From positions 457,001 to 521,000 of the forward strand of contig NZ_CP139957.1 in NCBI RefSeq assembly GCF_034343125.1: a stretch of DNA of 64,000 nt. The letters run 5' to 3'. The position numbers and the translations under genes are program-made. The notes below the pieces were generated by a model. That model ran no database searches. It worked only from the letters and a program-made list of their open reading frames with translations, and was not told the DNA's origin. Shown here piece by piece: positions 1 through 64,000 of the stretch; the first letter of the stretch is position 1, and the number at the start of each line of letters is the position of its first letter. Origin of the DNA: Caldicellulosiruptor danielii. Lineage in GTDB: Bacteria; Bacillota; Thermoanaerobacteria; Caldicellulosiruptorales; Caldicellulosiruptoraceae.

Positions 1-42
1 AAGCAGTCTCCTAATCCTAAAACATTGTAGAGTTGTTTGTTT

Positions 43-408
43 TGGTGGAGGCGGGGGGATTTGAACCCCCGTCCGAAGGCATCGAACCCCAAACTTCTCC
101 GGGTGCAGTCAGTGTACTTAAACTCTCGGGAAGAAAACGCCCACTGACAGGCTTTTTCTTCCCCAGCCTGAAATTAGTCCCAAAAGTAAGGCTCAGGCCA
201 CCTTACTTTCGGTGCCCCACGTGGGTTGGCGCCCGACTCGGAGGCCGTGGGCACCTCCGGCGGACGTTAGCTGCGCTTTAGGCAGCTAAAGCGAGTTCAG
301 CTTTGTCTGCAGTTATTTTTCTTCTCGGTTTTTTATAGTGGCACCGAGAAAACCACTACCCGCTGTTTGGAATCCGACTGCCCCCGTCGAATTCCAAAAC
401 ACGCCCCC
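43..408 (-). ncRNA. ssrA: tmRNA (transfer-messenger RNA)
   Basis: Rescues ribosomes stalled on mRNAs without stop codons and tags the nascent protein for proteolysis. On the minus strand the 5' end (about 408) reads GGGGGCGTG and the 3' end (43) reads CGCCTCCACCA. The two pair as a 7-bp acceptor stem with one G-U pair, and CCA is encoded. Next to the 3' end is a T-arm (GGGGGTTCAAATCCCCC type). The tag reading frame lies at 278-310 and encodes ADKAELALAA followed by TAA, a typical Ala-Ala-ending degron. Its partner gene smpB is just upstream on the same strand, ending 6 nt before the tmRNA 5' end. A spurious plus-strand reading frame across the RNA is ignored. Confidence 0.97.
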
Positions 409-413
409 TTCCC

Positions 414-896
414 TTATCTTAGATACTCTTTCATTTTCTTTCTTATCTCAAGCTCAGCATCCCTTTTTGCTATTGCCTCACGCTTGTCGTACAGTTTTTT
501 ACCTTTTGCAACTGCAAGCTCTACTTTTATTTTACCTCTTTTAAGGTAAATCTTCAATGGGATTAAAGTGTAACCTTTTTGTTGCACATAACCTGCAAGC
601 CTGTTGATTTCATGTTTGTGCAAAAGAAGTCTCCTGTCTCTCATAGGATCAACATTGAAGATGTTGCCTTTTTCATATGGGCTTATATGCATGTTGTAGA
701 GGAAAACCTCGCCATTTTCCACCCTTGCAAAACTGTCTTTTAAATTTACATGACCAAGCCGAACAGACTTTACTTCAGTGCCTTTTAGCTCAATCCCTGC
801 TTCGATTGTTTCTTCAATGAAGTAATCATGATAGGCTTTGCGGTTTGTTGCAATGACTTTTATGTCGTCTTGTTTGCTTTGATTTTTCTGGGACAT
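414..896 (-). CDS. smpB: SsrA-binding protein SmpB
   Basis: The protein has 160 residues, the usual family length. SmpB binds the tRNA-like domain of tmRNA and delivers it to stalled ribosomes. Family features are visible: an N-terminal [14 protein letters not shown] segment, the [13 protein letters not shown] core, [21 protein letters not shown], and a basic C-terminal tail ([19 protein letters not shown]) that enters the decoding centre. The gene is immediately upstream of ssrA in the same orientation, so the ssrA promoter must lie within the end of smpB or the RNA is processed from a joint transcript. Confidence 0.98.
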
Positions 897-973
897 AGCA
901 CCTTCAGCTCCTGCAAATTATTTCTGTATGGCAACATTTTATTATAATACGATTTTGTTCAAAAATCAATACT

Positions 974-1553
974 TTATTTTTTTTCTACCCTCGAATAGGT
1001 GTAAAGATATTTACCACATATCTCTCCTTTTGTAAGCTTTGTTATAAATGCTTGATTTGCCTCGATTAAACTATCAAATAAATCTTTCTTTTTTTGCTGC
1101 AGATGAAGTATTTTTTCCTCTATTGAATTTTTTGCTATAATCTTAAACGACTGAACAACATTTTTCTGACCCAACCTGTGTGCTCTTGCTGTTGCCTGAC
1201 TTTCAACAGCAGGATTCCACCATGCATCAAAATGAATAACAACGTCTGCACCAGTTATATTAAGTCCAAATCCGCGCTTCCAGCTTGCCCGGGCTACCTT
1301 TATAATCTTCAAAGACAAGCTTCGGATGGCAGCAAATCTGTCTCAGTCTTGTTAATAACAAAAGTATTTTTATTTGGCTTTTTTTCAAATCCCACAGCGT
1401 CTATTTCTTTTTCAATTTTTTCCTTAGCGGAGACTAAAAACTGCTTGTAGATTTTTTCCTGATCGGGGCTCATTGCAACCTGTATGATTGTTTTTATGAG
1501 TTCTGGAAGTTCATTATTCCAATCTTTTGATAGAACTACAGGTTGTAACTTGA
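974..1553 (-). pseudogene. SNF2/Swi2 helicase, C-terminal remnant
   Basis: Only the C-terminal third of an SNF2-type DEAD/H ATPase remains, and it is broken. Reading from 1553 down, one frame gives LQPVVLSKDW, NELPELI and PDQEKIYKQFL. The frame then shifts at an A7 run near 1389; the next frame gives LLTRLRQICCHPKLVFED, a highly typical SNF2 segment. An internal deletion near 1290 then joins it to GFGLNITGADVVIHFD, AWWNPAVESQA, RAHRLGQ and IEEKILHLQQKKKDL (helicase motif VI region). The N-terminal helicase lobe is missing where the IS remnant begins. Not functional; identification of the family is firm. Confidence 0.85.
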
Positions 1554-1632
1554 AGGAATAGTGTAATAAAAAATTCCCCACCCTTTTATTTCCAATCCCA
1601 GTACTTTCAAGCTTTTTAGATTTCCAACTGAG
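1554..1632 (+). mobile_element. Terminal remnant of an IS1634-type element
   Basis: This stretch matches the right end of the complete element at 40377-42338. Both read GAATAGTGTA, then a run containing CACCCTTTTATT, CCAATCCCAGTA, CAAGCTTTTTA and TTTCCAACTGA. It contains the transposase stop codon and the distance to the inverted repeat; the terminal repeat itself is degenerate. It lies exactly between the aldo/keto reductase end and the truncated SNF2 remnant, so an IS-linked deletion probably removed the SNF2 5' part. Confidence 0.8.
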
Positions 1633-1646
1633 AAGGTTAAAAAAAA

Positions 1647-2666
1647 TCAATCTCCTATCTCAGACCTAATGAGCTCAACATTTTTTTCAATCAGGTCAGG
1701 AATGGGAAGGTTGTAAGGACACTTAGTAGCACATACTCCGCATTTAATGCAATTCTTTGCTTTTTGATAAGCATCATAAAACCATCCAGATTTTATTGTT
1801 TGGGGTGGCAATCTCTTTAAAGCTGATTTTGTATGCATAATAACCCATATAGGTATATCCTGAGGGCATGGTTGACAGTAATTGCATCTTCTGCAAAAGT
1901 CCTTTCCCATTTCCTTTCTTATTTTTTCAATTTCTCTTATTTCATCCTCAGTAAGCGGCTTAAGATTTAAAGCAACTTTCACATTTTCTTCTAACTCTTC
2001 TATGGTTTCAATTCCAGGGTCAGGCACAACAAATTCTTTTTGAAGAACATATTTCAATGATAAAGTAGGATTTGGGATTGCACCGCCACCCATGGGTTTC
2101 ATGGCGATTATTCCGATGTCTTTTTGAAGTGCTAACGGGAAAATCTTCTCTTCAACATCTGTTTCAATGATATTGTAACAAAGCTGAATTACATCAAATT
2201 TATCTGTTTCTATTAATTTTTCAAGAACATCAACACTATGGCTTGACGCTGCTATATGGCGTATAAGCCCTTTTTCTTTTGCCTAAACCAATCCCCAATA
2301 TGCACCATCTTCAGACATTACTTTATTAAAGGTATCTATATCATTAACACCGTGCAGCTGATAAATGTCAATCTGATCAACTCCAAGATTTTGTAAGCTA
2401 ATTTCAATATCCTTTAAAATTCCGTCTTTGCTTCTGTTTTGCGATTTGGATGCCAGGTATAATTTTTGATTGATTCCCCTCAAAGCCTTACCAATTTTAA
2501 TTTCACTGTCAGTATAAGCTCTTGCAGTGTCAATTAAATTAATTCCAAGTTCAACAGCTCTTCGAATTACCTTTATAGCAGACTCTTCATCAATTCTTTG
2601 AATAGGAATTCCACCAAATGCTATTGGAAAAACTTTAATATTTGTTCTTCCAAGTCTTCTGTACAT
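1647..2666 (-). pseudogene. Aldo/keto reductase with 4Fe-4S domain, one in-frame amber stop
   Basis: Start 2666 gives MYRRLGRTNIKVFPIAFGG, an aldo/keto reductase TIM-barrel start with the NADPH-family LIDTARAY motif. A TAG at 2283-2285 interrupts WGLV-stop-AKEKGLIRHIA. The frame then continues without shift through IAMKPMGGG to a C-terminal ferredoxin-like part with CRRCNYCQPCP and CIKCGVCATKCP, ligands for two [4Fe-4S] clusters. Without the stop it would have 339 residues, normal for the Fe-S aldo/keto reductases of anaerobes. It begins 1 nt after the ABC exporter stop, so it was the last gene of that operon. A GAG, CAG or AAG to TAG change is the simplest cause; no sign of recoding is visible. 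Confidence 0.9.
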
Positions 2667-2667
2667 A

Positions 2668-4434
2668 TCAATATATATTCCCCCTTACCACTCTATTGTC
2701 TTCGTCAATTAACTGCACAGAACACAAATGATAATAAAGTCCTTTTTTAGCAAAAAGCTCTTCATGCGTGCCCATTTCCACAATTTCACCGTCTTTCAAA
2801 ACTATAATCTTATCTGCCTTTTTTACAGTAGATAACCTGTGAGCAATAATTAAAATTGTCTTTGTACCTGCTAAGTTGTTTATGGCTTCTTGAATTTCTT
2901 TTTCTGTTTCTGTATCAACAGAAGAAGTTGCTTCATCTAAGATTAATATCGGTGCATTTTTCAAAACAGCTCTTGCAATTGCAAGGCGCTGCTTTTGACC
3001 TCCAGAGAGCTTTACTCCTCTTTCACCGATTACTGTGTCATAGCCCTGGGGAAGATTTTGAATAAAGTCGTGTGCACAGGCAATTTTTGCTGCTTGAATT
3101 ATTTCATCCATGGTAGCATTTTCTTTTCCATATGCAATATTTTGAGCAACTGTTCCATTGAATAAAAAAACATCTTGCATTACCATACTGATATTGTCGT
3201 GCAGGGATTTCAAGGTGACGTCCCTTATATCTATATCGTCAATTTTAATTACACCTGAGTTTGGGTCATAAAAACGATTTATAAGATACATGATGGTGGT
3301 TTTTCCAACACCAGTTGGTCCGACAAACGCAACCATTTGCCCTGGCTGAATTTCAAATGAAATATTTTTTAAAACCTGAACCTCTGAATTGTAAGAAAAG
3401 GAAACATTTTCAAAGGTGATTTTGCCTTTGACATTCTTAAGCTCTATAGCATCCGGTTTTTCTTTTATCTCAGACTCTGTTTGAAGAATTTCAAAAACTC
3501 TCTCAGCACCTGCTAAAGCCTGCTGAACGTTTTCAATAACCTGGGAAAGCTGAGTCACTGGCTGATAAAACATGCTAAGATACAGGATAAATCCAACAAT
3601 ATCTTGCACAGGGACTTTTCCACCAAGAGCCATAAGTCCACCAACAGAAACTACTATCACTGTTCCAACAGAGCTTAAAAAACTTACAGTTGGATGAAAT
3701 ACTGCTGAGAGTTTGAGTGCACTCAGAAGTGCGTTAATGTGCCTGTAAATTTTTTCTTTTATTTTTAAAAGCTCTTTTTCCTGCTTGTTGAAGATCTGTA
3801 TTTCACGGATACCAGAGAGATTATCTTGCAAATCAGCGTTTAAATCTGCCAATGCTTTCTGAGCTTCTCTGAAATTTGGCAAAATCTTTTTGGCAAAGAC
3901 CGTGCCGCTTAGGATCAAAAATGGTATGGGAATTAGAGATAGCGCAGCAAGCACAGGGTTTATTATAAATAGGATGCATGCAACACCGAGTATTATAAGA
4001 GAATTTGTAAATAGGTCTGGTACTGCATGAGCAATCAAGACTTCAAAGTTTGCAGTATCATTTACAACTCTTGACATAAGCTGACCTGTTTGTTTGTCTA
4101 CAAAATACCCAAAAGAAAGCTGTTGAAGCTTGCTATAAACCAAAGTTCTCACATGTGCAACTAAATTCCATGCTGCATAGTGTGAAAGATAACTATTTAA
4201 AAACTGAAACACAATCCTTAAAATGTAAGATAGAATCAATATAAGAGAAATGTTAATTATCATTCTTTTTGCATTTGGGTACTTGCTAATATTTGTAATT
4301 ATTCCTGTCAAATCCCTCACAAGCCACGGGCTAAGAAGGTTTAGTGCTGTGATTGCAAGCATACTGATACCAGAGATAACAAGATACTTCCAGTATGGTC
4401 TTGCTATTTTCACAAGTTTTATCAAATACCCCAT
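2668..4434 (-). CDS. ABC-type multidrug/lipid exporter (MsbA/LmrA-like half transporter)
   Basis: The protein has 588 residues: six predicted membrane helices in the first about 310 residues, then a nucleotide-binding domain. The latter shows Walker A GPTGVGKTT (about residues 371-379), Q-loop region MVMQDVFLFNGTV, signature LSGGQKQR (about 477), Walker B ILILDEATS and the switch IIAHRLSTV. It is a half transporter that should work as a homodimer in the cytoplasmic membrane and export lipids, drugs or peptides; the substrate cannot be told from sequence. It lies downstream of cas6 (21-nt gap) and upstream of the broken aldo/keto reductase. Confidence 0.93.
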   Translation of the reverse strand: MGYLIKLVKIARPYWKYLVISGISMLAITALNLLSPWLVRDLTGIITNISKYPNAKRMIINISLILILSYILRIVFQFLNSYLSHYAAWNLVAHVRTLVYSKLQQLSFGYFVDKQTGQLMSRVVNDTANFEVLIAHAVPDLFTNSLIILGVACILFIINPVLAALSLIPIPFLILSGTVFAKKILPNFREAQKALADLNADLQDNLSGIREIQIFNKQEKELLKIKEKIYRHINALLSALKLSAVFHPTVSFLSSVGTVIVVSVGGLMALGGKVPVQDIVGFILYLSMFYQPVTQLSQVIENVQQALAGAERVFEILQTESEIKEKPDAIELKNVKGKITFENVSFSYNSEVQVLKNISFEIQPGQMVAFVGPTGVGKTTIMYLINRFYDPNSGVIKIDDIDIRDVTLKSLHDNISMVMQDVFLFNGTVAQNIAYGKENATMDEIIQAAKIACAHDFIQNLPQGYDTVIGERGVKLSGGQKQRLAIARAVLKNAPILILDEATSSVDTETEKEIQEAINNLAGTKTILIIAHRLSTVKKADKIIVLKDGEIVEMGTHEELFAKKGLYYHLCSVQLIDEDNRVVRGNIY

Positions 4435-4455
4435 TCAATCATCTCCTTAAAAAAC

Positions 4456-5208
4456 TTACTCAATGATTTCAAAAAGCCCAAATCCCTGAGAATTTTTTGA
4501 ACCAAGCCCGCAGTAATATGCCACCTCCATTATTTTTGGGTCTGTTTCAATTGTGTAAAAACCAAGCCATCCTTTTATAGGCGTCTTTTTGAAAAGCATG
4601 GGTTTAAAGTGTACTTTTTCTTCAATCTTTAATGGTTTTAAATCAAATCTGAAGTTTTTTTCATCAAAGTCTTTTATTAGAAGTTTGCATTTTTTCATCA
4701 GGTTTTGAGAAATGAGGTTATAAAACTCATTCTCAAAAGGAGTAAAAAAGTGTTTGTATTCTGAACTTTCATTTCTGATTGTTTTATACACACACATAGG
4801 AGATAACATTTTTATTTTATGAAAACTTGAAAATTTCGGCTTTCTAAGCATGGTTGCAGATGTCACGTACAGTATATTATCTTTTAGATAGATTTGGTCT
4901 TTCTTCAAAAGCCCGGTTGAAAACTTTGTAATAAAATCCTCAACAGGTGAGGAGACTGTAAGTGAAACCCTTTTGTCAAAAACTATCTTTTTGTTTGCAT
5001 CATCACCAACAATTTTAAATGGTCCTTCCAAGCGAGAAAATGAAAAGAGCTTAAAGTTTTTCAAATCAACTTCATAACCCTTGTCATGTAAAAATGTAGC
5101 ATAGATTTTATCGTCAATAGTATTGTATATCATGGACTGAACAAAGTAGTTGTAATGAATGGGAAGTTCTATTGGGTTTTGTGATTCAAAGTCTACTTTA
5201 ATGCGCAA
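4456..5208 (-). CDS. cas6: CRISPR-associated endoribonuclease Cas6
   Basis: The protein has 250 residues and resembles Cas6, the RAMP-fold nuclease that cuts pre-crRNA within repeats in type I and III systems. The C terminus carries the glycine-rich loop GLGSKNSQGFGLFE (about 234-247). Upstream segments such as LSPMCVYK and IKGWLGFYTIE are typical of the second ferredoxin-like fold. The start is TTG at 5208, preceded by AAAGGGG. No other cas gene and no repeat array is visible in the 64 kb, so it is an orphan here. It sits 17 nt after the LacI gene on the same strand, an odd partner. Confidence 0.88.
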   Translation of the reverse strand: MRIKVDFESQNPIELPIHYNYFVQSMIYNTIDDKIYATFLHDKGYEVDLKNFKLFSFSRLEGPFKIVGDDANKKIVFDKRVSLTVSSPVEDFITKFSTGLLKKDQIYLKDNILYVTSATMLRKPKFSSFHKIKMLSPMCVYKTIRNESSEYKHFFTPFENEFYNLISQNLMKKCKLLIKDFDEKNFRFDLKPLKIEEKVHFKPMLFKKTPIKGWLGFYTIETDPKIMEVAYYCGLGSKNSQGFGLFEIIE

Positions 5209-5225
5209 CGTAACAATCCCCTTTC

Positions 5226-6203
5226 TTATGTTGTTTCTCTTTCAATAAGAGAAATAGGCAAAATGTTTTTATTTTCTACTTTTTTGCCTTCTATCAAATT
5301 TATCAGAATTTCAATAGATTTTTTTGCAATTTCTTCTTTATCTTGCCTTATTGTTGTTATAGAAGGTTTATACCATGAAGCTATGTTAATATCATCAAAT
5401 CCTATTATTTTTAAATCATCAGGGACGCGTTTTTTAAAAGCTTCTGCAACTTTGATGGCTGTAATTGCTATCATATCACTGCTTGCAAAAATACCATCGA
5501 TAAATGGATTTTTTTCGAACAGATCATTGATTATTTTTTTATACTCCTCCATATCAAATTTATTTAATTTGGTTTCGACAACAACATGCTCAATTTTATT
5601 TTCAGATACAACTTTTAAAAAGCCATAATATCGATCATTGGCAGGTGTATTTAATTCCAATGGGCCACTAATATGTGCTAAACATTTACACCCTTTTTGG
5701 ATTAATAAATTAGTTGCTAAAACTGCTCCTGTAAAATTATCTGAAGTTATATATGGTATATCATCGGAGAGATATCTATCTAAGGCTACAACTGGAAAAT
5801 TTAGATTTTTATAATCTTCTATATCTAATGTATGGCTTCCCATGATTATCCCATCAACTTGATGCCTTTTTAACATGTTTATATACTCTTTCTCTTTTTT
5901 TGGATTTAAATATGAATTACAAAGTAGAATTTTGTAACCGTTTAAGGAAGCATAATATTCAATATATTTAGTAACTTCAGCAAAAAAAGGGTGGGAGACA
6001 TCAGGAATAATAAGTCCAATAAAATAAGATCTTTTCTTATATAGAGCTCTTGCAATTTCATTTGGTTGATAGTTAAGCTCTTCCATGGCTTTGTAAACCT
6101 TTTTACGAGTCTCTTCACTTATATATCCTCTATTATTTAGAACTCGAGAAACAGTTGTTACAGTAACTCCTGCTCTCTTTGCTACATCCTTTAAACTTGC
6201 CAT
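5226..6203 (-). CDS. LacI-family transcriptional regulator of the sucrose/fructan operon
   Basis: The protein has 325 residues. The N-terminal helix-turn-helix is SLKDVAKRAGVTVTTVSRVLNN with the hinge helix PNEIARAL (about 50-58). A periplasmic-binding-like effector domain follows, with GLIIPDVSHPFFAEV, VDGIIMGSH, GIFASSDMIAI, KIIGFDD and TTIRQD. The start ATG at 6203 has a GGAGG site. It is divergent from the sugar ABC operon at 6442-11000. That intergenic region contains a LacI-type palindrome (6358-6377) overlapping the operon's -35 box, so it is most likely that operon's repressor, released by sucrose, fructose or a phosphate ester. Confidence 0.93.
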   Translation of the reverse strand: MASLKDVAKRAGVTVTTVSRVLNNRGYISEETRKKVYKAMEELNYQPNEIARALYKKRSYFIGLIIPDVSHPFFAEVTKYIEYYASLNGYKILLCNSYLNPKKEKEYINMLKRHQVDGIIMGSHTLDIEDYKNLNFPVVALDRYLSDDIPYITSDNFTGAVLATNLLIQKGCKCLAHISGPLELNTPANDRYYGFLKVVSENKIEHVVVETKLNKFDMEEYKKIINDLFEKNPFIDGIFASSDMIAITAIKVAEAFKKRVPDDLKIIGFDDINIASWYKPSITTIRQDKEEIAKKSIEILINLIEGKKVENKNILPISLIERETT

Positions 6204-6357
6204 TTTTATTATCTACCTCCATATCTTATTTTATCATTAATTCGCATTAATTTTAAATTTATTAATCAAATTTTTGTTGGCTCAGCAGTGATAGTGTAGC
6301 AATTACCTCATCAATATTAACAAAATCTGGTTTATGCAAATATCACTAAAATTTTTG

Positions 6358-6398
6358 TATGTCAACCGCTTGACATATGACTAAAAGTGATATATACT
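6358..6398 (+). promoter_or_regulatory. Promoter with LacI-type operator for the GH32 operon
   Basis: TTGACA at 6370-6375 and TATACT at 6393-6398 are separated by 17 nt, a near-consensus sigma-A promoter. An inverted repeat TATGTCAA-ccgc-TTGACATA (6358-6377) has perfect 8-nt arms and a CG-containing centre, as is usual for LacI-family operators. Its right arm contains the -35 box, so bound repressor would exclude RNA polymerase. Confidence 0.85.
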
Positions 6399-6441
6399 TA
6401 AACTAAATTAAATTTTAATTTCAATGGAGGGTGGTTTTTTG

Positions 6442-7743
6442 ATGAGTTTAAAAAAATTTTTATCAACGATGATAGGTGTTGTGTTAATTTTCATTTTAGT
6501 TTTTGGTATTTATTCATTGAACATTACTGTTTCAAAAGCAGGATCTAAAAAGGTAAAAATAACTTTGATGAGTACAAAAGGTGAAATTAATTCTCAGTTA
6601 GAAGAAGTAGCAAAAAGTTTTTCCAAAACTTATCCTAATGTGAATTTAGAGATTATTCCTGTTGGTGCAGGTCAGTCACCTTTTGAAAAACTCTCGACAA
6701 TGTATGCATCTGGTAATGCACCAAGTATTTCTATGATTGATCCTTCAGATGTAGCAAAATTTAAAAGTTACTTTTTAAATCTTACAAAAGAAAAATGGGT
6801 AAAAGACGCGATAAATGGCACTTTGGATGATATTACATTTAATGGTCAAGTTATGGGGTTTCCTTTTGCTATTGAAGGCTATGGGCTTATTTACAATAAA
6901 CAAGTAATTGAAAAAACAATAGGGAAATTTAATCCTTCAACAATAAAAACAAGAAATGATTTAGAGAACCTATTTAAAAGACTTCAACAAAAGAAAGTTA
7001 CACCTATTTTAATATCACCTTTGGATTGGTCTTTGGGGGCCCATTATCTTGGCATAGCTTATGGTGCTCAGTCAAAAGATATGCAAAAGAATTATGAATT
7101 TATTAAAAAATTAAAAACAGGAAAAGTAAATTTGCAAACAAATAAGGTATTTAACGGTTTGTTAGATACATTTGATATGCTTAGAAAGTACAATTATCTA
7201 AAGAATTCGCCTTTGGCTGGAACATACGAGCAAGGACCACAATTATTAGCAAATGGAAAAGTTGCTTTTTGGTTCATGGGTAACTGGGCATGGCCACAAA
7301 TAAAAGATGCAAATCCACAGAGTAGCGAGTATGGATTTTTACCAGTACCAATAAGCAATGATCCAAATGACTTTTATAACAAAGCAATTGTTGCTGGTCC
7401 ATCTAAAATCCTTTGTATTGATGCTAAGAATAATAGTAAAGCTCAGCAGTCAGCCGCAAAGCAATTTTTGAATTGGCTTGTTTATAATTCTGATGGACAA
7501 AAAGCATGGGTTTATACTTTAAGCATAATTCCACCTTTTAAAAATATTAATTTAACTCCAAATGATCCTCTTGCAAAATCAATTATTAGTTACTTAAAAG
7601 AAGGTAGAACTTTTAGAACTCCTATTTTACCTTCTGATCATTGGCCTAAAGTAGGTGCTTCTATGCAAAAATACTTAGCAGGTATAATTAAACGTTCACA
7701 ATTATATACAGAAATAAAAAATTATTGGTTAACAGTAAAATAA
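6442..7743 (+). CDS. Extracellular sugar-binding lipoprotein-type component of ABC importer (family 1)
   Basis: The protein has 433 residues. An earlier in-frame ATG at 6424 overlaps the ribosome site GGAGGGTGG (6426-6434), so 6442 is the better start. N-terminal KKF..., a hydrophobic run (GVVLIFILVFGIYSLNI) and a short Ala-rich end form a signal peptide; no lipobox cysteine is obvious. The mature part is a family 1 solute-binding protein (EINSQLEEVAKSFSKTYPNVNLEI, KVAFWFMGNWAW, SAAKQFLNWL). It heads an operon with two permeases and a GH32 enzyme, so sucrose or fructo-oligosaccharides are the likely ligands (inference). No ATPase is encoded; a shared MsmK-type ATPase elsewhere is expected. 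Confidence 0.92.
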   Translation: MSLKKFLSTMIGVVLIFILVFGIYSLNITVSKAGSKKVKITLMSTKGEINSQLEEVAKSFSKTYPNVNLEIIPVGAGQSPFEKLSTMYASGNAPSISMIDPSDVAKFKSYFLNLTKEKWVKDAINGTLDDITFNGQVMGFPFAIEGYGLIYNKQVIEKTIGKFNPSTIKTRNDLENLFKRLQQKKVTPILISPLDWSLGAHYLGIAYGAQSKDMQKNYEFIKKLKTGKVNLQTNKVFNGLLDTFDMLRKYNYLKNSPLAGTYEQGPQLLANGKVAFWFMGNWAWPQIKDANPQSSEYGFLPVPISNDPNDFYNKAIVAGPSKILCIDAKNNSKAQQSAAKQFLNWLVYNSDGQKAWVYTLSIIPPFKNINLTPNDPLAKSIISYLKEGRTFRTPILPSDHWPKVGASMQKYLAGIIKRSQLYTEIKNYWLTVK

Positions 7744-7753
7744 TTAGAAATAA

Positions 7754-7791
7754 AAAGAAGGATAGTAGATTAAAGTCTGCTGTCCTTCTTT
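7754..7791 (+). terminator. Hairpin between binding-protein and permease genes
   Basis: Arms 7754-7769 and 7776-7791 form a 16-bp stem (two G-U pairs) with a 6-nt loop, followed by a moderately T-rich run. It probably acts as a partial terminator or 3' stabiliser that gives more binding protein than permease. A similar hairpin occurs at the same place in the second sugar operon (13298-13342). Confidence 0.8.
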
Positions 7792-7821
7792 AATTCTTCT
7801 TTGTTATGAGGAGGATAGCTA

Positions 7822-8697
7822 ATGAAGAATAAGGCAAAAAATGCAATTAATTATATAATTTTTGCTGGTATAACGACTATGGTATTTTTAACAGTTGTGA
7901 TTATTCCTTTCTTGTACGGGGTTTATTTAACTTTAACTGATTGGAATGGTATTGAAGCTACAAAAAAGTATGTAGGTATTAGGAATTATATTTCGATTTT
8001 AAATGATTCTACTTTTTTATATTCCTTCACATTAACTCTAAAATATGTTTTTTTTAGTGTTTTGTTTATTAATCTTATAGCTTTTTCATTGGCTTATTTA
8101 TTAACAAGCGGGATAAAGGGTCAAAATGTCTTCAGAATTGCACTTTTCACTCCAAATTTAATAGGTGGTATTGTATTAGGGTTTATATGGCAATTTATTT
8201 TTAATAATACCTTACCTTATATTGGTCAAAAAATAGGACTTGGGTTGATAAGTAATTCATGGTTAGCAAGTCCTCAGAAGGCTTTTTGGGCGTTAGTGAT
8301 TGTAACAGTGTGGCAATATTCTGGCTATATGATGATGATTTATATAGCTGGGCTTGTTGGAATACCTCAAGATATAATTGAGGCATCAACTATAGACGGA
8401 GCAGGTCAATTAACAAGGATTACCAGAATAATATTGCCCTTATTAGCACCTTCTTTTACAGTATCTGTATTTTTGTCTTTACAAAGAAGTTTCATGGTTT
8501 ATGATTTAAATCTTGCTCTTACAAAAGGAGGTCCATTTAGAAGTACTGAACTTGTATCAATGCACGTTTATAGCGAAGCATTTCTATCCCAAAATTATGG
8601 AAGTGGTCAAGCAAAAGCTATAATATTGTTTATTACAGTTGCCATTATAACTTCGATCCAGGTATACCTTAGTAAAAAAGCAGAGGTGGAAGCTTAA
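7822..8697 (+). CDS. Sugar ABC transporter permease (MalF/UgpA type)
   Basis: The protein has 291 residues and about six membrane helices. The cytoplasmic EAA loop reads EASTIDGAGQLTRITRIILPLLAP (about 190-213), the site that docks the ATPase. It starts at ATG 7822 with GAGGAGG upstream and ends immediately before the next permease (ATG 8698), so translation is probably coupled. It forms the import channel with the next protein for the sugar bound by the 6442 product. Confidence 0.94.
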   Translation: MKNKAKNAINYIIFAGITTMVFLTVVIIPFLYGVYLTLTDWNGIEATKKYVGIRNYISILNDSTFLYSFTLTLKYVFFSVLFINLIAFSLAYLLTSGIKGQNVFRIALFTPNLIGGIVLGFIWQFIFNNTLPYIGQKIGLGLISNSWLASPQKAFWALVIVTVWQYSGYMMMIYIAGLVGIPQDIIEASTIDGAGQLTRITRIILPLLAPSFTVSVFLSLQRSFMVYDLNLALTKGGPFRSTELVSMHVYSEAFLSQNYGSGQAKAIILFITVAIITSIQVYLSKKAEVEA

Positions 8698-9522
8698 ATG
8701 TCTAAAAAGGTTTACAAGGATTATATTAAATTTTTTATTGTCTTGCTTATTTCTCTTTTATATATATTACCATTTATTGCTGTTATTATTAATTCATTTA
8801 AAACAACAAATGATATAATGGCAAATCCATTAAGTTTACCAACAAAGTTTAGTATATCTAACTATATCAAAGCGGCAGAAAAAATGACCTATTTAAGAGG
8901 GTTTTTGAATACTTTAATAATTACTTTTTTTAGCATTGGTGGTATTGTAGTGTTTTCTGCAATGACTGCATATTTATTTGTAAGAAAGAAATGGAAATTA
9001 AACAGATTGGTATTTAGTCTTATGATAGCTTCTATGATTATACCTTTTCAAGCTATTATGATTCCCTTGGTAAAAATCTATGGAACTCTCAATTTACTTA
9101 ATAATATGTGGACATTAATTTACATGTATTGGGGATTTGGAGCAGCCTTTGCTGTTTTTATGTATCATGGGTTTATAAAAGGTATTCCTTATGAATTGGA
9201 AGAAGCAGCTTATGTTGAAGGTGCGACGGAATTTCAAACTTTTTGGAAAGTAGTATTTCCTCTTTTAAAACCAGTGACTACTACAATTGTGATATTAGAT
9301 GGACTTTGGATATGGAATGACTTTTTATTGCCAAGTCTCATACTGATTTCAGCTGAGAAAAGAACTTTACAACTTTCAACATTTTATTTTTATGGTACCT
9401 ATACCGCTGATTATGGATTAGCCATGGCAGCATTGATTTTAACAATAACACCTATAATTGTTGTGTACCTTATTTTACAGAAAAATATTATAAACGGTAT
9501 CTTAAAAGGAGCAATAAAATAA
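8698..9522 (+). CDS. Sugar ABC transporter permease (MalG/UgpE type)
   Basis: The protein has 274 residues and six predicted membrane helices. The EAA motif is EEAAYVEGATEFQTFWKVVFPLLKP (about 178-202), shared with MalG-type subunits. The stop codon of the first permease abuts its start. It ends 23 nt before the GH32 start. It is the partner of the 7822 permease in a heterodimeric channel. Confidence 0.94.
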   Translation: MSKKVYKDYIKFFIVLLISLLYILPFIAVIINSFKTTNDIMANPLSLPTKFSISNYIKAAEKMTYLRGFLNTLIITFFSIGGIVVFSAMTAYLFVRKKWKLNRLVFSLMIASMIIPFQAIMIPLVKIYGTLNLLNNMWTLIYMYWGFGAAFAVFMYHGFIKGIPYELEEAAYVEGATEFQTFWKVVFPLLKPVTTTIVILDGLWIWNDFLLPSLILISAEKRTLQLSTFYFYGTYTADYGLAMAALILTITPIIVVYLILQKNIINGILKGAIK

Positions 9523-9545
9523 ATAACAAAATTGGAGTGTCAAAT

Positions 9546-11000
9546 ATGGAAAAATTAGATCTACTAAAAAAGGCTAATGACTATGTACAAACGTATAAGA
9601 GTAAAGTTAATAAAAAATATCGCTTAAAATTTCATTTAATGGGCGAATGCGGATGGATAAATGATCCAAATGGTTTTATCTATTATAATGGAGTCTATCA
9701 CTGCTTTTTTCAGTACAATCCATTTAAACCTTTTTGGCATTCAACTTATTGGGGCCACGCAATAAGCGATGATATGATCAAATGGGAATATATGCCAATT
9801 GCTTTAGCTCCAGATATGGATTATGATAAAGATGGTTGTTTTTCAGGAAGTGCAGTTGAAAAGGATGGAAAACTATATTTAGTATATACTGGTCACATAA
9901 ATAAGAATCACAATAATTATATTCAAACTCAATGTCTTGCATTTTCAGAAGATGGTATGATGTTCCAGAAATATACTAATAATCCTATTATTGATTTAAA
10001 TGATTTACCAGCTGATTCAAACAAAAAAGATTTTAGAGATCCTAAGGTTTTTAAAATGAATGATTATTATTATATGGTGATTGCTTCTCAAGATAAAAAA
10101 GGTAGAGGTCAAATTTTACTTTATAAATCGCAAGACCTAATAAAATGGAATTATGTTAATACGATTTTGAAAAATGAAAATATAATTGATGGAGATGTTT
10201 GGGAGTGCCCCGATTTATTTTCTCTATGTGAACGTGATATTTTGATTCTATCGTATCAGAAAAAAGAAGGGGAAAAAGTTCTTAAAAGTGAAAGTATATA
10301 TTTTGTTGGTAAAATGGATTATGAAAGAGGAAATTTTAAGATTGATTATTACAATAAATTAGATTATGGCAGGCATTTTTATGCACCTCAAACAACTGTT
10401 GCACCTGATGGTAGAAGACTGATGATAGCATGGATGGATAATTGGAATGTAAAAATTCCCACTCAGCACGGACATAACTGGGCTGGGGCTTTGACTTTAC
10501 CTCGACAATTAGAGTATGTAAATAATAAATTGATTACAAAACCTATTTATGAGATTGAAAGGTACAAAAAAGAAAAGATTGCTGTGGAGAAGAATGTTAA
10601 TAATGATGAAATAAAGTTAGATTGCCACAAATTAGATACATTTGAAGTAGACTTTAGTATGAGTTTTAATGAATTGAAGAACATAGATATAGAATTTTAT
10701 GACAAAGCAAATAATAAAAAACCTTTCTTTATGATGAGTTATAATTCAATATTAAAAAAATTTGAAGTCAAATTTGTTGAATGTGAGGAAATAGAACAAG
10801 AGTGTATTCCTTCAATTGCTTTAGATGATTTATTTAAGATAAAATTATTAGTAGATACTTCGTCAGTAGAGATTTTTTTTAATGAGGGAGAAATAGTTTT
10901 TACTTATAGAATTTATCCAGCTGAAAAAATAGATTTTGTTGAGGTACAAATATACGGGCAAGGCAAGATATCCACAAAAATATATGAAATAGAAATTTGA
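9546..11000 (+). CDS. Glycoside hydrolase family 32 (sucrose/fructan hydrolase)
   Basis: The protein has 484 residues and no signal peptide, so it acts in the cytoplasm on imported sucrose or fructo-oligosaccharides. GH32 blocks are present: WINDPNG with the nucleophile Asp40, FRDPKVF with the transition-state Asp165, and WECPDLF with the acid/base Glu220. A C-terminal beta-sandwich module follows from about residue 330. GGAG at 9533-9536 favours ATG 9546 over an in-frame GTG at 9537. It ends the operon and is followed by a strong terminator. Whether sucrose, sucrose-6-phosphate or inulin is preferred cannot be told; with an ABC rather than PTS importer, unphosphorylated substrates are more likely. 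Confidence 0.94.
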   Translation: MEKLDLLKKANDYVQTYKSKVNKKYRLKFHLMGECGWINDPNGFIYYNGVYHCFFQYNPFKPFWHSTYWGHAISDDMIKWEYMPIALAPDMDYDKDGCFSGSAVEKDGKLYLVYTGHINKNHNNYIQTQCLAFSEDGMMFQKYTNNPIIDLNDLPADSNKKDFRDPKVFKMNDYYYMVIASQDKKGRGQILLYKSQDLIKWNYVNTILKNENIIDGDVWECPDLFSLCERDILILSYQKKEGEKVLKSESIYFVGKMDYERGNFKIDYYNKLDYGRHFYAPQTTVAPDGRRLMIAWMDNWNVKIPTQHGHNWAGALTLPRQLEYVNNKLITKPIYEIERYKKEKIAVEKNVNNDEIKLDCHKLDTFEVDFSMSFNELKNIDIEFYDKANNKKPFFMMSYNSILKKFEVKFVECEEIEQECIPSIALDDLFKIKLLVDTSSVEIFFNEGEIVFTYRIYPAEKIDFVEVQIYGQGKISTKIYEIEI

Positions 11001-11006
11001 TTTATG

Positions 11007-11042
11007 CCCCCTTGTTTTAAGAAGTTTTATATAACAAGGGGG
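11007..11042 (+). terminator. Intrinsic terminator of the GH32 operon
   Basis: CCCCCTTGTT (11007-11016) pairs perfectly with AACAAGGGGG (11033-11042) around a 16-nt loop, followed by a T-rich tract. The XRE gene from the other strand ends at 11057, so the hairpin may serve both directions. Confidence 0.9.
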
Positions 11043-11056
11043 ATTCCTTTTATTTT

Positions 11057-11467
11057 TCAATTTTCATTAATTATCTTTCCATATTGAAGTACGATTGTAA
11101 GGAGCTCTTTAAGATAATTCTTTGTATGATCATTCAATATTTCGCCATTAAAAACAATTACTTCTTTAGAATTTTCAAGTTCAACAATTAAGTCTTCCAT
11201 AATTTTTGCAACATCTTTTTGCTTTTCGAAATATTTTTGATTGTTTTTGCTATTGTCTTCTTTGGTAAGGGAAAATTCTAATGAGACTCCAAAGAATTCA
11301 GCTATTTTTTGAAGAGTTTCAATATCTGGCAACCTTCTTCCCTGTTCATACATTCCGATAGTAGAAGGACTGAGACTTAGTCTTTCAGCTAATTGTGGTT
11401 GAGTAAATCCGTTCTTTTTTCGTAGTTCTCTTAACTTCTCTGAGAGCATGAAATATCTGCAACTCAT
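11057..11467 (-). CDS. XRE-family DNA-binding regulator
   Basis: The protein has 136 residues. The N-terminal helix-turn-helix reads KLRELRKKNGFTQPQLAERL then SPSTIGMYEQGRR (about 8-45), with a helical C-terminal half of unknown role that may dimerise. A second in-frame ATG at 11449 (MLSEKLREL) is a plausible start; neither has a clear Shine-Dalgarno site. It lies 12 nt after the stop of another XRE gene on the same strand, so coupled expression is likely. The pair is divergent from the alpha-galactoside operon and may regulate it (inference). Confidence 0.85.
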   Translation of the reverse strand: MSCRYFMLSEKLRELRKKNGFTQPQLAERLSLSPSTIGMYEQGRRLPDIETLQKIAEFFGVSLEFSLTKEDNSKNNQKYFEKQKDVAKIMEDLIVELENSKEVIVFNGEILNDHTKNYLKELLTIVLQYGKIINEN

Positions 11468-11479
11468 ATATTTGCTATT

Positions 11480-11776
11480 TTATAACGAGCTTAGAAAATC
11501 ACTGAGTTTCTTTATTTGTTCTGGGGTAAGTTTTGATGTCTGTTTCAATAAGTCTTGGATTTCAGGAGGAAATTCTGGTTTTTCCTCAGAAAAAAATTCT
11601 GATAAGCTCATATTAAAAGCTCTACAAATATTTTCAATTGTAGTGATTGTTGGCTGTTTTATTCCCCTTTCGATGTCTGATAATGTTGATTGTCCGATGT
11701 TTGCTAATCTTGCTAATTCACATTGACTAATTTTGTATCTTTCTCTCAATTCTCTGATTCTTTTTCCTACATCCAT
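11480..11776 (-). CDS. XRE-family regulator, SinR-like
   Basis: The protein has 98 residues. It has a helix-turn-helix, GKRIRELRERYKISQCELARLANIGQSTLSDIERG (about 4-38), and a short C-terminal segment (EIQDLLKQTSKLTPEQIKKLSDFLSSL) resembling the dimer tail of small XRE repressors. The ATG at 11776 has AGGAG upstream. The palindrome TGCTA-tga-TAGCA (11805-11817) lies just upstream of its start and could be an autoregulatory operator. Confidence 0.88.
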   Translation of the reverse strand: MDVGKRIRELRERYKISQCELARLANIGQSTLSDIERGIKQPTITTIENICRAFNMSLSEFFSEEKPEFPPEIQDLLKQTSKLTPEQIKKLSDFLSSL

Positions 11777-11804
11777 ATTCTCATCACTCCTGTTTAATCG
11801 CTAT

Positions 11805-11817
11805 TGCTATGATAGCA
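11805..11817. promoter_or_regulatory. Candidate operator between the XRE pair and the alpha-galactoside operon
   Basis: TGCTA-TGA-TAGCA is a perfect 5-bp hyphenated palindrome. Related sequence (CGCAATAACG, and ATAACG facing CGTTAT) recurs at 11841-11876 around the divergent promoter, suggesting more than one half-site. Assignment to the XRE proteins is inference. Confidence 0.45.
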
Positions 11818-11850
11818 TAAAAAAAAGTTTATAAAATAATCGCAATAACG

Positions 11851-11879
11851 TTGACAAATTATCACTTTAGCGTTATAAT
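11851..11879 (+). promoter_or_regulatory. Promoter of the alpha-galactoside import operon
   Basis: TTGACA (11851-11856), a 17-nt spacer and TATAAT (11874-11879) form a consensus sigma-A promoter. ATAACG at 11845-11850 and CGTTAT at 11871-11876 are inverted arms flanking it, so a dimeric regulator could bridge or block it. Confidence 0.85.
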
Positions 11880-11973
11880 ATCAATGGAAGGAGGGGTCCT
11901 GTATGTAAAAGGAGTAGAAAGAGTCAAATCATTTACTTTTTAAATATTATCAAAAATGGAGGAGGAAAGAAAA

Positions 11974-13290
11974 ATGAAAAAATTTAATGTTGCTGTAATT
12001 ATAATAATGTCCATGTTTTTATTAAATTTACTATTCTTTCAAAACATTTTCATTTCTCAGTCACAGGCTGCTTCTCAAAAAATCACTCTTACGTTTATGA
12101 ACTGGGCAAACCCAGGCGAAAGGGAAAGATTTATTAAGTTCAATGAGTATTTCATGAAAAAGAATCCGGACATTCAGATCAAGTATATTACAGTAAGCTC
12201 AGATTATGATTACAAGCTACTCACAATGCTTGCCAGCAATAGTGTACCTGACGTGTTTTATGTTGGTGATGGTGCAATTCGACAGACTATTAAAAGTGGG
12301 AAATTAGAACCCTTAAATAGCTATTTTAGGAAGGGAAAAGTAATTCTTAAGAAAGAGGATTTTGATGACGTACTTTTCAGAATTGCTGAGTATAAAGGAA
12401 AAATTTACGGTATTCCTGTCGACTGTAACCCCATGGTTATCCATTATAACATGAGTATTATTTCTAAATTAGGTTTAGAATCACCTCAAAAATTGTACGA
12501 TGCAGGTAAATGGACATGGGATGAATTTTATAAAATTGCTAAAAAGGCAAGAGAAAAAGGATATTATGGGTATGTACTTGATAGTGGTTGGTGGGGACCT
12601 ATTATGCCTTGGTTTGCAACTGTCTATAAAGATGGAAGGGAACCTGTATTGACAGATTTAAAAAACAAAAAATCGTTATTAGATAGACCAGAATACATTG
12701 AAGTTATTAAATTCCTTGTGAGAGGAATAAAAGACAGATCATTTACTTATGCAGGCTCATTGCCGCAAGGTCAGACTTCAGATGGAATGTTTCTAAGTGG
12801 TAGATTGGTATTTGGTGCGTGGGGGCGATGGCAAGTACCAAATTTCAAGAAAGCAAAATTTAGTTGGGATGTAGTGCCTTATCCCACTAAGTATGGTAAT
12901 AAAAATGCAAAAACATATATAGCTCAGGCAGTAATTTCTATGTCTTCGAGCTCAAAGCATAAAGAACAAGCTTGGAGATTTATTGCTTCATTTACTAACC
13001 GAGATGGGCAAAAATTCAGACTTGAAAGTCAAGGAAATGCTGTTCCTGCAATAAAAGGTATTGATTATCTGGTTACGCAAGATAAAGTTCCTGCTCATGC
13101 AGAATACTATGTAAGAGGTAGAGAAAACGGATTCCCTATAGACTTTTATATTCAAGAAGCTGGAGCAAATTCTACAGCATTACAAGAGCTTGAAAAGATT
13201 TTTGTATTAAAGGCTGATCCTGAACAGCAAATGAAAAAGATTGCAAAATATATAACACAGCAGTATCGAAAAAATCTTAAAGGATATTAA
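11974..13290 (+). CDS. Extracellular sugar-binding protein of ABC importer (alpha-galactoside type)
   Basis: The protein has 438 residues with start at 11974; an earlier ATG at 11956 is inside the GGAGGAGG ribosome site. It has a signal peptide (KKFNVAVIIIMSMFLLNLLFF... ending SQA-A). The family 1 solute-binding fold shows MNWANPGERERFIKFNEYF, VPDVFYVGDGA, YGIPVDCNPMVIHYN and a Trp-rich ligand region (WTWDEFYKI, GWWGPIMPWF). Downstream are two permeases and a GH36 alpha-galactosidase, so melibiose, raffinose or galactomannan oligosaccharides are the expected ligands (inference). Confidence 0.92.
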   Translation: MKKFNVAVIIIMSMFLLNLLFFQNIFISQSQAASQKITLTFMNWANPGERERFIKFNEYFMKKNPDIQIKYITVSSDYDYKLLTMLASNSVPDVFYVGDGAIRQTIKSGKLEPLNSYFRKGKVILKKEDFDDVLFRIAEYKGKIYGIPVDCNPMVIHYNMSIISKLGLESPQKLYDAGKWTWDEFYKIAKKAREKGYYGYVLDSGWWGPIMPWFATVYKDGREPVLTDLKNKKSLLDRPEYIEVIKFLVRGIKDRSFTYAGSLPQGQTSDGMFLSGRLVFGAWGRWQVPNFKKAKFSWDVVPYPTKYGNKNAKTYIAQAVISMSSSSKHKEQAWRFIASFTNRDGQKFRLESQGNAVPAIKGIDYLVTQDKVPAHAEYYVRGRENGFPIDFYIQEAGANSTALQELEKIFVLKADPEQQMKKIAKYITQQYRKNLKGY

Positions 13291-13297
13291 TGCAAAA

Positions 13298-13342
13298 GGG
13301 GTATCTTCAGAGAATTATAAAACAACTTTCTGAAGATACCCC
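13298..13342 (+). terminator. Hairpin between binding-protein and permease genes
   Basis: GGGGTATCTTCAG (13298-13310) pairs perfectly with CTGAAGATACCCC (13330-13342). There is no long T run after it, so it may act more as a 3' stabiliser or partial terminator than a full stop. The position mirrors the 7754 hairpin. Confidence 0.82.
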
Positions 13343-13379
13343 ATAATTTAAAAACATGAAAGGAGGTAAATTTTGAACA

Positions 13380-14264
13380 ATGTCTAAAAAAGAGTTAAAG
13401 GAAAATTTATGGGGATTTGGATTCATAGCTCCACAATTAATAGGTTTTTTGGTATTTTCGTTATTTCCCACAGTTGCGGCTATTATTCTAAGTTTTTTTG
13501 AATGGGATTTAGTAAGCAAACCAAAATGGGTAGGGACTTCTAATTTTAAATATATATTTTTTTCCGGTGAGAGTGATTTCCCGCTTGCTCTAAAGAATAC
13601 TGTACTTTATATTCTCTATACAATCCCTGCACAGTTGTTTTTAGCATTAGTCTTTGCAGTGATTTTGAATAATGTGGGTTTAAAAATGCTATACAGAGCC
13701 ATATTTTTCTTACCTACTATAACAAATTCTGTTGCAATAAGCCTTGTCTGGACTTGGCTTTTAAATGGCGATTTTGGAATTATAAATACTTTACTTAAAA
13801 GCTTGGGTATTGAAGGACCACAATGGCTTACAGATCCTAATCTTGTAATGCTATCTATTTCGTTGATGTCAATATGGTGGGGAGTGGGTTACTACACTAC
13901 TATATTTTTAGCTGGACTGCAAAGTATACCTAATGTGTACTATGAAGCTGCTACTATCGATGGTGCAAATGCAGTTCAGAAATTTTTTAGAATCACATTA
14001 CCTATGGTTTCGCCTACTACGTTTTTTGTACTTATTATGAGTTTAATTAACGGTTTTCAGGTTTTTGATCAGATATATATAATGACCAATGGCGGACCTG
14101 CCAAGGCAAGTATGAGTTTAGTATTTTTAATATACCAATATGGATTTAAAGATTTTAAAATGGGTTGGGCAGCAGCAGTTTCTATGGTTATGTTTGCTAT
14201 AATTTTAACAATTACTCTGGTCCAGTTTAAGTTTTCAAACAGATGGGTTTATTATGAACGATAA
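13380..14264 (+). CDS. Sugar ABC transporter permease (MalF type)
   Basis: The protein has 294 residues and six predicted membrane helices. The EAA motif is YEAATIDGANAVQKFFRITLPMVSP (about 194-218), and FQVFDQIYIMTNGGPAKAS is characteristic of oligosaccharide permeases. AGGAGG lies upstream; a TTG 7 nt before the ATG is out of frame and stops at once, so 13380 is the start. It is the channel subunit of the alpha-galactoside importer. Confidence 0.94.
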   Translation: MSKKELKENLWGFGFIAPQLIGFLVFSLFPTVAAIILSFFEWDLVSKPKWVGTSNFKYIFFSGESDFPLALKNTVLYILYTIPAQLFLALVFAVILNNVGLKMLYRAIFFLPTITNSVAISLVWTWLLNGDFGIINTLLKSLGIEGPQWLTDPNLVMLSISLMSIWWGVGYYTTIFLAGLQSIPNVYYEAATIDGANAVQKFFRITLPMVSPTTFFVLIMSLINGFQVFDQIYIMTNGGPAKASMSLVFLIYQYGFKDFKMGWAAAVSMVMFAIILTITLVQFKFSNRWVYYER

Positions 14265-14288
14265 ATCACTTTATGGGAGGAAAAGAAA

Positions 14289-15128
14289 GTGATGACTATA
14301 AATAGAAAGAAGATGGCGACTAAATTATTTCTTCACCTGATTCTCATTCTTGTTAGTATTTCGATGATATTTCCTTTTTTATGGATGATATCCACTTCTC
14401 TGAAATCTCTTGATCAGGTATTTTTAATTCCACCTATTTGGATACCTAAACCCCTACAATGGAAAAATTATCTCAATGCGTGGAATGCGTTACCTTTTGG
14501 AAATGCTTATTTAAATAGTTTGAAAATTGCTCTTATTTGTGTCATAGGGCAACTTATAACTTGTTCAATGGCTGCTTATGCTCTTGCAAAAATCAATTTT
14601 CGGGGAAAGAATATGATTTTTATAGCTTTTTTAGCAACGATGATGATACCTAGTCAAGTAACCATGATTCCCACGTTTATCCTCTACAAATACATTGGAT
14701 GGATAGACACTCATTTACCTTTGACAGTACCGTGGGTTTTATTTAGTGCTTTTGGAGTGTTTTTGATAAGACAGTTTATACTAACACTTCCGAAAGAATT
14801 GGATGAAGCAGCAATTATTGATGGTGCAAATCATTTTGTAATCTACACAAAAATAATACTACCTTTGATTGTACCTGTATTGGCAACTTTAGCAATATTC
14901 ACTTTTATGTCTTCTTGGAATAATTTCTTAGGCCCCCTGATTTATCTCAATAGTCCAGAAAAGTATACTGTACCACTTTTACTTGCTCAGTTCAAGGGGA
15001 TCTATATAACAGATTGGACACTTCTGATGGCTGCTTCAACAATAGCAATAGTACCAGTTTTAATAGTGTATTTATTAGGTCAAAGATATATCATAGAAAG
15101 TATTGCACTTACAGGAATCAAAAGTTAA
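14289..15128 (+). CDS. Sugar ABC transporter permease (MalG type)
   Basis: The protein has 279 residues and six predicted helices. The EAA motif is DEAAIIDGANHFVIYTKIILPLIVP. The start is GTG 14289 or the next ATG 14292, both served by GGGAGG. It lies 24 nt after the first permease and is the second channel subunit. The following 155 nt before the GH36 gene hold no gene; a weak A+T-rich promoter there is possible but not clear. Confidence 0.93.
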   Translation: MMTINRKKMATKLFLHLILILVSISMIFPFLWMISTSLKSLDQVFLIPPIWIPKPLQWKNYLNAWNALPFGNAYLNSLKIALICVIGQLITCSMAAYALAKINFRGKNMIFIAFLATMMIPSQVTMIPTFILYKYIGWIDTHLPLTVPWVLFSAFGVFLIRQFILTLPKELDEAAIIDGANHFVIYTKIILPLIVPVLATLAIFTFMSSWNNFLGPLIYLNSPEKYTVPLLLAQFKGIYITDWTLLMAASTIAIVPVLIVYLLGQRYIIESIALTGIKS

Positions 15129-15283
15129 AAAAGTTAATGAGGATTAGTGAATTATAAGTAAATATCAAATTAATATCAAATTTTTAAGAAATATTTAAGA
15201 ATTTTAAATAGGTATAGTGAAAATACTTTACTCGTGCTATTATTAATTGTGAATCCTAAATTTTAAAAGGGAGGATTTCCAGT

Positions 15284-17473
15284 ATGCCAATAACCTTTAA
15301 CCCCAAAACAGGCATGTTTTTCATAGAAGCAAAGAACACAAGCTATGTAATAAAGCTTTTCAAAGGAAAGTTTTTATCCCATGTTTACTGGGGCAAAAAG
15401 ATAAAAGAGTTTGAGTGGACAGATTTTGATGTGACAGGAGGAAGAGCATTTGGTGCAACACCTGACCCAAATGACAAGACATATTCATTTGATACAATGC
15501 TTCTAGAATACCCTGCATATGGTAATTCAGATTTCAGACATCCTGCCTATCAAGTTCAGCAGGAAGACGGTTCTCGTATTACAAACCTTGTTTATAAAAC
15601 ACACAGAATCTATGATGGAAAGCCAAAACTTGAAGGTCTTCCGGCAACATATGTTGAGTCACCTGATGAGGCTCAAACACTGGAGTTAGAGCTTTATGAT
15701 GATTTGATTGATTTGAGAGTTACATTGATATATACAGCTTTCAGAGATTTTGATGCAATAACAAGAAGTGTAAGGTTTGAGAACTTAGGAAAGCAAACTC
15801 TCAAAATTCTTCGTGCAATGAGCGCGTGTGTTGACTTTCCACAAAGCGACTTTGATCTTCTTCATCTTTGGGGGTCATGGGCAAGAGAAAGGTATGTAGA
15901 GAGAACTCCTCTTATCCACGGAATGCAGGTAATTGAAAGTGCAAGGGGTGAAAGTTCACATCAGCACAATCCATTTATAGCACTTTTGTCAAAGGATGCT
16001 AACGAAAAACATGGCGATGTGTATGGCTTTTCGCTTGTCTACAGTGGAAACTTTGCAGCAATTGTGGAAAAAGACCAGTACAACCTGCTAAGGGTTACAA
16101 TGGGTATAAATCCTTTTGAATTTACATGGATATTAAAGCCAGGCGAGGTTTTCCAAGCACCAGAGGTTGTGATGGTTTACTCTAATGAGGGCTTGGGAGG
16201 AATGTCTCGCACATACCACAAGCTTTACAGAAAAAGACTTTGCAGAGGGGTATATAGAGATAAGAGAAGACCAATTTTGATAAACAGCTGGGAAGCTGCG
16301 TATTTCAATTTCAATGAAGAAAAGCTTCTTTCTTTGGCAAGAGAAGCAAAAGAACTTGGGATTGAGTTGTTTGTCCTTGATGATGGTTGGTTTGGCAAAA
16401 GAGATGATGATACAAGCTCTTTGGGCGACTGGTTTGTTGACAGAAGAAAGCTTCCAAGCGGCTTGGATGGGTTTGGCAGAAAGCTAAATGAGATGGGGCT
16501 CAAATTTGGGCTTTGGTTTGAACCTGAGATGGTATCCCCTGATAGCGAGCTTTACAGAAAACATCCAGACTGGTGCATACAGGTGCGAGGAAGGCTACTT
16601 ACGCAGTGCAGGAACCAATATGTTTTAGATATCACAAGAGAAGATGTTAGAAGAGAGATTTTGAGAATGATGAAGGAGATTATAACCACTGCTCCTATTG
16701 AGTATATAAAATGGGATATGAACAGGCCCTTAACAGAAGTTGGGTCATTGAATTTGCCACCTGAGCAGCAAAAAGAGGTCTTCCACAGATATGTACTTGG
16801 GCTTTACCAGATGATGGAAGAGCTTACCTCTGAGTTTCCACACATTTTGTTTGAAGGTTGCTCTGGCGGTGGTGGCAGGTTTGACCCTGGGATTTTGTAC
16901 TACATGCCGCAGATCTGGACAAGTGATGATACAGACGCAATTGAGAGGCTTAAAATCCAGTTTGGAACAAGCATTGTATATCCAGCATCTACAATGGGTG
17001 CGCATGTTTCGATTGTGCCAAACCATCAGGTTGGTAGGATAACACCAATGAAGACAAGAGGGATTGTGGCACTCTCTGGGTGCTTTGGATATGAGCTTGA
17101 TTTGACAAAGCTCTCCCAAGAAGACAAAGAAGAGATTAAAAAACAAATTGAGCTTTACAAAAGGATTTGGCATATAGTATTTGAAGGTGATTTGTACAGG
17201 CTAATTTCTCCATTTGAAGAAAATGCAGCTGCTTGGATGTTTGTAACAGAAGACAAAAATGAGGCAGTTGTGTTTTATGTGAATATATTAGGTGAGCCAA
17301 ATCCGCCAATAAAGAGACTCAAGCTTGACGGGCTTGATCCTGACAAGAAGTATATGATTGAAGGCGATGAAAAGATTAGGTTTGGAGATGAGCTTATGAA
17401 CATAGGAATAATGATTCCACCTACATGGGGTGATTTTAATTCTCATATGTGGATTTTAAAAGCAGTTGATTAG
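15284..17473 (+). CDS. Alpha-galactosidase, GH36
   Basis: The protein has 729 residues, the normal length of bacterial GH36 enzymes, and no signal peptide. It has an N-terminal beta-sandwich, then a TIM barrel with FVLDDGWFGKRDDDTSSLGDW, GLWFEPEMVSP, IKWDMNRP (nucleophile Asp478), FEGCSGGGGRFD and TSDDTDAIERL (acid/base Asp548). It hydrolyses terminal alpha-1,6-galactose from melibiose, raffinose, stachyose or galactomannan fragments in the cytoplasm. GGGAGG precedes ATG 15284. Its codon use looks less A/T-extreme than the transporter genes. It completes the import operon that begins at 11974. Confidence 0.96.
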   Translation: MPITFNPKTGMFFIEAKNTSYVIKLFKGKFLSHVYWGKKIKEFEWTDFDVTGGRAFGATPDPNDKTYSFDTMLLEYPAYGNSDFRHPAYQVQQEDGSRITNLVYKTHRIYDGKPKLEGLPATYVESPDEAQTLELELYDDLIDLRVTLIYTAFRDFDAITRSVRFENLGKQTLKILRAMSACVDFPQSDFDLLHLWGSWARERYVERTPLIHGMQVIESARGESSHQHNPFIALLSKDANEKHGDVYGFSLVYSGNFAAIVEKDQYNLLRVTMGINPFEFTWILKPGEVFQAPEVVMVYSNEGLGGMSRTYHKLYRKRLCRGVYRDKRRPILINSWEAAYFNFNEEKLLSLAREAKELGIELFVLDDGWFGKRDDDTSSLGDWFVDRRKLPSGLDGFGRKLNEMGLKFGLWFEPEMVSPDSELYRKHPDWCIQVRGRLLTQCRNQYVLDITREDVRREILRMMKEIITTAPIEYIKWDMNRPLTEVGSLNLPPEQQKEVFHRYVLGLYQMMEELTSEFPHILFEGCSGGGGRFDPGILYYMPQIWTSDDTDAIERLKIQFGTSIVYPASTMGAHVSIVPNHQVGRITPMKTRGIVALSGCFGYELDLTKLSQEDKEEIKKQIELYKRIWHIVFEGDLYRLISPFEENAAAWMFVTEDKNEAVVFYVNILGEPNPPIKRLKLDGLDPDKKYMIEGDEKIRFGDELMNIGIMIPPTWGDFNSHMWILKAVD

Positions 17474-17521
17474 ATTTAAATTTGGTAGTATAATTGTAAA
17501 AAAGCAGGAAAGTGTGGTTCT

Positions 17522-18340
17522 ATGATAAGAAAACTTTCAAATGCTGATTTTGAAACTCTTATGGATTTTGTCCGAAAGGAAAAAGAGTGGAATATTTTTA
17601 TAATTGGTGATGTACTGAGTTATGGATTTGACTCACCGGTTGTTGAAGTTTGGGGAGAATTTGATGTTGTATCTGGGAATTTAAAGGCAGTTCTTCTTCG
17701 TTATAGAAGAGATTTGATTTTTTATTCAGACCGTGATGATTGGGATGTTGATTCGTTTTGCAACATAGTACTCACAACAAAATGCAAAGTTCTGTCAGGC
17801 AAAAAAGTTGCTATTTATCCATTTCTGAAAGCTTTGAATGTCTTGCAGAAAAGAGAGCAGCTTTTTATGAAGTTCGATGGCAGTGTAGATAAAAATAAAT
17901 TAGAACTTTCTCAGGAAGAACTTGAAAAGGTTAAGATGATAAATAAAGACAACTTGGAAGAAAACCTTGACAAGCTTGAACTGATAGTATATTTGTATCA
18001 GTCTATAGAAGAGTTTTTAAATCCTTCAACATTCGAACAACTGAAGCAGGATGTTTCCTTGGGAAGAAGCAGGATATATTATATAGAAGAAGATGGTTTA
18101 GTTGTGTCATCTGCGCGAACTGCTGCAGAACTTGCAGACATGGCAATGGTTTTGAGTGTTTGTACAATGCATGAGTACAGGTCAAGAGGATACGCTACTA
18201 TTTGCATGAAAAAGCTTTGCAGTGATTTGATAAAAGAGAACAAATCGCTTTGCTTGTTTTGTGACAACCCTAAAGCTGCTAATATATACAGAAAAATTGG
18301 CTTTCAGCAGATTGGAACTTGGGTGGCTTTAGGGTTATAG
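17522..18340 (+). CDS. GNAT-family N-acetyltransferase
   Basis: The protein has 272 residues. The C-terminal part (about 165-272) is a GNAT domain: VVSSARTAAELADMAMVLSV is followed by the acetyl-CoA loop EYRSRGYATICMKKL and the closing AANIYRKIGFQQIG. The N-terminal half resembles the DUF-type lobe in two-lobed GNAT proteins and is less conserved. The substrate is unknown. It is about 50 nt after the GH36 stop and ahead of a strong terminator, so it may be read through from the operon. Confidence 0.88.
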   Translation: MIRKLSNADFETLMDFVRKEKEWNIFIIGDVLSYGFDSPVVEVWGEFDVVSGNLKAVLLRYRRDLIFYSDRDDWDVDSFCNIVLTTKCKVLSGKKVAIYPFLKALNVLQKREQLFMKFDGSVDKNKLELSQEELEKVKMINKDNLEENLDKLELIVYLYQSIEEFLNPSTFEQLKQDVSLGRSRIYYIEEDGLVVSSARTAAELADMAMVLSVCTMHEYRSRGYATICMKKLCSDLIKENKSLCLFCDNPKAANIYRKIGFQQIGTWVALGL

Positions 18341-18362
18341 AATATTTGTTTCTAACAAACTT

Positions 18363-18388
18363 AACCACCTGTAATTTTACAGGTGGTT
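18363..18388 (+). terminator. Intrinsic terminator after the acetyltransferase gene
   Basis: AACCACCTGT (18363-18372) pairs perfectly with ACAGGTGGTT (18379-18388), with a 6-nt loop, followed by TTTATTTTTT. Confidence 0.95.
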
Positions 18389-18401
18389 TTTATTTTTTAA
18401 A

Positions 18402-18512
18402 TTTTTGGTTGCAATTATATAGATTTAGTGATAAAATATAACAAAGTAAAAAAAGAGGAGTGATGTTTAAATGACAAAAATATTACACACATTCTTACAG
18501 CTTTAATTATAA
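18402..18512 (+). pseudogene. Decayed copy of the SIMPL-gene promoter and start
   Basis: This stretch resembles 19826-19930 upstream of the SIMPL-domain gene: TTTTGGTTG, a TATAAT-like box, AAAGTAAAAAA, a purine-rich ribosome site, and later CTTTAATTATA in both. The ATG at 18470 runs only about 11 codons to a stop. The remaining sequence to 18661 holds no gene that I can see. It looks like the stub of a lost paralogue. Confidence 0.4.
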
Positions 18513-18661
18513 GGTTCTACTTTACAATGTCTTCATATTTTGGCACAGACGAGAAATAAATTTATGTTTTCTTAAGCTTTTTTAGAATTAAGGGTTAAAT
18601 CTTTGATTATTTGCTTTTAAAGTTCAAAATTATAAATAAGAAAAAAGGAAGTGATATTCGT

Positions 18662-19441
18662 ATGAAAAAATTATTATTTATATCGAAATCAATTAGATTA
18701 TTTTTATGTTTTTGTCTATCTATATCGTTACTTATAAATGTTATATACGTAAGAGCTCATGAACAGGACAAATTTTTAGAGGATGAAATTTTACGAGCTT
18801 CAGGAATGCCACAAGACGAAATCGATGCATTAGATAATGATATAAAGAAATTTATAGTTAATGATTTAAAAAATAATGCGAATTTATCAGATTTGAAATA
18901 CATTAATATATCAGATTCTTTATCTCCTTCTGTATCAAAAGAGATAAGACCACTTGTTAATCAGGTATTTTATGATATTAAATTTTATGTAAGTGCGTTT
19001 AAATCTGGTGATGTAATATACATTTATCCAACGTATGAATTCACTGAAGACCACCAACCAAAAGGTAAAGATAGTTTTTCGTTCCAGTTAGGTGATGCTA
19101 TGAGGCCTTATGAATATGGTGGTCAAATATGGTATAAAGACTATACAATGTCAGATTGGGCGCTTGGAGGTAGTTTGGTTGCTAATAATCAGGGATTTAA
19201 TGGTGCTGAATATTCGGGTGCTCAATTAGGTTCACCTGATTGGCCTATGAAAATGAAAGGATGTGCTTATTGCCATGCGCAAGTTGGTACGGGCTCTGAT
19301 AAAAGAATAATAATGAGTTATATGCATAATCCAAAAGGTGCATCGTATTCTATATCTTTTTCAGTTGGAGGCTTGGGTATAACATATAATTCATCTGCTG
19401 TAATTTATACTAATGCCAGCACAGTTGTTCTTTCATATTAA
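18662..19441 (+). CDS. Secreted protein of unknown function
   Basis: The protein has 259 residues from ATG 18662 (GGAAGTGAT upstream); an earlier ATG at 18611 lacks a site. A signal peptide is clear: KKLLFISKSIRLFLCFCLSISLL... ending about residue 33 (VRA-HEQ). The mature part has an acidic helical section, then a Gly/Ser/Tyr-rich C-terminal half with two close cysteines (MKGCAYCHAQVGTGSDK). I do not recognise the family. The C-terminal Ser/Gly-rich stretch predicts a beta-structured secreted module. Next to other secreted unknowns. Confidence 0.75.
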   Translation: MKKLLFISKSIRLFLCFCLSISLLINVIYVRAHEQDKFLEDEILRASGMPQDEIDALDNDIKKFIVNDLKNNANLSDLKYINISDSLSPSVSKEIRPLVNQVFYDIKFYVSAFKSGDVIYIYPTYEFTEDHQPKGKDSFSFQLGDAMRPYEYGGQIWYKDYTMSDWALGGSLVANNQGFNGAEYSGAQLGSPDWPMKMKGCAYCHAQVGTGSDKRIIMSYMHNPKGASYSISFSVGGLGITYNSSAVIYTNASTVVLSY

Positions 19442-19613
19442 TGATGCATAATATATTTAGGTATTACAAAACATGTGCATATTTTTGTAGCCTCTTTATG
19501 TTTTACACGAAATTAACACTAATTCAACTTTGAAATCTGCTATTACAGTTGAACGACTATTATTAAAGTTACTAAAATATAAGCTCAAATTTTTGTTTTA
19601 ATGGAGGTTAAAA

Positions 19614-19790
19614 ATGAAAGATTATAGAATTATGCTGTTAGGAATTGCAATTATTCTATTTGGAATTGCTTACGAAGTAACGTTAATTGGTTATAGCCCA
19701 GCAGAATTTTTGCGATTTATAGTAAAAACATTTAAATTTATAGGCATTATTGTTACAGTAATTGGTTATTTTGAAGCAGAGAAGAAATAA
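19614..19790 (+). CDS. Small membrane protein, unknown
   Basis: A 58-residue reading frame starts at ATG 19614 with GGAGG 8-12 nt upstream. It encodes two hydrophobic helices (MLLGIAIILFGIAYEV and FKFIGIIVTVIGYFE) and a charged end EAEKK. Good ribosome site and codon use support a real gene. The function is unknown. Confidence 0.7.
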   Translation: MKDYRIMLLGIAIILFGIAYEVTLIGYSPAEFLRFIVKTFKFIGIIVTVIGYFEAEKK

Positions 19791-19888
19791 TTGTGTAGAT
19801 AGTTACTTTTATTTTTATAAAATTTTGGTTGTAGCCTCAGAAGTTTAATGATATAATGTAATAAAGTGAAAAAATGGAGGTTAAAATT

Positions 19889-20623
19889 TTGAACAATAAG
19901 AATTTTACCTATGTTCTGGTTGCTTTAATTATAGGGATTTCTTTTACAATCTCTTCTTACTTTTTATCAAACGGCCTTATAAATTTAAGGGCAGAAAGAA
20001 AGGTCATTAAAGTAACAGGTTCTGCCAAAAAACAGCTCAGGTCTGACCTTGTCAAATGGACAGGGATGTATTCTGTGCAGGCAAAAGATTTAAAAGAAGC
20101 TTACAAACTTTTAGAAGAAAGCCAAAAGAAAGTAAAAGATTATTTTCTTTCAAAAGGCTTGTCTGAAAAGGATTTAATATTTTCCTCAATTTCAACTCAA
20201 ACAATATATGAGATGTTGCCAAATGGACTGTATTCAACAAAGGTAGATAGCTACAGACTTGTTCAGAGCATTCAGATCACATCAAAAGATGTTGACAGAA
20301 TAACCGAACTTTCAAGACAGTCAACAGAGCTTATAAACCTGGGTGTCCAGTTTGAATCATTTGCACCGCAGTATTATTACACAAAACTGGCAGATTTGAA
20401 GGTTGATATGCTATCGCTTGCCACAAAAGATGCAATAAAAAGAGCACAGCAGATAGCTGAAAGCACAGGGATTAAGGTGGGAAGCTTGCGGTCTGCATCA
20501 ATGGGAGTTTTCCAGATAACACCTTTGTATTCCACAGATGTGAGTGACTATGGTATAAACGATACCTCATCTGTTGACAAAGAAATAACGGCAATAGTGA
20601 ATTGTGAGTTTGCTATAAAGTAA
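19889..20623 (+). CDS. SIMPL-domain (DUF541) protein
   Basis: The protein has 244 residues. The start is TTG 19889, 8 nt after GGAGG; an ATG at 19874 overlaps that site. The N-terminal signal anchor is YVLVALIIGISFTISSYFL. The SIMPL domain follows: VTGSAKKQLRSDLVKWTG near the start, repeated EKDL and SSISTQTIYE features, and the ending INDTSSVDKEITAIVNCEFAIK. Members of this family are periplasmic or membrane-bound, some linked to oxidative stress or outer-surface assembly; no enzymatic role is established. Confidence 0.88.
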   Translation: MNNKNFTYVLVALIIGISFTISSYFLSNGLINLRAERKVIKVTGSAKKQLRSDLVKWTGMYSVQAKDLKEAYKLLEESQKKVKDYFLSKGLSEKDLIFSSISTQTIYEMLPNGLYSTKVDSYRLVQSIQITSKDVDRITELSRQSTELINLGVQFESFAPQYYYTKLADLKVDMLSLATKDAIKRAQQIAESTGIKVGSLRSASMGVFQITPLYSTDVSDYGINDTSSVDKEITAIVNCEFAIK

Positions 20624-20648
20624 ATTCCAATAACAATATGAAACTTTT

Positions 20649-20685
20649 CCCATCTAATGCTGAATATTAAAAAGTGTTAGATGGG
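20649..20685 (+). terminator. Intrinsic terminator after the SIMPL gene
   Basis: CCCATCTAA (20649-20657) pairs with TTAGATGGG (20677-20685), followed by TTTTGTTTTG. Confidence 0.85.
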
Positions 20686-20728
20686 TTTTGTTTTGTAAAA
20701 ACCCTGTTGGCTTAGGGAGGAGAGAGCT

Positions 20729-22879
20729 TTGAGAAGGTTTAAACTTCAATTATTGTTTTTAGGTTTTATTTTTGTCTTGCTTATGCTAATAAATTCGGAT
20801 AAATGTTTGGCAGACAGCAAAGAGACTCAGAAGTATATTTATGCAGTCAAGCTTTCTGAATTGAAGATTGATAGAGAACTTGAAAGTTATATTAAGGATG
20901 GTTATGTATGTGTTAAGCTCTCAGAGGATCTTTTAAATAAGAATTTTGACATTAAATTGGTAACTTACCGGCAGGACAAAAATTTTGAAGAGCACTATCT
21001 GTCAGTATTTCAGACAAAAAACAAAATATTTAGATACAGAGTTGATAATAAAATTATAGCAGCCAAGTGCTATTTACTGAAAAATTCCACCGGTGTCTTG
21101 TTAAAACAGCTGCAGATTGATTCTAAGGATAGTGTATATGTCAATGTTTACAGAGAACAAGGTTCTAAAATAATCCCTGATTTTCTGGTTGTTCGTGGTT
21201 ACACCCGGGATAATGAAAGGTGTTATGCATCATCCATGAATATAACACAACTTAGTGAGGGGGATAATAAACTTTACATAAGAACGTCTATGCCTCGAAA
21301 TATGTCATATGTGGAAGGGTATCTTGAATATTCAACTGTAAAATCAACGCGTGTTCATGAAGTAGCTTATGACAGACTGGGAAATAATGTTTATGTTGTA
21401 GCTACATACTATGAGCCTCTTTTAGAAAATATTTTAAAGGATAAATCTCTTATAATAAAAGCCCAACCAGTTTATTACCTTTATTTAGAACTAATAGGTT
21501 ATGATTTCTCTGGGAATAAAATTGCTTTGTCATCAAGGAATATGGAGTTTGATTTGAGAAAACTATTATACACAGAAGGCTATGCTATTGATACAAATAT
21601 TATCAATCCGAACCTTCCAGCTGGTGTTTTACCTGAAAGATGGGAAGTAAAAGCTTTTACCAGCGATCAATGTAAAGATTTTCTTGATTGGGCTTTGAAT
21701 CCACAGACAAGAGATTTGTTTGTTGTTACTACCAATTTTTCTTCTTCTAATACAAAGTATTTGGTAATTAAGGGTTATAACGAAAATCATCAGAAAATAT
21801 ACCTAAGTTCAAGGAATATGCTAATAAAAAGAGGGACAATAGACACAGCTATAATTCCCAATATTGATATAGATGTAAAAAATATAAAGGTTGAAACTGT
21901 TGAAGATAAAGCAAATTTGGCTTATATTGTCGATTGGTGTATAGGTAAAGAAGGTAACCTGTATATCACAGCAGTAAACAATACTGACAACGATGTGCTT
22001 TATTTATTGATAAAGGGATATCGGAAAGATTCAACTGATATTTTTTTAACAACAAGGAATATGCAAATTAAAAGGCAAACAATTGATACAGCAGTTATAT
22101 CTAATGTTCCCACATCTCTAATTGTGGTGGCAGTAAAAGTGATAATAAATAAACCTAACTCTTCATATTTTGTTGATTGGCAGTTGGACAAGAAAGGTAA
22201 TTTATATATAGTTGCGGTAAACAATACAAGCAATAATATGCAATTTGCCTTAATTAAAGGTTATGATGGGGAAAACAATAAAATATACCTAAGTTCAAGG
22301 AATCTTCGCATACGTCCCAACACCATTGATACGAATATTATCTCAAACATTCCGGCTTTTGTTAAGAAAGTTGAAGTTGAAATGATCCCTAACAAATCAT
22401 TGGCTTCATTTGTAGTTGATTGGTGTTTGGATAAACAAAGAAACTTGTATGTTGTTGGGGTCAATAATTCTGAAAGAGATGATAACCTTTGGTTGCTTCT
22501 TCAGGGATATGACCAGAAAGATCAAAAAGTCTGGCTTGGTTCAAGAAATTTCAGGGTTAGAAAAGGGACAGTAGATACATGCATAGTAAGTAATATTCCT
22601 GATTATGTAAAAAGGGTTGATGTGTCACTACTACCTGAAAAATATGGTGTTACAGTTCAGCAAAAGTTTTTTGATAAAACACAGGGGAAGTTGTGTATGG
22701 TTATTACAAACTATAGTGCTCAAAAAACAGCAAAATTTCAGATAGAGGGTTTTGATTCAAAAGGAAAGGTTGTATACAGAAGTGTTTATACTGCTGTTGT
22801 AAAAGAATTTATTGTTGGAACATATGTGATTTATATACCAAAAAAAGGAGTTGAAAAGATAGAGGTTAAAAGGCAATAG
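20729..22879 (+). CDS. Secreted protein made of about 80-residue repeats (unknown family)
   Basis: The protein has 716 residues and starts at TTG 20729 after GGGAGGAG. It has a signal peptide (LQLLFLGFIFVLLMLIN...CLA-DS). From about residue 210 it contains repeated units: [V/L]DW, then GNLY[I/V]xxVNN, a short loop, L[I/L]KGY, [I/V]xLSSRN, [I/R]xxTIDTxI[I/V]SNIP and VKxVxV. Units begin near residues 319, 401, 482, 562 and a diverged one near 643, a period of about 80. Each unit should be a beta-sandwich-like domain. I do not recognise a named family. A full paralogue lies at 60004-61716 but is broken by a stop. Role unknown; a surface or envelope protein is likely. Confidence 0.85.
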   Translation: MRRFKLQLLFLGFIFVLLMLINSDKCLADSKETQKYIYAVKLSELKIDRELESYIKDGYVCVKLSEDLLNKNFDIKLVTYRQDKNFEEHYLSVFQTKNKIFRYRVDNKIIAAKCYLLKNSTGVLLKQLQIDSKDSVYVNVYREQGSKIIPDFLVVRGYTRDNERCYASSMNITQLSEGDNKLYIRTSMPRNMSYVEGYLEYSTVKSTRVHEVAYDRLGNNVYVVATYYEPLLENILKDKSLIIKAQPVYYLYLELIGYDFSGNKIALSSRNMEFDLRKLLYTEGYAIDTNIINPNLPAGVLPERWEVKAFTSDQCKDFLDWALNPQTRDLFVVTTNFSSSNTKYLVIKGYNENHQKIYLSSRNMLIKRGTIDTAIIPNIDIDVKNIKVETVEDKANLAYIVDWCIGKEGNLYITAVNNTDNDVLYLLIKGYRKDSTDIFLTTRNMQIKRQTIDTAVISNVPTSLIVVAVKVIINKPNSSYFVDWQLDKKGNLYIVAVNNTSNNMQFALIKGYDGENNKIYLSSRNLRIRPNTIDTNIISNIPAFVKKVEVEMIPNKSLASFVVDWCLDKQRNLYVVGVNNSERDDNLWLLLQGYDQKDQKVWLGSRNFRVRKGTVDTCIVSNIPDYVKRVDVSLLPEKYGVTVQQKFFDKTQGKLCMVITNYSAQKTAKFQIEGFDSKGKVVYRSVYTAVVKEFIVGTYVIYIPKKGVEKIEVKRQ

Positions 22880-22920
22880 CAATCTTTTACTTATTTTTTG
22901 AACTATCAATAAGAGGAAAA

Positions 22921-23157
22921 ATGAGACTTAGCATATCTGTACAAAAGCTTTCTGAAGAACAAAATGGGAGAATAAAGATATATATAGCCTCTTCACTGGT
23001 TTGTTTTGCTATTTTGATAGAGATTTTAATGAGTTTATTGTTTTTTATAAAACTTCACATTAATAAATTAACAATAGTCCCGATTTTAATATTATTTTTA
23101 TTGGTATTTTTTGGGATACTTGCTTATTATTTGTATAGAATTTTCAAAAATGCTTGA
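22921..23157 (+). CDS. Small two-helix membrane protein, unknown
   Basis: The protein has 78 residues. An N-terminal charged segment (SVQKLSEEQNGRIK) is followed by two long hydrophobic helices (YIASSLVCFAILIEILMSLLFF and IVPILILFLLVFFGILAYYLY) and a basic tail. AGAGGAAAA precedes the ATG. It lies 41 nt after the repeat-protein gene. Confidence 0.65.
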   Translation: MRLSISVQKLSEEQNGRIKIYIASSLVCFAILIEILMSLLFFIKLHINKLTIVPILILFLLVFFGILAYYLYRIFKNA

Positions 23158-23323
23158 ATAAATGGCTTTTTTAAGGGTTTGAGCAATGATTTTAATAATA
23201 GAGTCTTTGAAGGTAAATAGCAAGCAAGAAGAATATATTGCTAAACGGGTTGTAAATAAGAATCAATAAAACATATAATTAAGGTATTAGCAGGTAAAAT
23301 TAAAGTGAAGGAATTTTCCCTTT

Positions 23324-23458
23324 GGAACGGCAGCAGGTGCTATGGTTGGGGGATGGTTTTATACATATGCAACAGAATCTATTAAAGTAAATGGTAAATC
23401 TTTAAAGGATGCTGCAAAGCAATTGACGAAAGAAGTTTTTGATTATGCATTTAAATAA
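23324..23458 (+). pseudogene. Gene fragment with glycine-rich hydrophobic helix
   Basis: In an open frame ending at TAA 23456, the sequence encodes GTAAGAMVGGWFYTYATE then an amphipathic helix DAAKQLTKEVFDYAFK. There is no convincing start or ribosome site, and the upstream 160 nt carry stops in all frames. The composition recalls C termini of small glycine-zipper peptides, but identity is not supported. The whole gap 23158-23503 holds nothing else. Confidence 0.4.
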
Positions 23459-23503
23459 TAAAAAGTTGTGTGTGAATTTACATGTGGGGGGACTAATTAA
23501 ATT

Positions 23504-24313
23504 ATGACATTAGAAGAATACCGCATAAAAAAATATCTGATAGAAAGTGAACTATATATTGATGATCCATCAGAATTTAAGAGCAGTATAAAGGGTTTTT
23601 TATTTGCATTCTTAATTTCTTCTGAACTTTCATTTTTACCGCCAATGCTGATTGCAAAGAATTTAATCACCAGGATTATTTTTTGGATAGCAAATGGATT
23701 GTTTGTATTTTTCAGTGTATGGGCAATATACATTTTAAGCAGCCTTTACAAAAGGCAAAGGCAGATTGTGCTTTATAATGGATTGTTATATTTAGTATGG
23801 TCATTAATTCTCCTGGTGGGTGCAGTGGAATATGTAGGTATACTGTTGCACCTGCATATTCTCGCATTTTTATTTATTGCGATTTATATAGCAATTTTTT
23901 GGCTTATATTCAGGGTATATATTCCCAAGAAGCTGAAGGGATGGAGATCAAAGTTTTACAAGACCAAGCTGGGGAAGAAAATACTTGGTATTGCTACTGC
24001 GATTTCTTCTTTTGCAGGAGTTCTTGGGATGACAATAGCCAAGATGACAAAAGATTATCTCAGTCAGGAGCAAGTATATTTTGCGATGGCGATGGGTTGT
24101 TTAGCTCTTTCTTATATGACTATTAAAGGGAGTGAGAATATATACAGGTATTATCTAATGATCAAGTATCCCCAGTGTGTTTCCTATTATGAGCCGCCGA
24201 AGGAGAAGCGAAAGAGGACTACTAAGAAGAGTGGGAAGGATGAGAAGGGGAAGGCTCGAGAGGATTTAGGTAAAATTCAAAGCCAAAGAGGGGTTGGAAG
24301 TAATGAGGTATAG
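23504..24313 (+). CDS. Multi-pass membrane protein, unknown
   Basis: The protein has 269 residues. After a charged N terminus (LEEYRIKKYLIESELYIDD) come about five to six hydrophobic helices between residues 27 and 215, including the pairs LFAFLISSELSFL/IIFWIANGLFVFFSVW and LVWSLILLVGAVEYV/LAFLFIAIYIAIFWLIF. The C-terminal tail is very basic (KEKRKRTTKKSGKDEKGKARED). No family is recognised. It overlaps the next gene by 11 nt, so the two are probably cotranslated. Confidence 0.75.
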   Translation: MTLEEYRIKKYLIESELYIDDPSEFKSSIKGFLFAFLISSELSFLPPMLIAKNLITRIIFWIANGLFVFFSVWAIYILSSLYKRQRQIVLYNGLLYLVWSLILLVGAVEYVGILLHLHILAFLFIAIYIAIFWLIFRVYIPKKLKGWRSKFYKTKLGKKILGIATAISSFAGVLGMTIAKMTKDYLSQEQVYFAMAMGCLALSYMTIKGSENIYRYYLMIKYPQCVSYYEPPKEKRKRTTKKSGKDEKGKAREDLGKIQSQRGVGSNEV

Positions 24314-24977
24314 ATTTGAATGCACATATTTAGAAGCAGAGAGAGTATTTTTAGAAATTATTTCTGAGAAGATGGGCAAAAGATATATTCCGATGGAGAG
24401 GAAGGAGGATGGTTTTACCTGTGAGCTGGAATTGAGTCCATCAGATATTTACAAATACATTTTTGTTATAGATGACAACATTAGGCTAATTGACTTTTCA
24501 GCACCGTTTACCATTCCAACAGAAGATGGGCAAATATATTCGTGCATTGCTATAAATGCCGGTGGAGAGATTTTAACATATGATTTTGAGCCAAGTATAT
24601 ATGTTAAAGATTTTGGTTTTTGCAATGAGGCAAAAGAAGATGAAAAGATGCTTTATAAAAGAGCTTTTTCAAAGAAAGACAGGAAGGTGTGTGTTAGAAT
24701 AGTATACACAGAAGTTCTGGGATTTCATCAAAGCAGTATACTTTGGTATAAGCCTGATGGAGAGTTTTTTGCTCAAAGTAGTGGAATTGTCTGGAGTGAT
24801 GAAGAGAAAATGGACAACATAACCGAGTGGCATTATATGGAAATAGGAGAGGAAATGCCTACAGGCAGATGGAAGGTAAAGTTATTCATTGATGGGCTGT
24901 ATATCTTGGAAGACTATTTTGTAATAACTCCAACTGTATACGGTGTAGAGTCAGGTATATTAAAAACAAGAATATAA
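24303..24977 (+). CDS. Soluble protein of unknown function, possible two-lobed beta-sandwich
   Basis: The protein has 224 residues from ATG 24303 (GAGGGG upstream); a TTG at 24294 would add three residues. No signal or membrane segment. The first half (RFECTYLEAERVFLE, ELELSPSDIYKYIFVID) resembles carbohydrate-binding or early-set beta-sandwiches. The second half (KVCVRIVYTEVLGFHQ, GRWKVKLFIDGLYI) looks like a second beta-domain. Neither match is decisive. Coupled to the membrane protein before it. Confidence 0.65.
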   Translation: MRYRFECTYLEAERVFLEIISEKMGKRYIPMERKEDGFTCELELSPSDIYKYIFVIDDNIRLIDFSAPFTIPTEDGQIYSCIAINAGGEILTYDFEPSIYVKDFGFCNEAKEDEKMLYKRAFSKKDRKVCVRIVYTEVLGFHQSSILWYKPDGEFFAQSSGIVWSDEEKMDNITEWHYMEIGEEMPTGRWKVKLFIDGLYILEDYFVITPTVYGVESGILKTRI

Positions 24978-25003
24978 AACTTTTATATGGAGGGGTATGA
25001 TAA

Positions 25004-26402
25004 ATGAAAAAAATAATTAGAAGAGCAATTATTTTAATTTGTTTTCTGGCTATTGTATCAAATTTTAAATTTACATTAGCGGCTCAAGCTAAATCTAAAA
25101 TTGTAAAAATTGATAATTTAAACATCACAGTAAAGGTTGGAGACAGCTTTACCTTGCCGGGCAAGGTCAAGGCTACTCTTTCTGACAAGAAAGTGGTTTA
25201 TGTTCCAGTCAAATGGACTACCAACAAAGTATCCACTCAAAATGTGGGTAAATTTATATTTAAAGGTAAAGTTCAAAACTATAATAAAGATGTTATATTA
25301 ACACTCAATGTCAGACACTGGACATTAGATGAGCTCAAGAAAGAAAAAAATAAAGTTGTTATTGTAAAAGGATATAACAAAGAAGGTAAAGCTTTTGCAT
25401 ATAGTGGAATTTTGATTTCACCGGATGGTAAGGTATTAACAAATTATGTTGCAATCGATTATCTTCAGAAAGCCGAAGTATATATTGGAAGTCAGAAATA
25501 TGAAGTTGAAAAGGTTATAGACTATGATGTTTCAAAGGATATAGCAATTTTAAAGTTGAAAAATGCAAAAAAATTTGCCATATGTGAAAATAGGCGATTC
25601 AAATAAGGTTAAAATAGGAGATAAAGTGGTAGTAATTAGCTCCTCAGCTATTTATACGAACGTGTTTGTTTCTGAGTATGATAAAGACAATATGATATTT
25701 ATTCTTACTGGTGAAGCTATTAAAAAAGAAGACGATGCAGGAATGGCAGTTTTTAATTTTAGGGGTGAGGTTATTGGCGTAGGTTTTATAGGATATTATG
25801 ACGAGAATCCTAATAAGAAGTATTTAATGATGATTCCATATGAAAAAGTAAAATCTCTCAAAGAGAATAAAAATTTGACTTTATCACAAATTTTTAGATT
25901 AGAACATGTGATTGAGACAGATGATTATTATTATGAAGGTGAGATAAAAGACGGTATGAGACATGGCTATGGGTATTGCAGGTGGAAAAATGGTGATGAG
26001 TATTCAGGTGATTGGAAAAATGATACAATGGATGGTTATGGAGAATATTACACTGCAAATGGTGATGTTTATAAAGGTGATTTTAAAAATGGAATGTTTG
26101 ATGGTAAAGGGACATGTACTTTTGCAAACGGCGATAAATATGAAGGTGAATGGAAAAATGACAAGATGAATGGTAAAGGGACTTACACCTGGGCTGATGG
26201 CGATAAATACGAAGGTGAGTGGAAAAACGGAGTCAGAGAAGGGTATGGAGTGTACACATCTGCAGATGGTGATAGATATGAAGGTGAGTGGAAAAACGAT
26301 AAAATGAACGGAATTGGAACAGTTTATAAAGCAAACGGTGAAGTAATTAAAGGTATCTGGAAAGATGGAGAACTTGTCAAGAAATTAGAAGATAATTATT
26401 AA
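25004..26402 (+). pseudogene. Secreted trypsin-like protease domain plus MORN repeats, frameshifted at A7
   Basis: Two overlapping frames make one gene. 25004-25606 encodes a signal peptide, an Ig-like segment (KVKATLSDKKVVYVPVKW) and the start of a trypsin-like fold (FAYSGILISPDGKVLTNY, YDVSKDIAILKL). The reading then slips at an A7 run (25567-25573), after which the +1 frame (to 26402) continues as NLPYVKIGDSNKVKIGDKVVVISS, the expected next protease segment. About six MORN repeats of 23 residues follow (GEWKNDKMNGKGTYTW type). One A fewer would restore about 465 residues. No clear catalytic Ser (GNSGG) is seen where expected (EDDAGMAV), so the protease domain may be inactive. Could be decay, assembly error or transcriptional slippage. 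Confidence 0.8.
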
Positions 26403-26513
26403 AAGATTTAAATTTTCTAAATTGCAATATTAAATGCAACACTTTTTGGTGAAACTGGAAATTATAACTTGATTAAAGCAACAACTGTGTATGATATTAG
26501 TTGCCAATATATA

Positions 26514-26537
26514 CCAGCTTTCCTGTAGGAAAGCTGG
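26514..26537 (-). terminator. Hairpin at the 3' end of the IS30 transposase gene
   Basis: CCAGCTTTCC (26514-26523) pairs perfectly with GGAAAGCTGG (26528-26537) around TGTA. It lies inside the IS between the transposase stop and the left inverted repeat. Confidence 0.7.
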
Positions 26538-26583
26538 CGGCTGCCATTTTGTACTATATTTTCCTCTGTCTATATAGCACTTC

Positions 26584-27666
26584 TTATACCTCTACTAAAA
26601 ACTTCTCTATTACCTCTGTTTCGCATATTTCCTTCATCTCCACTAAAAACCTTTCTATACTGCTCTTGTAGTTGAATATCCTCCTGGGAAGCCTGTTGTA
26701 CCACTCTTGTAACCTCTTTATTGCTTCTTTCGATATCTCTCTTATTTCTTTACCCTTAGGTAAAAAACGCCTTATCAATCCATTCATTCGCTCATTTGTT
26801 CCCCTCTCATACGCTGAATATGGATGTGTATAATATCCTTCAGAACCTAATTCATTTAAAACCTTCCCCAGCTCGCTAAATTCACTACCATTGTCACTTG
26901 TCACACTTTTGAAAACTTTGTTAAATTTATCTCCCAATATCTTCTGAAGCTTTATAAACAACTCTTTGACATAAGAACTTTCCCTGCCCGGTATAACAAA
27001 TATCATTCCAAATCGAGTTTTTCTCTCTGTCAAAGTAACAAGTACATTATCCGAAGAATGCTTGCCAATCAAAGTATCTATTTCCCAATGCCCAAATTCT
27101 TCTCTGTTGTTTGCAACTTCAGGTCTCTCTTCTATACTTTTGCCCTTGGATTTGATCTTTGCTACTCTATGCTTTACTTTTCTTGGCTTTAATCTAACTT
27201 TAACTGGCAAAACTATGTTCTTTACTCTTAACAACCCTCCTTCTATCCAATTGTATAGCGTCTTTGTACAAACCATTTCATCTTTGCTAAATCCAAGTTC
27301 CTGCCTACAATATCCAACTACTGCATCTGGCGACCATTTATCTTTCAGTATCTTTTCTTCTGCAAACTTTAAAAAGTTTTCAACCCCTAAAAACTTACTC
27401 TTTCTACCACATTTTGCTCTGTTTTTTTCATACACAGCTTGACCTGTTTGAGCAAAGTATTTTTCAAATGTGCTCAGGTCAGTTTTCATTTGAGTAGTTG
27501 TGCCTCTTTTCACTTCACGTGAAATTGTACTTGCACTTCTGCCTAATTCTCTGGCTATTTCTCTTATACCATACCCTAATTCTAACAGCTTCTGTATAAT
27601 TCCTCTCTCTACTTCACTTAAGTGTTTAAATTTTCTTCTCTTTGTGCTATGATTATCATAAGCCAT
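26584..27666 (-). CDS. IS30-family transposase
   Basis: The protein has 360 residues. N-terminal helix-turn-helix: HLSEVERGIIQKLLELGYGIREIARELGRSASTISREVKRG. The DDE integrase core follows: HWEIDTLIGKHSSDNVLVTLTERK, SVTSDNGSEFSEL and PYSAYERGTNERMNGLIRRFLPKG, giving the D-D-E triad. C-terminal PRRIFNYKSSIERF is typical. The gene looks intact, so the element may be active. The start codon lies in a 17-nt arm that has an inverted copy at 27719-27735. Confidence 0.96.
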   Translation of the reverse strand: MAYDNHSTKRRKFKHLSEVERGIIQKLLELGYGIREIARELGRSASTISREVKRGTTTQMKTDLSTFEKYFAQTGQAVYEKNRAKCGRKSKFLGVENFLKFAEEKILKDKWSPDAVVGYCRQELGFSKDEMVCTKTLYNWIEGGLLRVKNIVLPVKVRLKPRKVKHRVAKIKSKGKSIEERPEVANNREEFGHWEIDTLIGKHSSDNVLVTLTERKTRFGMIFVIPGRESSYVKELFIKLQKILGDKFNKVFKSVTSDNGSEFSELGKVLNELGSEGYYTHPYSAYERGTNERMNGLIRRFLPKGKEIREISKEAIKRLQEWYNRLPRRIFNYKSSIERFLVEMKEICETEVIEKFLVEV

Positions 27667-27735
27667 AGCTTCAAACCTCCTGTGTATGGTTTTGTCTTTT
27701 CAACTAATATCATACACAGTTTGAAGCTATGGCTT
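27660..27735. repeat. Large inverted repeat around the IS30 right end and transposase start
   Basis: Arms 27660-27676 (AAGCCATAGCTTCAAAC) and 27719-27735 are perfect 17-nt inverted copies. Inside them TGTGTATG (27681-27688) and CATACACA (27711-27718) also pair. The hairpin would bury the ribosome site and ATG of the transposase in any transcript entering from outside. Confidence 0.85.
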
Positions 27736-27791
27736 CAATATTTATTACCCCTGTTTCATTTAATTTTACAACAAGCAAAACAACGTTTGAA

Positions 27792-27819
27792 TTGACACAT
27801 TATCATAAATTGTTATAAA
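27792..27819 (+). promoter_or_regulatory. Promoter of the VWA/nuclease protein gene
   Basis: TTGACA (27792-27797), 16-nt spacer and TATAAA (27814-27819). The gene's ATG follows at 27859 with GGAGGGG. Confidence 0.7.
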
Positions 27820-27858
27820 ATATCAACAAAATATTTTATAAATCTTGGAGGGGTTGTG

Positions 27859-30800
27859 ATGAAAAAGAATTTAAAAAAACTTTTGACCATGATTATTTTG
27901 TGTGCTTTTACAATGAATATTTTGATTCCTTATTTTGTTAAAGCTGAAAGTTTACCCGCCAATACTTCAGCTTATACAGGAGCGTCACCTCAGGATACTT
28001 CTCTCATTAAAAGTCCAAGGCAGATTTTGTTTGAACAAATTGAAAGGTTATCAGGTTTGCCAGAACCTTTCTATGATCAAAAGCCATCTTATGACGAAAA
28101 AATCAAACAGGTGAAAATTGCACTGATAAAGGCTTTAAACTTTTTTGACAGTGACACCACCATCTTTGACAGGAACTTTTTTGATTATGTTGAAAAGGCA
28201 GTCAGAAAGCTTGAGTATTATTTGCATCATGGGAACCTCAAAAAAGATATAGCTCCAACCATAAACGAGATAAGAACAAGCTGCATTTTGGCAGCAAAGC
28301 TGGTTGTAGAAAATTTAAAGAAGGTATGTGAAGAAAATGAGAGCATTTTTACCCAAAAACAGAAAAAGGAGTTTTTGAAAGCAGTTGAGGAATATAATAA
28401 AGGCTGTGATTTTGAAAACAAAAAGAACAATGAGCAGGCTATTCATTTTTACAGAAATTCATGGGAACGTTTAAACGAGCTCAAAAAAGCAATTTTTCAG
28501 CTTCAGGACAAAGACAGTGACAGTTGTCCCGATTTTCTTGAAGAAAAATTTGGGCTTAAGACTAACAAGAAGGATACAGATGGAGATAACCTTTCGGACT
28601 TCTTTGAAGTTTTAAAGCTTTTCAATCTGACAGATGGTAAATCCATTGACACAGACAGAGATGGCATACCGGACAGTCAGGAAGATCCGGATGAAGACAA
28701 ACTTGTAAATATTGAAGAGCAGAGATTTGGCACAGACCCTCTTTTGCCCGATACAGACGGTGACGGACTGGATGATTATTTTGAAATTTTTACTTTTAAA
28801 AGTTCACCGCTGAAAATTGATACTGACGAGGATGGTCTGCTGGACAAAAGTGAATATCTACTTGGCACAGACCCGAATACGCCTGATACAGATCAGGATG
28901 GTATTTTTGATGGACTTGAAGAGTATAAACAGGTGTTTACAGATAAAGAAACTGGCGCAAAGGTGGAAATTACAGCAGAGGGTGACATTTCAGAATTTGT
29001 TACAACAAGAAATCTCAGCAATGAAGAAATATTCCAGCATGTTTATGGTTTGGTTTCTGAACCTGTTGATTTTGAGGTATATGCGCCTTTTAAGGAAGCT
29101 ACAGTATATATTCCAATTGACACAACAAAAGTTCCAAACGGTGATATACAGAATGTAAAAATGTTTTATTTTGATGAAAATTTGATGACTTTTGTTCCAC
29201 TTGATGAACAGGGTGTAGATGTTGAAAAAAAGCTTGTATGGGCAAAGACAGACCATTTTACAACTTTTGTACTCTTCTATATACCGACATGGAAAGCAGT
29301 TTGGGAAGTTCCAATAAACAAAGGCGAAAGGGAAGTTAGCCATCAGACAAAGTATATAGACATAGTATTTGTGCTTGATTCATCTGGGAGCATGAGCTGG
29401 AATGACCCGAACGATTACAGAAAAACAGCCGCCAAGTCTTTTGTAGATGCACTTGTGCAGGGAGACAGGGCAGCTGTTGTAGATTTTGACAGTTATGGAT
29501 ACTTGTTACAACCGCTTACACATGATTTTGAAGCAGTCAAGAGTGCAATTGACAGGATTGACAGCAGCGGTGGTACAGACATAGCAGCAGGTATAAGGAT
29601 TGCAAATCAGCAATTAATTTCACAGAGCTCTGACGACAGGATAAAGGTAATAATACTTTTAACAGACGGTGAAGGATACTATGACCAGAGCCTCACTGCT
29701 CAGGCAAAAGACAGCAATATAACTATCTACACAATAGGTTTGGGTACAAGCGTTGATGAAAATCTTTTACGTAATATAGCAGCGCAGACAGGCGGGATGT
29801 ATTTTTCAGTATCTTCTGCTTCTCAACTCCCACAGGTATTCAGCAGAATAACAGAAATAGTAACAGAGCCAGTTGACACTGATGGAGATGGAATACCGGA
29901 CAGTGTAGAGGTATCAGGTGCGCGAACAGGTTTTGGAACTTTGGTTTATTCAGACCCCAATAATCCAGACACAGATGGAGATGGGATAGAAGATGGTGAA
30001 GAAATAGGTGTACTTGTTAACGGGCCCAATGGTGAATATTACAAGTCATCCACAAACCCTGCTATTAAAGATAGCGATCAGGATGGGCTTTTTGACGCTG
30101 AAGAGGATGAATATGGAACAAAGCCATATAATAGAGACACAGATGGTGATGGGCTGTCCGATGGTATTGAAGTTAGCATGGGATACTCACCGCTTCACAA
30201 AAACTATGACGGCGATTCATATACAGACAAAGAAGAAGCTGAAAGAGGACTTGATCCGTACCTGTATGATAAAACATGGTTCGAACATATAAAAGATATT
30301 CTGGCAGGTGCAACATGCGGTGATGCAGGTGAGATACTTGTAAAGTATGGTATACTGGCAGAAAGAACTTTGAAATCTCTTGGCTATTTGATAGGACAAA
30401 TTGCTTCGGGATTTATTCCATTTTCCGACATAAGAGATGCTGTTGCAAGCCTTGTAAAACTTGACTTTGCAGGGGTATTTACTAACCTGCTTGGGTTTGT
30501 GCCGGGTGCTGGTGATATTGCTGATGCTGCAAGAGGATTTTTAAAGTTTATAGGGCTTGGAGATGAGTGTATCAGAATTGCGGCAAGGCTTATATATGAA
30601 AAGTTTGATGCATGGAAGAGTATGTTTACATCTTCTGTATTCCTGCCTGTTTTTGCGTTACTTTCAAAGGGAGAAGGCAATCTTAAAGCATTGGAAGATG
30701 CTGTAGGAGATAGAGAAAAACTTTTGAAAACTGTACCAGAACTTGCACAGCATAATTGTATTGATGAGGTAGCAGAGTGCCTTAATAATGCAAAAGACAA

Positions 30801-31392
30801 GATAATATTAAAAGAGATTGAAAAAATACAAAATATTGAAGATATAGAAACAAGAGTAAATAAATACATGATAAAAAATAATCTAAAAAGTGAAGTGATA
30901 AAAGCAGAAAGGTTTGCAGTTGAAGCTGCAGTTGATTACTTTACATCTCTTGGCTATATATGCGTATACAAAGCACCCCATGGAGTAAAGGGACCTGACT
31001 TAGTTTTCAGAAAAGGTGATGATTATTTAATAGTAGAGGCAAAAGGAGCAGTAGATACTACTAAAAATCCGACAGTAGGAAGTGGAAGGCTGTTTAATTA
31101 TGTGAAAGACGAAGAAACAGGGGTGAAAGAAAAATTTGCCCAGCTTTCATGGGAATGGCTGAGTACAAATCCAAAAAGGTATCTGGGTGTTATGAAAAGA
31201 GAAATGGACCCTGTGGAATTTGAGAAATTCAAGGAATTTTTGCGAAATGAAGGGCAGTATGAGGCAGCTGTTGTGTATGCGGCAAAGAATGAGAAGATAA
31301 AATGGGATGGGGGAATTGCAAAATACCTGAAAGAAGCTGTTGCAGACAATGAGCATATCAAAAGCATGACAATGATCAAGATGACATTTTAA
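27859..31392 (+). CDS. Secreted VWA / calcium-repeat protein with C-terminal nuclease-like domain (putative polymorphic toxin)
   Basis: The protein has 1177 residues from ATG 27859. Order: signal peptide (KKNLKKLLTMIILCAF..., cut near VKA-ES); helical region to about 215; thrombospondin-3-like DxDxDG calcium repeats (about 215-345, for example DTDGDNLSD, DTDGDGLDD); beta region; von Willebrand A domain about 500-675 with MIDAS motif DSSGSMS (D507) and LTDGEG; more calcium repeats about 680-800; a hydrophobic, Gly-rich segment like the pre-toxin part of polymorphic toxins (GFVPGAGDIADAARGFLKFIG); and a C-terminal domain about 1010-1177. This domain has the PD-(D/E)XK nuclease pattern GPDLVFRKGDDYLIVEAK (D1047, E1060, K1062). 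Tandem small genes follow, as immunity genes follow such toxins. Toxin role and target are inferred. Confidence 0.8.
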   Translation: MKKNLKKLLTMIILCAFTMNILIPYFVKAESLPANTSAYTGASPQDTSLIKSPRQILFEQIERLSGLPEPFYDQKPSYDEKIKQVKIALIKALNFFDSDTTIFDRNFFDYVEKAVRKLEYYLHHGNLKKDIAPTINEIRTSCILAAKLVVENLKKVCEENESIFTQKQKKEFLKAVEEYNKGCDFENKKNNEQAIHFYRNSWERLNELKKAIFQLQDKDSDSCPDFLEEKFGLKTNKKDTDGDNLSDFFEVLKLFNLTDGKSIDTDRDGIPDSQEDPDEDKLVNIEEQRFGTDPLLPDTDGDGLDDYFEIFTFKSSPLKIDTDEDGLLDKSEYLLGTDPNTPDTDQDGIFDGLEEYKQVFTDKETGAKVEITAEGDISEFVTTRNLSNEEIFQHVYGLVSEPVDFEVYAPFKEATVYIPIDTTKVPNGDIQNVKMFYFDENLMTFVPLDEQGVDVEKKLVWAKTDHFTTFVLFYIPTWKAVWEVPINKGEREVSHQTKYIDIVFVLDSSGSMSWNDPNDYRKTAAKSFVDALVQGDRAAVVDFDSYGYLLQPLTHDFEAVKSAIDRIDSSGGTDIAAGIRIANQQLISQSSDDRIKVIILLTDGEGYYDQSLTAQAKDSNITIYTIGLGTSVDENLLRNIAAQTGGMYFSVSSASQLPQVFSRITEIVTEPVDTDGDGIPDSVEVSGARTGFGTLVYSDPNNPDTDGDGIEDGEEIGVLVNGPNGEYYKSSTNPAIKDSDQDGLFDAEEDEYGTKPYNRDTDGDGLSDGIEVSMGYSPLHKNYDGDSYTDKEEAERGLDPYLYDKTWFEHIKDILAGATCGDAGEILVKYGILAERTLKSLGYLIGQIASGFIPFSDIRDAVASLVKLDFAGVFTNLLGFVPGAGDIADAARGFLKFIGLGDECIRIAARLIYEKFDAWKSMFTSSVFLPVFALLSKGEGNLKALEDAVGDREKLLKTVPELAQHNCIDEVAECLNNAKDKIILKEIEKIQNIEDIETRVNKYMIKNNLKSEVIKAERFAVEAAVDYFTSLGYICVYKAPHGVKGPDLVFRKGDDYLIVEAKGAVDTTKNPTVGSGRLFNYVKDEETGVKEKFAQLSWEWLSTNPKRYLGVMKREMDPVEFEKFKEFLRNEGQYEAAVVYAAKNEKIKWDGGIAKYLKEAVADNEHIKSMTMIKMTF

Positions 31393-31463
31393 AATCAACC
31401 TGAGAGATGGTTTTTTATAAGGAGCAGGTTTTAATATCCAAGCCAAAGGGGGGAAGTTTGCTT

Positions 31464-32192
31464 ATGTGGTGGGAGATAAAGCTCAACAGTAAAAGACTAA
31501 AAAAGATGATTGAAGAGGAGCTGGATTTTTATCAAAGAGGCTATAGAGATATATCTACATTGATAGCGCTTGGGAGAGCATATATGTATCTGGGGGAGTA
31601 TGAAGAGGGCAGGAAATATATGTTAAAGTGCATAGAGAAATCGTGGGAAATTGTAGAAAAAGCAAGAGTTAAATACGGATATGAGAGTGCGTCAGTAGCC
31701 CTAAATATAGCAAGGACAGCCAAATATAGGAGATGGATAGGTGAGTTAGAGCAGATGAAGGAAGAGTTTGCAGAGGCGAGCAGGATATTCAGCAGGGTGT
31801 ATGAGAAGAAGAGAGAAGAAGGTAGTGTACTGGCATTGCGACCATGGGGTCATCCTGATTTTTATGTATTATGGGCAACAGCCGAGTATTATACAGGAAA
31901 TCTGCAGAAAGCTGTTGAGATAAAAAGATTAATGGAGGGTAGAAGAGGAGTAATTCCGGGTGGTTTTGCGGAATGCATTCTCAAGGGAGACCCGGAGGGG
32001 ATAAAAAAGATAATCAGTAACATTATCAGTGTTATAAAAGAAGAAAAGATGCCGCCTGATGAGGATGAACTTGTGGATGATCCCTGGCACTGGTATGAGG
32101 AGGGCAAAAAGATACTGGGGCTTCCGAGCATATTTGATGTGTATGATAAAACTCCCCCCATATTCAATTACTCTGAGTTTGAGAATGGCTGA
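31464..32192 (+). CDS. Putative immunity protein, helical repeat type (copy 1)
   Basis: The protein has 242 residues from ATG 31464, after GGGGGGAAG. Almost all helix is predicted, with TPR-like pairs (STLIALGRAYMYLGEYEEGRKYMLKCIEKS; FYVLWATAEYYTGNLQKAVEIKRLM). No signal peptide. I know no named family; the similarity to TPR folds is by eye. It follows the toxin-like gene by 71 nt and is present again, more or less broken, at 32276 and 33881. Tandem copies directly after a C-terminal nuclease domain argue for an immunity role. Confidence 0.65.
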   Translation: MWWEIKLNSKRLKKMIEEELDFYQRGYRDISTLIALGRAYMYLGEYEEGRKYMLKCIEKSWEIVEKARVKYGYESASVALNIARTAKYRRWIGELEQMKEEFAEASRIFSRVYEKKREEGSVLALRPWGHPDFYVLWATAEYYTGNLQKAVEIKRLMEGRRGVIPGGFAECILKGDPEGIKKIISNIISVIKEEKMPPDEDELVDDPWHWYEEGKKILGLPSIFDVYDKTPPIFNYSEFENG

Positions 32193-32275
32193 GTACAAAT
32201 TAGAATCAACCTGAGAGATGGTTTTTTATAGGGAGCAGGTTTTAATATCCAGGCCAAAAGGGGGGAAGTTTGCTT

Positions 32276-32583
32276 ATGTGGTGGGAGATAAAGCTCAACA
32301 GTAAAAGGCTTAAAAAGATGATTGAAGAGGAGCTGGATTTTTATCAAAGAGGCTATAGAGATATATCTACATTGATAGCGCTTGGGAGAGCATATATGTA
32401 TCTGGGGGAGTATGAAGAGGGCAGGAAATATATGTTAAAGTGCATAGAGAAATCGTGGGAAATTGTAGAAGAAGCAAGAGTTAAATACGGATATGAGAGT
32501 GCGTCAGTAGCCCTAAATATAGCAAGGACAGCCAAATATAGGAGATGGATAGGTGAGTTAGAGCAGATGAAGGAAGAGTTTGC
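32276..32583 (+). pseudogene. Putative immunity protein copy 2, 5' part (cut by IS256)
   Basis: The first about 103 residues are nearly identical to copy 1 (one K/E change seen in VEEARVKYG). The upstream sequence (AATCAACCTGAGAGATGG, GCAGGTTTTAATATCC) repeats the leader of copy 1, so the whole unit was duplicated. The frame runs into the IS at 32584 and stops at 32629. Confidence 0.85.
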
Positions 32584-33880
32584 GAGACTTGTCAAGAATT
32601 TTGTGTATCCAATTCATAGCGTAAATTGAAAAGCTGTAAGATTTCGTAAGTATGGTGTTTAATAAGAGGTACCCCATTTTTCCATTTACCTCGCTTAAAG
32701 TTCTCTCTTTGAAGATAAATATTAATTTCAAGAATTTCTGTTGATTGAAAATATCCGCCCGATTTTATTCTTATTTTTTCAATTATGCTATTTATGCTTT
32801 CTACTGCATTAGTAGTATAAATATGCTTTCTAATTTCCTCAGGATATTTTATATGAGCAAAGTAATATTCAGCTTTATCTAAAAGTCCTTTTAAAAAGCG
32901 AGGATATTTAGGAAGGTATTCATTGCAAAGTTGGTTAAAAGCAGAAACAGCTTCATCAATATCAGAAGAAGATAATCTTACTCTCTCTAATTCTTTATTG
33001 AATTTTGAGCTATCTTCTTTTGTCATATGTCGTTTTACGTTACGTTGTAGGTGGACAAAACATAATTGATGGTCGGCATAAGGATAAGCGATTTTAACTG
33101 CATCTATGATACCAGGGAAGTCATCGCTTACAATTATTAAAACTTTTTTTAGTCCCCTTGTGATTAAATCTTCGAAAACTTTCATCCAATCAGCTTTATT
33201 TTCTTTGCCAAAGAAGGTGTAAATGCCAAAGATATCTTTTTTGCCTTCTAAATCGATGCCCAGAACAACATAGCATGTAGCCTGTTTGACTTTTGAGTTG
33301 TCCCTGATTTCACAATGGTAGCCATCAATTATGAGAGCAAATGCATTTTCAGGTAGTTCTCTTTGTTTGAAAAGCTGGAGTTCGTTTTTAAGGTCATTTT
33401 TGATTTTAGTTATTTCCTCTTCTGAGTAAGGTAAGTTAAGGCTTTTAAGGGTTTGGATTAGCAAACTTTCAGAGTAACCATTAGCAACCAAAGACATGAG
33501 TAAATCGGTGTAAGATGAATCAACTCTTTTATATGGCTCAGGCAAGACAGATGGGCGAAAATTACTGGTTCTTGTTCGTGGTACTGAAAGTTCGAGGTTA
33601 CCTACTGGGGTGGAAAGCATGCGATCATAAAAGCCATTACCTTTATCATTCTGGTTTTTATCAAGGTAGATTTTTCGTTCTGATAACATAATGCAGTTTA
33701 ACAAATGTTCTAATAGTTGCTTAAGAGCTGGGCGATTAGGGTCGTCTTGAGAGCAATACGTATTTAATACTTGCTCAATCGCCATGTTTTTAACTGTTTC
33801 AAAAATGATATCTTTTTCCATTGTAATCGACCCCCTTTAATTTTTAATTATATAGTAGACACAATTTTATTTTAACTCCC
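32584..33880 (-). mobile_element. IS256-family (Mutator-type) insertion sequence
   Basis: About 1297 nt with imperfect ends (GAGACTTGTCAAG... on the left; right end ...TTTTAACTCCC) and one minus-strand transposase gene. Both flanks carry the same 68 nt of the immunity gene (32516-32583 and 33881-33948) with four mismatches, instead of the usual 8-9 nt target duplication. So the flanks probably come from two different gene copies. Confidence 0.85.
32592..33821 (-). CDS. IS256-family transposase
   Basis: The protein has 409 residues. Mutator-family blocks are present: DKNQNDKGNGFYDRMLSTPVGNLELSVPRTR, ALIIDGYHCEIRD (catalytic Asp), VSDDFPGIIDAVKIAYPYADHQLCFVHLQRN (catalytic Asp and CxxH-like motif) and IYTTNAVESINSIIEKIR with the catalytic Glu. 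Intact, therefore probably active. Confidence 0.96.
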   Translation of the reverse strand: MEKDIIFETVKNMAIEQVLNTYCSQDDPNRPALKQLLEHLLNCIMLSERKIYLDKNQNDKGNGFYDRMLSTPVGNLELSVPRTRTSNFRPSVLPEPYKRVDSSYTDLLMSLVANGYSESLLIQTLKSLNLPYSEEEITKIKNDLKNELQLFKQRELPENAFALIIDGYHCEIRDNSKVKQATCYVVLGIDLEGKKDIFGIYTFFGKENKADWMKVFEDLITRGLKKVLIIVSDDFPGIIDAVKIAYPYADHQLCFVHLQRNVKRHMTKEDSSKFNKELERVRLSSSDIDEAVSAFNQLCNEYLPKYPRFLKGLLDKAEYYFAHIKYPEEIRKHIYTTNAVESINSIIEKIRIKSGGYFQSTEILEINIYLQRENFKRGKWKNGVPLIKHHTYEILQLFNLRYELDTQNS

Positions 33881-34363
33881 AATATAGCAAGGATAGCCAA
33901 GCATATGAGATGGATAGGTGAGTTAGAGCAGATGAAGGAAGAGTTTGCAGAGGCGAGCAGGATATTCAGCAGGGTGTATGAGAAGAAGAGAGAAGAAGGT
34001 AGTGTACTGGCATTGCGACCATGGGGTCATCCTGATTTTTATGTATTATGGGCAACAGCCGAGTATTATACAGGGAATCTGCAGAAAGCTGTTGAGATAA
34101 AAAGATTAATGGAGGGTAGAAGAGGAGTAATTCCGGGTGGTTTTGCGGAATGCATTCTCAAGAAAGACCCGGAGGGGATAAAAAAGATAATCAGTAACAT
34201 TATCAGTGTTATAAAAGAAGAAAAAATACCACCCCATGGTGATGAACTTGTGGATGATCCCTGGCACTGGTATGAGGAGGGCAAAAAGATACTGGGGCTT
34301 CCGAGCATATTTGATGTGTATGATAAAAGCGAACCTTTGTTTGAGTATAATTCTGGAAAATAG
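33881..34363 (+). pseudogene. Putative immunity protein copy 3, 3' part
   Basis: Starting inside the gene (AATATAGCAAGG), it encodes the last about 160 residues (RRWIGELEQMKEEFA-like, then EASRIFSRVYEKKREEG, LRPWGHPDFYVLWAT, WHWYEEGKKILGLPSIFDVYDK). The end (SEPLFEYNSGK) differs from copy 1 (TPPIFNYSEFENG), so it derives from a third, diverged copy. The 5' part is missing where the IS256 begins. An internal ATG at 33905 could start a shortened protein. Confidence 0.8.
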
Positions 34364-34385
34364 ATTACATGGAGGTGTTAAAAAG

Positions 34386-34853
34386 ATGAGCATCCCTTCC
34401 TATGTTATTTTAGGGTATGAATTTAGGCTCAATGGCAGAGTTCAATCAGACGATATTATAAAATTTGAAGATGTATTTGTGGAGTTCATACAGAACTTTT
34501 GTGAAATTACTCTTGCAAACATAGAAGGTTATTTTCCTAATAATGCAACGTACAACATATTCTGGCCCAACATTCATGCTGAAATGACACAAATTGAGAG
34601 AGTTGGTGAAAATTTATTCAAAGTTAAGCTGTGGTTTGCTTATGATATGACATTATCAAAAAAGGGGAAAAAGAAATTAATAGAAAAATGTAAAGAGTTT
34701 ATAAGAAGAATGAACAGGTTTTTTGAGCTGTTTGAATATGATGTTAGATTTGGGGATGAACCTATTAGCGAGGAAGTGTATGATCCTGCTGAAGAATCTG
34801 GAATTGTCCCTGATTATGAAGATTTGTTTCTGGATGATGACGATGAAGAATAG
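34386..34853 (+). CDS. Small acidic protein, possible second immunity protein
   Basis: The protein has 155 residues. GGAGG (34372) precedes ATG 34386. No signal peptide. It is strongly acidic at the C terminus (DYEDLFLDDDDEE), a common trait of nuclease-binding immunity proteins. Beta-strand-rich first half (SIPSYVILGYEFRLNGRVQ), then helices. No family recognised; position next to the copy-3 immunity gene is the main reason for the suggestion. Confidence 0.6.
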   Translation: MSIPSYVILGYEFRLNGRVQSDDIIKFEDVFVEFIQNFCEITLANIEGYFPNNATYNIFWPNIHAEMTQIERVGENLFKVKLWFAYDMTLSKKGKKKLIEKCKEFIRRMNRFFELFEYDVRFGDEPISEEVYDPAEESGIVPDYEDLFLDDDDEE

Positions 34854-34961
34854 TTAATAAATTTTTATTAGCCAATTCCCAGAATTTAGCAGGGTAATAG
34901 TCAGTGCAATAACTCTGCAATGTGATATTTTTGTGGATTATTGATAATTTAAAAATATAAT

Positions 34962-34997
34962 AGGCTGTTATTCCCGGTAAAAAAGGAGTAACAGCCT
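34962..34997. terminator. Intrinsic terminator between convergent genes
   Basis: AGGCTGTTATTCC (34962-34974) pairs with GGAGTAACAGCCT (34985-34997), with one G-U pair. It separates the plus-strand immunity locus from the minus-strand FAH fragment. Confidence 0.85.
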
Positions 34998-35024
34998 GCT
35001 TCCTTTAAAACTCACAGGTAATAT

Positions 35025-35402
35025 TTATATTACAAAATTTGTAAGCACTCCGATTCCCTCTATTTCAACTTCAACCACATCACCCTGTTTCATTGGACCG
35101 ATTCCTGAAGGAGTGCCGGTTATAATCACATCAAATGGCTTTAAAGTCATTATTGAACTTATGTAGCTTACCAGGTTTTCCACAGGAAAGATGAAATTGC
35201 TGGTGTTTGAACTTTGAACAAGCTTTCCATTCAGATAGGTTCTGATATTGCTATTATTGGGGTCAATCTCATCTGTTATAACAGGACCAAGAGGCAGGAA
35301 TGTATCAAATGACTTTGCAACTGTCCAATTTTTATAGGATATAATTGATTTAACAGAAATTTGAGTGTAATGAGCCTTATTTGTTCTTAAAAGGTCAGCC
35401 AT
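35025..35402 (-). pseudogene. Fumarylacetoacetate hydrolase-family fragment
   Basis: The open frame of 125 residues matches only the C-terminal half of FAH-family hydrolases: [66 protein letters not shown]. About 130-170 N-terminal residues, with the metal-binding glutamates, are missing. The first about 25 residues ([21 protein letters not shown]) are unrelated to the family, so the upstream part was replaced by deletion. Not expected to be active. Confidence 0.82.
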
Positions 35403-35435
35403 AAAAAATCCAAAGATCTTTCAAAACAAAAAAAT

Positions 35436-35479
35436 ACCCTTCGCCACAAAAATATTTTTCATACTAAGTGGCGGAGGGT
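35436..35479. terminator. Intrinsic terminator after hydF
   Basis: ACCCTTCGCCAC (35436-35447) pairs with GTGGCGGAGGGT (35468-35479), with one G-U. T runs follow on both strands, so it terminates the aspA-hydF transcript and perhaps plus-strand read-through. Confidence 0.9.
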
Positions 35480-35488
35480 TTTTCTTTT

Positions 35489-36712
35489 TTAATACTCAAA
35501 CTCAAGCCCAAATGGTTTTAATGCTCTTGGCAAAATCCCGTGGACATACGCAATCATGATACCATAGTTTGTAATAGGCACACCCTGTTTTTTGGCAAGT
35601 TCTATTCTATAGAGCATTTCTCTTCGTGTTATCATGCACCCACCACAGTGGACAATCAGTGCATACTTTGACAAATCCTTAGGGTAATTGTAGCCTGAAA
35701 CCCACTCAAAATTTATGTCAAAACCAGCAATTTGGCGAATCCAGCGAGGGAGTTTTACTGTGCCAATGTCGTCAGACTGTCTGTGGTGTGTACAAGCCTC
35801 TGCAATCAAGACTTTGTCACCTGGTTTTAACTCTTTAATCTTTTTCACACCCTCAACAAACTCAATCAAATCCCCTTTGTATCTTGCAAACAAAATTGAA
35901 AATGAAGTAAGAGGAATATCAGGTGGGGTGTCTGCGTCAACCTTTAAAAAAGCTTGCGAGTCTGTGATTACAAGTGCAGGTTTTTTACCAAGATTTTCGA
36001 TGGTTTCTTTTAACTCATATTCCTTTGTTACAATTGCAATTGCATCAGAGTCTAAAATATCCCTTATTGTCTGTTGCTGGGGCAAAATCAATCTTCCTTT
36101 TGGGGCTGCCTTGTCAATCGGCACAACTAAAACTACAAAGTCACCCGGGTTTATCAAATCTCCTACTATTCGCAAATCCTCTCCAACATCTGGCACAAGC
36201 TTTGAAAGTGAACTTTTTAGCTCATCAATTCCTTTTAAAGTAGCGCATGACACAGCTAAAAATGGCATTTGCAGGGTTGATTGCAAAAATGCAAGTTTTT
36301 CCTTATAGTTTGGGTCTTTGTCAATCTTATTCAAGACACCAATCTTTGGCACTTTTTTCTCATCAAAGAGTTTTGCAAGTTGCTTTTCATATGTCAAATC
36401 GTCAATGTCGGATACCACCAGTATTGCAATGTCTGTTTTGTTCAAAACCTCAAGGGTCTTTTCAACCCTGAGCCTGCCAAGCATGCCTTCATCGTCAATT
36501 CCTGCTGTGTCAATCAAAACAACAGGACCAAGTGGCAAAATCTCCATTGATTTGTAAACAGGGTCGGTTGTAGTTCCCGGCATGTCAGACACAATTGCAA
36601 TTGGCTGGTTTGTAATGGCATTGATAAGGCTTGACTTGCCGGCATTTCTCTTGCCAAATATAGCTATGTGAAGCCTTTCGCTTCGCGGTGTTGTGTTCAT
36701 CTTTTTGATCAA
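35489..36712 (-). CDS. hydF: [FeFe]-hydrogenase H-cluster maturation GTPase HydF
   Basis: The protein has 407 residues. N-terminal GTPase domain: P-loop GKRNAGKS (20-27), DMPGTTTDP, DTAGIDDEG and NKID. A dimerisation domain follows, then the Fe-S domain with EACTHHRQ and HCGGCM, the conserved cysteines that bind the [4Fe-4S] cluster. HydF is the scaffold on which HydE and HydG build the 2Fe subcluster before delivery to HydA. HydE, HydG and HydA are not in this window. It is 16 nt downstream of aspA, a gene often found in hyd maturation clusters. Confidence 0.97.
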   Translation of the reverse strand: MIKKMNTTPRSERLHIAIFGKRNAGKSSLINAITNQPIAIVSDMPGTTTDPVYKSMEILPLGPVVLIDTAGIDDEGMLGRLRVEKTLEVLNKTDIAILVVSDIDDLTYEKQLAKLFDEKKVPKIGVLNKIDKDPNYKEKLAFLQSTLQMPFLAVSCATLKGIDELKSSLSKLVPDVGEDLRIVGDLINPGDFVVLVVPIDKAAPKGRLILPQQQTIRDILDSDAIAIVTKEYELKETIENLGKKPALVITDSQAFLKVDADTPPDIPLTSFSILFARYKGDLIEFVEGVKKIKELKPGDKVLIAEACTHHRQSDDIGTVKLPRWIRQIAGFDINFEWVSGYNYPKDLSKYALIVHCGGCMITRREMLYRIELAKKQGVPITNYGIMIAYVHGILPRALKPFGLEFEY

Positions 36713-36728
36713 TCCTTTCAGGCTAAGT

Positions 36729-38114
36729 TTATTCTTTGAATTTTATGAATTCAAAGGGGTTCAAAAGCTCCTGTGCCTCTTTTTCATCCATTATATTCAG
36801 ATCTCTGACAACATCAATTATTTGCTTGTTTTCAAGAATAGCCTTTTTTGCAATTTCTGCTGCCCTGTCATATCCAATTCTGTCAATCAGGGCTGCTGCA
36901 ATGGCAGGAGTCTTTTTTGCATACTCTAAGCATTTTTCCCTGTTTGCTGTTATACCGTCTATGCACTGCTGCCTGAAAATTTTAATACCATTTTTGAGAA
37001 TTTTAAGGCTCTCAAGAAGATTGTTTGCAATCAAAGGCAAAAAAGCATTAAGTTCAAGCTGACCAGCCTGTGCTGCAAGTGTTATTGCAAAGTCGTTTGC
37101 CATCACCTGAAAGGCTATTGTGCTTATAAGCTCCGGTATAACAGGATTTACTTTGCCCGGCATTATGCTTGACCCCGCCTGAACAGCCGGCAGGTTTATT
37201 TCGTTAAATCCTGTGTTTGGTCCAGAGGAAAGAAGACGAAGGTCGTTTGCAATCTTTGAAAGGTTTGTTGCCAGAGCCTTCAAAAGCCCCGAGCATTCAA
37301 CAAAGACATCTGCGTTCTGTGTTGCATCCATGAGATAGTCAGACCTTGCAAGACCTATCTTTGTGAGGTTTCGCAGTATCTCTATTACTTTGAAGATGTA
37401 TTTCAAAGGAGCATTTACTGCAGTTCCAACAGCAGTTGCACCAAGATTGACCACTCTTAGCCGCTCCTCAACCTTGTAAAGTCTCCATCTGTCGCGCGAT
37501 ATTGCCTGGGCATATGCACCAAACTCCTGACCAAGTGTCACCGGCAGGGCATCCTGCAGCTGTGTCCTTCCTGCTTTTATTACATCTTCAAATTCATGTT
37601 CTTTTTTCTGAAGGCTTTTTTGAAGCTCTGCACACTCTTCTGATAGCTCTCTTACATTCCATATAGTGGCAATTCGCAGTGCTGTAGGGTACACATCGTT
37701 TGTTGACTGTGACATGTTTACATGGTTAATTGGATGAATTATGTCATACTCACCCGGTTTTCTTCCAATATGCATCAAGGCTATGTTTGCAATAACCTCA
37801 TTGACATTCATATTTGTGGATGTGCCAGCCCCGCCCTGGAATCTGTCCACAATGAACTGTTCATCATATTTTCCTGCCAGAATCTCATCACATGCAAACA
37901 CAATTGCATCTTTGATTTTTTCATCCAGAAGACCCACTTCAAAATTTGCAATTGCGCATGCTTTTTTGACCATGACAAGGGCCTTTATTAAATCCCTGTC
38001 AACGCTCTTTCCAGAAACATTGAAATTAGCAAAAGCGCGCTTTGTGTGAATACCATAGAGTTCAAGGTCAGAAAGCTCAACGCTTCCCAAAAAATCATTT
38101 TCTATTCTTGGCAT
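36729..38114 (-). CDS. aspA: Aspartate ammonia-lyase
   Basis: The protein has 461 residues from ATG 38114 (CAGGAGAG upstream); an in-frame ATG at 38174 would add 20 unconserved residues. Family blocks: RIENDFLGSVELSDLELYGIHTKRA, NVNEVIAN, NMSQSTNDVYPTA, GRTQLQDALPVTLGQEFGAY and the fumarase/aspartase signature GSSIMPGKVNPVIPE. The enzyme splits L-aspartate to fumarate and ammonia. With hydF downstream, it may supply ammonium for the dithiomethylamine bridge of the H-cluster or simply feed fumarate; both are inference. Confidence 0.95.
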   Translation of the reverse strand: MPRIENDFLGSVELSDLELYGIHTKRAFANFNVSGKSVDRDLIKALVMVKKACAIANFEVGLLDEKIKDAIVFACDEILAGKYDEQFIVDRFQGGAGTSTNMNVNEVIANIALMHIGRKPGEYDIIHPINHVNMSQSTNDVYPTALRIATIWNVRELSEECAELQKSLQKKEHEFEDVIKAGRTQLQDALPVTLGQEFGAYAQAISRDRWRLYKVEERLRVVNLGATAVGTAVNAPLKYIFKVIEILRNLTKIGLARSDYLMDATQNADVFVECSGLLKALATNLSKIANDLRLLSSGPNTGFNEINLPAVQAGSSIMPGKVNPVIPELISTIAFQVMANDFAITLAAQAGQLELNAFLPLIANNLLESLKILKNGIKIFRQQCIDGITANREKCLEYAKKTPAIAAALIDRIGYDRAAEIAKKAILENKQIIDVVRDLNIMDEKEAQELLNPFEFIKFKE

Positions 38115-38579
38115 TTCAAAATATCTCTCCTGATAAAAAATTTGAAATTGTCCAGCAAATATATCAATCACCATTAAATATTATATCATATTGATAAGAA
38201 TTCAGGTGGGAAAGACAGAATTTTAAAAGCACTTTCTTTTGTTTCAGAGTTTTAAATTCTTTGTGAGAGGTTTTTATGTAAATAAAAGAGACTTTGAATC
38301 CATTTACAACTGTCATTTAAGTTTTTTCTCTTCGAATTTATGTTTGTTTTACTGGAGTGTAATTAAAGTTAAAAATGTAATTATTAGATTAATTTAAAAA
38401 ATAACAAGCAATTCAGGGCAAATTTTTGTCTTTGACAAAGAACAAAATAATGCAAAATTAAGTGCAAAAAATTGAAAAAAAAAAAACAATATTGTGAATT
38501 GAAATTTAAAACAGCAGTTATAAATTATAATTAAAGGTTTTTAAATGAAATATAATTAAAAAAGAAAGGGTGAGGAGAT

Positions 38580-39206
38580 ATGAACAGAAAATTACTAAAA
38601 AAGGAAAGACACAAAAGAATTGTGATTGGTGCTATTGTATTTTTTACATTATTCTTGCTGAACCTTAATGATGTATTTGCAGAAAATATAGTTACGTATG
38701 TTGAACTTCCGGTTAAAAAGGTAAAGCAGGCATACTCAAACTGGTGCTGGGCAGCAGGGAGCGAGTCAATACTTTACTATTGTAAAAACTATTTAGGTTT
38801 TGGGCGAGAGGCAACACAGTGGGATATAGTGAAATATATTTATGGAAGCTATGTGAATAAAGGTGCATCTCTTTATGATATACAAAGAGCCCTTAGCTAT
38901 TATGGTGTTGGTTCTTCACGCATGATACCAGTAAGTGGTTCTATAATTTCATATGGGCAAATTGGACAGCAAATTGTAAATTATAAAAGTCCAATAGGAT
39001 TAGTAATTACAGCAACAGTAAGTCAAAATCATTTTGTTGTTATAAGTGGTATATGGCAATATTTTGACTCAAGTGGATATTTACAAAATCTTATAATGGT
39101 TATGGATCCTGCTATAGGTTATGTAAGAAGTATCCCTGATTCTGAGTTGAGGGATAACGACTATTTCGAAGATTACGTAGATGCGATAAGAATATTTAGA
39201 CCATAA
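38580..39206 (+). CDS. Secreted papain-like cysteine protease (C39/C70-like)
   Basis: The protein has 208 residues. The N terminus is a basic signal peptide (KKERHKRIVIGAIVFFTLFLLNLNDVFA). The mature part has QAYSNWCWAAGSE with catalytic Cys56 and Gln50, QNHFVVISG with His151 and VMDPAIG with Asp176. This pattern is that of papain-fold proteases of the AvrRpt2/C70 or C39-like group. GGTGAGGAG precedes ATG 38580. It is followed after 23 nt by a membrane-anchored protein that could be substrate or inhibitor. The target is unknown. Confidence 0.82.
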   Translation: MNRKLLKKERHKRIVIGAIVFFTLFLLNLNDVFAENIVTYVELPVKKVKQAYSNWCWAAGSESILYYCKNYLGFGREATQWDIVKYIYGSYVNKGASLYDIQRALSYYGVGSSRMIPVSGSIISYGQIGQQIVNYKSPIGLVITATVSQNHFVVISGIWQYFDSSGYLQNLIMVMDPAIGYVRSIPDSELRDNDYFEDYVDAIRIFRP

Positions 39207-39229
39207 TGATTTAACAGGGGGGAATTAGA

Positions 39230-40216
39230 ATGAAAAAGAATAAGGTATATATTGGTTTTGCAATGACCTTTTTATTGCTTTTCATTACGACATTTTCCTC
39301 TGCCAGAGCAGGCTTTTCAGTCAAACACAATGATGAAACAAATGTACTTAGAAGGCAGGTTTCAGCAGAGACGTGGCTCAAGTCATTTGTTAGTTGTTTT
39401 GTGAAAAATGGAGAAAAAGATTCACCTACGCTGCAATCGTTAAATGAAATAACAAATATCAATGGACCGTATGACATTGAAAAATTTAAGTTGAGCAAAG
39501 AGTATGAATATTGCAGGGTATTTCATATTCCAACTGAAGTTAAGATAGCTGAAAATGGGCGTCCATATCATGTTATAAGAGATGAGGTAAAAGAGAAAGT
39601 TAAAAATTTGAGATTTAACTCCTGGAAAGATGTTTTTAACACTGAATTTGTAGACAATGGCTGGGCAAGAATTATATATTACGATAATATACCTGTTGGA
39701 TACCTTCTTATCGAATGGAATGATGAAACGAATAATTATATAGTGAATGATGGAGTGTTTGGTGATGATTCGCTGGGCAGGGCAGTAAATAATTTGGAAA
39801 AATATCTGACACAGCGGGGCATTAAGAGTGATGTAAAAATTGTCAATATTGAAGAGATGAATTTGTACGCTGTATCAGGGGATGGAAATTGGTGGTGTGC
39901 CGGTGTAAAAGGTTACGAAAATCATATATGGGATTTTGGTATAATAAAAGATACATTGAATAAAAAACCAGCTCAAATTTTAAACGCAATAGAAGAAAGA
40001 AGTAGATTGATTAGAGAAGCACCTGAAAAGATGATGATTGGAGGAGAAGATCCTTCAAACACGTTGTATTTTGCTGCTGCCAGAAGAGAAAGAGCTCAGA
40101 ATACTATGATTGCAATATTTTTACTTCTGCTAACCGCTATTATTGTTATATGCTCAAAGTGGAAATTTTCCTATAAATATTTGTTTGGAAGACATCCCGG
40201 GAATAACAGAATATGA
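39230..40216 (+). CDS. Secreted, C-terminally anchored protein of unknown function (copy 1)
   Basis: The protein has 328 residues. Signal peptide: KKNKVYIGFAMTFLLLFITTFSSARA. The extracellular part is about 265 residues (RVFHIPTEVKIAENGRPYH, ARIIYYDNIPVGYLLIEW, NWWCAGVKGYENHIW). A C-terminal helix (TMIAIFLLLLTAIIVICS) with basic tail anchors it. No family recognised. The copy at 42757 differs at about 16 positions. It sits directly behind the cysteine protease gene, ending before a strong terminator (40245-40287). Confidence 0.78.
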   Translation: MKKNKVYIGFAMTFLLLFITTFSSARAGFSVKHNDETNVLRRQVSAETWLKSFVSCFVKNGEKDSPTLQSLNEITNINGPYDIEKFKLSKEYEYCRVFHIPTEVKIAENGRPYHVIRDEVKEKVKNLRFNSWKDVFNTEFVDNGWARIIYYDNIPVGYLLIEWNDETNNYIVNDGVFGDDSLGRAVNNLEKYLTQRGIKSDVKIVNIEEMNLYAVSGDGNWWCAGVKGYENHIWDFGIIKDTLNKKPAQILNAIEERSRLIREAPEKMMIGGEDPSNTLYFAAARRERAQNTMIAIFLLLLTAIIVICSKWKFSYKYLFGRHPGNNRI

Positions 40217-40244
40217 AATTATATTTGGAGTACGGCCAAAAACT

Positions 40245-40287
40245 CAGGGGAGCAGTCTTAAAAGTAGAATTTGTGACTGCTCCCCTG
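40245..40287 (+). terminator. Intrinsic terminator, copy 1
   Basis: CAGGGGAGCAGTC (40245-40257) pairs perfectly with GACTGCTCCCCTG (40275-40287), then a T-rich run. The same terminator recurs at 43782-43824. Confidence 0.92.
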
Positions 40288-40376
40288 TTTAATTTAATAT
40301 ATATTTTTCAAAACAAATCCAGCTCTTCCCATTCCTTTTTTATAAGGCTGTGATACCTGTCTTTGAAGAACTTTTC

Positions 40377-42338
40377 TTGACTTTGTCAGTTTTTGAGGTC
40401 ACAAAAATGTAAAAGTCTTAATTTATGCGACTTTGCGGATTAAAAAAATAAAAAATTTTTTCTTATGTAGGGACAAATTATTTCCATTTATATCCTTATA
40501 TTAATTGATTTATTGATATTTTGTAGTATAATATTTCAAAAACATTCTCAGGTGGTCTCTCTTGTTTGTTAAAATTACTAAAGCTGGTGGATATGAGTAT
40601 GTTAAAATCGTCCATAATTATAGAGAAAATGGCAAAATAAAACAAGAAGTCCTCCTCAACCTCGGTAGACTTGATCTTTTAAAAAGTAATGAGTCTTTTG
40701 TAAATGTAATAGACAAACTTTATGAAGTATTTGCTAAAGAAAAAAATAAAAATGCCACCATTGAACTGACAGAAGATAATGTTTCTGAAGGAACAATATT
40801 GAACTACGGCTATATTGTCTATCGCAGACTTTGGGAACTTTTTAAAATAGGCAAATTCTTAGAAGAATACTGTTTAAGACGATACGAAATCAAATTTGAT
40901 ATTGACATTGTAAGTTTTTTAATGACAGTTCAAAGACTGCTGCATCCAGTTAGTAAATTAAAAACATATGAAAAGAGACATCAATATTTTGGTTTTCCAT
41001 TGCAAGAAATTGATTTAAACCATCTTTACAGAAGCTTAGATATATTAGCAGAGGCAAAGGAAGAATTGGAAATTTATCTTTACCAGATGAACAAGACATT
41101 GTTTAACTTTCAGGTAGATGTTGTGTTTTATGATGTTACAACTTTTTACTTTGAGAGCGTGAAAGCGGACAGCCTAAGGATGTGTGGATTTAGCAAAGAC
41201 AACAAAATCAATGGAGTACAGGTAGTAATGGGGATGCTGATAGATAAAGAAGGAAGACCTGTTGGGTATGAGCTTTTTCCTGGTAATACTATAGATAGCA
41301 AGACCATTGTAAAAATTTTAGAGAAACTGAAGGAGAAATTTTGTATAGACAAAGTTGTAATAGTAGCAGATAAAGGTATAAACAAAAGCTTAAATCTTAA
41401 GATGATAAAGGAAGCAGGATACGACTATATTGTTGCATCGAGGCTAAAGAACATGAGCAAAGTGGTTTTAGAAGAAGTATTTAACGATGATGGATATAAA
41501 TACTTAGCAAATAAGGATTTTGAAAGCATTTATGGAGAAGAATTTAAATTTAAAGTAATAGATTATGAGAACAATGTAAAAGATGAGGATGGCAAAAAGT
41601 ACAAGTTAGAAGAGAAGATGGTGATAACCTATTCAAGCAAGAGAGCTAAAAAAGACAAGCAGGATAGAGAAAGGTTTATTGAGAAGACAAGAGAGCTTTT
41701 AGAGGAGCCGAGTAAAATCAGGGCTTTAGAGAAAAGGGGAGGGAAGAAGTTTTTAAAGCGGGTAAATAGCAACAGTAAAGAGGAGTATCAACTTGATGAA
41801 GAAGCGATAAAGGAAGATGAAAGATTTGATGGGTATTATGCAATTCAAACAAGTAAATTAGACATGACAGCTGAAGAGATTTTAAGAGCATATCATGATT
41901 TATGGAAAATAGAGGAATCATTTAGGGTGATGAAAAGTTCATTGGAGGTAAGACCCATTTTTCACTGGACCGAGAAGCGAATAAAAGGACATTTTGTGGT
42001 TTGTTTTTTAGCATTTCTGTTAGAAAGGACATTGGAATTTAAATTAAGGGAAAAGGGGAAAGATATGAGTAGTGAGAAAATAAAAGAAGCGGTAAATTCG
42101 ATGAATTTTATGCAAATAGAAGCAGGGGGGAGGAAGATTTTACTGAAGGCGAAGATAGAGCAAGAAGCGAAGGAGATATTACAGGTTATGAAGATAGATA
42201 TGCCGAAGAATTTGATGATGATAGAGGAAGCGATAGAAAAATATGGGGTGAGGGAATAGTGTAGTGACAAATTCCTCACCCTTTTATTACCAATCCCAGT
42301 ATTCTCAAGCTTTTTAAATTTCCAACTGACAAAGTCAA
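40377..42338 (+). mobile_element. IS1634-type insertion sequence flanked by a very long direct repeat
   Basis: The inverted repeats TTGACTTTGTCAGTT (40377-40391) and its complement (42324-42338) enclose one transposase gene; the element is about 1.96 kb. The 185 nt before the gene carry only a T-rich leader and a probable promoter. The right end also exists as a fragment at 1554-1632. The element is bordered by a 1.6-2.2 kb direct repeat, as expected for the long target duplications known for IS1634. Confidence 0.9.
40562..42259 (+). CDS. IS1634-family transposase
   Basis: The protein has 565 residues. It has the typical N terminus FVKITKAGGYEYVKIVHNYRENGKIKQ, the DDE core with VVFYDVTTFYFES (first Asp), VIVADKGINKSLN (second Asp) and the long insertion-containing C-terminal part YHDLWKIEESFRVMKSSLEVRPIFHW with the catalytic Glu and Y-(2)-R-(3)-E-(6)-K-like motif of IS4-superfamily elements. 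It starts at TTG 40562 and is intact. Confidence 0.93.
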   Translation: MFVKITKAGGYEYVKIVHNYRENGKIKQEVLLNLGRLDLLKSNESFVNVIDKLYEVFAKEKNKNATIELTEDNVSEGTILNYGYIVYRRLWELFKIGKFLEEYCLRRYEIKFDIDIVSFLMTVQRLLHPVSKLKTYEKRHQYFGFPLQEIDLNHLYRSLDILAEAKEELEIYLYQMNKTLFNFQVDVVFYDVTTFYFESVKADSLRMCGFSKDNKINGVQVVMGMLIDKEGRPVGYELFPGNTIDSKTIVKILEKLKEKFCIDKVVIVADKGINKSLNLKMIKEAGYDYIVASRLKNMSKVVLEEVFNDDGYKYLANKDFESIYGEEFKFKVIDYENNVKDEDGKKYKLEEKMVITYSSKRAKKDKQDRERFIEKTRELLEEPSKIRALEKRGGKKFLKRVNSNSKEEYQLDEEAIKEDERFDGYYAIQTSKLDMTAEEILRAYHDLWKIEESFRVMKSSLEVRPIFHWTEKRIKGHFVVCFLAFLLERTLEFKLREKGKDMSSEKIKEAVNSMNFMQIEAGGRKILLKAKIEQEAKEILQVMKIDMPKNLMMIEEAIEKYGVRE

Positions 42339-42756
42339 GAATCACCATTAAATATTATATCATATTAATGAATTCAGGTGGGGCAGATAGAGTTTTAAAA
42401 GCACTTTCTTATGTTTCAGAGTTTTAAATTCATTGTGAGAGGTTTTTGTGTAAATAAAAAAGACTTTGAATCCATTTACAACTGTCATTTAAGTTTTTTC
42501 TCTTCGAATTTATGTTTGTTTTACTTGAGTGTAATTAAAGTTAAAAATGTAATCATTAAGCTAATTTAGAAGATAACAAGCAATGCAGGGTAAATTTTTA
42601 TCTTTGACAAAGGACAAAATAATGCAAAGTTGAATGCAATAAAGTTACCAAAAAAAAAACAATATTGTGAATTGAAATAAAAAACATAGGCTTTAAAATT
42701 ATAATTAATACTTCCATTCTTGGCAGGAACATATTTGAAAAATGTGGTGGTGAAAT

Positions 42757-43746
42757 ATGATGAAAAAAAGAAAAGCATATATTGGTTTTGCAATGACCTT
42801 TTTATTGCTTTTCATTACGACATTTTCCTCTGCCAGAGCAGGCTTTTCAGTCAAACACAATGATGAAATAAATGTACTTAGAAGGCAGGTTTTGGCAGAA
42901 TCGTGGCTCAAGTTGGATGTTAGTTGTTTTGTGAAAAATGGAGAAAAAGACTCACCTACACTGCAATCGTTAAATGAAATAACAAATATCAATGGACCGT
43001 ATGACATTGAAAAATTTAAGTTGAGCAAAGAGTATGAATATTGCAGGGTATTTCATATTCCAACTGAAGTTAAGATAGCTGAAAATGGGCGTCCATATCA
43101 TGTTATAAGAGATGAGGTAAAAGAGAAAGTTAAAAATTTGAGATTTAACTCCTGGAAAGATGTTTTTAACACTGAATTTGTAGACAATGGCTGGGCAAGA
43201 ATTGTATATTACGATAATATACCTGTCGGATACCTTCTTATCGAATGGAATGATGAAACAAATGATTATATAGTGAATCTTGGAGTGTTTGGTGATGATT
43301 CGCTGGGCAGGGCAGTAAATAATTTGGAAAAATATCTGACACAGCGGGGCATTAAGAGTGATGTAAAAATTGTCAATATTGAAGAGATGAATTTGTACGC
43401 TGTATCAGGGGATGGAAATTGGTGGTGTGCCGGTGTAAAAGGTTACGAAAATCATATATGGGATTTTGATATAATAAAAGATACATTGAATAAAATACCA
43501 GCTCAAATTTTAAACGCAATAGAAGAAAGAAGTAGATTGATTAGAGAAGCACCTGAAAAGATGATGATTGGAGGAGAAGATCCTTCAAACACATTGTACT
43601 TTGCTGCTGCCAGAAGAGAAAGAGCTAAGAATACTATGATTGCAATATTTTTACTTCTGCTAACCGCTATTATTGTCATATGCTCAAAGTGGAAATTTTC
43701 CTATAAATATTTGTTTGGAAGACATCCCGGGAATAACAGAATATGA
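42757..43746 (+). CDS. Secreted, C-terminally anchored protein of unknown function (copy 2)
   Basis: The protein has 329 residues, about 95% identical by eye to the 39230 product, with the same signal peptide and C-terminal anchor. Differences cluster at the start of the mature part (QVLAESWLKLD against QVSAETWLKSF). The ribosome site (GTGGTGGTG) is weaker than in copy 1. Here it stands without the protease. Not broken, so either still useful or a recent duplicate. Confidence 0.8.
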   Translation: MMKKRKAYIGFAMTFLLLFITTFSSARAGFSVKHNDEINVLRRQVLAESWLKLDVSCFVKNGEKDSPTLQSLNEITNINGPYDIEKFKLSKEYEYCRVFHIPTEVKIAENGRPYHVIRDEVKEKVKNLRFNSWKDVFNTEFVDNGWARIVYYDNIPVGYLLIEWNDETNDYIVNLGVFGDDSLGRAVNNLEKYLTQRGIKSDVKIVNIEEMNLYAVSGDGNWWCAGVKGYENHIWDFDIIKDTLNKIPAQILNAIEERSRLIREAPEKMMIGGEDPSNTLYFAAARRERAKNTMIAIFLLLLTAIIVICSKWKFSYKYLFGRHPGNNRI

Positions 43747-43781
43747 AATTATATTTGGAGTACGGCATACAAGCAAAAACT

Positions 43782-43824
43782 CAGGGGAGCAGTCTTAAAA
43801 GTAGAATTTGTGACTGCTCCCCTG
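43782..43824 (+). terminator. Intrinsic terminator, copy 2
   Basis: CAGGGGAGCAGTC (43782-43794) pairs perfectly with GACTGCTCCCCTG (43812-43824). It also lies at the 3' end of the converging rubrerythrin gene. Confidence 0.92.
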
Positions 43825-43844
43825 TTTAATTTAAAATATATTTT

Positions 43845-44339
43845 TCAAAACAAATCCAGCTCTTCCCATTCCTTTTTCATAAGGCTGTGATACCTGTCTT
43901 TGAAGAACTTTTCGTGCTCTTCTTCCCACTTTGCAAGGTGCAAAAGTAAACCTTTGACATTACTGTCATCAACCTTTTCAGAAGCTGCTTTGTAAAATGC
44001 TGCAAAGTCGCTTTCAATAAGGTATGCAAGCCGCAGTATTGTGAGGTCTGAAAAATCAGTCTCCAAAATTTTTGAATTATCAACCAGTATGTGCGGGTCT
44101 ACCATTTTGTTCTGGTCATCCACAACCCATGAGATTGAAGCTGGCACTTCTTGCCCGCCCAGACTTTTTAAAATATTCTCAAGATACCTATAATGTTCCT
44201 GCTCAATTTTTACAAACTCTTCAAAAAGCTTTTTCAGATTTTCATCTTGCAGATTGTTTGCATAAAATGAATAAAAATCCTGTGCGTTCTTCTCCATCTT
44301 CATTCCAAATTTCAAGATATTTTCAACTTTTGTGCTCAT
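43845..44339 (-). CDS. Rubrerythrin/ferritin-like diiron protein
   Basis: The protein has 164 residues from ATG 44339 (AAGGAGAG upstream); a longer frame to 44453 lacks support. A four-helix bundle with diiron ligands is predicted: MEKNAQDFYSFYA, KIEQEHYRYLE (ExxH), YLIESDFAAFYK and WEEEHEKFF (ExxH). No rubredoxin Cys4 domain is present. Such proteins reduce peroxide or store iron in anaerobes. The last about 23 codons are duplicated left of the IS at 40376. Confidence 0.87.
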   Translation of the reverse strand: MSTKVENILKFGMKMEKNAQDFYSFYANNLQDENLKKLFEEFVKIEQEHYRYLENILKSLGGQEVPASISWVVDDQNKMVDPHILVDNSKILETDFSDLTILRLAYLIESDFAAFYKAASEKVDDSNVKGLLLHLAKWEEEHEKFFKDRYHSLMKKEWEELDLF

Positions 44340-44443
44340 CCTTAGGTCTCTCCTTTTTAAAAATTTTTTGACTTCAAAAATATTTATACCCATTAAAACA
44401 GTTTTGGAAAACAAAATTTCAAATATCCAAAATAAACACAAAG

Positions 44444-44470
44444 GGCTATCCACTGAGCTTTTGGATAGCC
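44444..44470 (-). terminator. Terminator hairpin of the 44531 gene
   Basis: GGCTATCCA (44444-44452) pairs perfectly with TGGATAGCC (44462-44470). On the minus strand it is followed by a T-rich tract. Confidence 0.75.
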
Positions 44471-44530
44471 TATGAGCAGCTTGCTCTCTTTCTTTTTCTA
44501 TTTTTATAAAAGTTTCAAATACAGGCTAAT

Positions 44531-45169
44531 TTAAGGCCACAATGTTATATCATTTTTTATGTTTTTGTGAAATAATGATTCTGCTTTGTTTGCATCCCAT
44601 TTTTCAAGAATTTTATCAAAATATTTGTCAGTATTGTATAAAGGATTATATTTATCAGATATTAAATTACCATTTTCAAATATTACATTTTTTATAAAAT
44701 TACAGTATTTCGATAGTTCATTGTAGATATCTTCGGTTGTTAAGGTTTTAAATTTATTAGCATCAAGCTGAATAACAATAGGTTTACCTTCTGAAATATT
44801 AAAATATATATCATCTAAAAGACCATGCAAAGAGTTGACTGTAAACCAGATAGAAGGAACCTTGGATTTATATTTTCTATATTCAGGATCCATATTACGT
44901 AATATAGTTAATATGGATGCACAATTAACTACACTGTTATATAAAGAAAGAAAATTATCAGAAAAAACCAATTTATTATTTTTTTTAATATCTTCCATAT
45001 ACATTGATGTATAAGCATAAATTTGGGATATGGGAAAACTAAATTTAGCAGCTTTTTTTGCGTTATCAAATCTTTTTTTGGTGTTAAAGTAGTTCCAGCA
45101 AAAAGCTGATAGAATCAAAGATAAGATAATCAATAAGCAAATAAGTTTGTAATTAAGTTTTTTATTCAT
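44531..45169 (-). CDS. Membrane-anchored or secreted protein, unknown
   Basis: The protein has 212 residues. One N-terminal helix (LICLLIILSLILSAFCW) acts as anchor or signal. The rest is helical and charged (AKKAAKFSFPISQIYAY, FIKNVIFENGNLISDKYN). No family recognised. GGGAGGG lies upstream of ATG 45169. It is flanked by the 383-nt gap 45170-45552, which holds its promoter region and the terminator of the next gene but no gene. Confidence 0.7.
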   Translation of the reverse strand: MNKKLNYKLICLLIILSLILSAFCWNYFNTKKRFDNAKKAAKFSFPISQIYAYTSMYMEDIKKNNKLVFSDNFLSLYNSVVNCASILTILRNMDPEYRKYKSKVPSIWFTVNSLHGLLDDIYFNISEGKPIVIQLDANKFKTLTTEDIYNELSKYCNFIKNVIFENGNLISDKYNPLYNTDKYFDKILEKWDANKAESLFHKNIKNDITLWP

Positions 45170-45484
45170 TAAATTTTCCCTCCCGAAAATAATTAAATCT
45201 GTAACGAAGGGACAGTTGCAATAATTTTTGAGACAGCCAGATGCAAATGTTTTAATTTTGTTTAATATAACAGCTTATGCTGTTTGTTATTTTCTTAAAC
45301 ATAATCAACCCAGTTAATTTTTTAAAAGAATACATCATTTTGTTTGTCTTGTCAATATCCCAGGTTTTAATAATCTCATCAAATAACTCAATACCTGTAG
45401 GCGAGTGTGTTATGTGTAAGTCTAATTTTGAAAAAAGGTGATACTATAATAAAAACTCTCTTTCAATATACCTAAACAAAAAGT

Positions 45485-45530
45485 ATATGAATGCACTGCA
45501 TAATTCAAAGCATATGCAGTGCATTCATAT
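45485..45530 (-). terminator. Terminator hairpin of the 45553 gene
   Basis: An 18-nt arm (45485-45502, ATATGAATGCACTGCATA) pairs perfectly with 45513-45530 around a 10-nt loop. On the minus strand CTTTTTG follows. Confidence 0.85.
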
Positions 45531-45552
45531 GTTAGATGATTATGCTTTAGCA

Positions 45553-47124
45553 TTATTGGATATAATAATTTTTTGTAATTGTTTTGTCCACAGTTGCTTC
45601 CAATACACTATAAGTTAACCAAACAGGATGACGTGAATATATTTCAAAGTGAAATTTATTGTATACTACGCGATTTCCTACAGCTATTGGATTGATATCA
45701 GTTGGCGGGACAGCTTTAAAACATATTAATAGACCATGTGATTCATTTGTTAAGTATTCGTTTGAATCCAAAGACAGCCTACAATCTCTAATCACATTTT
45801 GGCCATATTGACGTTTTTGTTCATTTAATTTCGTAGGATAGGTAAGAGGATTAAGAGGTTTGTTATCAGTTTGATAACTGACTGAAGATAAAAGATCAAC
45901 AATAGTGGAATAAGTACTTCCAAAAGGCAAAAGACCTAACCAAACAGGCAAAGAAATACTGAATGCTCCTGAGGAAGTTCCTGCACTTCTTTGGATTTCA
46001 AAAAATATATCTTTATTACCTGTGGCAAGTCCAGCTTCTATAACAGCATTTTTTATTCTTAAATAAGAACTGTTATCAAATAACTGAATAGAACCATTAT
46101 ATGCAAGGTAAATGTATGGGGCTTCATTTAGAATATTAAATTGTATAGTGCCATTTGCAACTGTTGTAGCTACATTATCTACATTTGCGGGAGTTGTATA
46201 TAAATTACATGTATATCCCCATTTTAATAAAGTTGTAAGTCTATTTCCGCTTCCTACTGGCCATTCCACAGTATTTTTGTAGTAACCGTAACTGTCGTTA
46301 TCATTATATACTTTCTTACCAAGATTAATAAAGTCACTAACGGGAACACCAGGTACTGGAGACGTTGTCGTGAGACTAACAATTTGAGATTCTTTAAGGC
46401 TAACATCTTTGGTTTCTTCAAGATTGGAAGTATTGGTGTTTGCGATAAAAGGCATAAACCAATTTTCAGAAAAACCTACTTGGTCAGCTTCGTCAATGTT
46501 TGTTTTGCCAATTTCTATACCTGATTTATTAACTTTATCTTTATTATAAGTTTCAGCTGGCTCTTTAGCAAGATTATATAAGCTTGATAATTTATTTATA
46601 CTGGGGAAAACATCTTCAAAGTAGAAAATATCATTTGTGTTTGTGCACAATACTGCTATTTTAGCCACAGTTTTATTTCTAAGTTTTCTATTTACAGGGA
46701 GAAGAAGTCCTTCATTGGCGTTATTTTCAATTATAAATGATAATATTTTATAATCTCCTTCATTGTTAAATAATACTGTTAGAGATCTTGTTTTCTTCAA
46801 CATCATGTTTTGAGAATAATATATTTTTCCGGTTGCTTGAATTAAGTTTTGCATATTTTTATTTTCTATTACAGCTTCTAAAATAAGCTCATCATTTTTT
46901 ATTTGCATTTTTTTAATTATCAATTTAGAATCCAGTTGATTTTCGGAATCAACTTTAACAAAATTTCCAACTTTATATTGGATTCCTTTTAAAATACCAT
47001 TGTCAACAATCAATTCATTGTTTTCTGCATACGCTTTAATATTAAAGGCACTCATAATAAGAGAAAAAGATATTATCATCAACACTGCTAATATTTTAGT
47101 AATCATTCTATTTCTAACTAACAT
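45553..47124 (-). CDS. Large secreted protein of unknown function
   Basis: The protein has 523 residues from ATG 47124 (AGGAGG six nt upstream). Signal peptide: KILAVLMIISFSLIMSAFNIKAYA. The mature part is beta-rich with Asn/Ser/Thr enrichment (GLLLPVNRKLRNKTVAKI, FEIQRSAGTSSGAFSISLPVW, YNKFHFEIYSRHPVWLTYS). No catalytic motif or repeat is evident and no family is recognised. Its 5' leader (47134-47155) recurs at 47585 and 49250. Confidence 0.75.
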   Translation of the reverse strand: MLVRNRMITKILAVLMIISFSLIMSAFNIKAYAENNELIVDNGILKGIQYKVGNFVKVDSENQLDSKLIIKKMQIKNDELILEAVIENKNMQNLIQATGKIYYSQNMMLKKTRSLTVLFNNEGDYKILSFIIENNANEGLLLPVNRKLRNKTVAKIAVLCTNTNDIFYFEDVFPSINKLSSLYNLAKEPAETYNKDKVNKSGIEIGKTNIDEADQVGFSENWFMPFIANTNTSNLEETKDVSLKESQIVSLTTTSPVPGVPVSDFINLGKKVYNDNDSYGYYKNTVEWPVGSGNRLTTLLKWGYTCNLYTTPANVDNVATTVANGTIQFNILNEAPYIYLAYNGSIQLFDNSSYLRIKNAVIEAGLATGNKDIFFEIQRSAGTSSGAFSISLPVWLGLLPFGSTYSTIVDLLSSVSYQTDNKPLNPLTYPTKLNEQKRQYGQNVIRDCRLSLDSNEYLTNESHGLLICFKAVPPTDINPIAVGNRVVYNKFHFEIYSRHPVWLTYSVLEATVDKTITKNYYIQ

Positions 47125-47133
47125 AATATTCCT

Positions 47134-47155
47134 CCTCAAGTTAATTATTTATATT
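47134..47155 (-). repeat. Leader repeat, copy R1
   Basis: CTCAAGTTAATTATTT directly upstream of the 45553-47124 gene, next to its CCTCCT (AGGAGG) site. Copies R2 (47585) and R3 (49250) are longer. Confidence 0.7.
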
Positions 47156-47584
47156 CCTGCAATTCACAATTTAAATAACAATGCCTCTCTTACATTATAT
47201 TTTGTTCAGAATCTGATATAAGTACTGTTCTACTTCTGCACCGCATGGTACATACAATTAAATAGACTTCGGAAAGCCAAAGACAACAAAGAACTCTTCA
47301 GTAAGGACAGCAACCAATTTTTGTTTTTTCTGCACATGATTATTTGCTGCTATAGAAAAAGTTTTTCCCTTAACGTTTCTTTTTTCTGTACTTTTGTATA
47401 ACTTAACCTATAAATGCCATGGCAATATAGAATGCTATAGAGTTGTACTTTGTGCTTTTATAGTTGTTAGTCTGTTAGAAATCTTTAGTAAATCATCCCT
47501 CGACTCTTTGGTATATTTGAAAATAGAATAAGAAGAATAAAGTTGTTGAATTAGAAGGCAAAAGTTTTAGATATTGAAATCACC

Positions 47585-47620
47585 TCTCAAGTTAATTATT
47601 TACTTTAATATTAGCAAAAA
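47585..47620 (-). repeat. Leader repeat, copy R2
   Basis: TCAAGTTAATTATTT then TTTAATATTAGCAAAAA, next to CACCTCT (minus strand AGAGGTG). The gap 47125-47753 otherwise holds no gene; R2 may be the leader of a lost paralogue that lay between it and R1. Confidence 0.75.
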
Positions 47621-47753
47621 AAAAAAAAACGCAATAGTCAGATTTAATAAAGTCATACTTTTAGAATTGTTAGTATTGTCTAATAAGAATGGCAAAAATA
47701 ACATGTAAGGATAAAGCAAAGATCAGTTATTTCTTGAATATAGGTTTTATAAA

Positions 47754-48005
47754 TCAAATAAAATGAGCCACATTTATATAAAGCCAATTTGAAGTTAGCT
47801 TTTCTAATTGGGGCTTGGCTTTTTTGTCAAAAATTAATAGGTCAAGAAATTGGCCTTCACATTTTACTATTTTCTCTTCTTTTATTGGTTCGTGAGGAAC
47901 AACATAAATCAAAAATGCTGTTGAACCAATAATAAAAACTAAAAACACTATGACCAATAAAACAATTATTAAACATCCTCTCAAAATTTTTTTACCTAAC
48001 CTCAT
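47754..48005 (-). CDS. Small membrane protein, unknown
   Basis: The protein has 83 residues. An N-terminal helix (IIVLLVIVFLVFIIGSTAFLIYVV) is followed by a charged segment (PIKEEKIVKCEGQFLDLLIFDKKAKPQLEKL). It lies 22 nt after the decayed gene at 48028-49040. No family recognised, and the final residues (NWLYINVAHFI) may be frame-shifted tail. Confidence 0.5.
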   Translation of the reverse strand: MRLGKKILRGCLIIVLLVIVFLVFIIGSTAFLIYVVPHEPIKEEKIVKCEGQFLDLLIFDKKAKPQLEKLTSNWLYINVAHFI

Positions 48006-48027
48006 CTAATGTTACTCACTTCATTGT

Positions 48028-49040
48028 TTATAAAAGTATATTAACCTTAACTGTTTCTATTTTGACATGGATTTCATATGAGTTTACAACTCCCATGTTT
48101 TGCAAATCTTGTCCAAACTCATTTAACCATTCTCCAAAGCTCATTTTTCCTTTTATTAAGTCCAGTAATTGTTCTATTGAATTTTGCTCTTTAACATGGT
48201 TGTCAAAGGTATAAGTATCATAAAGCCATATACTTATTGTGTTTTCACTCTCTTTTTTAAAATACAGGTTAGCGTTGTTTATTGCAAAATAGAGGTCTAA
48301 ATCATGTTCTTTAGAAAATGTTACAGTAAATTCATTTTCATTTCTATTTTTTTCGTTTTTATTTAGTCCTATTGTCTGTCCAACTTTCATTGTAGGAAGT
48401 AATTCTCCAGCCACTAAAATAACCTTTTCACTTGCTTTTTTATTTATAATCTATGTTCTTTTTTATTTTTTTAGACAATTCACTTTTTTCATTTTCAATT
48501 ATTATATCAGAAGGCCTATCTTGCAAAGCATGCTCGAAAAAATTTATTGCATATTTCAGATTATTGCCTGTTACATGCCTCAAAGCTTCTAACCTACCTT
48601 CAGTTCTGTTCTTATAGCATTTATTTCTGTTTTCTTCAATGAATCTGAAATTTTCTCCCTAATATCATTTGTAAGATTTTCTAATTTTCTGAAAACAGAT
48701 GGAATAGTTGAAGCTCCGATTATTTTTTTAGATGTGCTATTTGTCGCATTATTACTCAGAACTTTTATTGAATTTTCTTGTTCCTTAGATACATGGATTT
48801 TGCTTTGAGGTCTTTCATAGACTATTTTACCATAGAACTCATTTCAGCAGAAAAACCTTTTTCATAAACATAGGCAGGCGAAATTTTAGAGTTGTTTTGG
48901 GCTGTGTTTTGGTTTGAAGGTGAAAAATAGCTGTTTAAAATTTTCTCTGCAGTACTTTTTTGGGCTGACAAGTTTTGAAGGCAAGAGCTGTTTTTGAGAG
49001 TCAAATTGAGGTTGTTAGAAGTTAATACAATACTTTTCAT
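48028..49040 (-). pseudogene. Decayed gene, three frames
   Basis: From ATG 49040 (GAGGAA before it) the frame reads MKSIVLTSNNLNLTLKNSS... to AEMSSMVK and stops at 48822. One base shift there opens YGKIVYERPQSKIHV... LENLTNDIREKISDSLKKTE, then a further shift at about 48610 opens LEALRHVTGNNLKYAINFFEHALQD and a last frame holds VAGELLPTMKVGQTIGL... to 48028. All pieces have the same direction and codon use, so one gene of about 330 codons has been frameshifted at least twice. Family unknown. Confidence 0.65.
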
Positions 49041-49249
49041 TTTCCTCATAACCCACTAATTTCATTCGTTTTTGTTTATCATGGAATTATAATACATAAG
49101 TATATCGAAAAATACAGGTTAAACAATAGTGATATTTAACAAAAAGTGATAAGAAATCAAGAATTACACATAAAAAGCAATTAAATGGAATAATAATGAC
49201 ATTAAAAGATCGTATTAAAGTTTTAATACTGTGTAATCTGTTTTTACCT

Positions 49250-49286
49250 TTCAAGTTAATTATTTGCTTTCATATTAGCAAAAAAC
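49250..49286 (-). repeat. Leader repeat, copy R3
   Basis: TTCAAGTTAATTATTT then TTCATATTAGCAAAAA, near-identical to R2. The 426-nt gap 49041-49466 holds this repeat, the promoter of the decayed gene (TATAAT-like on the minus strand near 49085) and the leader of the amidohydrolase gene. Confidence 0.75.
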
Positions 49287-49466
49287 AATTAGCATTTTAA
49301 ATAAAGTTTTAGATAATAGCAAAATAAATTTTGTTGATAATTAATAAGTAAACTATGGTAAAATATTAAAATTAGAGATAAAACTATAGATAAGTTTTAA
49401 AAAATTATTTACTTAATTGACCTGAAAAATGAAAAATTAAAAAAGCAAAAAGGAGAGTAGAAGTTC

Positions 49467-50276
49467 ATGATTATAGACTTTCACACCCACTGTTTTCCCG
49501 ATAGCTTAGCACCAAGGGCGATGTCAAAACTTTCACAAAATTCAGGTATGCCTTACTATCATGATGGTACTTTGAAGGGTTTAAAAGAGTCTGTTAGAAA
49601 AGCTGGAATTGACATGTGCGTTGTTTTGCCAATTGCAACAAAACCTCAGCAGACAAGGACAATTAACAGATGGGCTTTATCTGTGATGGATGAAAACAAG
49701 GATATAATCTGTTTTGGCACCATTCATCCTGAGTTTGATGAGTGGCAGCAAGAAATTGAATGGTTAAAAATGCATGGGTTTAAAGGGATAAAATTTCACC
49801 CTGATTATCAGGACTTTTTTGTGGATGACAAAAAGATGTATCCAATCTATGATGCAATTTTCCAAAACAACATGATTATACTTTTTCACAGCGGAGTTGA
49901 CCCGGCATATGAGCCACCTTATCATTGTACACCAAAAAGGCTTAAAAAGGTTTTGAAAGATTTTCCAAATGCTAAGATAGTTGCAGCTCACATGGGAGGA
50001 TATAGATTTTTTGAGGAGACTCTTGAGTACTTGATAGGGGAAGATGTGTATCTTGATACATCCTTTTTCTTTGGTGAAGTTGATATACAAAAACCAGAAG
50101 AGATTTTCAGAAAACATGGGATAGAGAAGATTTTGTTTGCAACAGACTCTCCCTGGAAGGACCAAAAAAAAGAGGTTGAGTATGTGAAAAAATTGAAACT
50201 AACATCGGATGAAGTTGAAATGATTTTTGGGAAGAATGCTCAGGAACTTTTGAAGTTAGAAGTTCATCACATGTAA
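49467..50276 (+). CDS. Amidohydrolase (TIM-barrel metal-dependent hydrolase)
   Basis: The protein has 269 residues. Metal-site motifs: IIDFHTHCFPD (HxH), KGIKFHPDYQ, ILFHSGVDP, AAHMGGYRF and LFATDSPW, in the usual order of amidohydrolase-2 proteins such as decarboxylases and lactonases. GGAGAG precedes ATG 49467. The substrate is unknown. It is followed by an MBL hydrolase and an SDR, perhaps one catabolic unit. Confidence 0.9.
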   Translation: MIIDFHTHCFPDSLAPRAMSKLSQNSGMPYYHDGTLKGLKESVRKAGIDMCVVLPIATKPQQTRTINRWALSVMDENKDIICFGTIHPEFDEWQQEIEWLKMHGFKGIKFHPDYQDFFVDDKKMYPIYDAIFQNNMIILFHSGVDPAYEPPYHCTPKRLKKVLKDFPNAKIVAAHMGGYRFFEETLEYLIGEDVYLDTSFFFGEVDIQKPEEIFRKHGIEKILFATDSPWKDQKKEVEYVKKLKLTSDEVEMIFGKNAQELLKLEVHHM

Positions 50277-50326
50277 AAAAGCTACGGGCCATTTCAAAAA
50301 CAATGAAGGTGGTGCCTTTTTAGGTT

Positions 50327-51115
50327 ATGAAGATCAAAGTGCTCATCAACAACTGGACATTCAAAGCAGGCTATATAGCAGAACATGGTCTTTCGCTTTT
50401 TATAGAAAAAGAAAACAGAAAAATTTTGTTTGACTGCGGTCAGAGCAATGCAATCTTGAAAAATATCGAAAAGGCAAAAATTAGCTTTGACTTTGACACT
50501 GTTGTTTTAAGCCATTCACACTATGACCACACAGGAGGATTAAAGTATATAATAGACAAGATATCCTGCCCTGTGTTTGTCCATGAAGGTTTTTTTGAAA
50601 AAAAATATTCACTTAAAAGTGGGGAATACCGCTTCATTGGACATGATTTTAAAGAAGATGCCTTAAGATTTAAAACTGTGCAAGACGAAGTTTTTGAGCT
50701 ATTTGAAGATATATATCTTTTGAATGTCAAAAGCCAAGCTGAAGGCTCTGAAGAGTTCTATATCAGCAAAGATGGCAAGTTTGAAAAGGACTTGTTTTTA
50801 GAAGAGCAGTCTCTTGTTATAAAAGAGAAAGACAAATTTATTTTGATTGTTGGATGCAGTCACAATGGAATAGAAAATATTATAAAAAGAGCTGAAGAAA
50901 TATTCAAAAGTAGCATTTTTGCGGTAATTGGCGGATTTCATTCAAAGGATTTTCCTGAAGAAAAAATGGATGACCTCTGCAGATTTTTTGCACAGCACAA
51001 AGTGTACAAAATCATTCCACTTCACTGCTCGGGGATAGAAACGTTGATTTGTATGGGAAATATTCTACCAAATAAGCTAAAAATAGTTGGTGCTGGTGAT
51101 GAATTTGAGCTGTGA
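50327..51115 (+). CDS. Metallo-beta-lactamase-fold hydrolase
   Basis: The protein has 262 residues. The zinc site LSHSHYDHTGGL (HxHxDH) is complete; later ligands lie in GCSHNGIENII and PLHCSG. The pattern fits the 7,8-dihydropterin-6-methyl synthase-like MBL group. Cytoplasmic, substrate unknown. Confidence 0.88.
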   Translation: MKIKVLINNWTFKAGYIAEHGLSLFIEKENRKILFDCGQSNAILKNIEKAKISFDFDTVVLSHSHYDHTGGLKYIIDKISCPVFVHEGFFEKKYSLKSGEYRFIGHDFKEDALRFKTVQDEVFELFEDIYLLNVKSQAEGSEEFYISKDGKFEKDLFLEEQSLVIKEKDKFILIVGCSHNGIENIIKRAEEIFKSSIFAVIGGFHSKDFPEEKMDDLCRFFAQHKVYKIIPLHCSGIETLICMGNILPNKLKIVGAGDEFEL

Positions 51116-51219
51116 AAGGATGGATATTATAGTTGGTTAGAAGGAGTAAGACAGGGTGAGGATAATACCAGCAGCGAAGGTAAGGTGAAAGATAAATACG
51201 TGTAATGAGGGTGGTATAA

Positions 51220-52026
51220 ATGCAAAACGGTTTCTGGGAAGAAAAACTTGTTGTAATAACAGGGGCGGGGTCTGGTATTGGAAGATGCATGACAGAGCTT
51301 TTACTGCAAAAAGGTGCAAAGGTTGCTGCTGTGTCAAGAACGCAAAAATCTCTTGATAGTTTAAAAGAAGAACTTTCAGAATATTCAGAGAGCTTGTTTA
51401 CAATAGTTGCAGATGTTAGCAGAAAAGATGAGTGCAAAAGGGCAATGGAGATTATAAAGTTTAAATTTAAAAAAGTAGATATTTTAATAAACAATGCAGG
51501 TATGGGGCTTAGAAATGAAGTTGAGAAGATTTTGGATGAAGATTTGAGGAAGGTTTTTGATGTAAATTTCTTCGGTGCATTTTACATGATGCAGGAGGCT
51601 ATAAGAGTTTTCAAAGAACAAAGGAAAGGTTTGATTGTAAACATATGCTCACTTGGTGTCAAAAGACCGGTTTTTCACACAGGAGGGTACACCGCTTCAA
51701 AAGCTGCCCTGGCAATTTTATCAGATGTTGCAAGACTTGAGCTACAAAAGTATGGAATTTCGGTACTTTGTGCATATCCTGGCTCAATTTCAACAGATTT
51801 TAGAAAAAGTGCTTTAGGGGAGCCTTATTCTGAAAATGAAGTGCGGCTTTCAAGACTTTCACCTGAGATTGCAGCAGAGAGGATAATAAAGGGAATAGAA
51901 AGAGGAAAAAGAGAGATATACACCTCTAAAAAAGACTATATATTTGTGCTATTTACACGACTTTTTCCAAGGCTTTCTGATTGGGTGGTTGAGAAGGCGT
52001 TTGAGAAGAGTAATAAAAGCACATAA
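51220..52026 (+). CDS. Short-chain dehydrogenase/reductase
   Basis: The protein has 268 residues. Rossmann loop GAGSGIGR (near 15-22), NNAGMG and the active site Ser (CSLGVK) with YTASK (Tyr, Lys). The C terminus has a long tail (ERGKREIYTSKKDYIFVLFTRLFPRLSDW) that may contact membrane, as in some dehydrogenases of lipids. Substrate unknown. GAGGGTGG lies upstream of ATG 51220. Confidence 0.92.
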   Translation: MQNGFWEEKLVVITGAGSGIGRCMTELLLQKGAKVAAVSRTQKSLDSLKEELSEYSESLFTIVADVSRKDECKRAMEIIKFKFKKVDILINNAGMGLRNEVEKILDEDLRKVFDVNFFGAFYMMQEAIRVFKEQRKGLIVNICSLGVKRPVFHTGGYTASKAALAILSDVARLELQKYGISVLCAYPGSISTDFRKSALGEPYSENEVRLSRLSPEIAAERIIKGIERGKREIYTSKKDYIFVLFTRLFPRLSDWVVEKAFEKSNKST

Positions 52027-52031
52027 TTTCC

Positions 52032-52137
52032 TTGACACGAATAAAAATACATGCTAAAATAATTCAAAATTTCTTCTAAAGGCTATAAAGAATTTAAGGA
52101 AAATCCCGTCCGACGGCAAAAGGTAGAATGGTCGGAC
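52032..52137 (+). promoter_or_regulatory. Promoter and attenuator-like hairpin before ilvB
   Basis: TTGACA (52032-52037), 17-nt spacer and TAAAAT (52055-52060). Forty-seven nt later GTCCGAC (52108-52114) pairs with GTCGGAC (52131-52137), followed by TTTTC. A competing short hairpin CCGTC/GACGG overlaps its left arm. No T-box consensus and no leader peptide rich in Leu, Ile or Val were found, so the control signal is unknown. Confidence 0.65.
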
Positions 52138-52164
52138 TTTTCATATATAAAAGGGTGGTTTTGG

Positions 52165-53775
52165 ATGAAGAGAAAAATGACGGTAGCACGGGCAATGGTA
52201 GAGGTCTTGAAAAGTGAAGGTGTAGAGATTATCTTTGGCATTCCAGGTGCGGCAATATATCCGTTTTATGATGCACTCTATAGCTCTGATATAAAGCATG
52301 TCTTGGTGCGCACAGAACAGGCAGCAGCACACGAGGCAAGCGGGTATGCACGCACAACTGGCAAGGTTGGTGTGTGCGTTGCAACCTCTGGTCCAGGTGC
52401 GACAAATCTGATAACCGGCATTGCCACTGCCTATATGGATTCTGTTCCAATTGTTGCGATAACAGGTCAGGTGAATTCAAGTTTAATCGGAAAAGATGTG
52501 TTTCAAGAAGTTGACATAACAGGGGCAACAGCTCCTTTTACAAAGCACAATTATTTGGTAAAAGACCCAAAAAAGATTGTAAAAGTTTTAAAAGAAGCAT
52601 TTTATATAGCTTCAACAGGAAGACGAGGGCCTGTTTTAATAGATGTGCCAATAGATGTGCAGATGCAGGAGATTGAGTTTGAACTTCCAAAGGAGATTGA
52701 CATCCCTGGCTACAAGCCAAAAGAAAGAGGGCATCCTCTTCAGATAAAAAGAGCTGTTGAAGCAATTGAGAATTCTCAAAGACCAGTTATATGTAGCGGT
52801 GGCGGCGTGATTGCCTCAAAGGCATCTGAAGAGTTAAAAACGCTGGTTGAAAAGCAGAAAATTCCTGTTATTTCAACTTTAATGGGAATTGGAAGCATTC
52901 CCACAGACCATCCTTATTATCTTGGTATGATAGGCTCACATGGTCAAAAAGAAGCAAACATAGCACTCAGGCAAGCAGACCTTTTAATTGTGATAGGTGC
53001 ACGGCTTGCTGACAGGGCACTTGGCGATACTAAAATTACAGAGAACATGAAGATAATTCACATAGACATTGACCCTGCTGAGATTGGCAAGAATGTCGAT
53101 ACCAACATTCCAATTGTTGGCGATGCAAAACAGGTGCTTTCAGAGATTAATAAAAGAATTTCAGAAAGAAAGGATTTCTGGGCACAGGAGATTAAGGCAC
53201 AAAAGAAAGAGATTAAAGAAGATGGGAATCTCCATCCGTATGATGTTTTAAAAGAGATTTCAAGAGCATACAATGGGGATTATATAATCACAACAGATGT
53301 TGGACAGCACCAGATTTGGGCAGCTCACAATGTGTATATAAAAGAGCCGGGGACTTTTATCACATCAGGTGGGCTTGGTACAATGGGATATGGCGTTCCT
53401 GCTGCAATTGGCGCAAAGTTTGGAAGACCAGATAAAGAAGTGATTAGCATCACAGGTGATGGTAGTTTTCAGATGCTTTTGCAGGAGCTTGCAACAATAA
53501 AAAGAGAGCAGGTGCCGATTAAAATTGTCCTTTTCAACAACACAAGGCTTGGGATGGTATATGAACTTCAGAAGAAAAGATGCACTGGAAGGTTTATTGC
53601 AACATGTTTGGATGGCAATCCCGATTTTATGATATTGGCAAAAGCCTATGGAATTGAGAGTTTGAGGCTTGAGAGCAAGGAAAAGTTAAAAGAGGCTATT
53701 GAGATTATGAAAAACCACAATGGTCCATTTTTACTTGAGGTTGTGACAAGCCCTGATGAGCCAACTATACCTTAA
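52165..53775 (+). CDS. ilvB: Acetolactate synthase, large (catalytic) subunit
   Basis: The protein has 536 residues. Thiamine-diphosphate enzyme: RTEQAAAHEASGYAR holds the catalytic Glu, SGPGATNL and ITGQV follow, and the cofactor motif GDGSFQM...FNNTRLGM lies at about 430-470. It condenses two pyruvates to acetolactate (or pyruvate and 2-oxobutyrate to acetohydroxybutyrate), the first joint step of Val, Leu and Ile synthesis. It leads ilvB-ilvN-ilvC-leuA. GGGTGG precedes ATG 52165. Confidence 0.96.
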   Translation: MKRKMTVARAMVEVLKSEGVEIIFGIPGAAIYPFYDALYSSDIKHVLVRTEQAAAHEASGYARTTGKVGVCVATSGPGATNLITGIATAYMDSVPIVAITGQVNSSLIGKDVFQEVDITGATAPFTKHNYLVKDPKKIVKVLKEAFYIASTGRRGPVLIDVPIDVQMQEIEFELPKEIDIPGYKPKERGHPLQIKRAVEAIENSQRPVICSGGGVIASKASEELKTLVEKQKIPVISTLMGIGSIPTDHPYYLGMIGSHGQKEANIALRQADLLIVIGARLADRALGDTKITENMKIIHIDIDPAEIGKNVDTNIPIVGDAKQVLSEINKRISERKDFWAQEIKAQKKEIKEDGNLHPYDVLKEISRAYNGDYIITTDVGQHQIWAAHNVYIKEPGTFITSGGLGTMGYGVPAAIGAKFGRPDKEVISITGDGSFQMLLQELATIKREQVPIKIVLFNNTRLGMVYELQKKRCTGRFIATCLDGNPDFMILAKAYGIESLRLESKEKLKEAIEIMKNHNGPFLLEVVTSPDEPTIP

Positions 53776-53823
53776 AGGTTTAATTGGGCTTACCAAAACT
53801 TTTGATGATAGGGGGATGTCAAG

Positions 53824-55340
<1,517 letters not shown>

Positions 55341-55356
55341 AGAGTGAGGGGTTTTG

Positions 55357-56880
55357 ATGGGAAAGAGAGTTATAAAGATATTCGATACCACGCTAAGAGA
55401 CGGTGAGCAGACACCAGGTGTTTCGCTCAATGTAAATGAAAAGCTTGAGATTGCAAAACAGCTTGAAAAGCTCAAAGTTGATGTTATAGAGGCTGGGTTT
55501 GCAATTGCATCACCTGGTGATTTTGAGGCTATAAAGACAATTTCTGAGAATGTCAAAGATGCAGTTATTGTGTCTTTGGCAAGGGCGGTTGAAAAGGATA
55601 TCGACAGGGCGTATGAGGCTCTCAAAAAAGCTTCAGCTCCAAGAATTCACACATTCATTGCAACAAGCGATATTCATATGAGGTATAAGCTCAAGATGAC
55701 AGAGGATGAGGTTTTAGAGAGAGCAGTTGCAATGGTAAAGTATGCAAAAAAATATGTATCTGACGTTGAGTTTTCTTGTGAGGATGCAACACGTTCAAGG
55801 ATAGAATTTTTGATAAAAGTGTTTGACGCTGTTATAAAAGCTGGTGCAACAGTTATAAACATTCCCGATACGGTAGGCTACACAACACCTGAGGAGATGA
55901 AGAGGATTATAAGAGCTATAAAAGAAGGAATTCCTGACATTGACAAGGTTCAAATTTCAGTTCATTGCCACAACGACCTTGGCCTTGCAGTTGCAAACTC
56001 ACTTGCAGCGGTAGAGGAAGGAGTTCATCAGGTTGAATGCACAATAAATGGTCTTGGTGAGAGGGCTGGGAATGCTGCTTTAGAAGAGATTGTAATGGCA
56101 CTCAAAACAAGAAAAGACTTTTACGATGTTGATGTATTAATTGACACCACACAGATTTACCGAACAAGCAAGCTTGTATCATCACTCACAGGCGTGTTTG
56201 TTCAGCCAAACAAAGCAATTGTTGGTGCAAATGCATTTGCGCACGAATCTGGTATACATCAGCATGGAGTGCTTTCAGAGAGAACAACATATGAGATTAT
56301 TGACCCTGTGTCAATTGGACTTCCTAAAAATAGGATGGTTTTGGGCAAGCACTCTGGTCGCCATGCATTTGAAGAAAGGCTCAAAGAGCTGGGATACACT
56401 GACCTTACAAGAGAAGAGATTGATGCTGCATTTGAAAAGTTTAAAGTCTTGGCAGACAAAAAGAAGGTTGTGCTTGACAAGGATATAGAAGCACTCTTGG
56501 AGCAAAAATCTCTCAATATTCCAGAGACGTATGAGCTTGTGAGGTTCCAGATAATAAGCGGAAATGACTTAATCTCAACAGCATCTGTCAAGATAAAATC
56601 AGGTGAAGAAGAGTTTGAAGAGGCAGCAACTGGCGATGGTCCTGTTGATGCAATCTTCAAGGCAATTGACAGAATCACAGGTCTTCAGGTTGAACTTGAT
56701 GATTACAGTATAAAGGCTGTCACCCAGGGCAAGGATGCTCTTGGTGAGGTAACAGTCAGAATTAAGAAGGATGGCAAGGCATTTTTGGGAAGAGGCTTGT
56801 CTACAGACATTTTAGAAGCAAGCGCAAAAGCGTATGTAAATGCTATAAATAAGATGCTGTATAAGATTTCAGAGGAATAA
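55357..56880 (+). CDS. leuA: 2-isopropylmalate synthase
   Basis: The protein has 507 residues from ATG 55357 (TGAGGGG upstream; a TTG three nt earlier is less likely). DRE-TIM barrel: [32 protein letters not shown] and [12 protein letters not shown]; the metal His and catalytic loop are present. The C-terminal domain is the leucine-binding regulatory one. First committed step of leucine synthesis. Last gene of the ilv operon; leuCD and leuB are not in the window. Confidence 0.96.
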
Positions 56881-56958
56881 AATTGACTCTTTACAATTTT
56901 TTAATTTGGGTTTAAAATAATTAGCAAATAAAACTTGAGGGTCAAAGGGGTGCAAAAG

Positions 56959-57123
56959 ATGATAATACGAATATGCGGCGCAATCACAATAATTAGCATT
57001 ATTTCAATAATTAGAAAGAGAATAATTAAATGGATTTATAAAATTTCATATGCCGCATTGCACCCATTTTGGCCTGTGTATGAGCAAAGAGGGTTTTTGA
57101 AAAGACCCTTGGGGCATCTTTAG
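56959..57123 (+). CDS. Isoleucine-rich leader peptide of cimA
   Basis: A 54-codon frame with AAAGGGG 8 nt before ATG 56959. In its first 30 codons 14 are Ile (IIRICGAITIISIISIIRK then RIIKWIYKI). Such composition is typical of ribosome-stalling leader peptides that sense the cognate charged tRNA. It precedes an intrinsic terminator and citramalate synthase, an isoleucine-pathway enzyme. The second half (HPFWPVYEQRGFLKRPLGHL) may also be coding, or the stretch is used for RNA pairing. Confidence 0.8.
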   Translation: MIIRICGAITIISIISIIRKRIIKWIYKISYAALHPFWPVYEQRGFLKRPLGHL

Positions 57124-57159
57124 GATATGTTAATCAAATTTGAGATTGAATTTCAAAAG

Positions 57160-57190
57160 CCCAGCCTAAAAATCACAGGCTGGGTTTTTT
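57160..57190 (+). terminator. Attenuator terminator before cimA
   Basis: CCCAGCCT (57160-57167) pairs perfectly with AGGCTGGG (57177-57184), followed by TTTTTT. A competing pair GCCTGTG (57072-57078) with CACAGGC (57174-57180) would break this stem. An upstream pair ATGCGGC (56973-56979) with GCCGCAT (57052-57058) spans the Ile codons. Confidence 0.85.
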
Positions 57191-57216
57191 TGATATTCAT
57201 AAAGGAGGGATTTTCA

Positions 57217-58797
57217 TTGGCGGATAAAAAAGAAATTATTATCTATGACTCAACTTTAAGAGATGGTGCTCAGGCTGGTGGAATTTCATATACTCTGGAA
57301 GATAAGCTCAAGATTGTAGAAAGACTTGACAAATTTGGTGTGAAATTTATCGAGGCAGGCAATCCCGGCTCTAACATCAAGGACCAGGAGTTTTTCGCAA
57401 GAGTTAAAAAGATGAAATTGAAAAATGCAACGCTTATTGCCTTTGGTTCAACAAGGCGAGTAGGAATTGACGTGAAAGATGATCCTAACATCCAGTCACT
57501 CATTGTAGCTGATACCGAAGCTGTTGCAATCTTCGGAAAATCATGGGATTTTCATGTTAAAGAGGTTTTGAAAACTACAGAAGAAGAAAATCTTCAGATG
57601 ATTTATGACACTATAAAATATTTAAAGTCCTTGGGCAAGTATGTTGTATTTGACGCAGAACACTTTTTTGATGGTTACAAAAATAACAAGAAATACGCTT
57701 TGGAGACTTTAAAGGTTGCAAAAGAGGCAGGAGCAGACTCATTAGACCTGTGCGATACAAACGGTGGCACCTTCCCAATGGATATTTACAACATCACAAA
57801 AGAAGTTGTTGAGATGTTTCCTGGGACATTGATTGGAATTCACTGCCACAACGATACAGGTATGGCTGTTGCAAATTCAATCATGGCAGTTTTGGCAGGA
57901 GCACGTCAGGTACAGGGAACTATAAACGGATATGGTGAGAGATGTGGAAATGCAGACCTTATCACACTCATTCCAAATCTTCAGCTAAAACTTGGTTTTA
58001 AATGTGTACCGGATGAGAATATCAAACATCTGACTTCTCTTTCAAGGTATGTTGCTGAGATTGCTAATATGATTCCAAACGAAAGAGCACCGTATGTTGG
58101 AGCGTATGCATTTACTCACAAGGCTGGTATGCATATTGATGCTGTCAAGAAAAATCCAGCATCTTTTGAGCATATTAATCCTGAGGTTGTTGGAAATACA
58201 AGAAGAATAGTACTGTCTGAGGTTGCAGGAAGATCTACAATTCTTGACAAGATTCGCGAGATTGACCCGACAGTTACAAAAGACTCACCTGTGACAAAAG
58301 ATATTATTGATGAGCTAAAGCGTTTAGAGAATGAAGGGTATCAGTTTGAGTCTGCAGAGGCTTCGTTTGAGATGCTAATTAGGAAAAAACTTGGGCTTTA
58401 CCAGCCGTTCTTTACACTAAAAGAGTTTAAAGTTTTGATAAACGAGCCAGCAGTTGAGTACAGCTCATCCGCAATTGTCAAGATTGCAGTAGATGGTGTT
58501 ACGGCAATCACTGCTGCAGAAGGTGATGGTCCTGTTCATGCTTTAGATAGTGCTTTGAGGAAGGCTTTGGAAAAGTTTTATCCCGAGCTCAAAGAGGTGC
58601 ATCTTGTTGACTATAAAGTTAGAGTGCTGAATGCAGAGACTGCAACTGCTGCAAAGGTCCGAGTTTTGATTGAGTCAACAGACGGCAAAGATACATGGAC
58701 AACTGTAGGTGTTTCAACCGATATTGTCAATGCAAGCTGGATTGCGCTTGTGGATTCATTAGAGTATAAGCTTTGCAAAGAAAAAGTGTGGGAATAA
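57217..58797 (+). CDS. cimA: (R)-citramalate synthase
   Basis: The protein has 526 residues. The start is TTG 57217, 9 nt after AGGAGG; an upstream ATG at 57127 would place the terminator hairpin inside the coding part. Motifs: IYDSTLRDGAQAGGISY, GNPGSNIKDQEFF, SLDLCDTNGGTFP, IGIHCHNDTGMAVANS and GYGERCGNADL, diagnostic of CimA rather than LeuA. It makes citramalate from pyruvate and acetyl-CoA, the start of the threonine-independent isoleucine route. Regulation by Ile is expected from the leader. Confidence 0.94.
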   Translation: MADKKEIIIYDSTLRDGAQAGGISYTLEDKLKIVERLDKFGVKFIEAGNPGSNIKDQEFFARVKKMKLKNATLIAFGSTRRVGIDVKDDPNIQSLIVADTEAVAIFGKSWDFHVKEVLKTTEEENLQMIYDTIKYLKSLGKYVVFDAEHFFDGYKNNKKYALETLKVAKEAGADSLDLCDTNGGTFPMDIYNITKEVVEMFPGTLIGIHCHNDTGMAVANSIMAVLAGARQVQGTINGYGERCGNADLITLIPNLQLKLGFKCVPDENIKHLTSLSRYVAEIANMIPNERAPYVGAYAFTHKAGMHIDAVKKNPASFEHINPEVVGNTRRIVLSEVAGRSTILDKIREIDPTVTKDSPVTKDIIDELKRLENEGYQFESAEASFEMLIRKKLGLYQPFFTLKEFKVLINEPAVEYSSSAIVKIAVDGVTAITAAEGDGPVHALDSALRKALEKFYPELKEVHLVDYKVRVLNAETATAAKVRVLIESTDGKDTWTTVGVSTDIVNASWIALVDSLEYKLCKEKVWE

Positions 58798-58805
58798 ACA
58801 AATCG

Positions 58806-58838
58806 GGGCTGTCCATCTCAAATAATTTTTGACAGCCC
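58806..58838 (+). terminator. Intrinsic terminator after cimA
   Basis: GGGCTGTC (58806-58813) pairs with GACAGCCC (58831-58838), then TTGCTTGTTTTTT. Confidence 0.9.
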
Positions 58839-59003
58839 TTGCTTGTTTTTTATATATCTAATTTTATTATTTCAAAAAAGTCCAGTAAATTCCATATGTT
58901 AGTAAGCCAAGCATTGTTTCTTACCAACATTACTGAAAATTAAATGGATAGTTTTATTTAATCATAAAAACATGAATTATCAAACAAAAGTTTTCAAGTT
59001 TCA

Positions 59004-59768
59004 TTAATAAGCTATTTTGATATAATTCACCCATTCGTCATATACTTCTTTATCTATCTTTCCGAAAGTTTTCATATAATTGTTAGTTTATAGTAATTGT
59101 AGCACCTTATTCCAACCGTATTTTTTGTCTAAGTACTGAATGTAAGTATCTGCAAAAATATATCCACCTATGTTTGCAAATTTAATTGGATTCTCTGTTT
59201 GAATATCTTCAAATGAAGGAATCTTTACATTTTGTAGTGCCCCCTTTTTCAATTGTCCACCGTTGGTTAAATATAAGGCGACACCTTCTTTCAGCCATTT
59301 TTTCATTTTTGGATTAATTAAATACTCATAAGTATGGACCATTTCATGCAGAAGTGATTGTTTAACACTTTCATAGGTATGTAGTCTTCCTGGATTTGCA
59401 GGTGAGGTTAATATAACTGTCGAACCTATGTTGTCGCCAATATACCAATCAAGGTTAAAAAGAAGAGTTATTAGTCCATATTTTTTAGTTTGGAATGTAG
59501 ATTGTTTGTCATAAATAAATATTTTTATTTTAGATTTTTCTTTAATACCTAATTTGTCCATAAGATATTTTGCTTTCTGTTCTGCTAAATTAAAACAATC
59601 TGAAGCAGCTGATTCCTCCTTTTCGTAATATACATCTACCCACCTTCCTATTATTACTTTCATATTTTTTGTTTTTAGTTGTAATGTTGGTATAAACGTG
59701 GTACCAAAAGCTATTATGAGGATAATAATCAAAATAGAGCTTATTTTAAATGCTTTGCTTTTTTTCAT
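59004..59768 (-). pseudogene. Secreted MA-family zinc metalloprotease, in-frame stop near the C terminus
   Basis: The frame encodes a signal anchor (KISSILIIILIIAFGTTFI) and a gluzincin-type domain with HEMVH (His141, Glu142, His145) and Glu161 in KEGVALYL, the zinc ligands. A TAA at 59088-59090 ends it after 226 residues. The frame then continues without shift as TNNYMKTFGKIDKEVYDEWVNYIKIAY, a typical C-terminal segment, to a stop at 59004. GGAGG lies before ATG 59768. The product would lack 27 residues; it may still fold, so this may be a shortened protein instead of a null. Confidence 0.75.
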
Positions 59769-60003
59769 GTAGTGCCTCCTTCCTTTTTGAGGTTCAAAAG
59801 ATTATTTTTATGCTGTTAAATTATAAGGAAGTCTGTTTTATTTTATCATTCAATGTTAATGTGTTCAAGAAATACGTGTTATAATATTGACATAGTTGCA
59901 AAAAATCTTATGAGAGAATGTTACAATAAAGTAATGATTATCCAAATAGTAAAGTCTTCTTCATAAAGTATCTTTCACTAAGCCAAATCTGGGGGGAACA
60001 AAA

Positions 60004-61716
60004 GTGAGAAATATTGATGAAAAGAAATCAATTGCTTACCTTATAACACTATTTTTAGCAATCATCTTCAAATTTTGCTTTGTAATTGATTTTGCGAAGG
60101 CAGAAAACATAATTCAGAAGACTGATACACCTTTAAAAATCCTTAATGAATTGAAAGTAGATAAAAAACTTCAATGTTATTTTGAGAAAAATTATGCTTA
60201 CGTCAAACTTCCCCAAGATTTTTCAAAGAAAAGTATTGATATTAAGTTAAGAGTTTACCGAAAAAATAAAGCCACAGAGGATTATTATTTGACACTTTAT
60301 TAAATTAATAATCAGATGTTCAGGTACAAAATTGATGGTGATAATGTGAGCAGAGTTGAAGCTTATATTTTAAAAGACAAGATTGGTGCTTCAATAATAG
60401 CTGTTACGAATTTACAAGATACTGTTTTTATAAATGTCTATAATGAACAAAAGTCGAAGGTAAATCCAACGTTTTTAGTTGTCCGCGGATATACTCAAGA
60501 AAATGAGCCGTGTTATGTTTCATCAATGAATGTTACAAGTCTTTCTAAAGGAGAGAATGAACTTCATATTAGAACTGATACACCTTCAAACTTGACATAT
60601 ATTGAAGCATACCTTGAATATGCAACCATCAAGTCAACTCGGGTGGTTGATTGGGCTTATGACAATATTGAAAGAAGAGTGTATGTCACGGCAACATATT
60701 ATGAGCCGTATTTTGAAGATGTCCTAAAAAAGAAGGGTATTATAGATATCAATCAAATGTTTGACCGTTATTTGTATTTGCAACTTATTGGATATGATAT
60801 AAATGACAATAAAGTGGCTTTAAGTTCACGAAATATGGTTTTCAATGTGAGGAAACTTATAAACACAGAAGGTTATGCTATTGACACATGTGTTGTACAA
60901 ATTAACTCACCAAACAGTGTTGTTCCGAAAAAATGGGTAGTTAAGTGTTTTACCTACGAAAAGCTAAAAACTTTTGAAAATAAAACTGTTACTTCATGTG
61001 TTCTGGACTGGTACTTAGATAATAAGGGGAATTTATACATTGTAATTATGAATAATGCAGAAAAAAGTGGTATGGATTATTTAATAATAAGAGAATACGA
61101 TAAAAATAATAAAATGGTATTCTTAAGCTCAAGAAATGTCCGTTTAAAGCCGCAAGCTATTGACACTTTTATAATCTCTGGTATTCCTGCCTATTTGAAG
61201 AACATTCAGGTTAAAATTATACAAAACAAATCTATGCCCTCATTTGTGGTTGACTGGTGTTTGGACAAACAAGGTAATTTGTATATTGTTGGAATAAATA
61301 ATTCTGAAAGAGATGATAACCTGTGGGTAAAAATAGAAGGCTATGACCAAAAAGGGCAAAAAATTTGGCTTGGTTCGAGAAACTTTAGAGTTCGAAAAGG
61401 GACAATTGACACTTGTGTTGTTAATAATATTCCTGCATATGTTAAAAAAGTTAATGTATTGGTTTTGCCTGAGCAAGATGGTGTTAAGATTCAAGAAAAG
61501 TTATTTGACAGAGATCGCAAAAAATTGTATATTATTATCACAAATTTTGGAAATAGCAAAAACATAAAAATTCAAATAAATGGTTTTGACGCAAATGGCA
61601 AGTTTGTGTATAAGACTATGTATAATGCAATTGTAAAAAGTAATATTGTTGGAGCGCATATGATTAACATATCAAATAATAAGGTAGAACAAGTAGAGAT
61701 AAAGGTTTTAAAATAA
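60004..61716 (+). pseudogene. Secreted repeat protein, paralogue of 20729, one in-frame ochre stop
   Basis: The start is GTG 60004 after GGGGGGAAC. A signal peptide (AYLITLFLAIIFKFCFVIDFAKA) and N-terminal domain match the 20729 protein (KLPQDFSKKSIDIKLRVYR against KLSEDLLNKNFDIKLVTYR). A TAA at 60301-60303 interrupts YYLTLY-stop-INNQMFRYKID where the paralogue has a Gln. The frame then remains open to 61716, with the about 80-residue units (VDWCLDKQGNLYIVGINN, GSRNFRVRKGTIDTCVV). A CAA to TAA change is the likely cause. Without it the protein would have 570 residues. Confidence 0.85.
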
Positions 61717-61748
61717 AATTTACGGATTTTTATTTGTATAAAATTGAA

Positions 61749-61795
61749 AACTGGGGACCATTTTTTGAAAGATATATTCTTTTAGGTCCCCAGTT
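61749..61795. terminator. Intrinsic terminator between convergent genes
   Basis: AACTGGGGACC (61749-61759) pairs perfectly with GGTCCCCAGTT (61785-61795). It lies between the repeat-protein gene and the LysM-CAP gene. Confidence 0.92.
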
Positions 61796-61834
61796 ATTAC
61801 TTTTCAAACATTTCATTCTAACAAAAATTAATCC

Positions 61835-62446
61835 TCAGTAGGGTCTTATGAACATCTGGGTCCAGTATAAAACTCCCTTGCTGTTTTTGGCAACCCCAAC
61901 ACCAATTTCAGTAAAAGATGGGCTTAGGATATTTGCTTTATGACCTGGGGAGCTCATCCATGAACGAACAACCTCTTGAGGTGATTTTTGCCCGCATCCA
62001 ATATTTTCCCCTGCTGCAGAAAATTTGAGGCCAAAACTTTCCATCATCTTAAACGGTGAGCCATAAGTTGGAGAATAGTGTGAAAAATAGTTTTTGTTTG
62101 CCATATCCTGGGATTTGTATTTGGCGACGCGTGAAAGCTGCCAATTTGGCTTCAATCCTGCAAGCCCTGCTTTTGCGCGCTCCTGGTTTGTGAGCCTGAT
62201 TACTTCATCTTCAAAGGATTTAAAATCGGACTGATTGGGGATATTTATCTTTTGTCCAGGGAAAATTAAGTTTGGATTTTTAATCTGTGGGTTTGCTGCT
62301 AAAAGTTGGCTTATACCAACCTGATTTTTAATAGCTATGCTCCACAGAGTGTCTCCGCTCTGGATGGTATAAATCTTTGTTTGTGCAAAGGTACTTGAAA
62401 AGTTCAAAAAAAGTAATATACTCAAAAATGCAATTATTTTTTTCAT
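61835..62446 (-). CDS. LysM-CAP domain secreted protein
   Basis: The protein has 203 residues. Signal peptide: KKIIAFLSILLFLNFSSTFA. LysM at about 25-68 (YTIQSGDTLWSIAIKNQVGISQLLAANP, LIFPGQKINIP) binds peptidoglycan. The CAP/SCP domain follows (EVIRLTNQERAKAGLAGL, YFSHYSP, GENIGCGQKSPQEVVRSWMSSPGHKANILSP), as in YkwD and SafA-linked sporulation proteins. Likely cell-wall or spore-coat located; the biochemical role of bacterial CAP domains is not settled. Confidence 0.93.
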   Translation of the reverse strand: MKKIIAFLSILLFLNFSSTFAQTKIYTIQSGDTLWSIAIKNQVGISQLLAANPQIKNPNLIFPGQKINIPNQSDFKSFEDEVIRLTNQERAKAGLAGLKPNWQLSRVAKYKSQDMANKNYFSHYSPTYGSPFKMMESFGLKFSAAGENIGCGQKSPQEVVRSWMSSPGHKANILSPSFTEIGVGVAKNSKGVLYWTQMFIRPY

Positions 62447-62603
62447 CTTTGAGCTTTCACCTCCTTATATCTTATTTTTCTTAAAAATCTTTTGCTTAAT
62501 TCTTTCCTTTTAAAAACCTAATTAAAAATCTATTTTAAAAACCACAAAATCGTGGTATTATTATAGAAGTAAATTTAATTTCAAAAAGGGAGGCTAAGAT
62601 AAA

Positions 62604-62777
62604 ATGGCATATTACATCACAGATGATTGTATTTCGTGCGGCGCGTGCGAGAGTGAATGCCCTGTTCAGTGCATATCTGCTGGCGATGGAAAGTATGTAA
62701 TCAACGAAGAAGAATGTATCTCATGCGGTGCATGCGCAAATGTATGCCCAGTTGATGCTCCAAAGCCAAGAGATTAG
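62604..62777 (+). CDS. 2[4Fe-4S] ferredoxin
   Basis: The protein has 57 residues with GGGAGG before ATG 62604. Two cluster motifs: CISCGACESECPVQCI and CISCGACANVCPVDAP. It carries low-potential electrons, in such anaerobes between pyruvate:ferredoxin oxidoreductase and hydrogenase. Single gene with its own terminator (62804-62831). Confidence 0.97.
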   Translation: MAYYITDDCISCGACESECPVQCISAGDGKYVINEEECISCGACANVCPVDAPKPRD

Positions 62778-62803
62778 CTCTAAAAAGTTGCAAAATAGCT
62801 CAG

Positions 62804-62831
62804 GACCGGGTAGAAGACTAAGTGCCCGGTC
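62804..62831 (+). terminator. Intrinsic terminator after the ferredoxin gene
   Basis: GACCGGG (62804-62810) pairs with CCCGGTC (62825-62831), followed by TTTAAATT. Confidence 0.88.
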
Positions 62832-62896
62832 TTTAAATTATAAATTGGAACAAAATTTAAAAAATCTGCGTAGTTGAAAAGAGGGGAGAAAAGCAA

Positions 62897-63454
62897 TTGA
62901 ACAGAATTTATGTTCCAATTCAAGATGCTGAGGAGATACAAAAGCTAAAATGTGGTCAAGAAGTTTTAGTGTGTGGCAAACTTTTTGTTGCAAGGGACGC
63001 TGCTCACAGAAGGCTTTTTGAAATGATTCTAAAAGGTAGTGAAATTCCAATAGATTTTAAAAACGGTGCGATATATTATATGGGTCCCTGCCCAGAAAAG
63101 CCAGGTGAAGTAATAGGACCATGTGGCCCAACAACAGCAGGCAGAATGGATGTATTTACTCCAATGATGCTTGAGCTTGGAATAAAGGTTTTAATTGGAA
63201 AGGGTAAAAGAAGGGAGGCTGTAAAAGAGGCTATTAAAAAACACGGTAGCATTTATCTTGCCACATTTGGTGGCGCTGCGGTTTTGATTCAAAGCTGTGT
63301 CAAATCTCAAAGGATAATTATGTTTGAAGACCTTGGTGCAGAGGCAGTTCGTGAGATTGAGGTGGAAGATTTGCCCTGTATTGTTGCAATAGATAGTCAA
63401 GGGGAAGATATATATGAAGTTGGACCAAGAAAGTATGCAAAAGATTTTAGATAA
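62897..63454 (+). CDS. Fe-S hydro-lyase, fumarase/tartrate dehydratase beta-type subunit
   Basis: The protein has 185 residues from TTG 62897 (GAGGGG upstream). Typical beta-subunit blocks: GKLFVARDAAHRRL, IYYMGPCPEKPGEVIGPCGPTTAGRMD and GKGKRREAV. It normally pairs with an alpha subunit holding the [4Fe-4S] cluster and makes fumarase or tartrate dehydratase; the alpha gene is not in the window. Its end overlaps the next gene by 20 nt. Confidence 0.9.
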   Translation: MNRIYVPIQDAEEIQKLKCGQEVLVCGKLFVARDAAHRRLFEMILKGSEIPIDFKNGAIYYMGPCPEKPGEVIGPCGPTTAGRMDVFTPMMLELGIKVLIGKGKRREAVKEAIKKHGSIYLATFGGAAVLIQSCVKSQRIIMFEDLGAEAVREIEVEDLPCIVAIDSQGEDIYEVGPRKYAKDFR

Positions 63455-64000
63455 CCTTAAGATTTTAAATAGCCTGAAGAGTTACAACTTTTTGCGCCTT
63501 CACATGCCAGGTCACAAAGGTAAAGAAGAGATTTTCCCAGATGCTATCAGAAATATATTTCCCAGCTTTGATATCACAGAAACCTTATATACAGACAACT
63601 TATTGGACCCGAAAGGTTATATAAAGGAATTTTTAGATGGAATAAATGAGTTTTTTGGTTCAAATTATAGTTTTTTGTCTCTTCAGGGTTCAACACACCT
63701 TCTGCAAGCCTCAATTGCTGCATTTTCAAATCCGTGTGATAGTATACTTATAAACAGAGATGCTCACAGAAGCATATATAATATTGCAAAAATTCTAAAA
63801 CTTGACATTGAATATATATATCCACAATACGATGATTCTTTAGGAATATTTACATATATCGACGAAAAGCACTTTGAAAGTGTCCTTCAAACTACAAAAT
63901 CTCAAATTGTTATAATAACATCACCATCATATTATGGCATTGAGCAAAATGTAAAGGTGCTATCTGAGATTACAAAAAAATATCAAAAAAAGCTTATAGT
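63435..64000 (+). CDS. Orn/Lys/Arg decarboxylase family, N-terminal part (cut by window end)
   Basis: From ATG 63435 the frame encodes 188 codons to the window end. It has the family start LRLHMPGHKGKEE, then TLYTDNLLDP, GSTHLLQASIAAF (cofactor loop) and NRDAHRSIYNIAKIL. These are PLP-dependent type-I-fold decarboxylases such as SpeA/CadA-like proteins; substrate cannot be told. The start overlaps the fumarase-beta gene, indicating coupled translation. Confidence 0.88.
   Translation, partial: MQKILDNLKILNSLKSYNFLRLHMPGHKGKEEIFPDAIRNIFPSFDITETLYTDNLLDPKGYIKEFLDGINEFFGSNYSFLSLQGSTHLLQASIAAFSNPCDSILINRDAHRSIYNIAKILKLDIEYIYPQYDDSLGIFTYIDEKHFESVLQTTKSQIVIITSPSYYGIEQNVKVLSEITKKYQKKLI

Follow-up and report, generated by a model that had tools for sequence, protein, structure and literature searches.

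A probable isoleucine-dependent leader-peptide attenuator upstream of cimA in Caldicellulosiruptor danielii and its relatives

The ilvL leader of E. coli and Salmonella, and leaders of the trpL type, combine a short open reading frame (ORF) rich in codons for the product of the pathway with a Shine-Dalgarno (SD) sequence, competing long-range pairings and an intrinsic terminator. In Firmicutes the usual tRNA-sensing control of such genes is the T-box, which senses the tRNA directly, without translation. Among the leader-peptide attenuators described from this phylum, that of the Staphylococcus aureus ilvD operon is Leu-rich with some Ile (PMC5794164), Rli60 of Listeria is a ribosome-mediated attenuator before ilvD with mixed branched-chain codons (PMC5864092), and comparable attenuators have been reported for his genes (PMC2965389, PMC9413887). 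Consequently, this kind of attenuator is not new in Firmicutes. For cimA, we found no description of an attenuator in the open-access literature (subscription papers lay outside the search), in agreement with a first-pass annotation of the locus considered here, which knew of none. Below we describe a leader that is very probably a ribosome-mediated transcription attenuator of the trp/ilv type, through which charged tRNA-Ile would control cimA within, yet independently of, the ilvBNC-leuA operon.

The leader was found in a 64,000-nt stretch of the C. danielii genome (hereafter the window), where the gene order is ilvB-ilvN-ilvC-leuA-cimA, with cimA last, and it occupies the region between leuA (55354-56880) and cimA. 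The latter encodes (R)-citramalate synthase, the first isoleucine-specific, or committed, step of Ile synthesis, and begins with a TTG start codon preceded by the SD sequence GGAGGG (57204-57209). The features of the region, in order along the strand, are as follows.

56890-56918, plus strand: promoter-like TTTACA (56890-56895), 17-nt spacer and TAAAAT (56913-56918), located after leuA and ahead of the leader ORF.
56939-56955, plus strand: arm 1 (GGGTCAAAGGGGTGCAA), which includes the leader SD AAAGGGGTG; predicted to pair with 57058-57075 at 37 and 70 °C.
56959-57123, plus strand: Ile-rich leader ORF of 54 codons, ATG to TAG, with the sequence MIIRICGAITIISIISIIRKRIIKWIYKISYAALHPFWPVYEQRGFLKRPLGHL and then the stop.
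56962-56973, plus strand: Ile codons 2, 3 and 5 (ATA ATA CGA ATA), the ribosome placement that blocks arm 1 in the masked-ribosome scan.
56973-56979, plus strand: arm 1' (ATGCGGC), inner helix; predicted to pair with 57052-57058 in 12/12 genus genomes.
57052-57075, plus strand: arms 2' and 2 (GCCGCATTGCACCC-A-TTTTGGCCT), the predicted partner of arms 1' and 1.
57072-57078, plus strand: GCCTGTG, putative 5' arm of the antiterminator; it shares bases with the end of arm 2 (GGCCU).
57090-57109, plus strand: predicted small hairpin AGGGTTTTTGAAAAGACCCT within the ORF, in its 3' portion, confined to the genus.
57155-57191, plus strand: intrinsic terminator (AAAAGCCCAGCC / GGCTGGGTTTTTTT), whose loop and 3' arm contain CACAGGC (57174-57180).
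57217-58797, plus strand: cimA, (R)-citramalate synthase (TIGR00977, 770.5 bits; cut-off 450).

Elsewhere in the window, a tmRNA gene (RF00023, 190.5 bits) lies on the minus strand at positions 43-408.

The composition of the leader ORF sets it apart from every other frame in the window. All 14 of its Ile codons fall within codons 1-30, exactly the count given by the first-pass annotation, and of the 2576 frames in the 64-kb window that have a start codon and measure 20 aa or more, it has the most Ile per 30 codons; the runner-up has 9 Ile (two longer versions of the leader ORF being set aside) and the best of the other frames with an SD reaches 8. In 2000 trials, dinucleotide shuffling of 56881-57216 produced no more than 9 Ile, and A+T richness alone therefore does not explain a value of 14. 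At the window Ile frequency of 9%, the probability of at least 13 Ile of 29 is 4e-7 (uncorrected for the number of frames). The Ile codons comprise 6 ATA, 7 ATT and 1 ATC, against a window usage of 42, 48 and 10%, and so no single Ile isoacceptor appears to be favoured overall, although the first three Ile codons are all ATA. As in leader-peptide attenuators, we are thus dealing with a translatable ORF enriched in codons for the regulating amino acid. The same annotation had claimed a ribosome site and a downstream terminator with a T-run, and both are present, as SD AAAGGGGTG at 56944-56952 and as arms CCCAGCC (57160-57166) and GGCTGGG (57178-57184) followed by T7; of the limits that it gave for the element, the start at 56959 is exact and the end at 57190 falls inside the T-run. 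It had overlooked the putative internal promoter at 56890-56918, a 24-bp hairpin, and the loop-toehold nature of the antiterminator.

Sequence comparison establishes the ORF with its conservation and coding selection, the pairing arms, the terminator and the linkage to cimA. Our sample of the order consisted of 13 genomes (the present one, 11 others of the same genus and 1 from a sister genus), all of which possess cimA, and in 13/13 the element lies directly upstream of that gene, in one copy each. The frame, the Ile codons, the SD, both long-range arms and GCCTGTG/CACAGGC are kept across the sample, with 11-14 Ile in every one of the 13 upstream regions, and the conservation of Ile run and arms on which the first-pass annotation had staked its reading is thereby borne out. 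In its own genome the leader was found at one place only; 11/13 genomes have a single occurrence of the SD-start pattern, and the other two differ slightly between SD and start. In 11/12 genus genomes the leader has 54 codons; that of the remaining genome begins with GTG and, through an in-frame deletion of 6 nt, has 52. Across the genus the stop codon is TAG, TGA or TAA at the same codon position, and several indels outside the leader frame are not multiples of three. Moreover, 19 of 43 substitutions in the leader frame are synonymous, an excess (P = 0.0025) found in neither of the other two frames; this pattern shows that the leader ORF is under coding selection. The leader of the sister genus has 32 codons, 11 of them Ile (MIIIRICKSIILKISVIKFINNIIYKCTQLGL).

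The predicted promoter TTTACA-17-TAAAAT is likewise kept in 13/13 genomes, among them that of the sister genus. There, cimA does not follow leuA but lies elsewhere and adjoins a divergent gene that we read, from its sequence, as rpmB, and promoter, leader and terminator have moved along with cimA. Consequently, the element belongs to cimA and not to the ilv-leu operon. The operon carries features of its own upstream of ilvB, where the spacer and flanks of a TTGACA-17-TAAAAT promoter (window 52030-52160, loci L112-L123) are nearly constant across 13 genomes, the sister genus included (ACGAATAAAAATACRTGC), a constancy suggestive of a bound regulator; a resemblance of this region to an ArgR-box is only an impression. 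A conserved GTCCGAC...GTCGGAC-TTTT hairpin follows that promoter, without any leader ORF.

An improbable alternative is that the ORF encodes a real small protein (a membrane peptide or type I toxin-like), its Ile residues forming a transmembrane segment, and that the terminator before cimA is constitutive. The peptide is indeed hydrophobic and basic, and purifying selection within the genus reaches codons 45-54, where 7/10 changes are synonymous (P = 0.006). However, this C-terminal part is absent from the sister genus while the Ile codons, arms and terminator stay, a Pfam search of the peptide returned no match, the sole site in 13 genomes is directly upstream of cimA, and a small protein leaves the invariant GCCTGTG/CACAGGC and the SD hairpin unexplained. 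Plain attenuation does not explain the conservation of codons 45-54, which may reflect a second role of the peptide or the overlapping RNA hairpin at 57090-57109. The closing A-T of that hairpin is G-C in locus L013, and the hairpin is absent from the sister genus. Conservation of GFLKRPLGHL within the genus (codons at window 57091-57120) is at the level of the peptide, although none of these codons is a regulatory Ile codon.

Still less probable, in our view, is that leader translation acts through arrest by the nascent chain (conserved C-terminus RGFLKRPLGHL) or through a slow CGA codon, and not through plain Ile starvation. Genus-wide conservation of the C-terminus at the peptide level would suit arrest, and the seldom-used CGA between the Ile codons (41/608 Arg codons in the window) is invariant in 13/13, as part of ATA ATA CGA ATA throughout the genus and of ATA ATA ATA CGA ATA in the sister genus. 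Yet the sister genus lacks the C-terminus, and the feature shared by all is the 11-14 Ile codons.

Structure prediction for the leader RNA yields, as its strongest feature, a 24-bp hairpin in which 56939-56955/56973-56979 are paired with 57052-57075, and this is the minimum free energy fold at both 37 and 70 °C; folding of 56930-57085 has a z of -3.05 against shuffles. The hairpin is predicted in 12/12 genus genomes, and its core GGGTGCA/TGCACCC is intact in 13/13. In the sister genus, where the core is retained, the outer helix is rebuilt from partly different bases and both sides of the inner helix (arm 1' and its partner) are missing. According to our folding model, this long SD-containing hairpin would be the element that couples the position of the ribosome to arm 2.

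As in other attenuators, a terminator stands between the leader ORF and the structural gene, kept in 13/13 and ending 25 nt upstream of the cimA start. Across its loop and 3' arm this terminator carries CACAGGC (57174-57180), the complement of GCCTGTG, and the alternative pairing of the two, by overlapping the 3' arm, excludes the terminator. Each of the 13 upstream regions has a single GCCTGTG (P = 0.0025 by shuffling for its occurrence in the 115-nt region), always 6 nt after TGCACCC (13/13). Both GCCTGTG and CACAGGC are invariant in 13/13, the remaining bases of the terminator loop varying freely, and the sister genus retains both motifs though most flanking sequence differs. Pairing outside the terminator is the only ready explanation for the persistence of CACA in an otherwise diverging loop. 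The first-pass annotation had also looked to covariation in the stems. This was realised in the outer pair of the terminator, which reads G-U here against G-C in the rest of the genus and A-U in the sister genus and is, judged by sequence, a genuine two-sided change; otherwise covariation is weak and almost untestable, because the arms scarcely vary in the 12 genus sequences. The argument for the putative antiterminator is one of conservation, not covariation. In the model, it would compete through a loop toehold for the 3' half of the terminator, unlike the competition for the 5' half in trp and his attenuators.

How the ribosome stalls, in what order the RNA folds and how cimA itself is regulated we infer as follows. 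Transcription would start at the internal promoter (56890-56918), and a ribosome would initiate the Ile-rich leader peptide at an SD doubling as arm 1 of the large hairpin. With tRNA-Ile charged, the ribosome would pass through arm 2 and cover GCCTGTG, or would finish, allowing arms 1 and 2 to re-pair; GCCTGTG being unavailable in either case, the terminator would end transcription before cimA. With tRNA-Ile uncharged, the ribosome (or others queuing behind it) would be held at or near the first Ile codons and cover arm 1. The freed arm 2 and GCCTGTG would then bind CACA as a toehold while the terminator loop emerges, and extend the pairing from there over CACAGGC. Capture of CACAGGC would delay or prevent the terminator, and cimA would be transcribed.

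Folding calculations, in which the ribosome was modelled as a masked stretch of RNA (tertiary structure, kinetics and RNA polymerase pausing lying outside the model), narrow the conditions under which this could operate. The antiterminator proposed in the first-pass annotation, whose arms are kept in 13/13, is with arm 1 masked the best fold only when the RNA 3' end lies at 57180-57182, and at 70 °C the ribosome is needed. Once the 3' end has reached 57184, the terminator is the stabler fold with or without a masked ribosome, and antitermination must therefore be kinetic. A ribosome at codons 1-4 lowers the antiterminator deficit at 70 °C from 7.1 to 1.6 kcal/mol; across the scan at that temperature, the deficit is 1.6-1.8 kcal/mol at codons 1-4 and 6.3-7.1 at codons 5-29, and a ribosome at codons 34-46 lies over GCCTGTG itself. 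Since the low deficit is confined to codons 1-4, the invariant early ATA codons would be those placed to work, and since, in the model, arm 1 is not blocked from Ile codons past about codon 5, these later codons would need a queue of ribosomes that reaches back to the start. The sister element, treated in the same way, shows a fall from 4.9 to 2.2 kcal/mol; its leader stop codon lies inside GCCTGTGA, and a terminating ribosome would therefore cover the antiterminator arm.

Attenuation is favoured by the Ile density, the sole site at cimA, coding selection, the invariant GCCTGTG/CACAGGC, the two-sided change in the terminator, the hairpin, the masking model, the role of cimA and the T-box search described below. 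Against it are the need for a queue at the later Ile codons, arms that scarcely vary, a leader stop that, in the genus, lies 42 nt past GCCTGTG, a pairing with the terminator 3' half that is unusual for the class, and a terminator that remains the stabler final fold in the model even with a masked ribosome.

A T-box (RF00230) was detected in 0/12 genus genomes, in one copy in the sister genus and in 8-13 copies per genome in neighbouring families of the class, with 44 candidates scored per genome, a depth at which a divergent T-box could be missed; this amounts to an apparent loss of T-box control by a whole Firmicutes genus. The first-pass view that Firmicutes mostly use T-boxes is qualified by the branched-chain leader-peptide attenuators already described (PMC5794164, PMC5864092). 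The leader region itself had no T-box match at the gathering score in a covariance-model search (RF00230), and an Rfam search of it returned no family match; the top hit in the region, leu-phe_leader (RF01743, Lactococcus), reached 19.6 bits (E 0.7) against a gathering score of 70, and we reject membership. Least probable of the alternatives is that the RNA senses something besides charged tRNA-Ile (as a metabolite riboswitch, a T-box relative or a protein-bound leader) and that the ORF is incidental: a structured leader with a terminator before a biosynthetic gene would fit, but there is no Rfam match at the gathering level nor a meaningful score at E up to 10, and the ORF-bearing loop evolves as codons, not as an aptamer. 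Together with the conserved Ile run and arms, these T-box and Rfam results support the earlier reading of the cimA leader as an attenuator responding to Ile starvation.

Beyond this locus and order, our searches were negative. The pattern of the element is absent from the rest of the class (37 genomes), a weak result, as its gap limits miss most genus members. Among 97 cimA loci from other Bacillota and Treponema, no convincing Ile-rich leader precedes the gene, the best counts being 6-9 Ile in frames mostly without fitting context. In other families of the class (L015-L022, L023, L026, L031), a conserved promoter box of the TTCACTTT..TGATTCAATTTGATAAAATAT kind, with the look of an inverted repeat and without a leader ORF, precedes cimA, and is possibly a protein-controlled promoter. 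Genus-wide replacement of T-boxes by leader peptides is not supported so far: five genomes yielded no convincing leader ORF with a terminator in front of trpE, ilvD and ileS, nor did three of those five when the regions before trpE and ilvD were followed further upstream.

If attenuation is correct, the citramalate route to isoleucine has its own amino-acid-specific switch, apart from the shared branched-chain operon, and a Firmicutes lineage without detectable T-boxes uses leader-peptide translation instead, in organisms that grow near 70 °C. The element is small, conserved in one copy per genome and easily tested with a reporter, and its removal could help the engineering of branched-chain products in these thermophiles. 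More speculatively, and we hold this to be rather unlikely as a whole, it may represent a new architecture in which the switch hairpin has the leader SD as its 5' arm, the ribosome is read out at the first codons (ATA ATA CGA ATA) or through a queue reaching back to the start, the terminator 3' half is attacked through a conserved loop toehold, the genus has lost its detectable T-boxes, and the C-terminal peptide adds a second, arrest-like layer.

Set beside described systems, the cimA leader resembles ilvL and trpL in joining a product-codon-rich ORF, an SD, competing pairings and a terminator before a biosynthetic gene. Unlike them, it is enriched in Ile only and would control cimA only, its arm 1 is its own SD region, and its antiterminator would take the terminator 3' half via a loop toehold. 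In common with Listeria Rli60 and the S. aureus ilvD leader, it would be a case of ribosome-mediated branched-chain attenuation in Firmicutes without a T-box, yet those leaders precede ilvD, not cimA, and have mixed codons and different structures. The Lactococcus leu/phe leader (RF01743) is likewise a leader-peptide RNA from a Gram-positive, though only weakly matched here. From the T-box, finally, the cimA leader differs in its proposed dependence on translation of the leader, whereas the T-box senses the tRNA itself.
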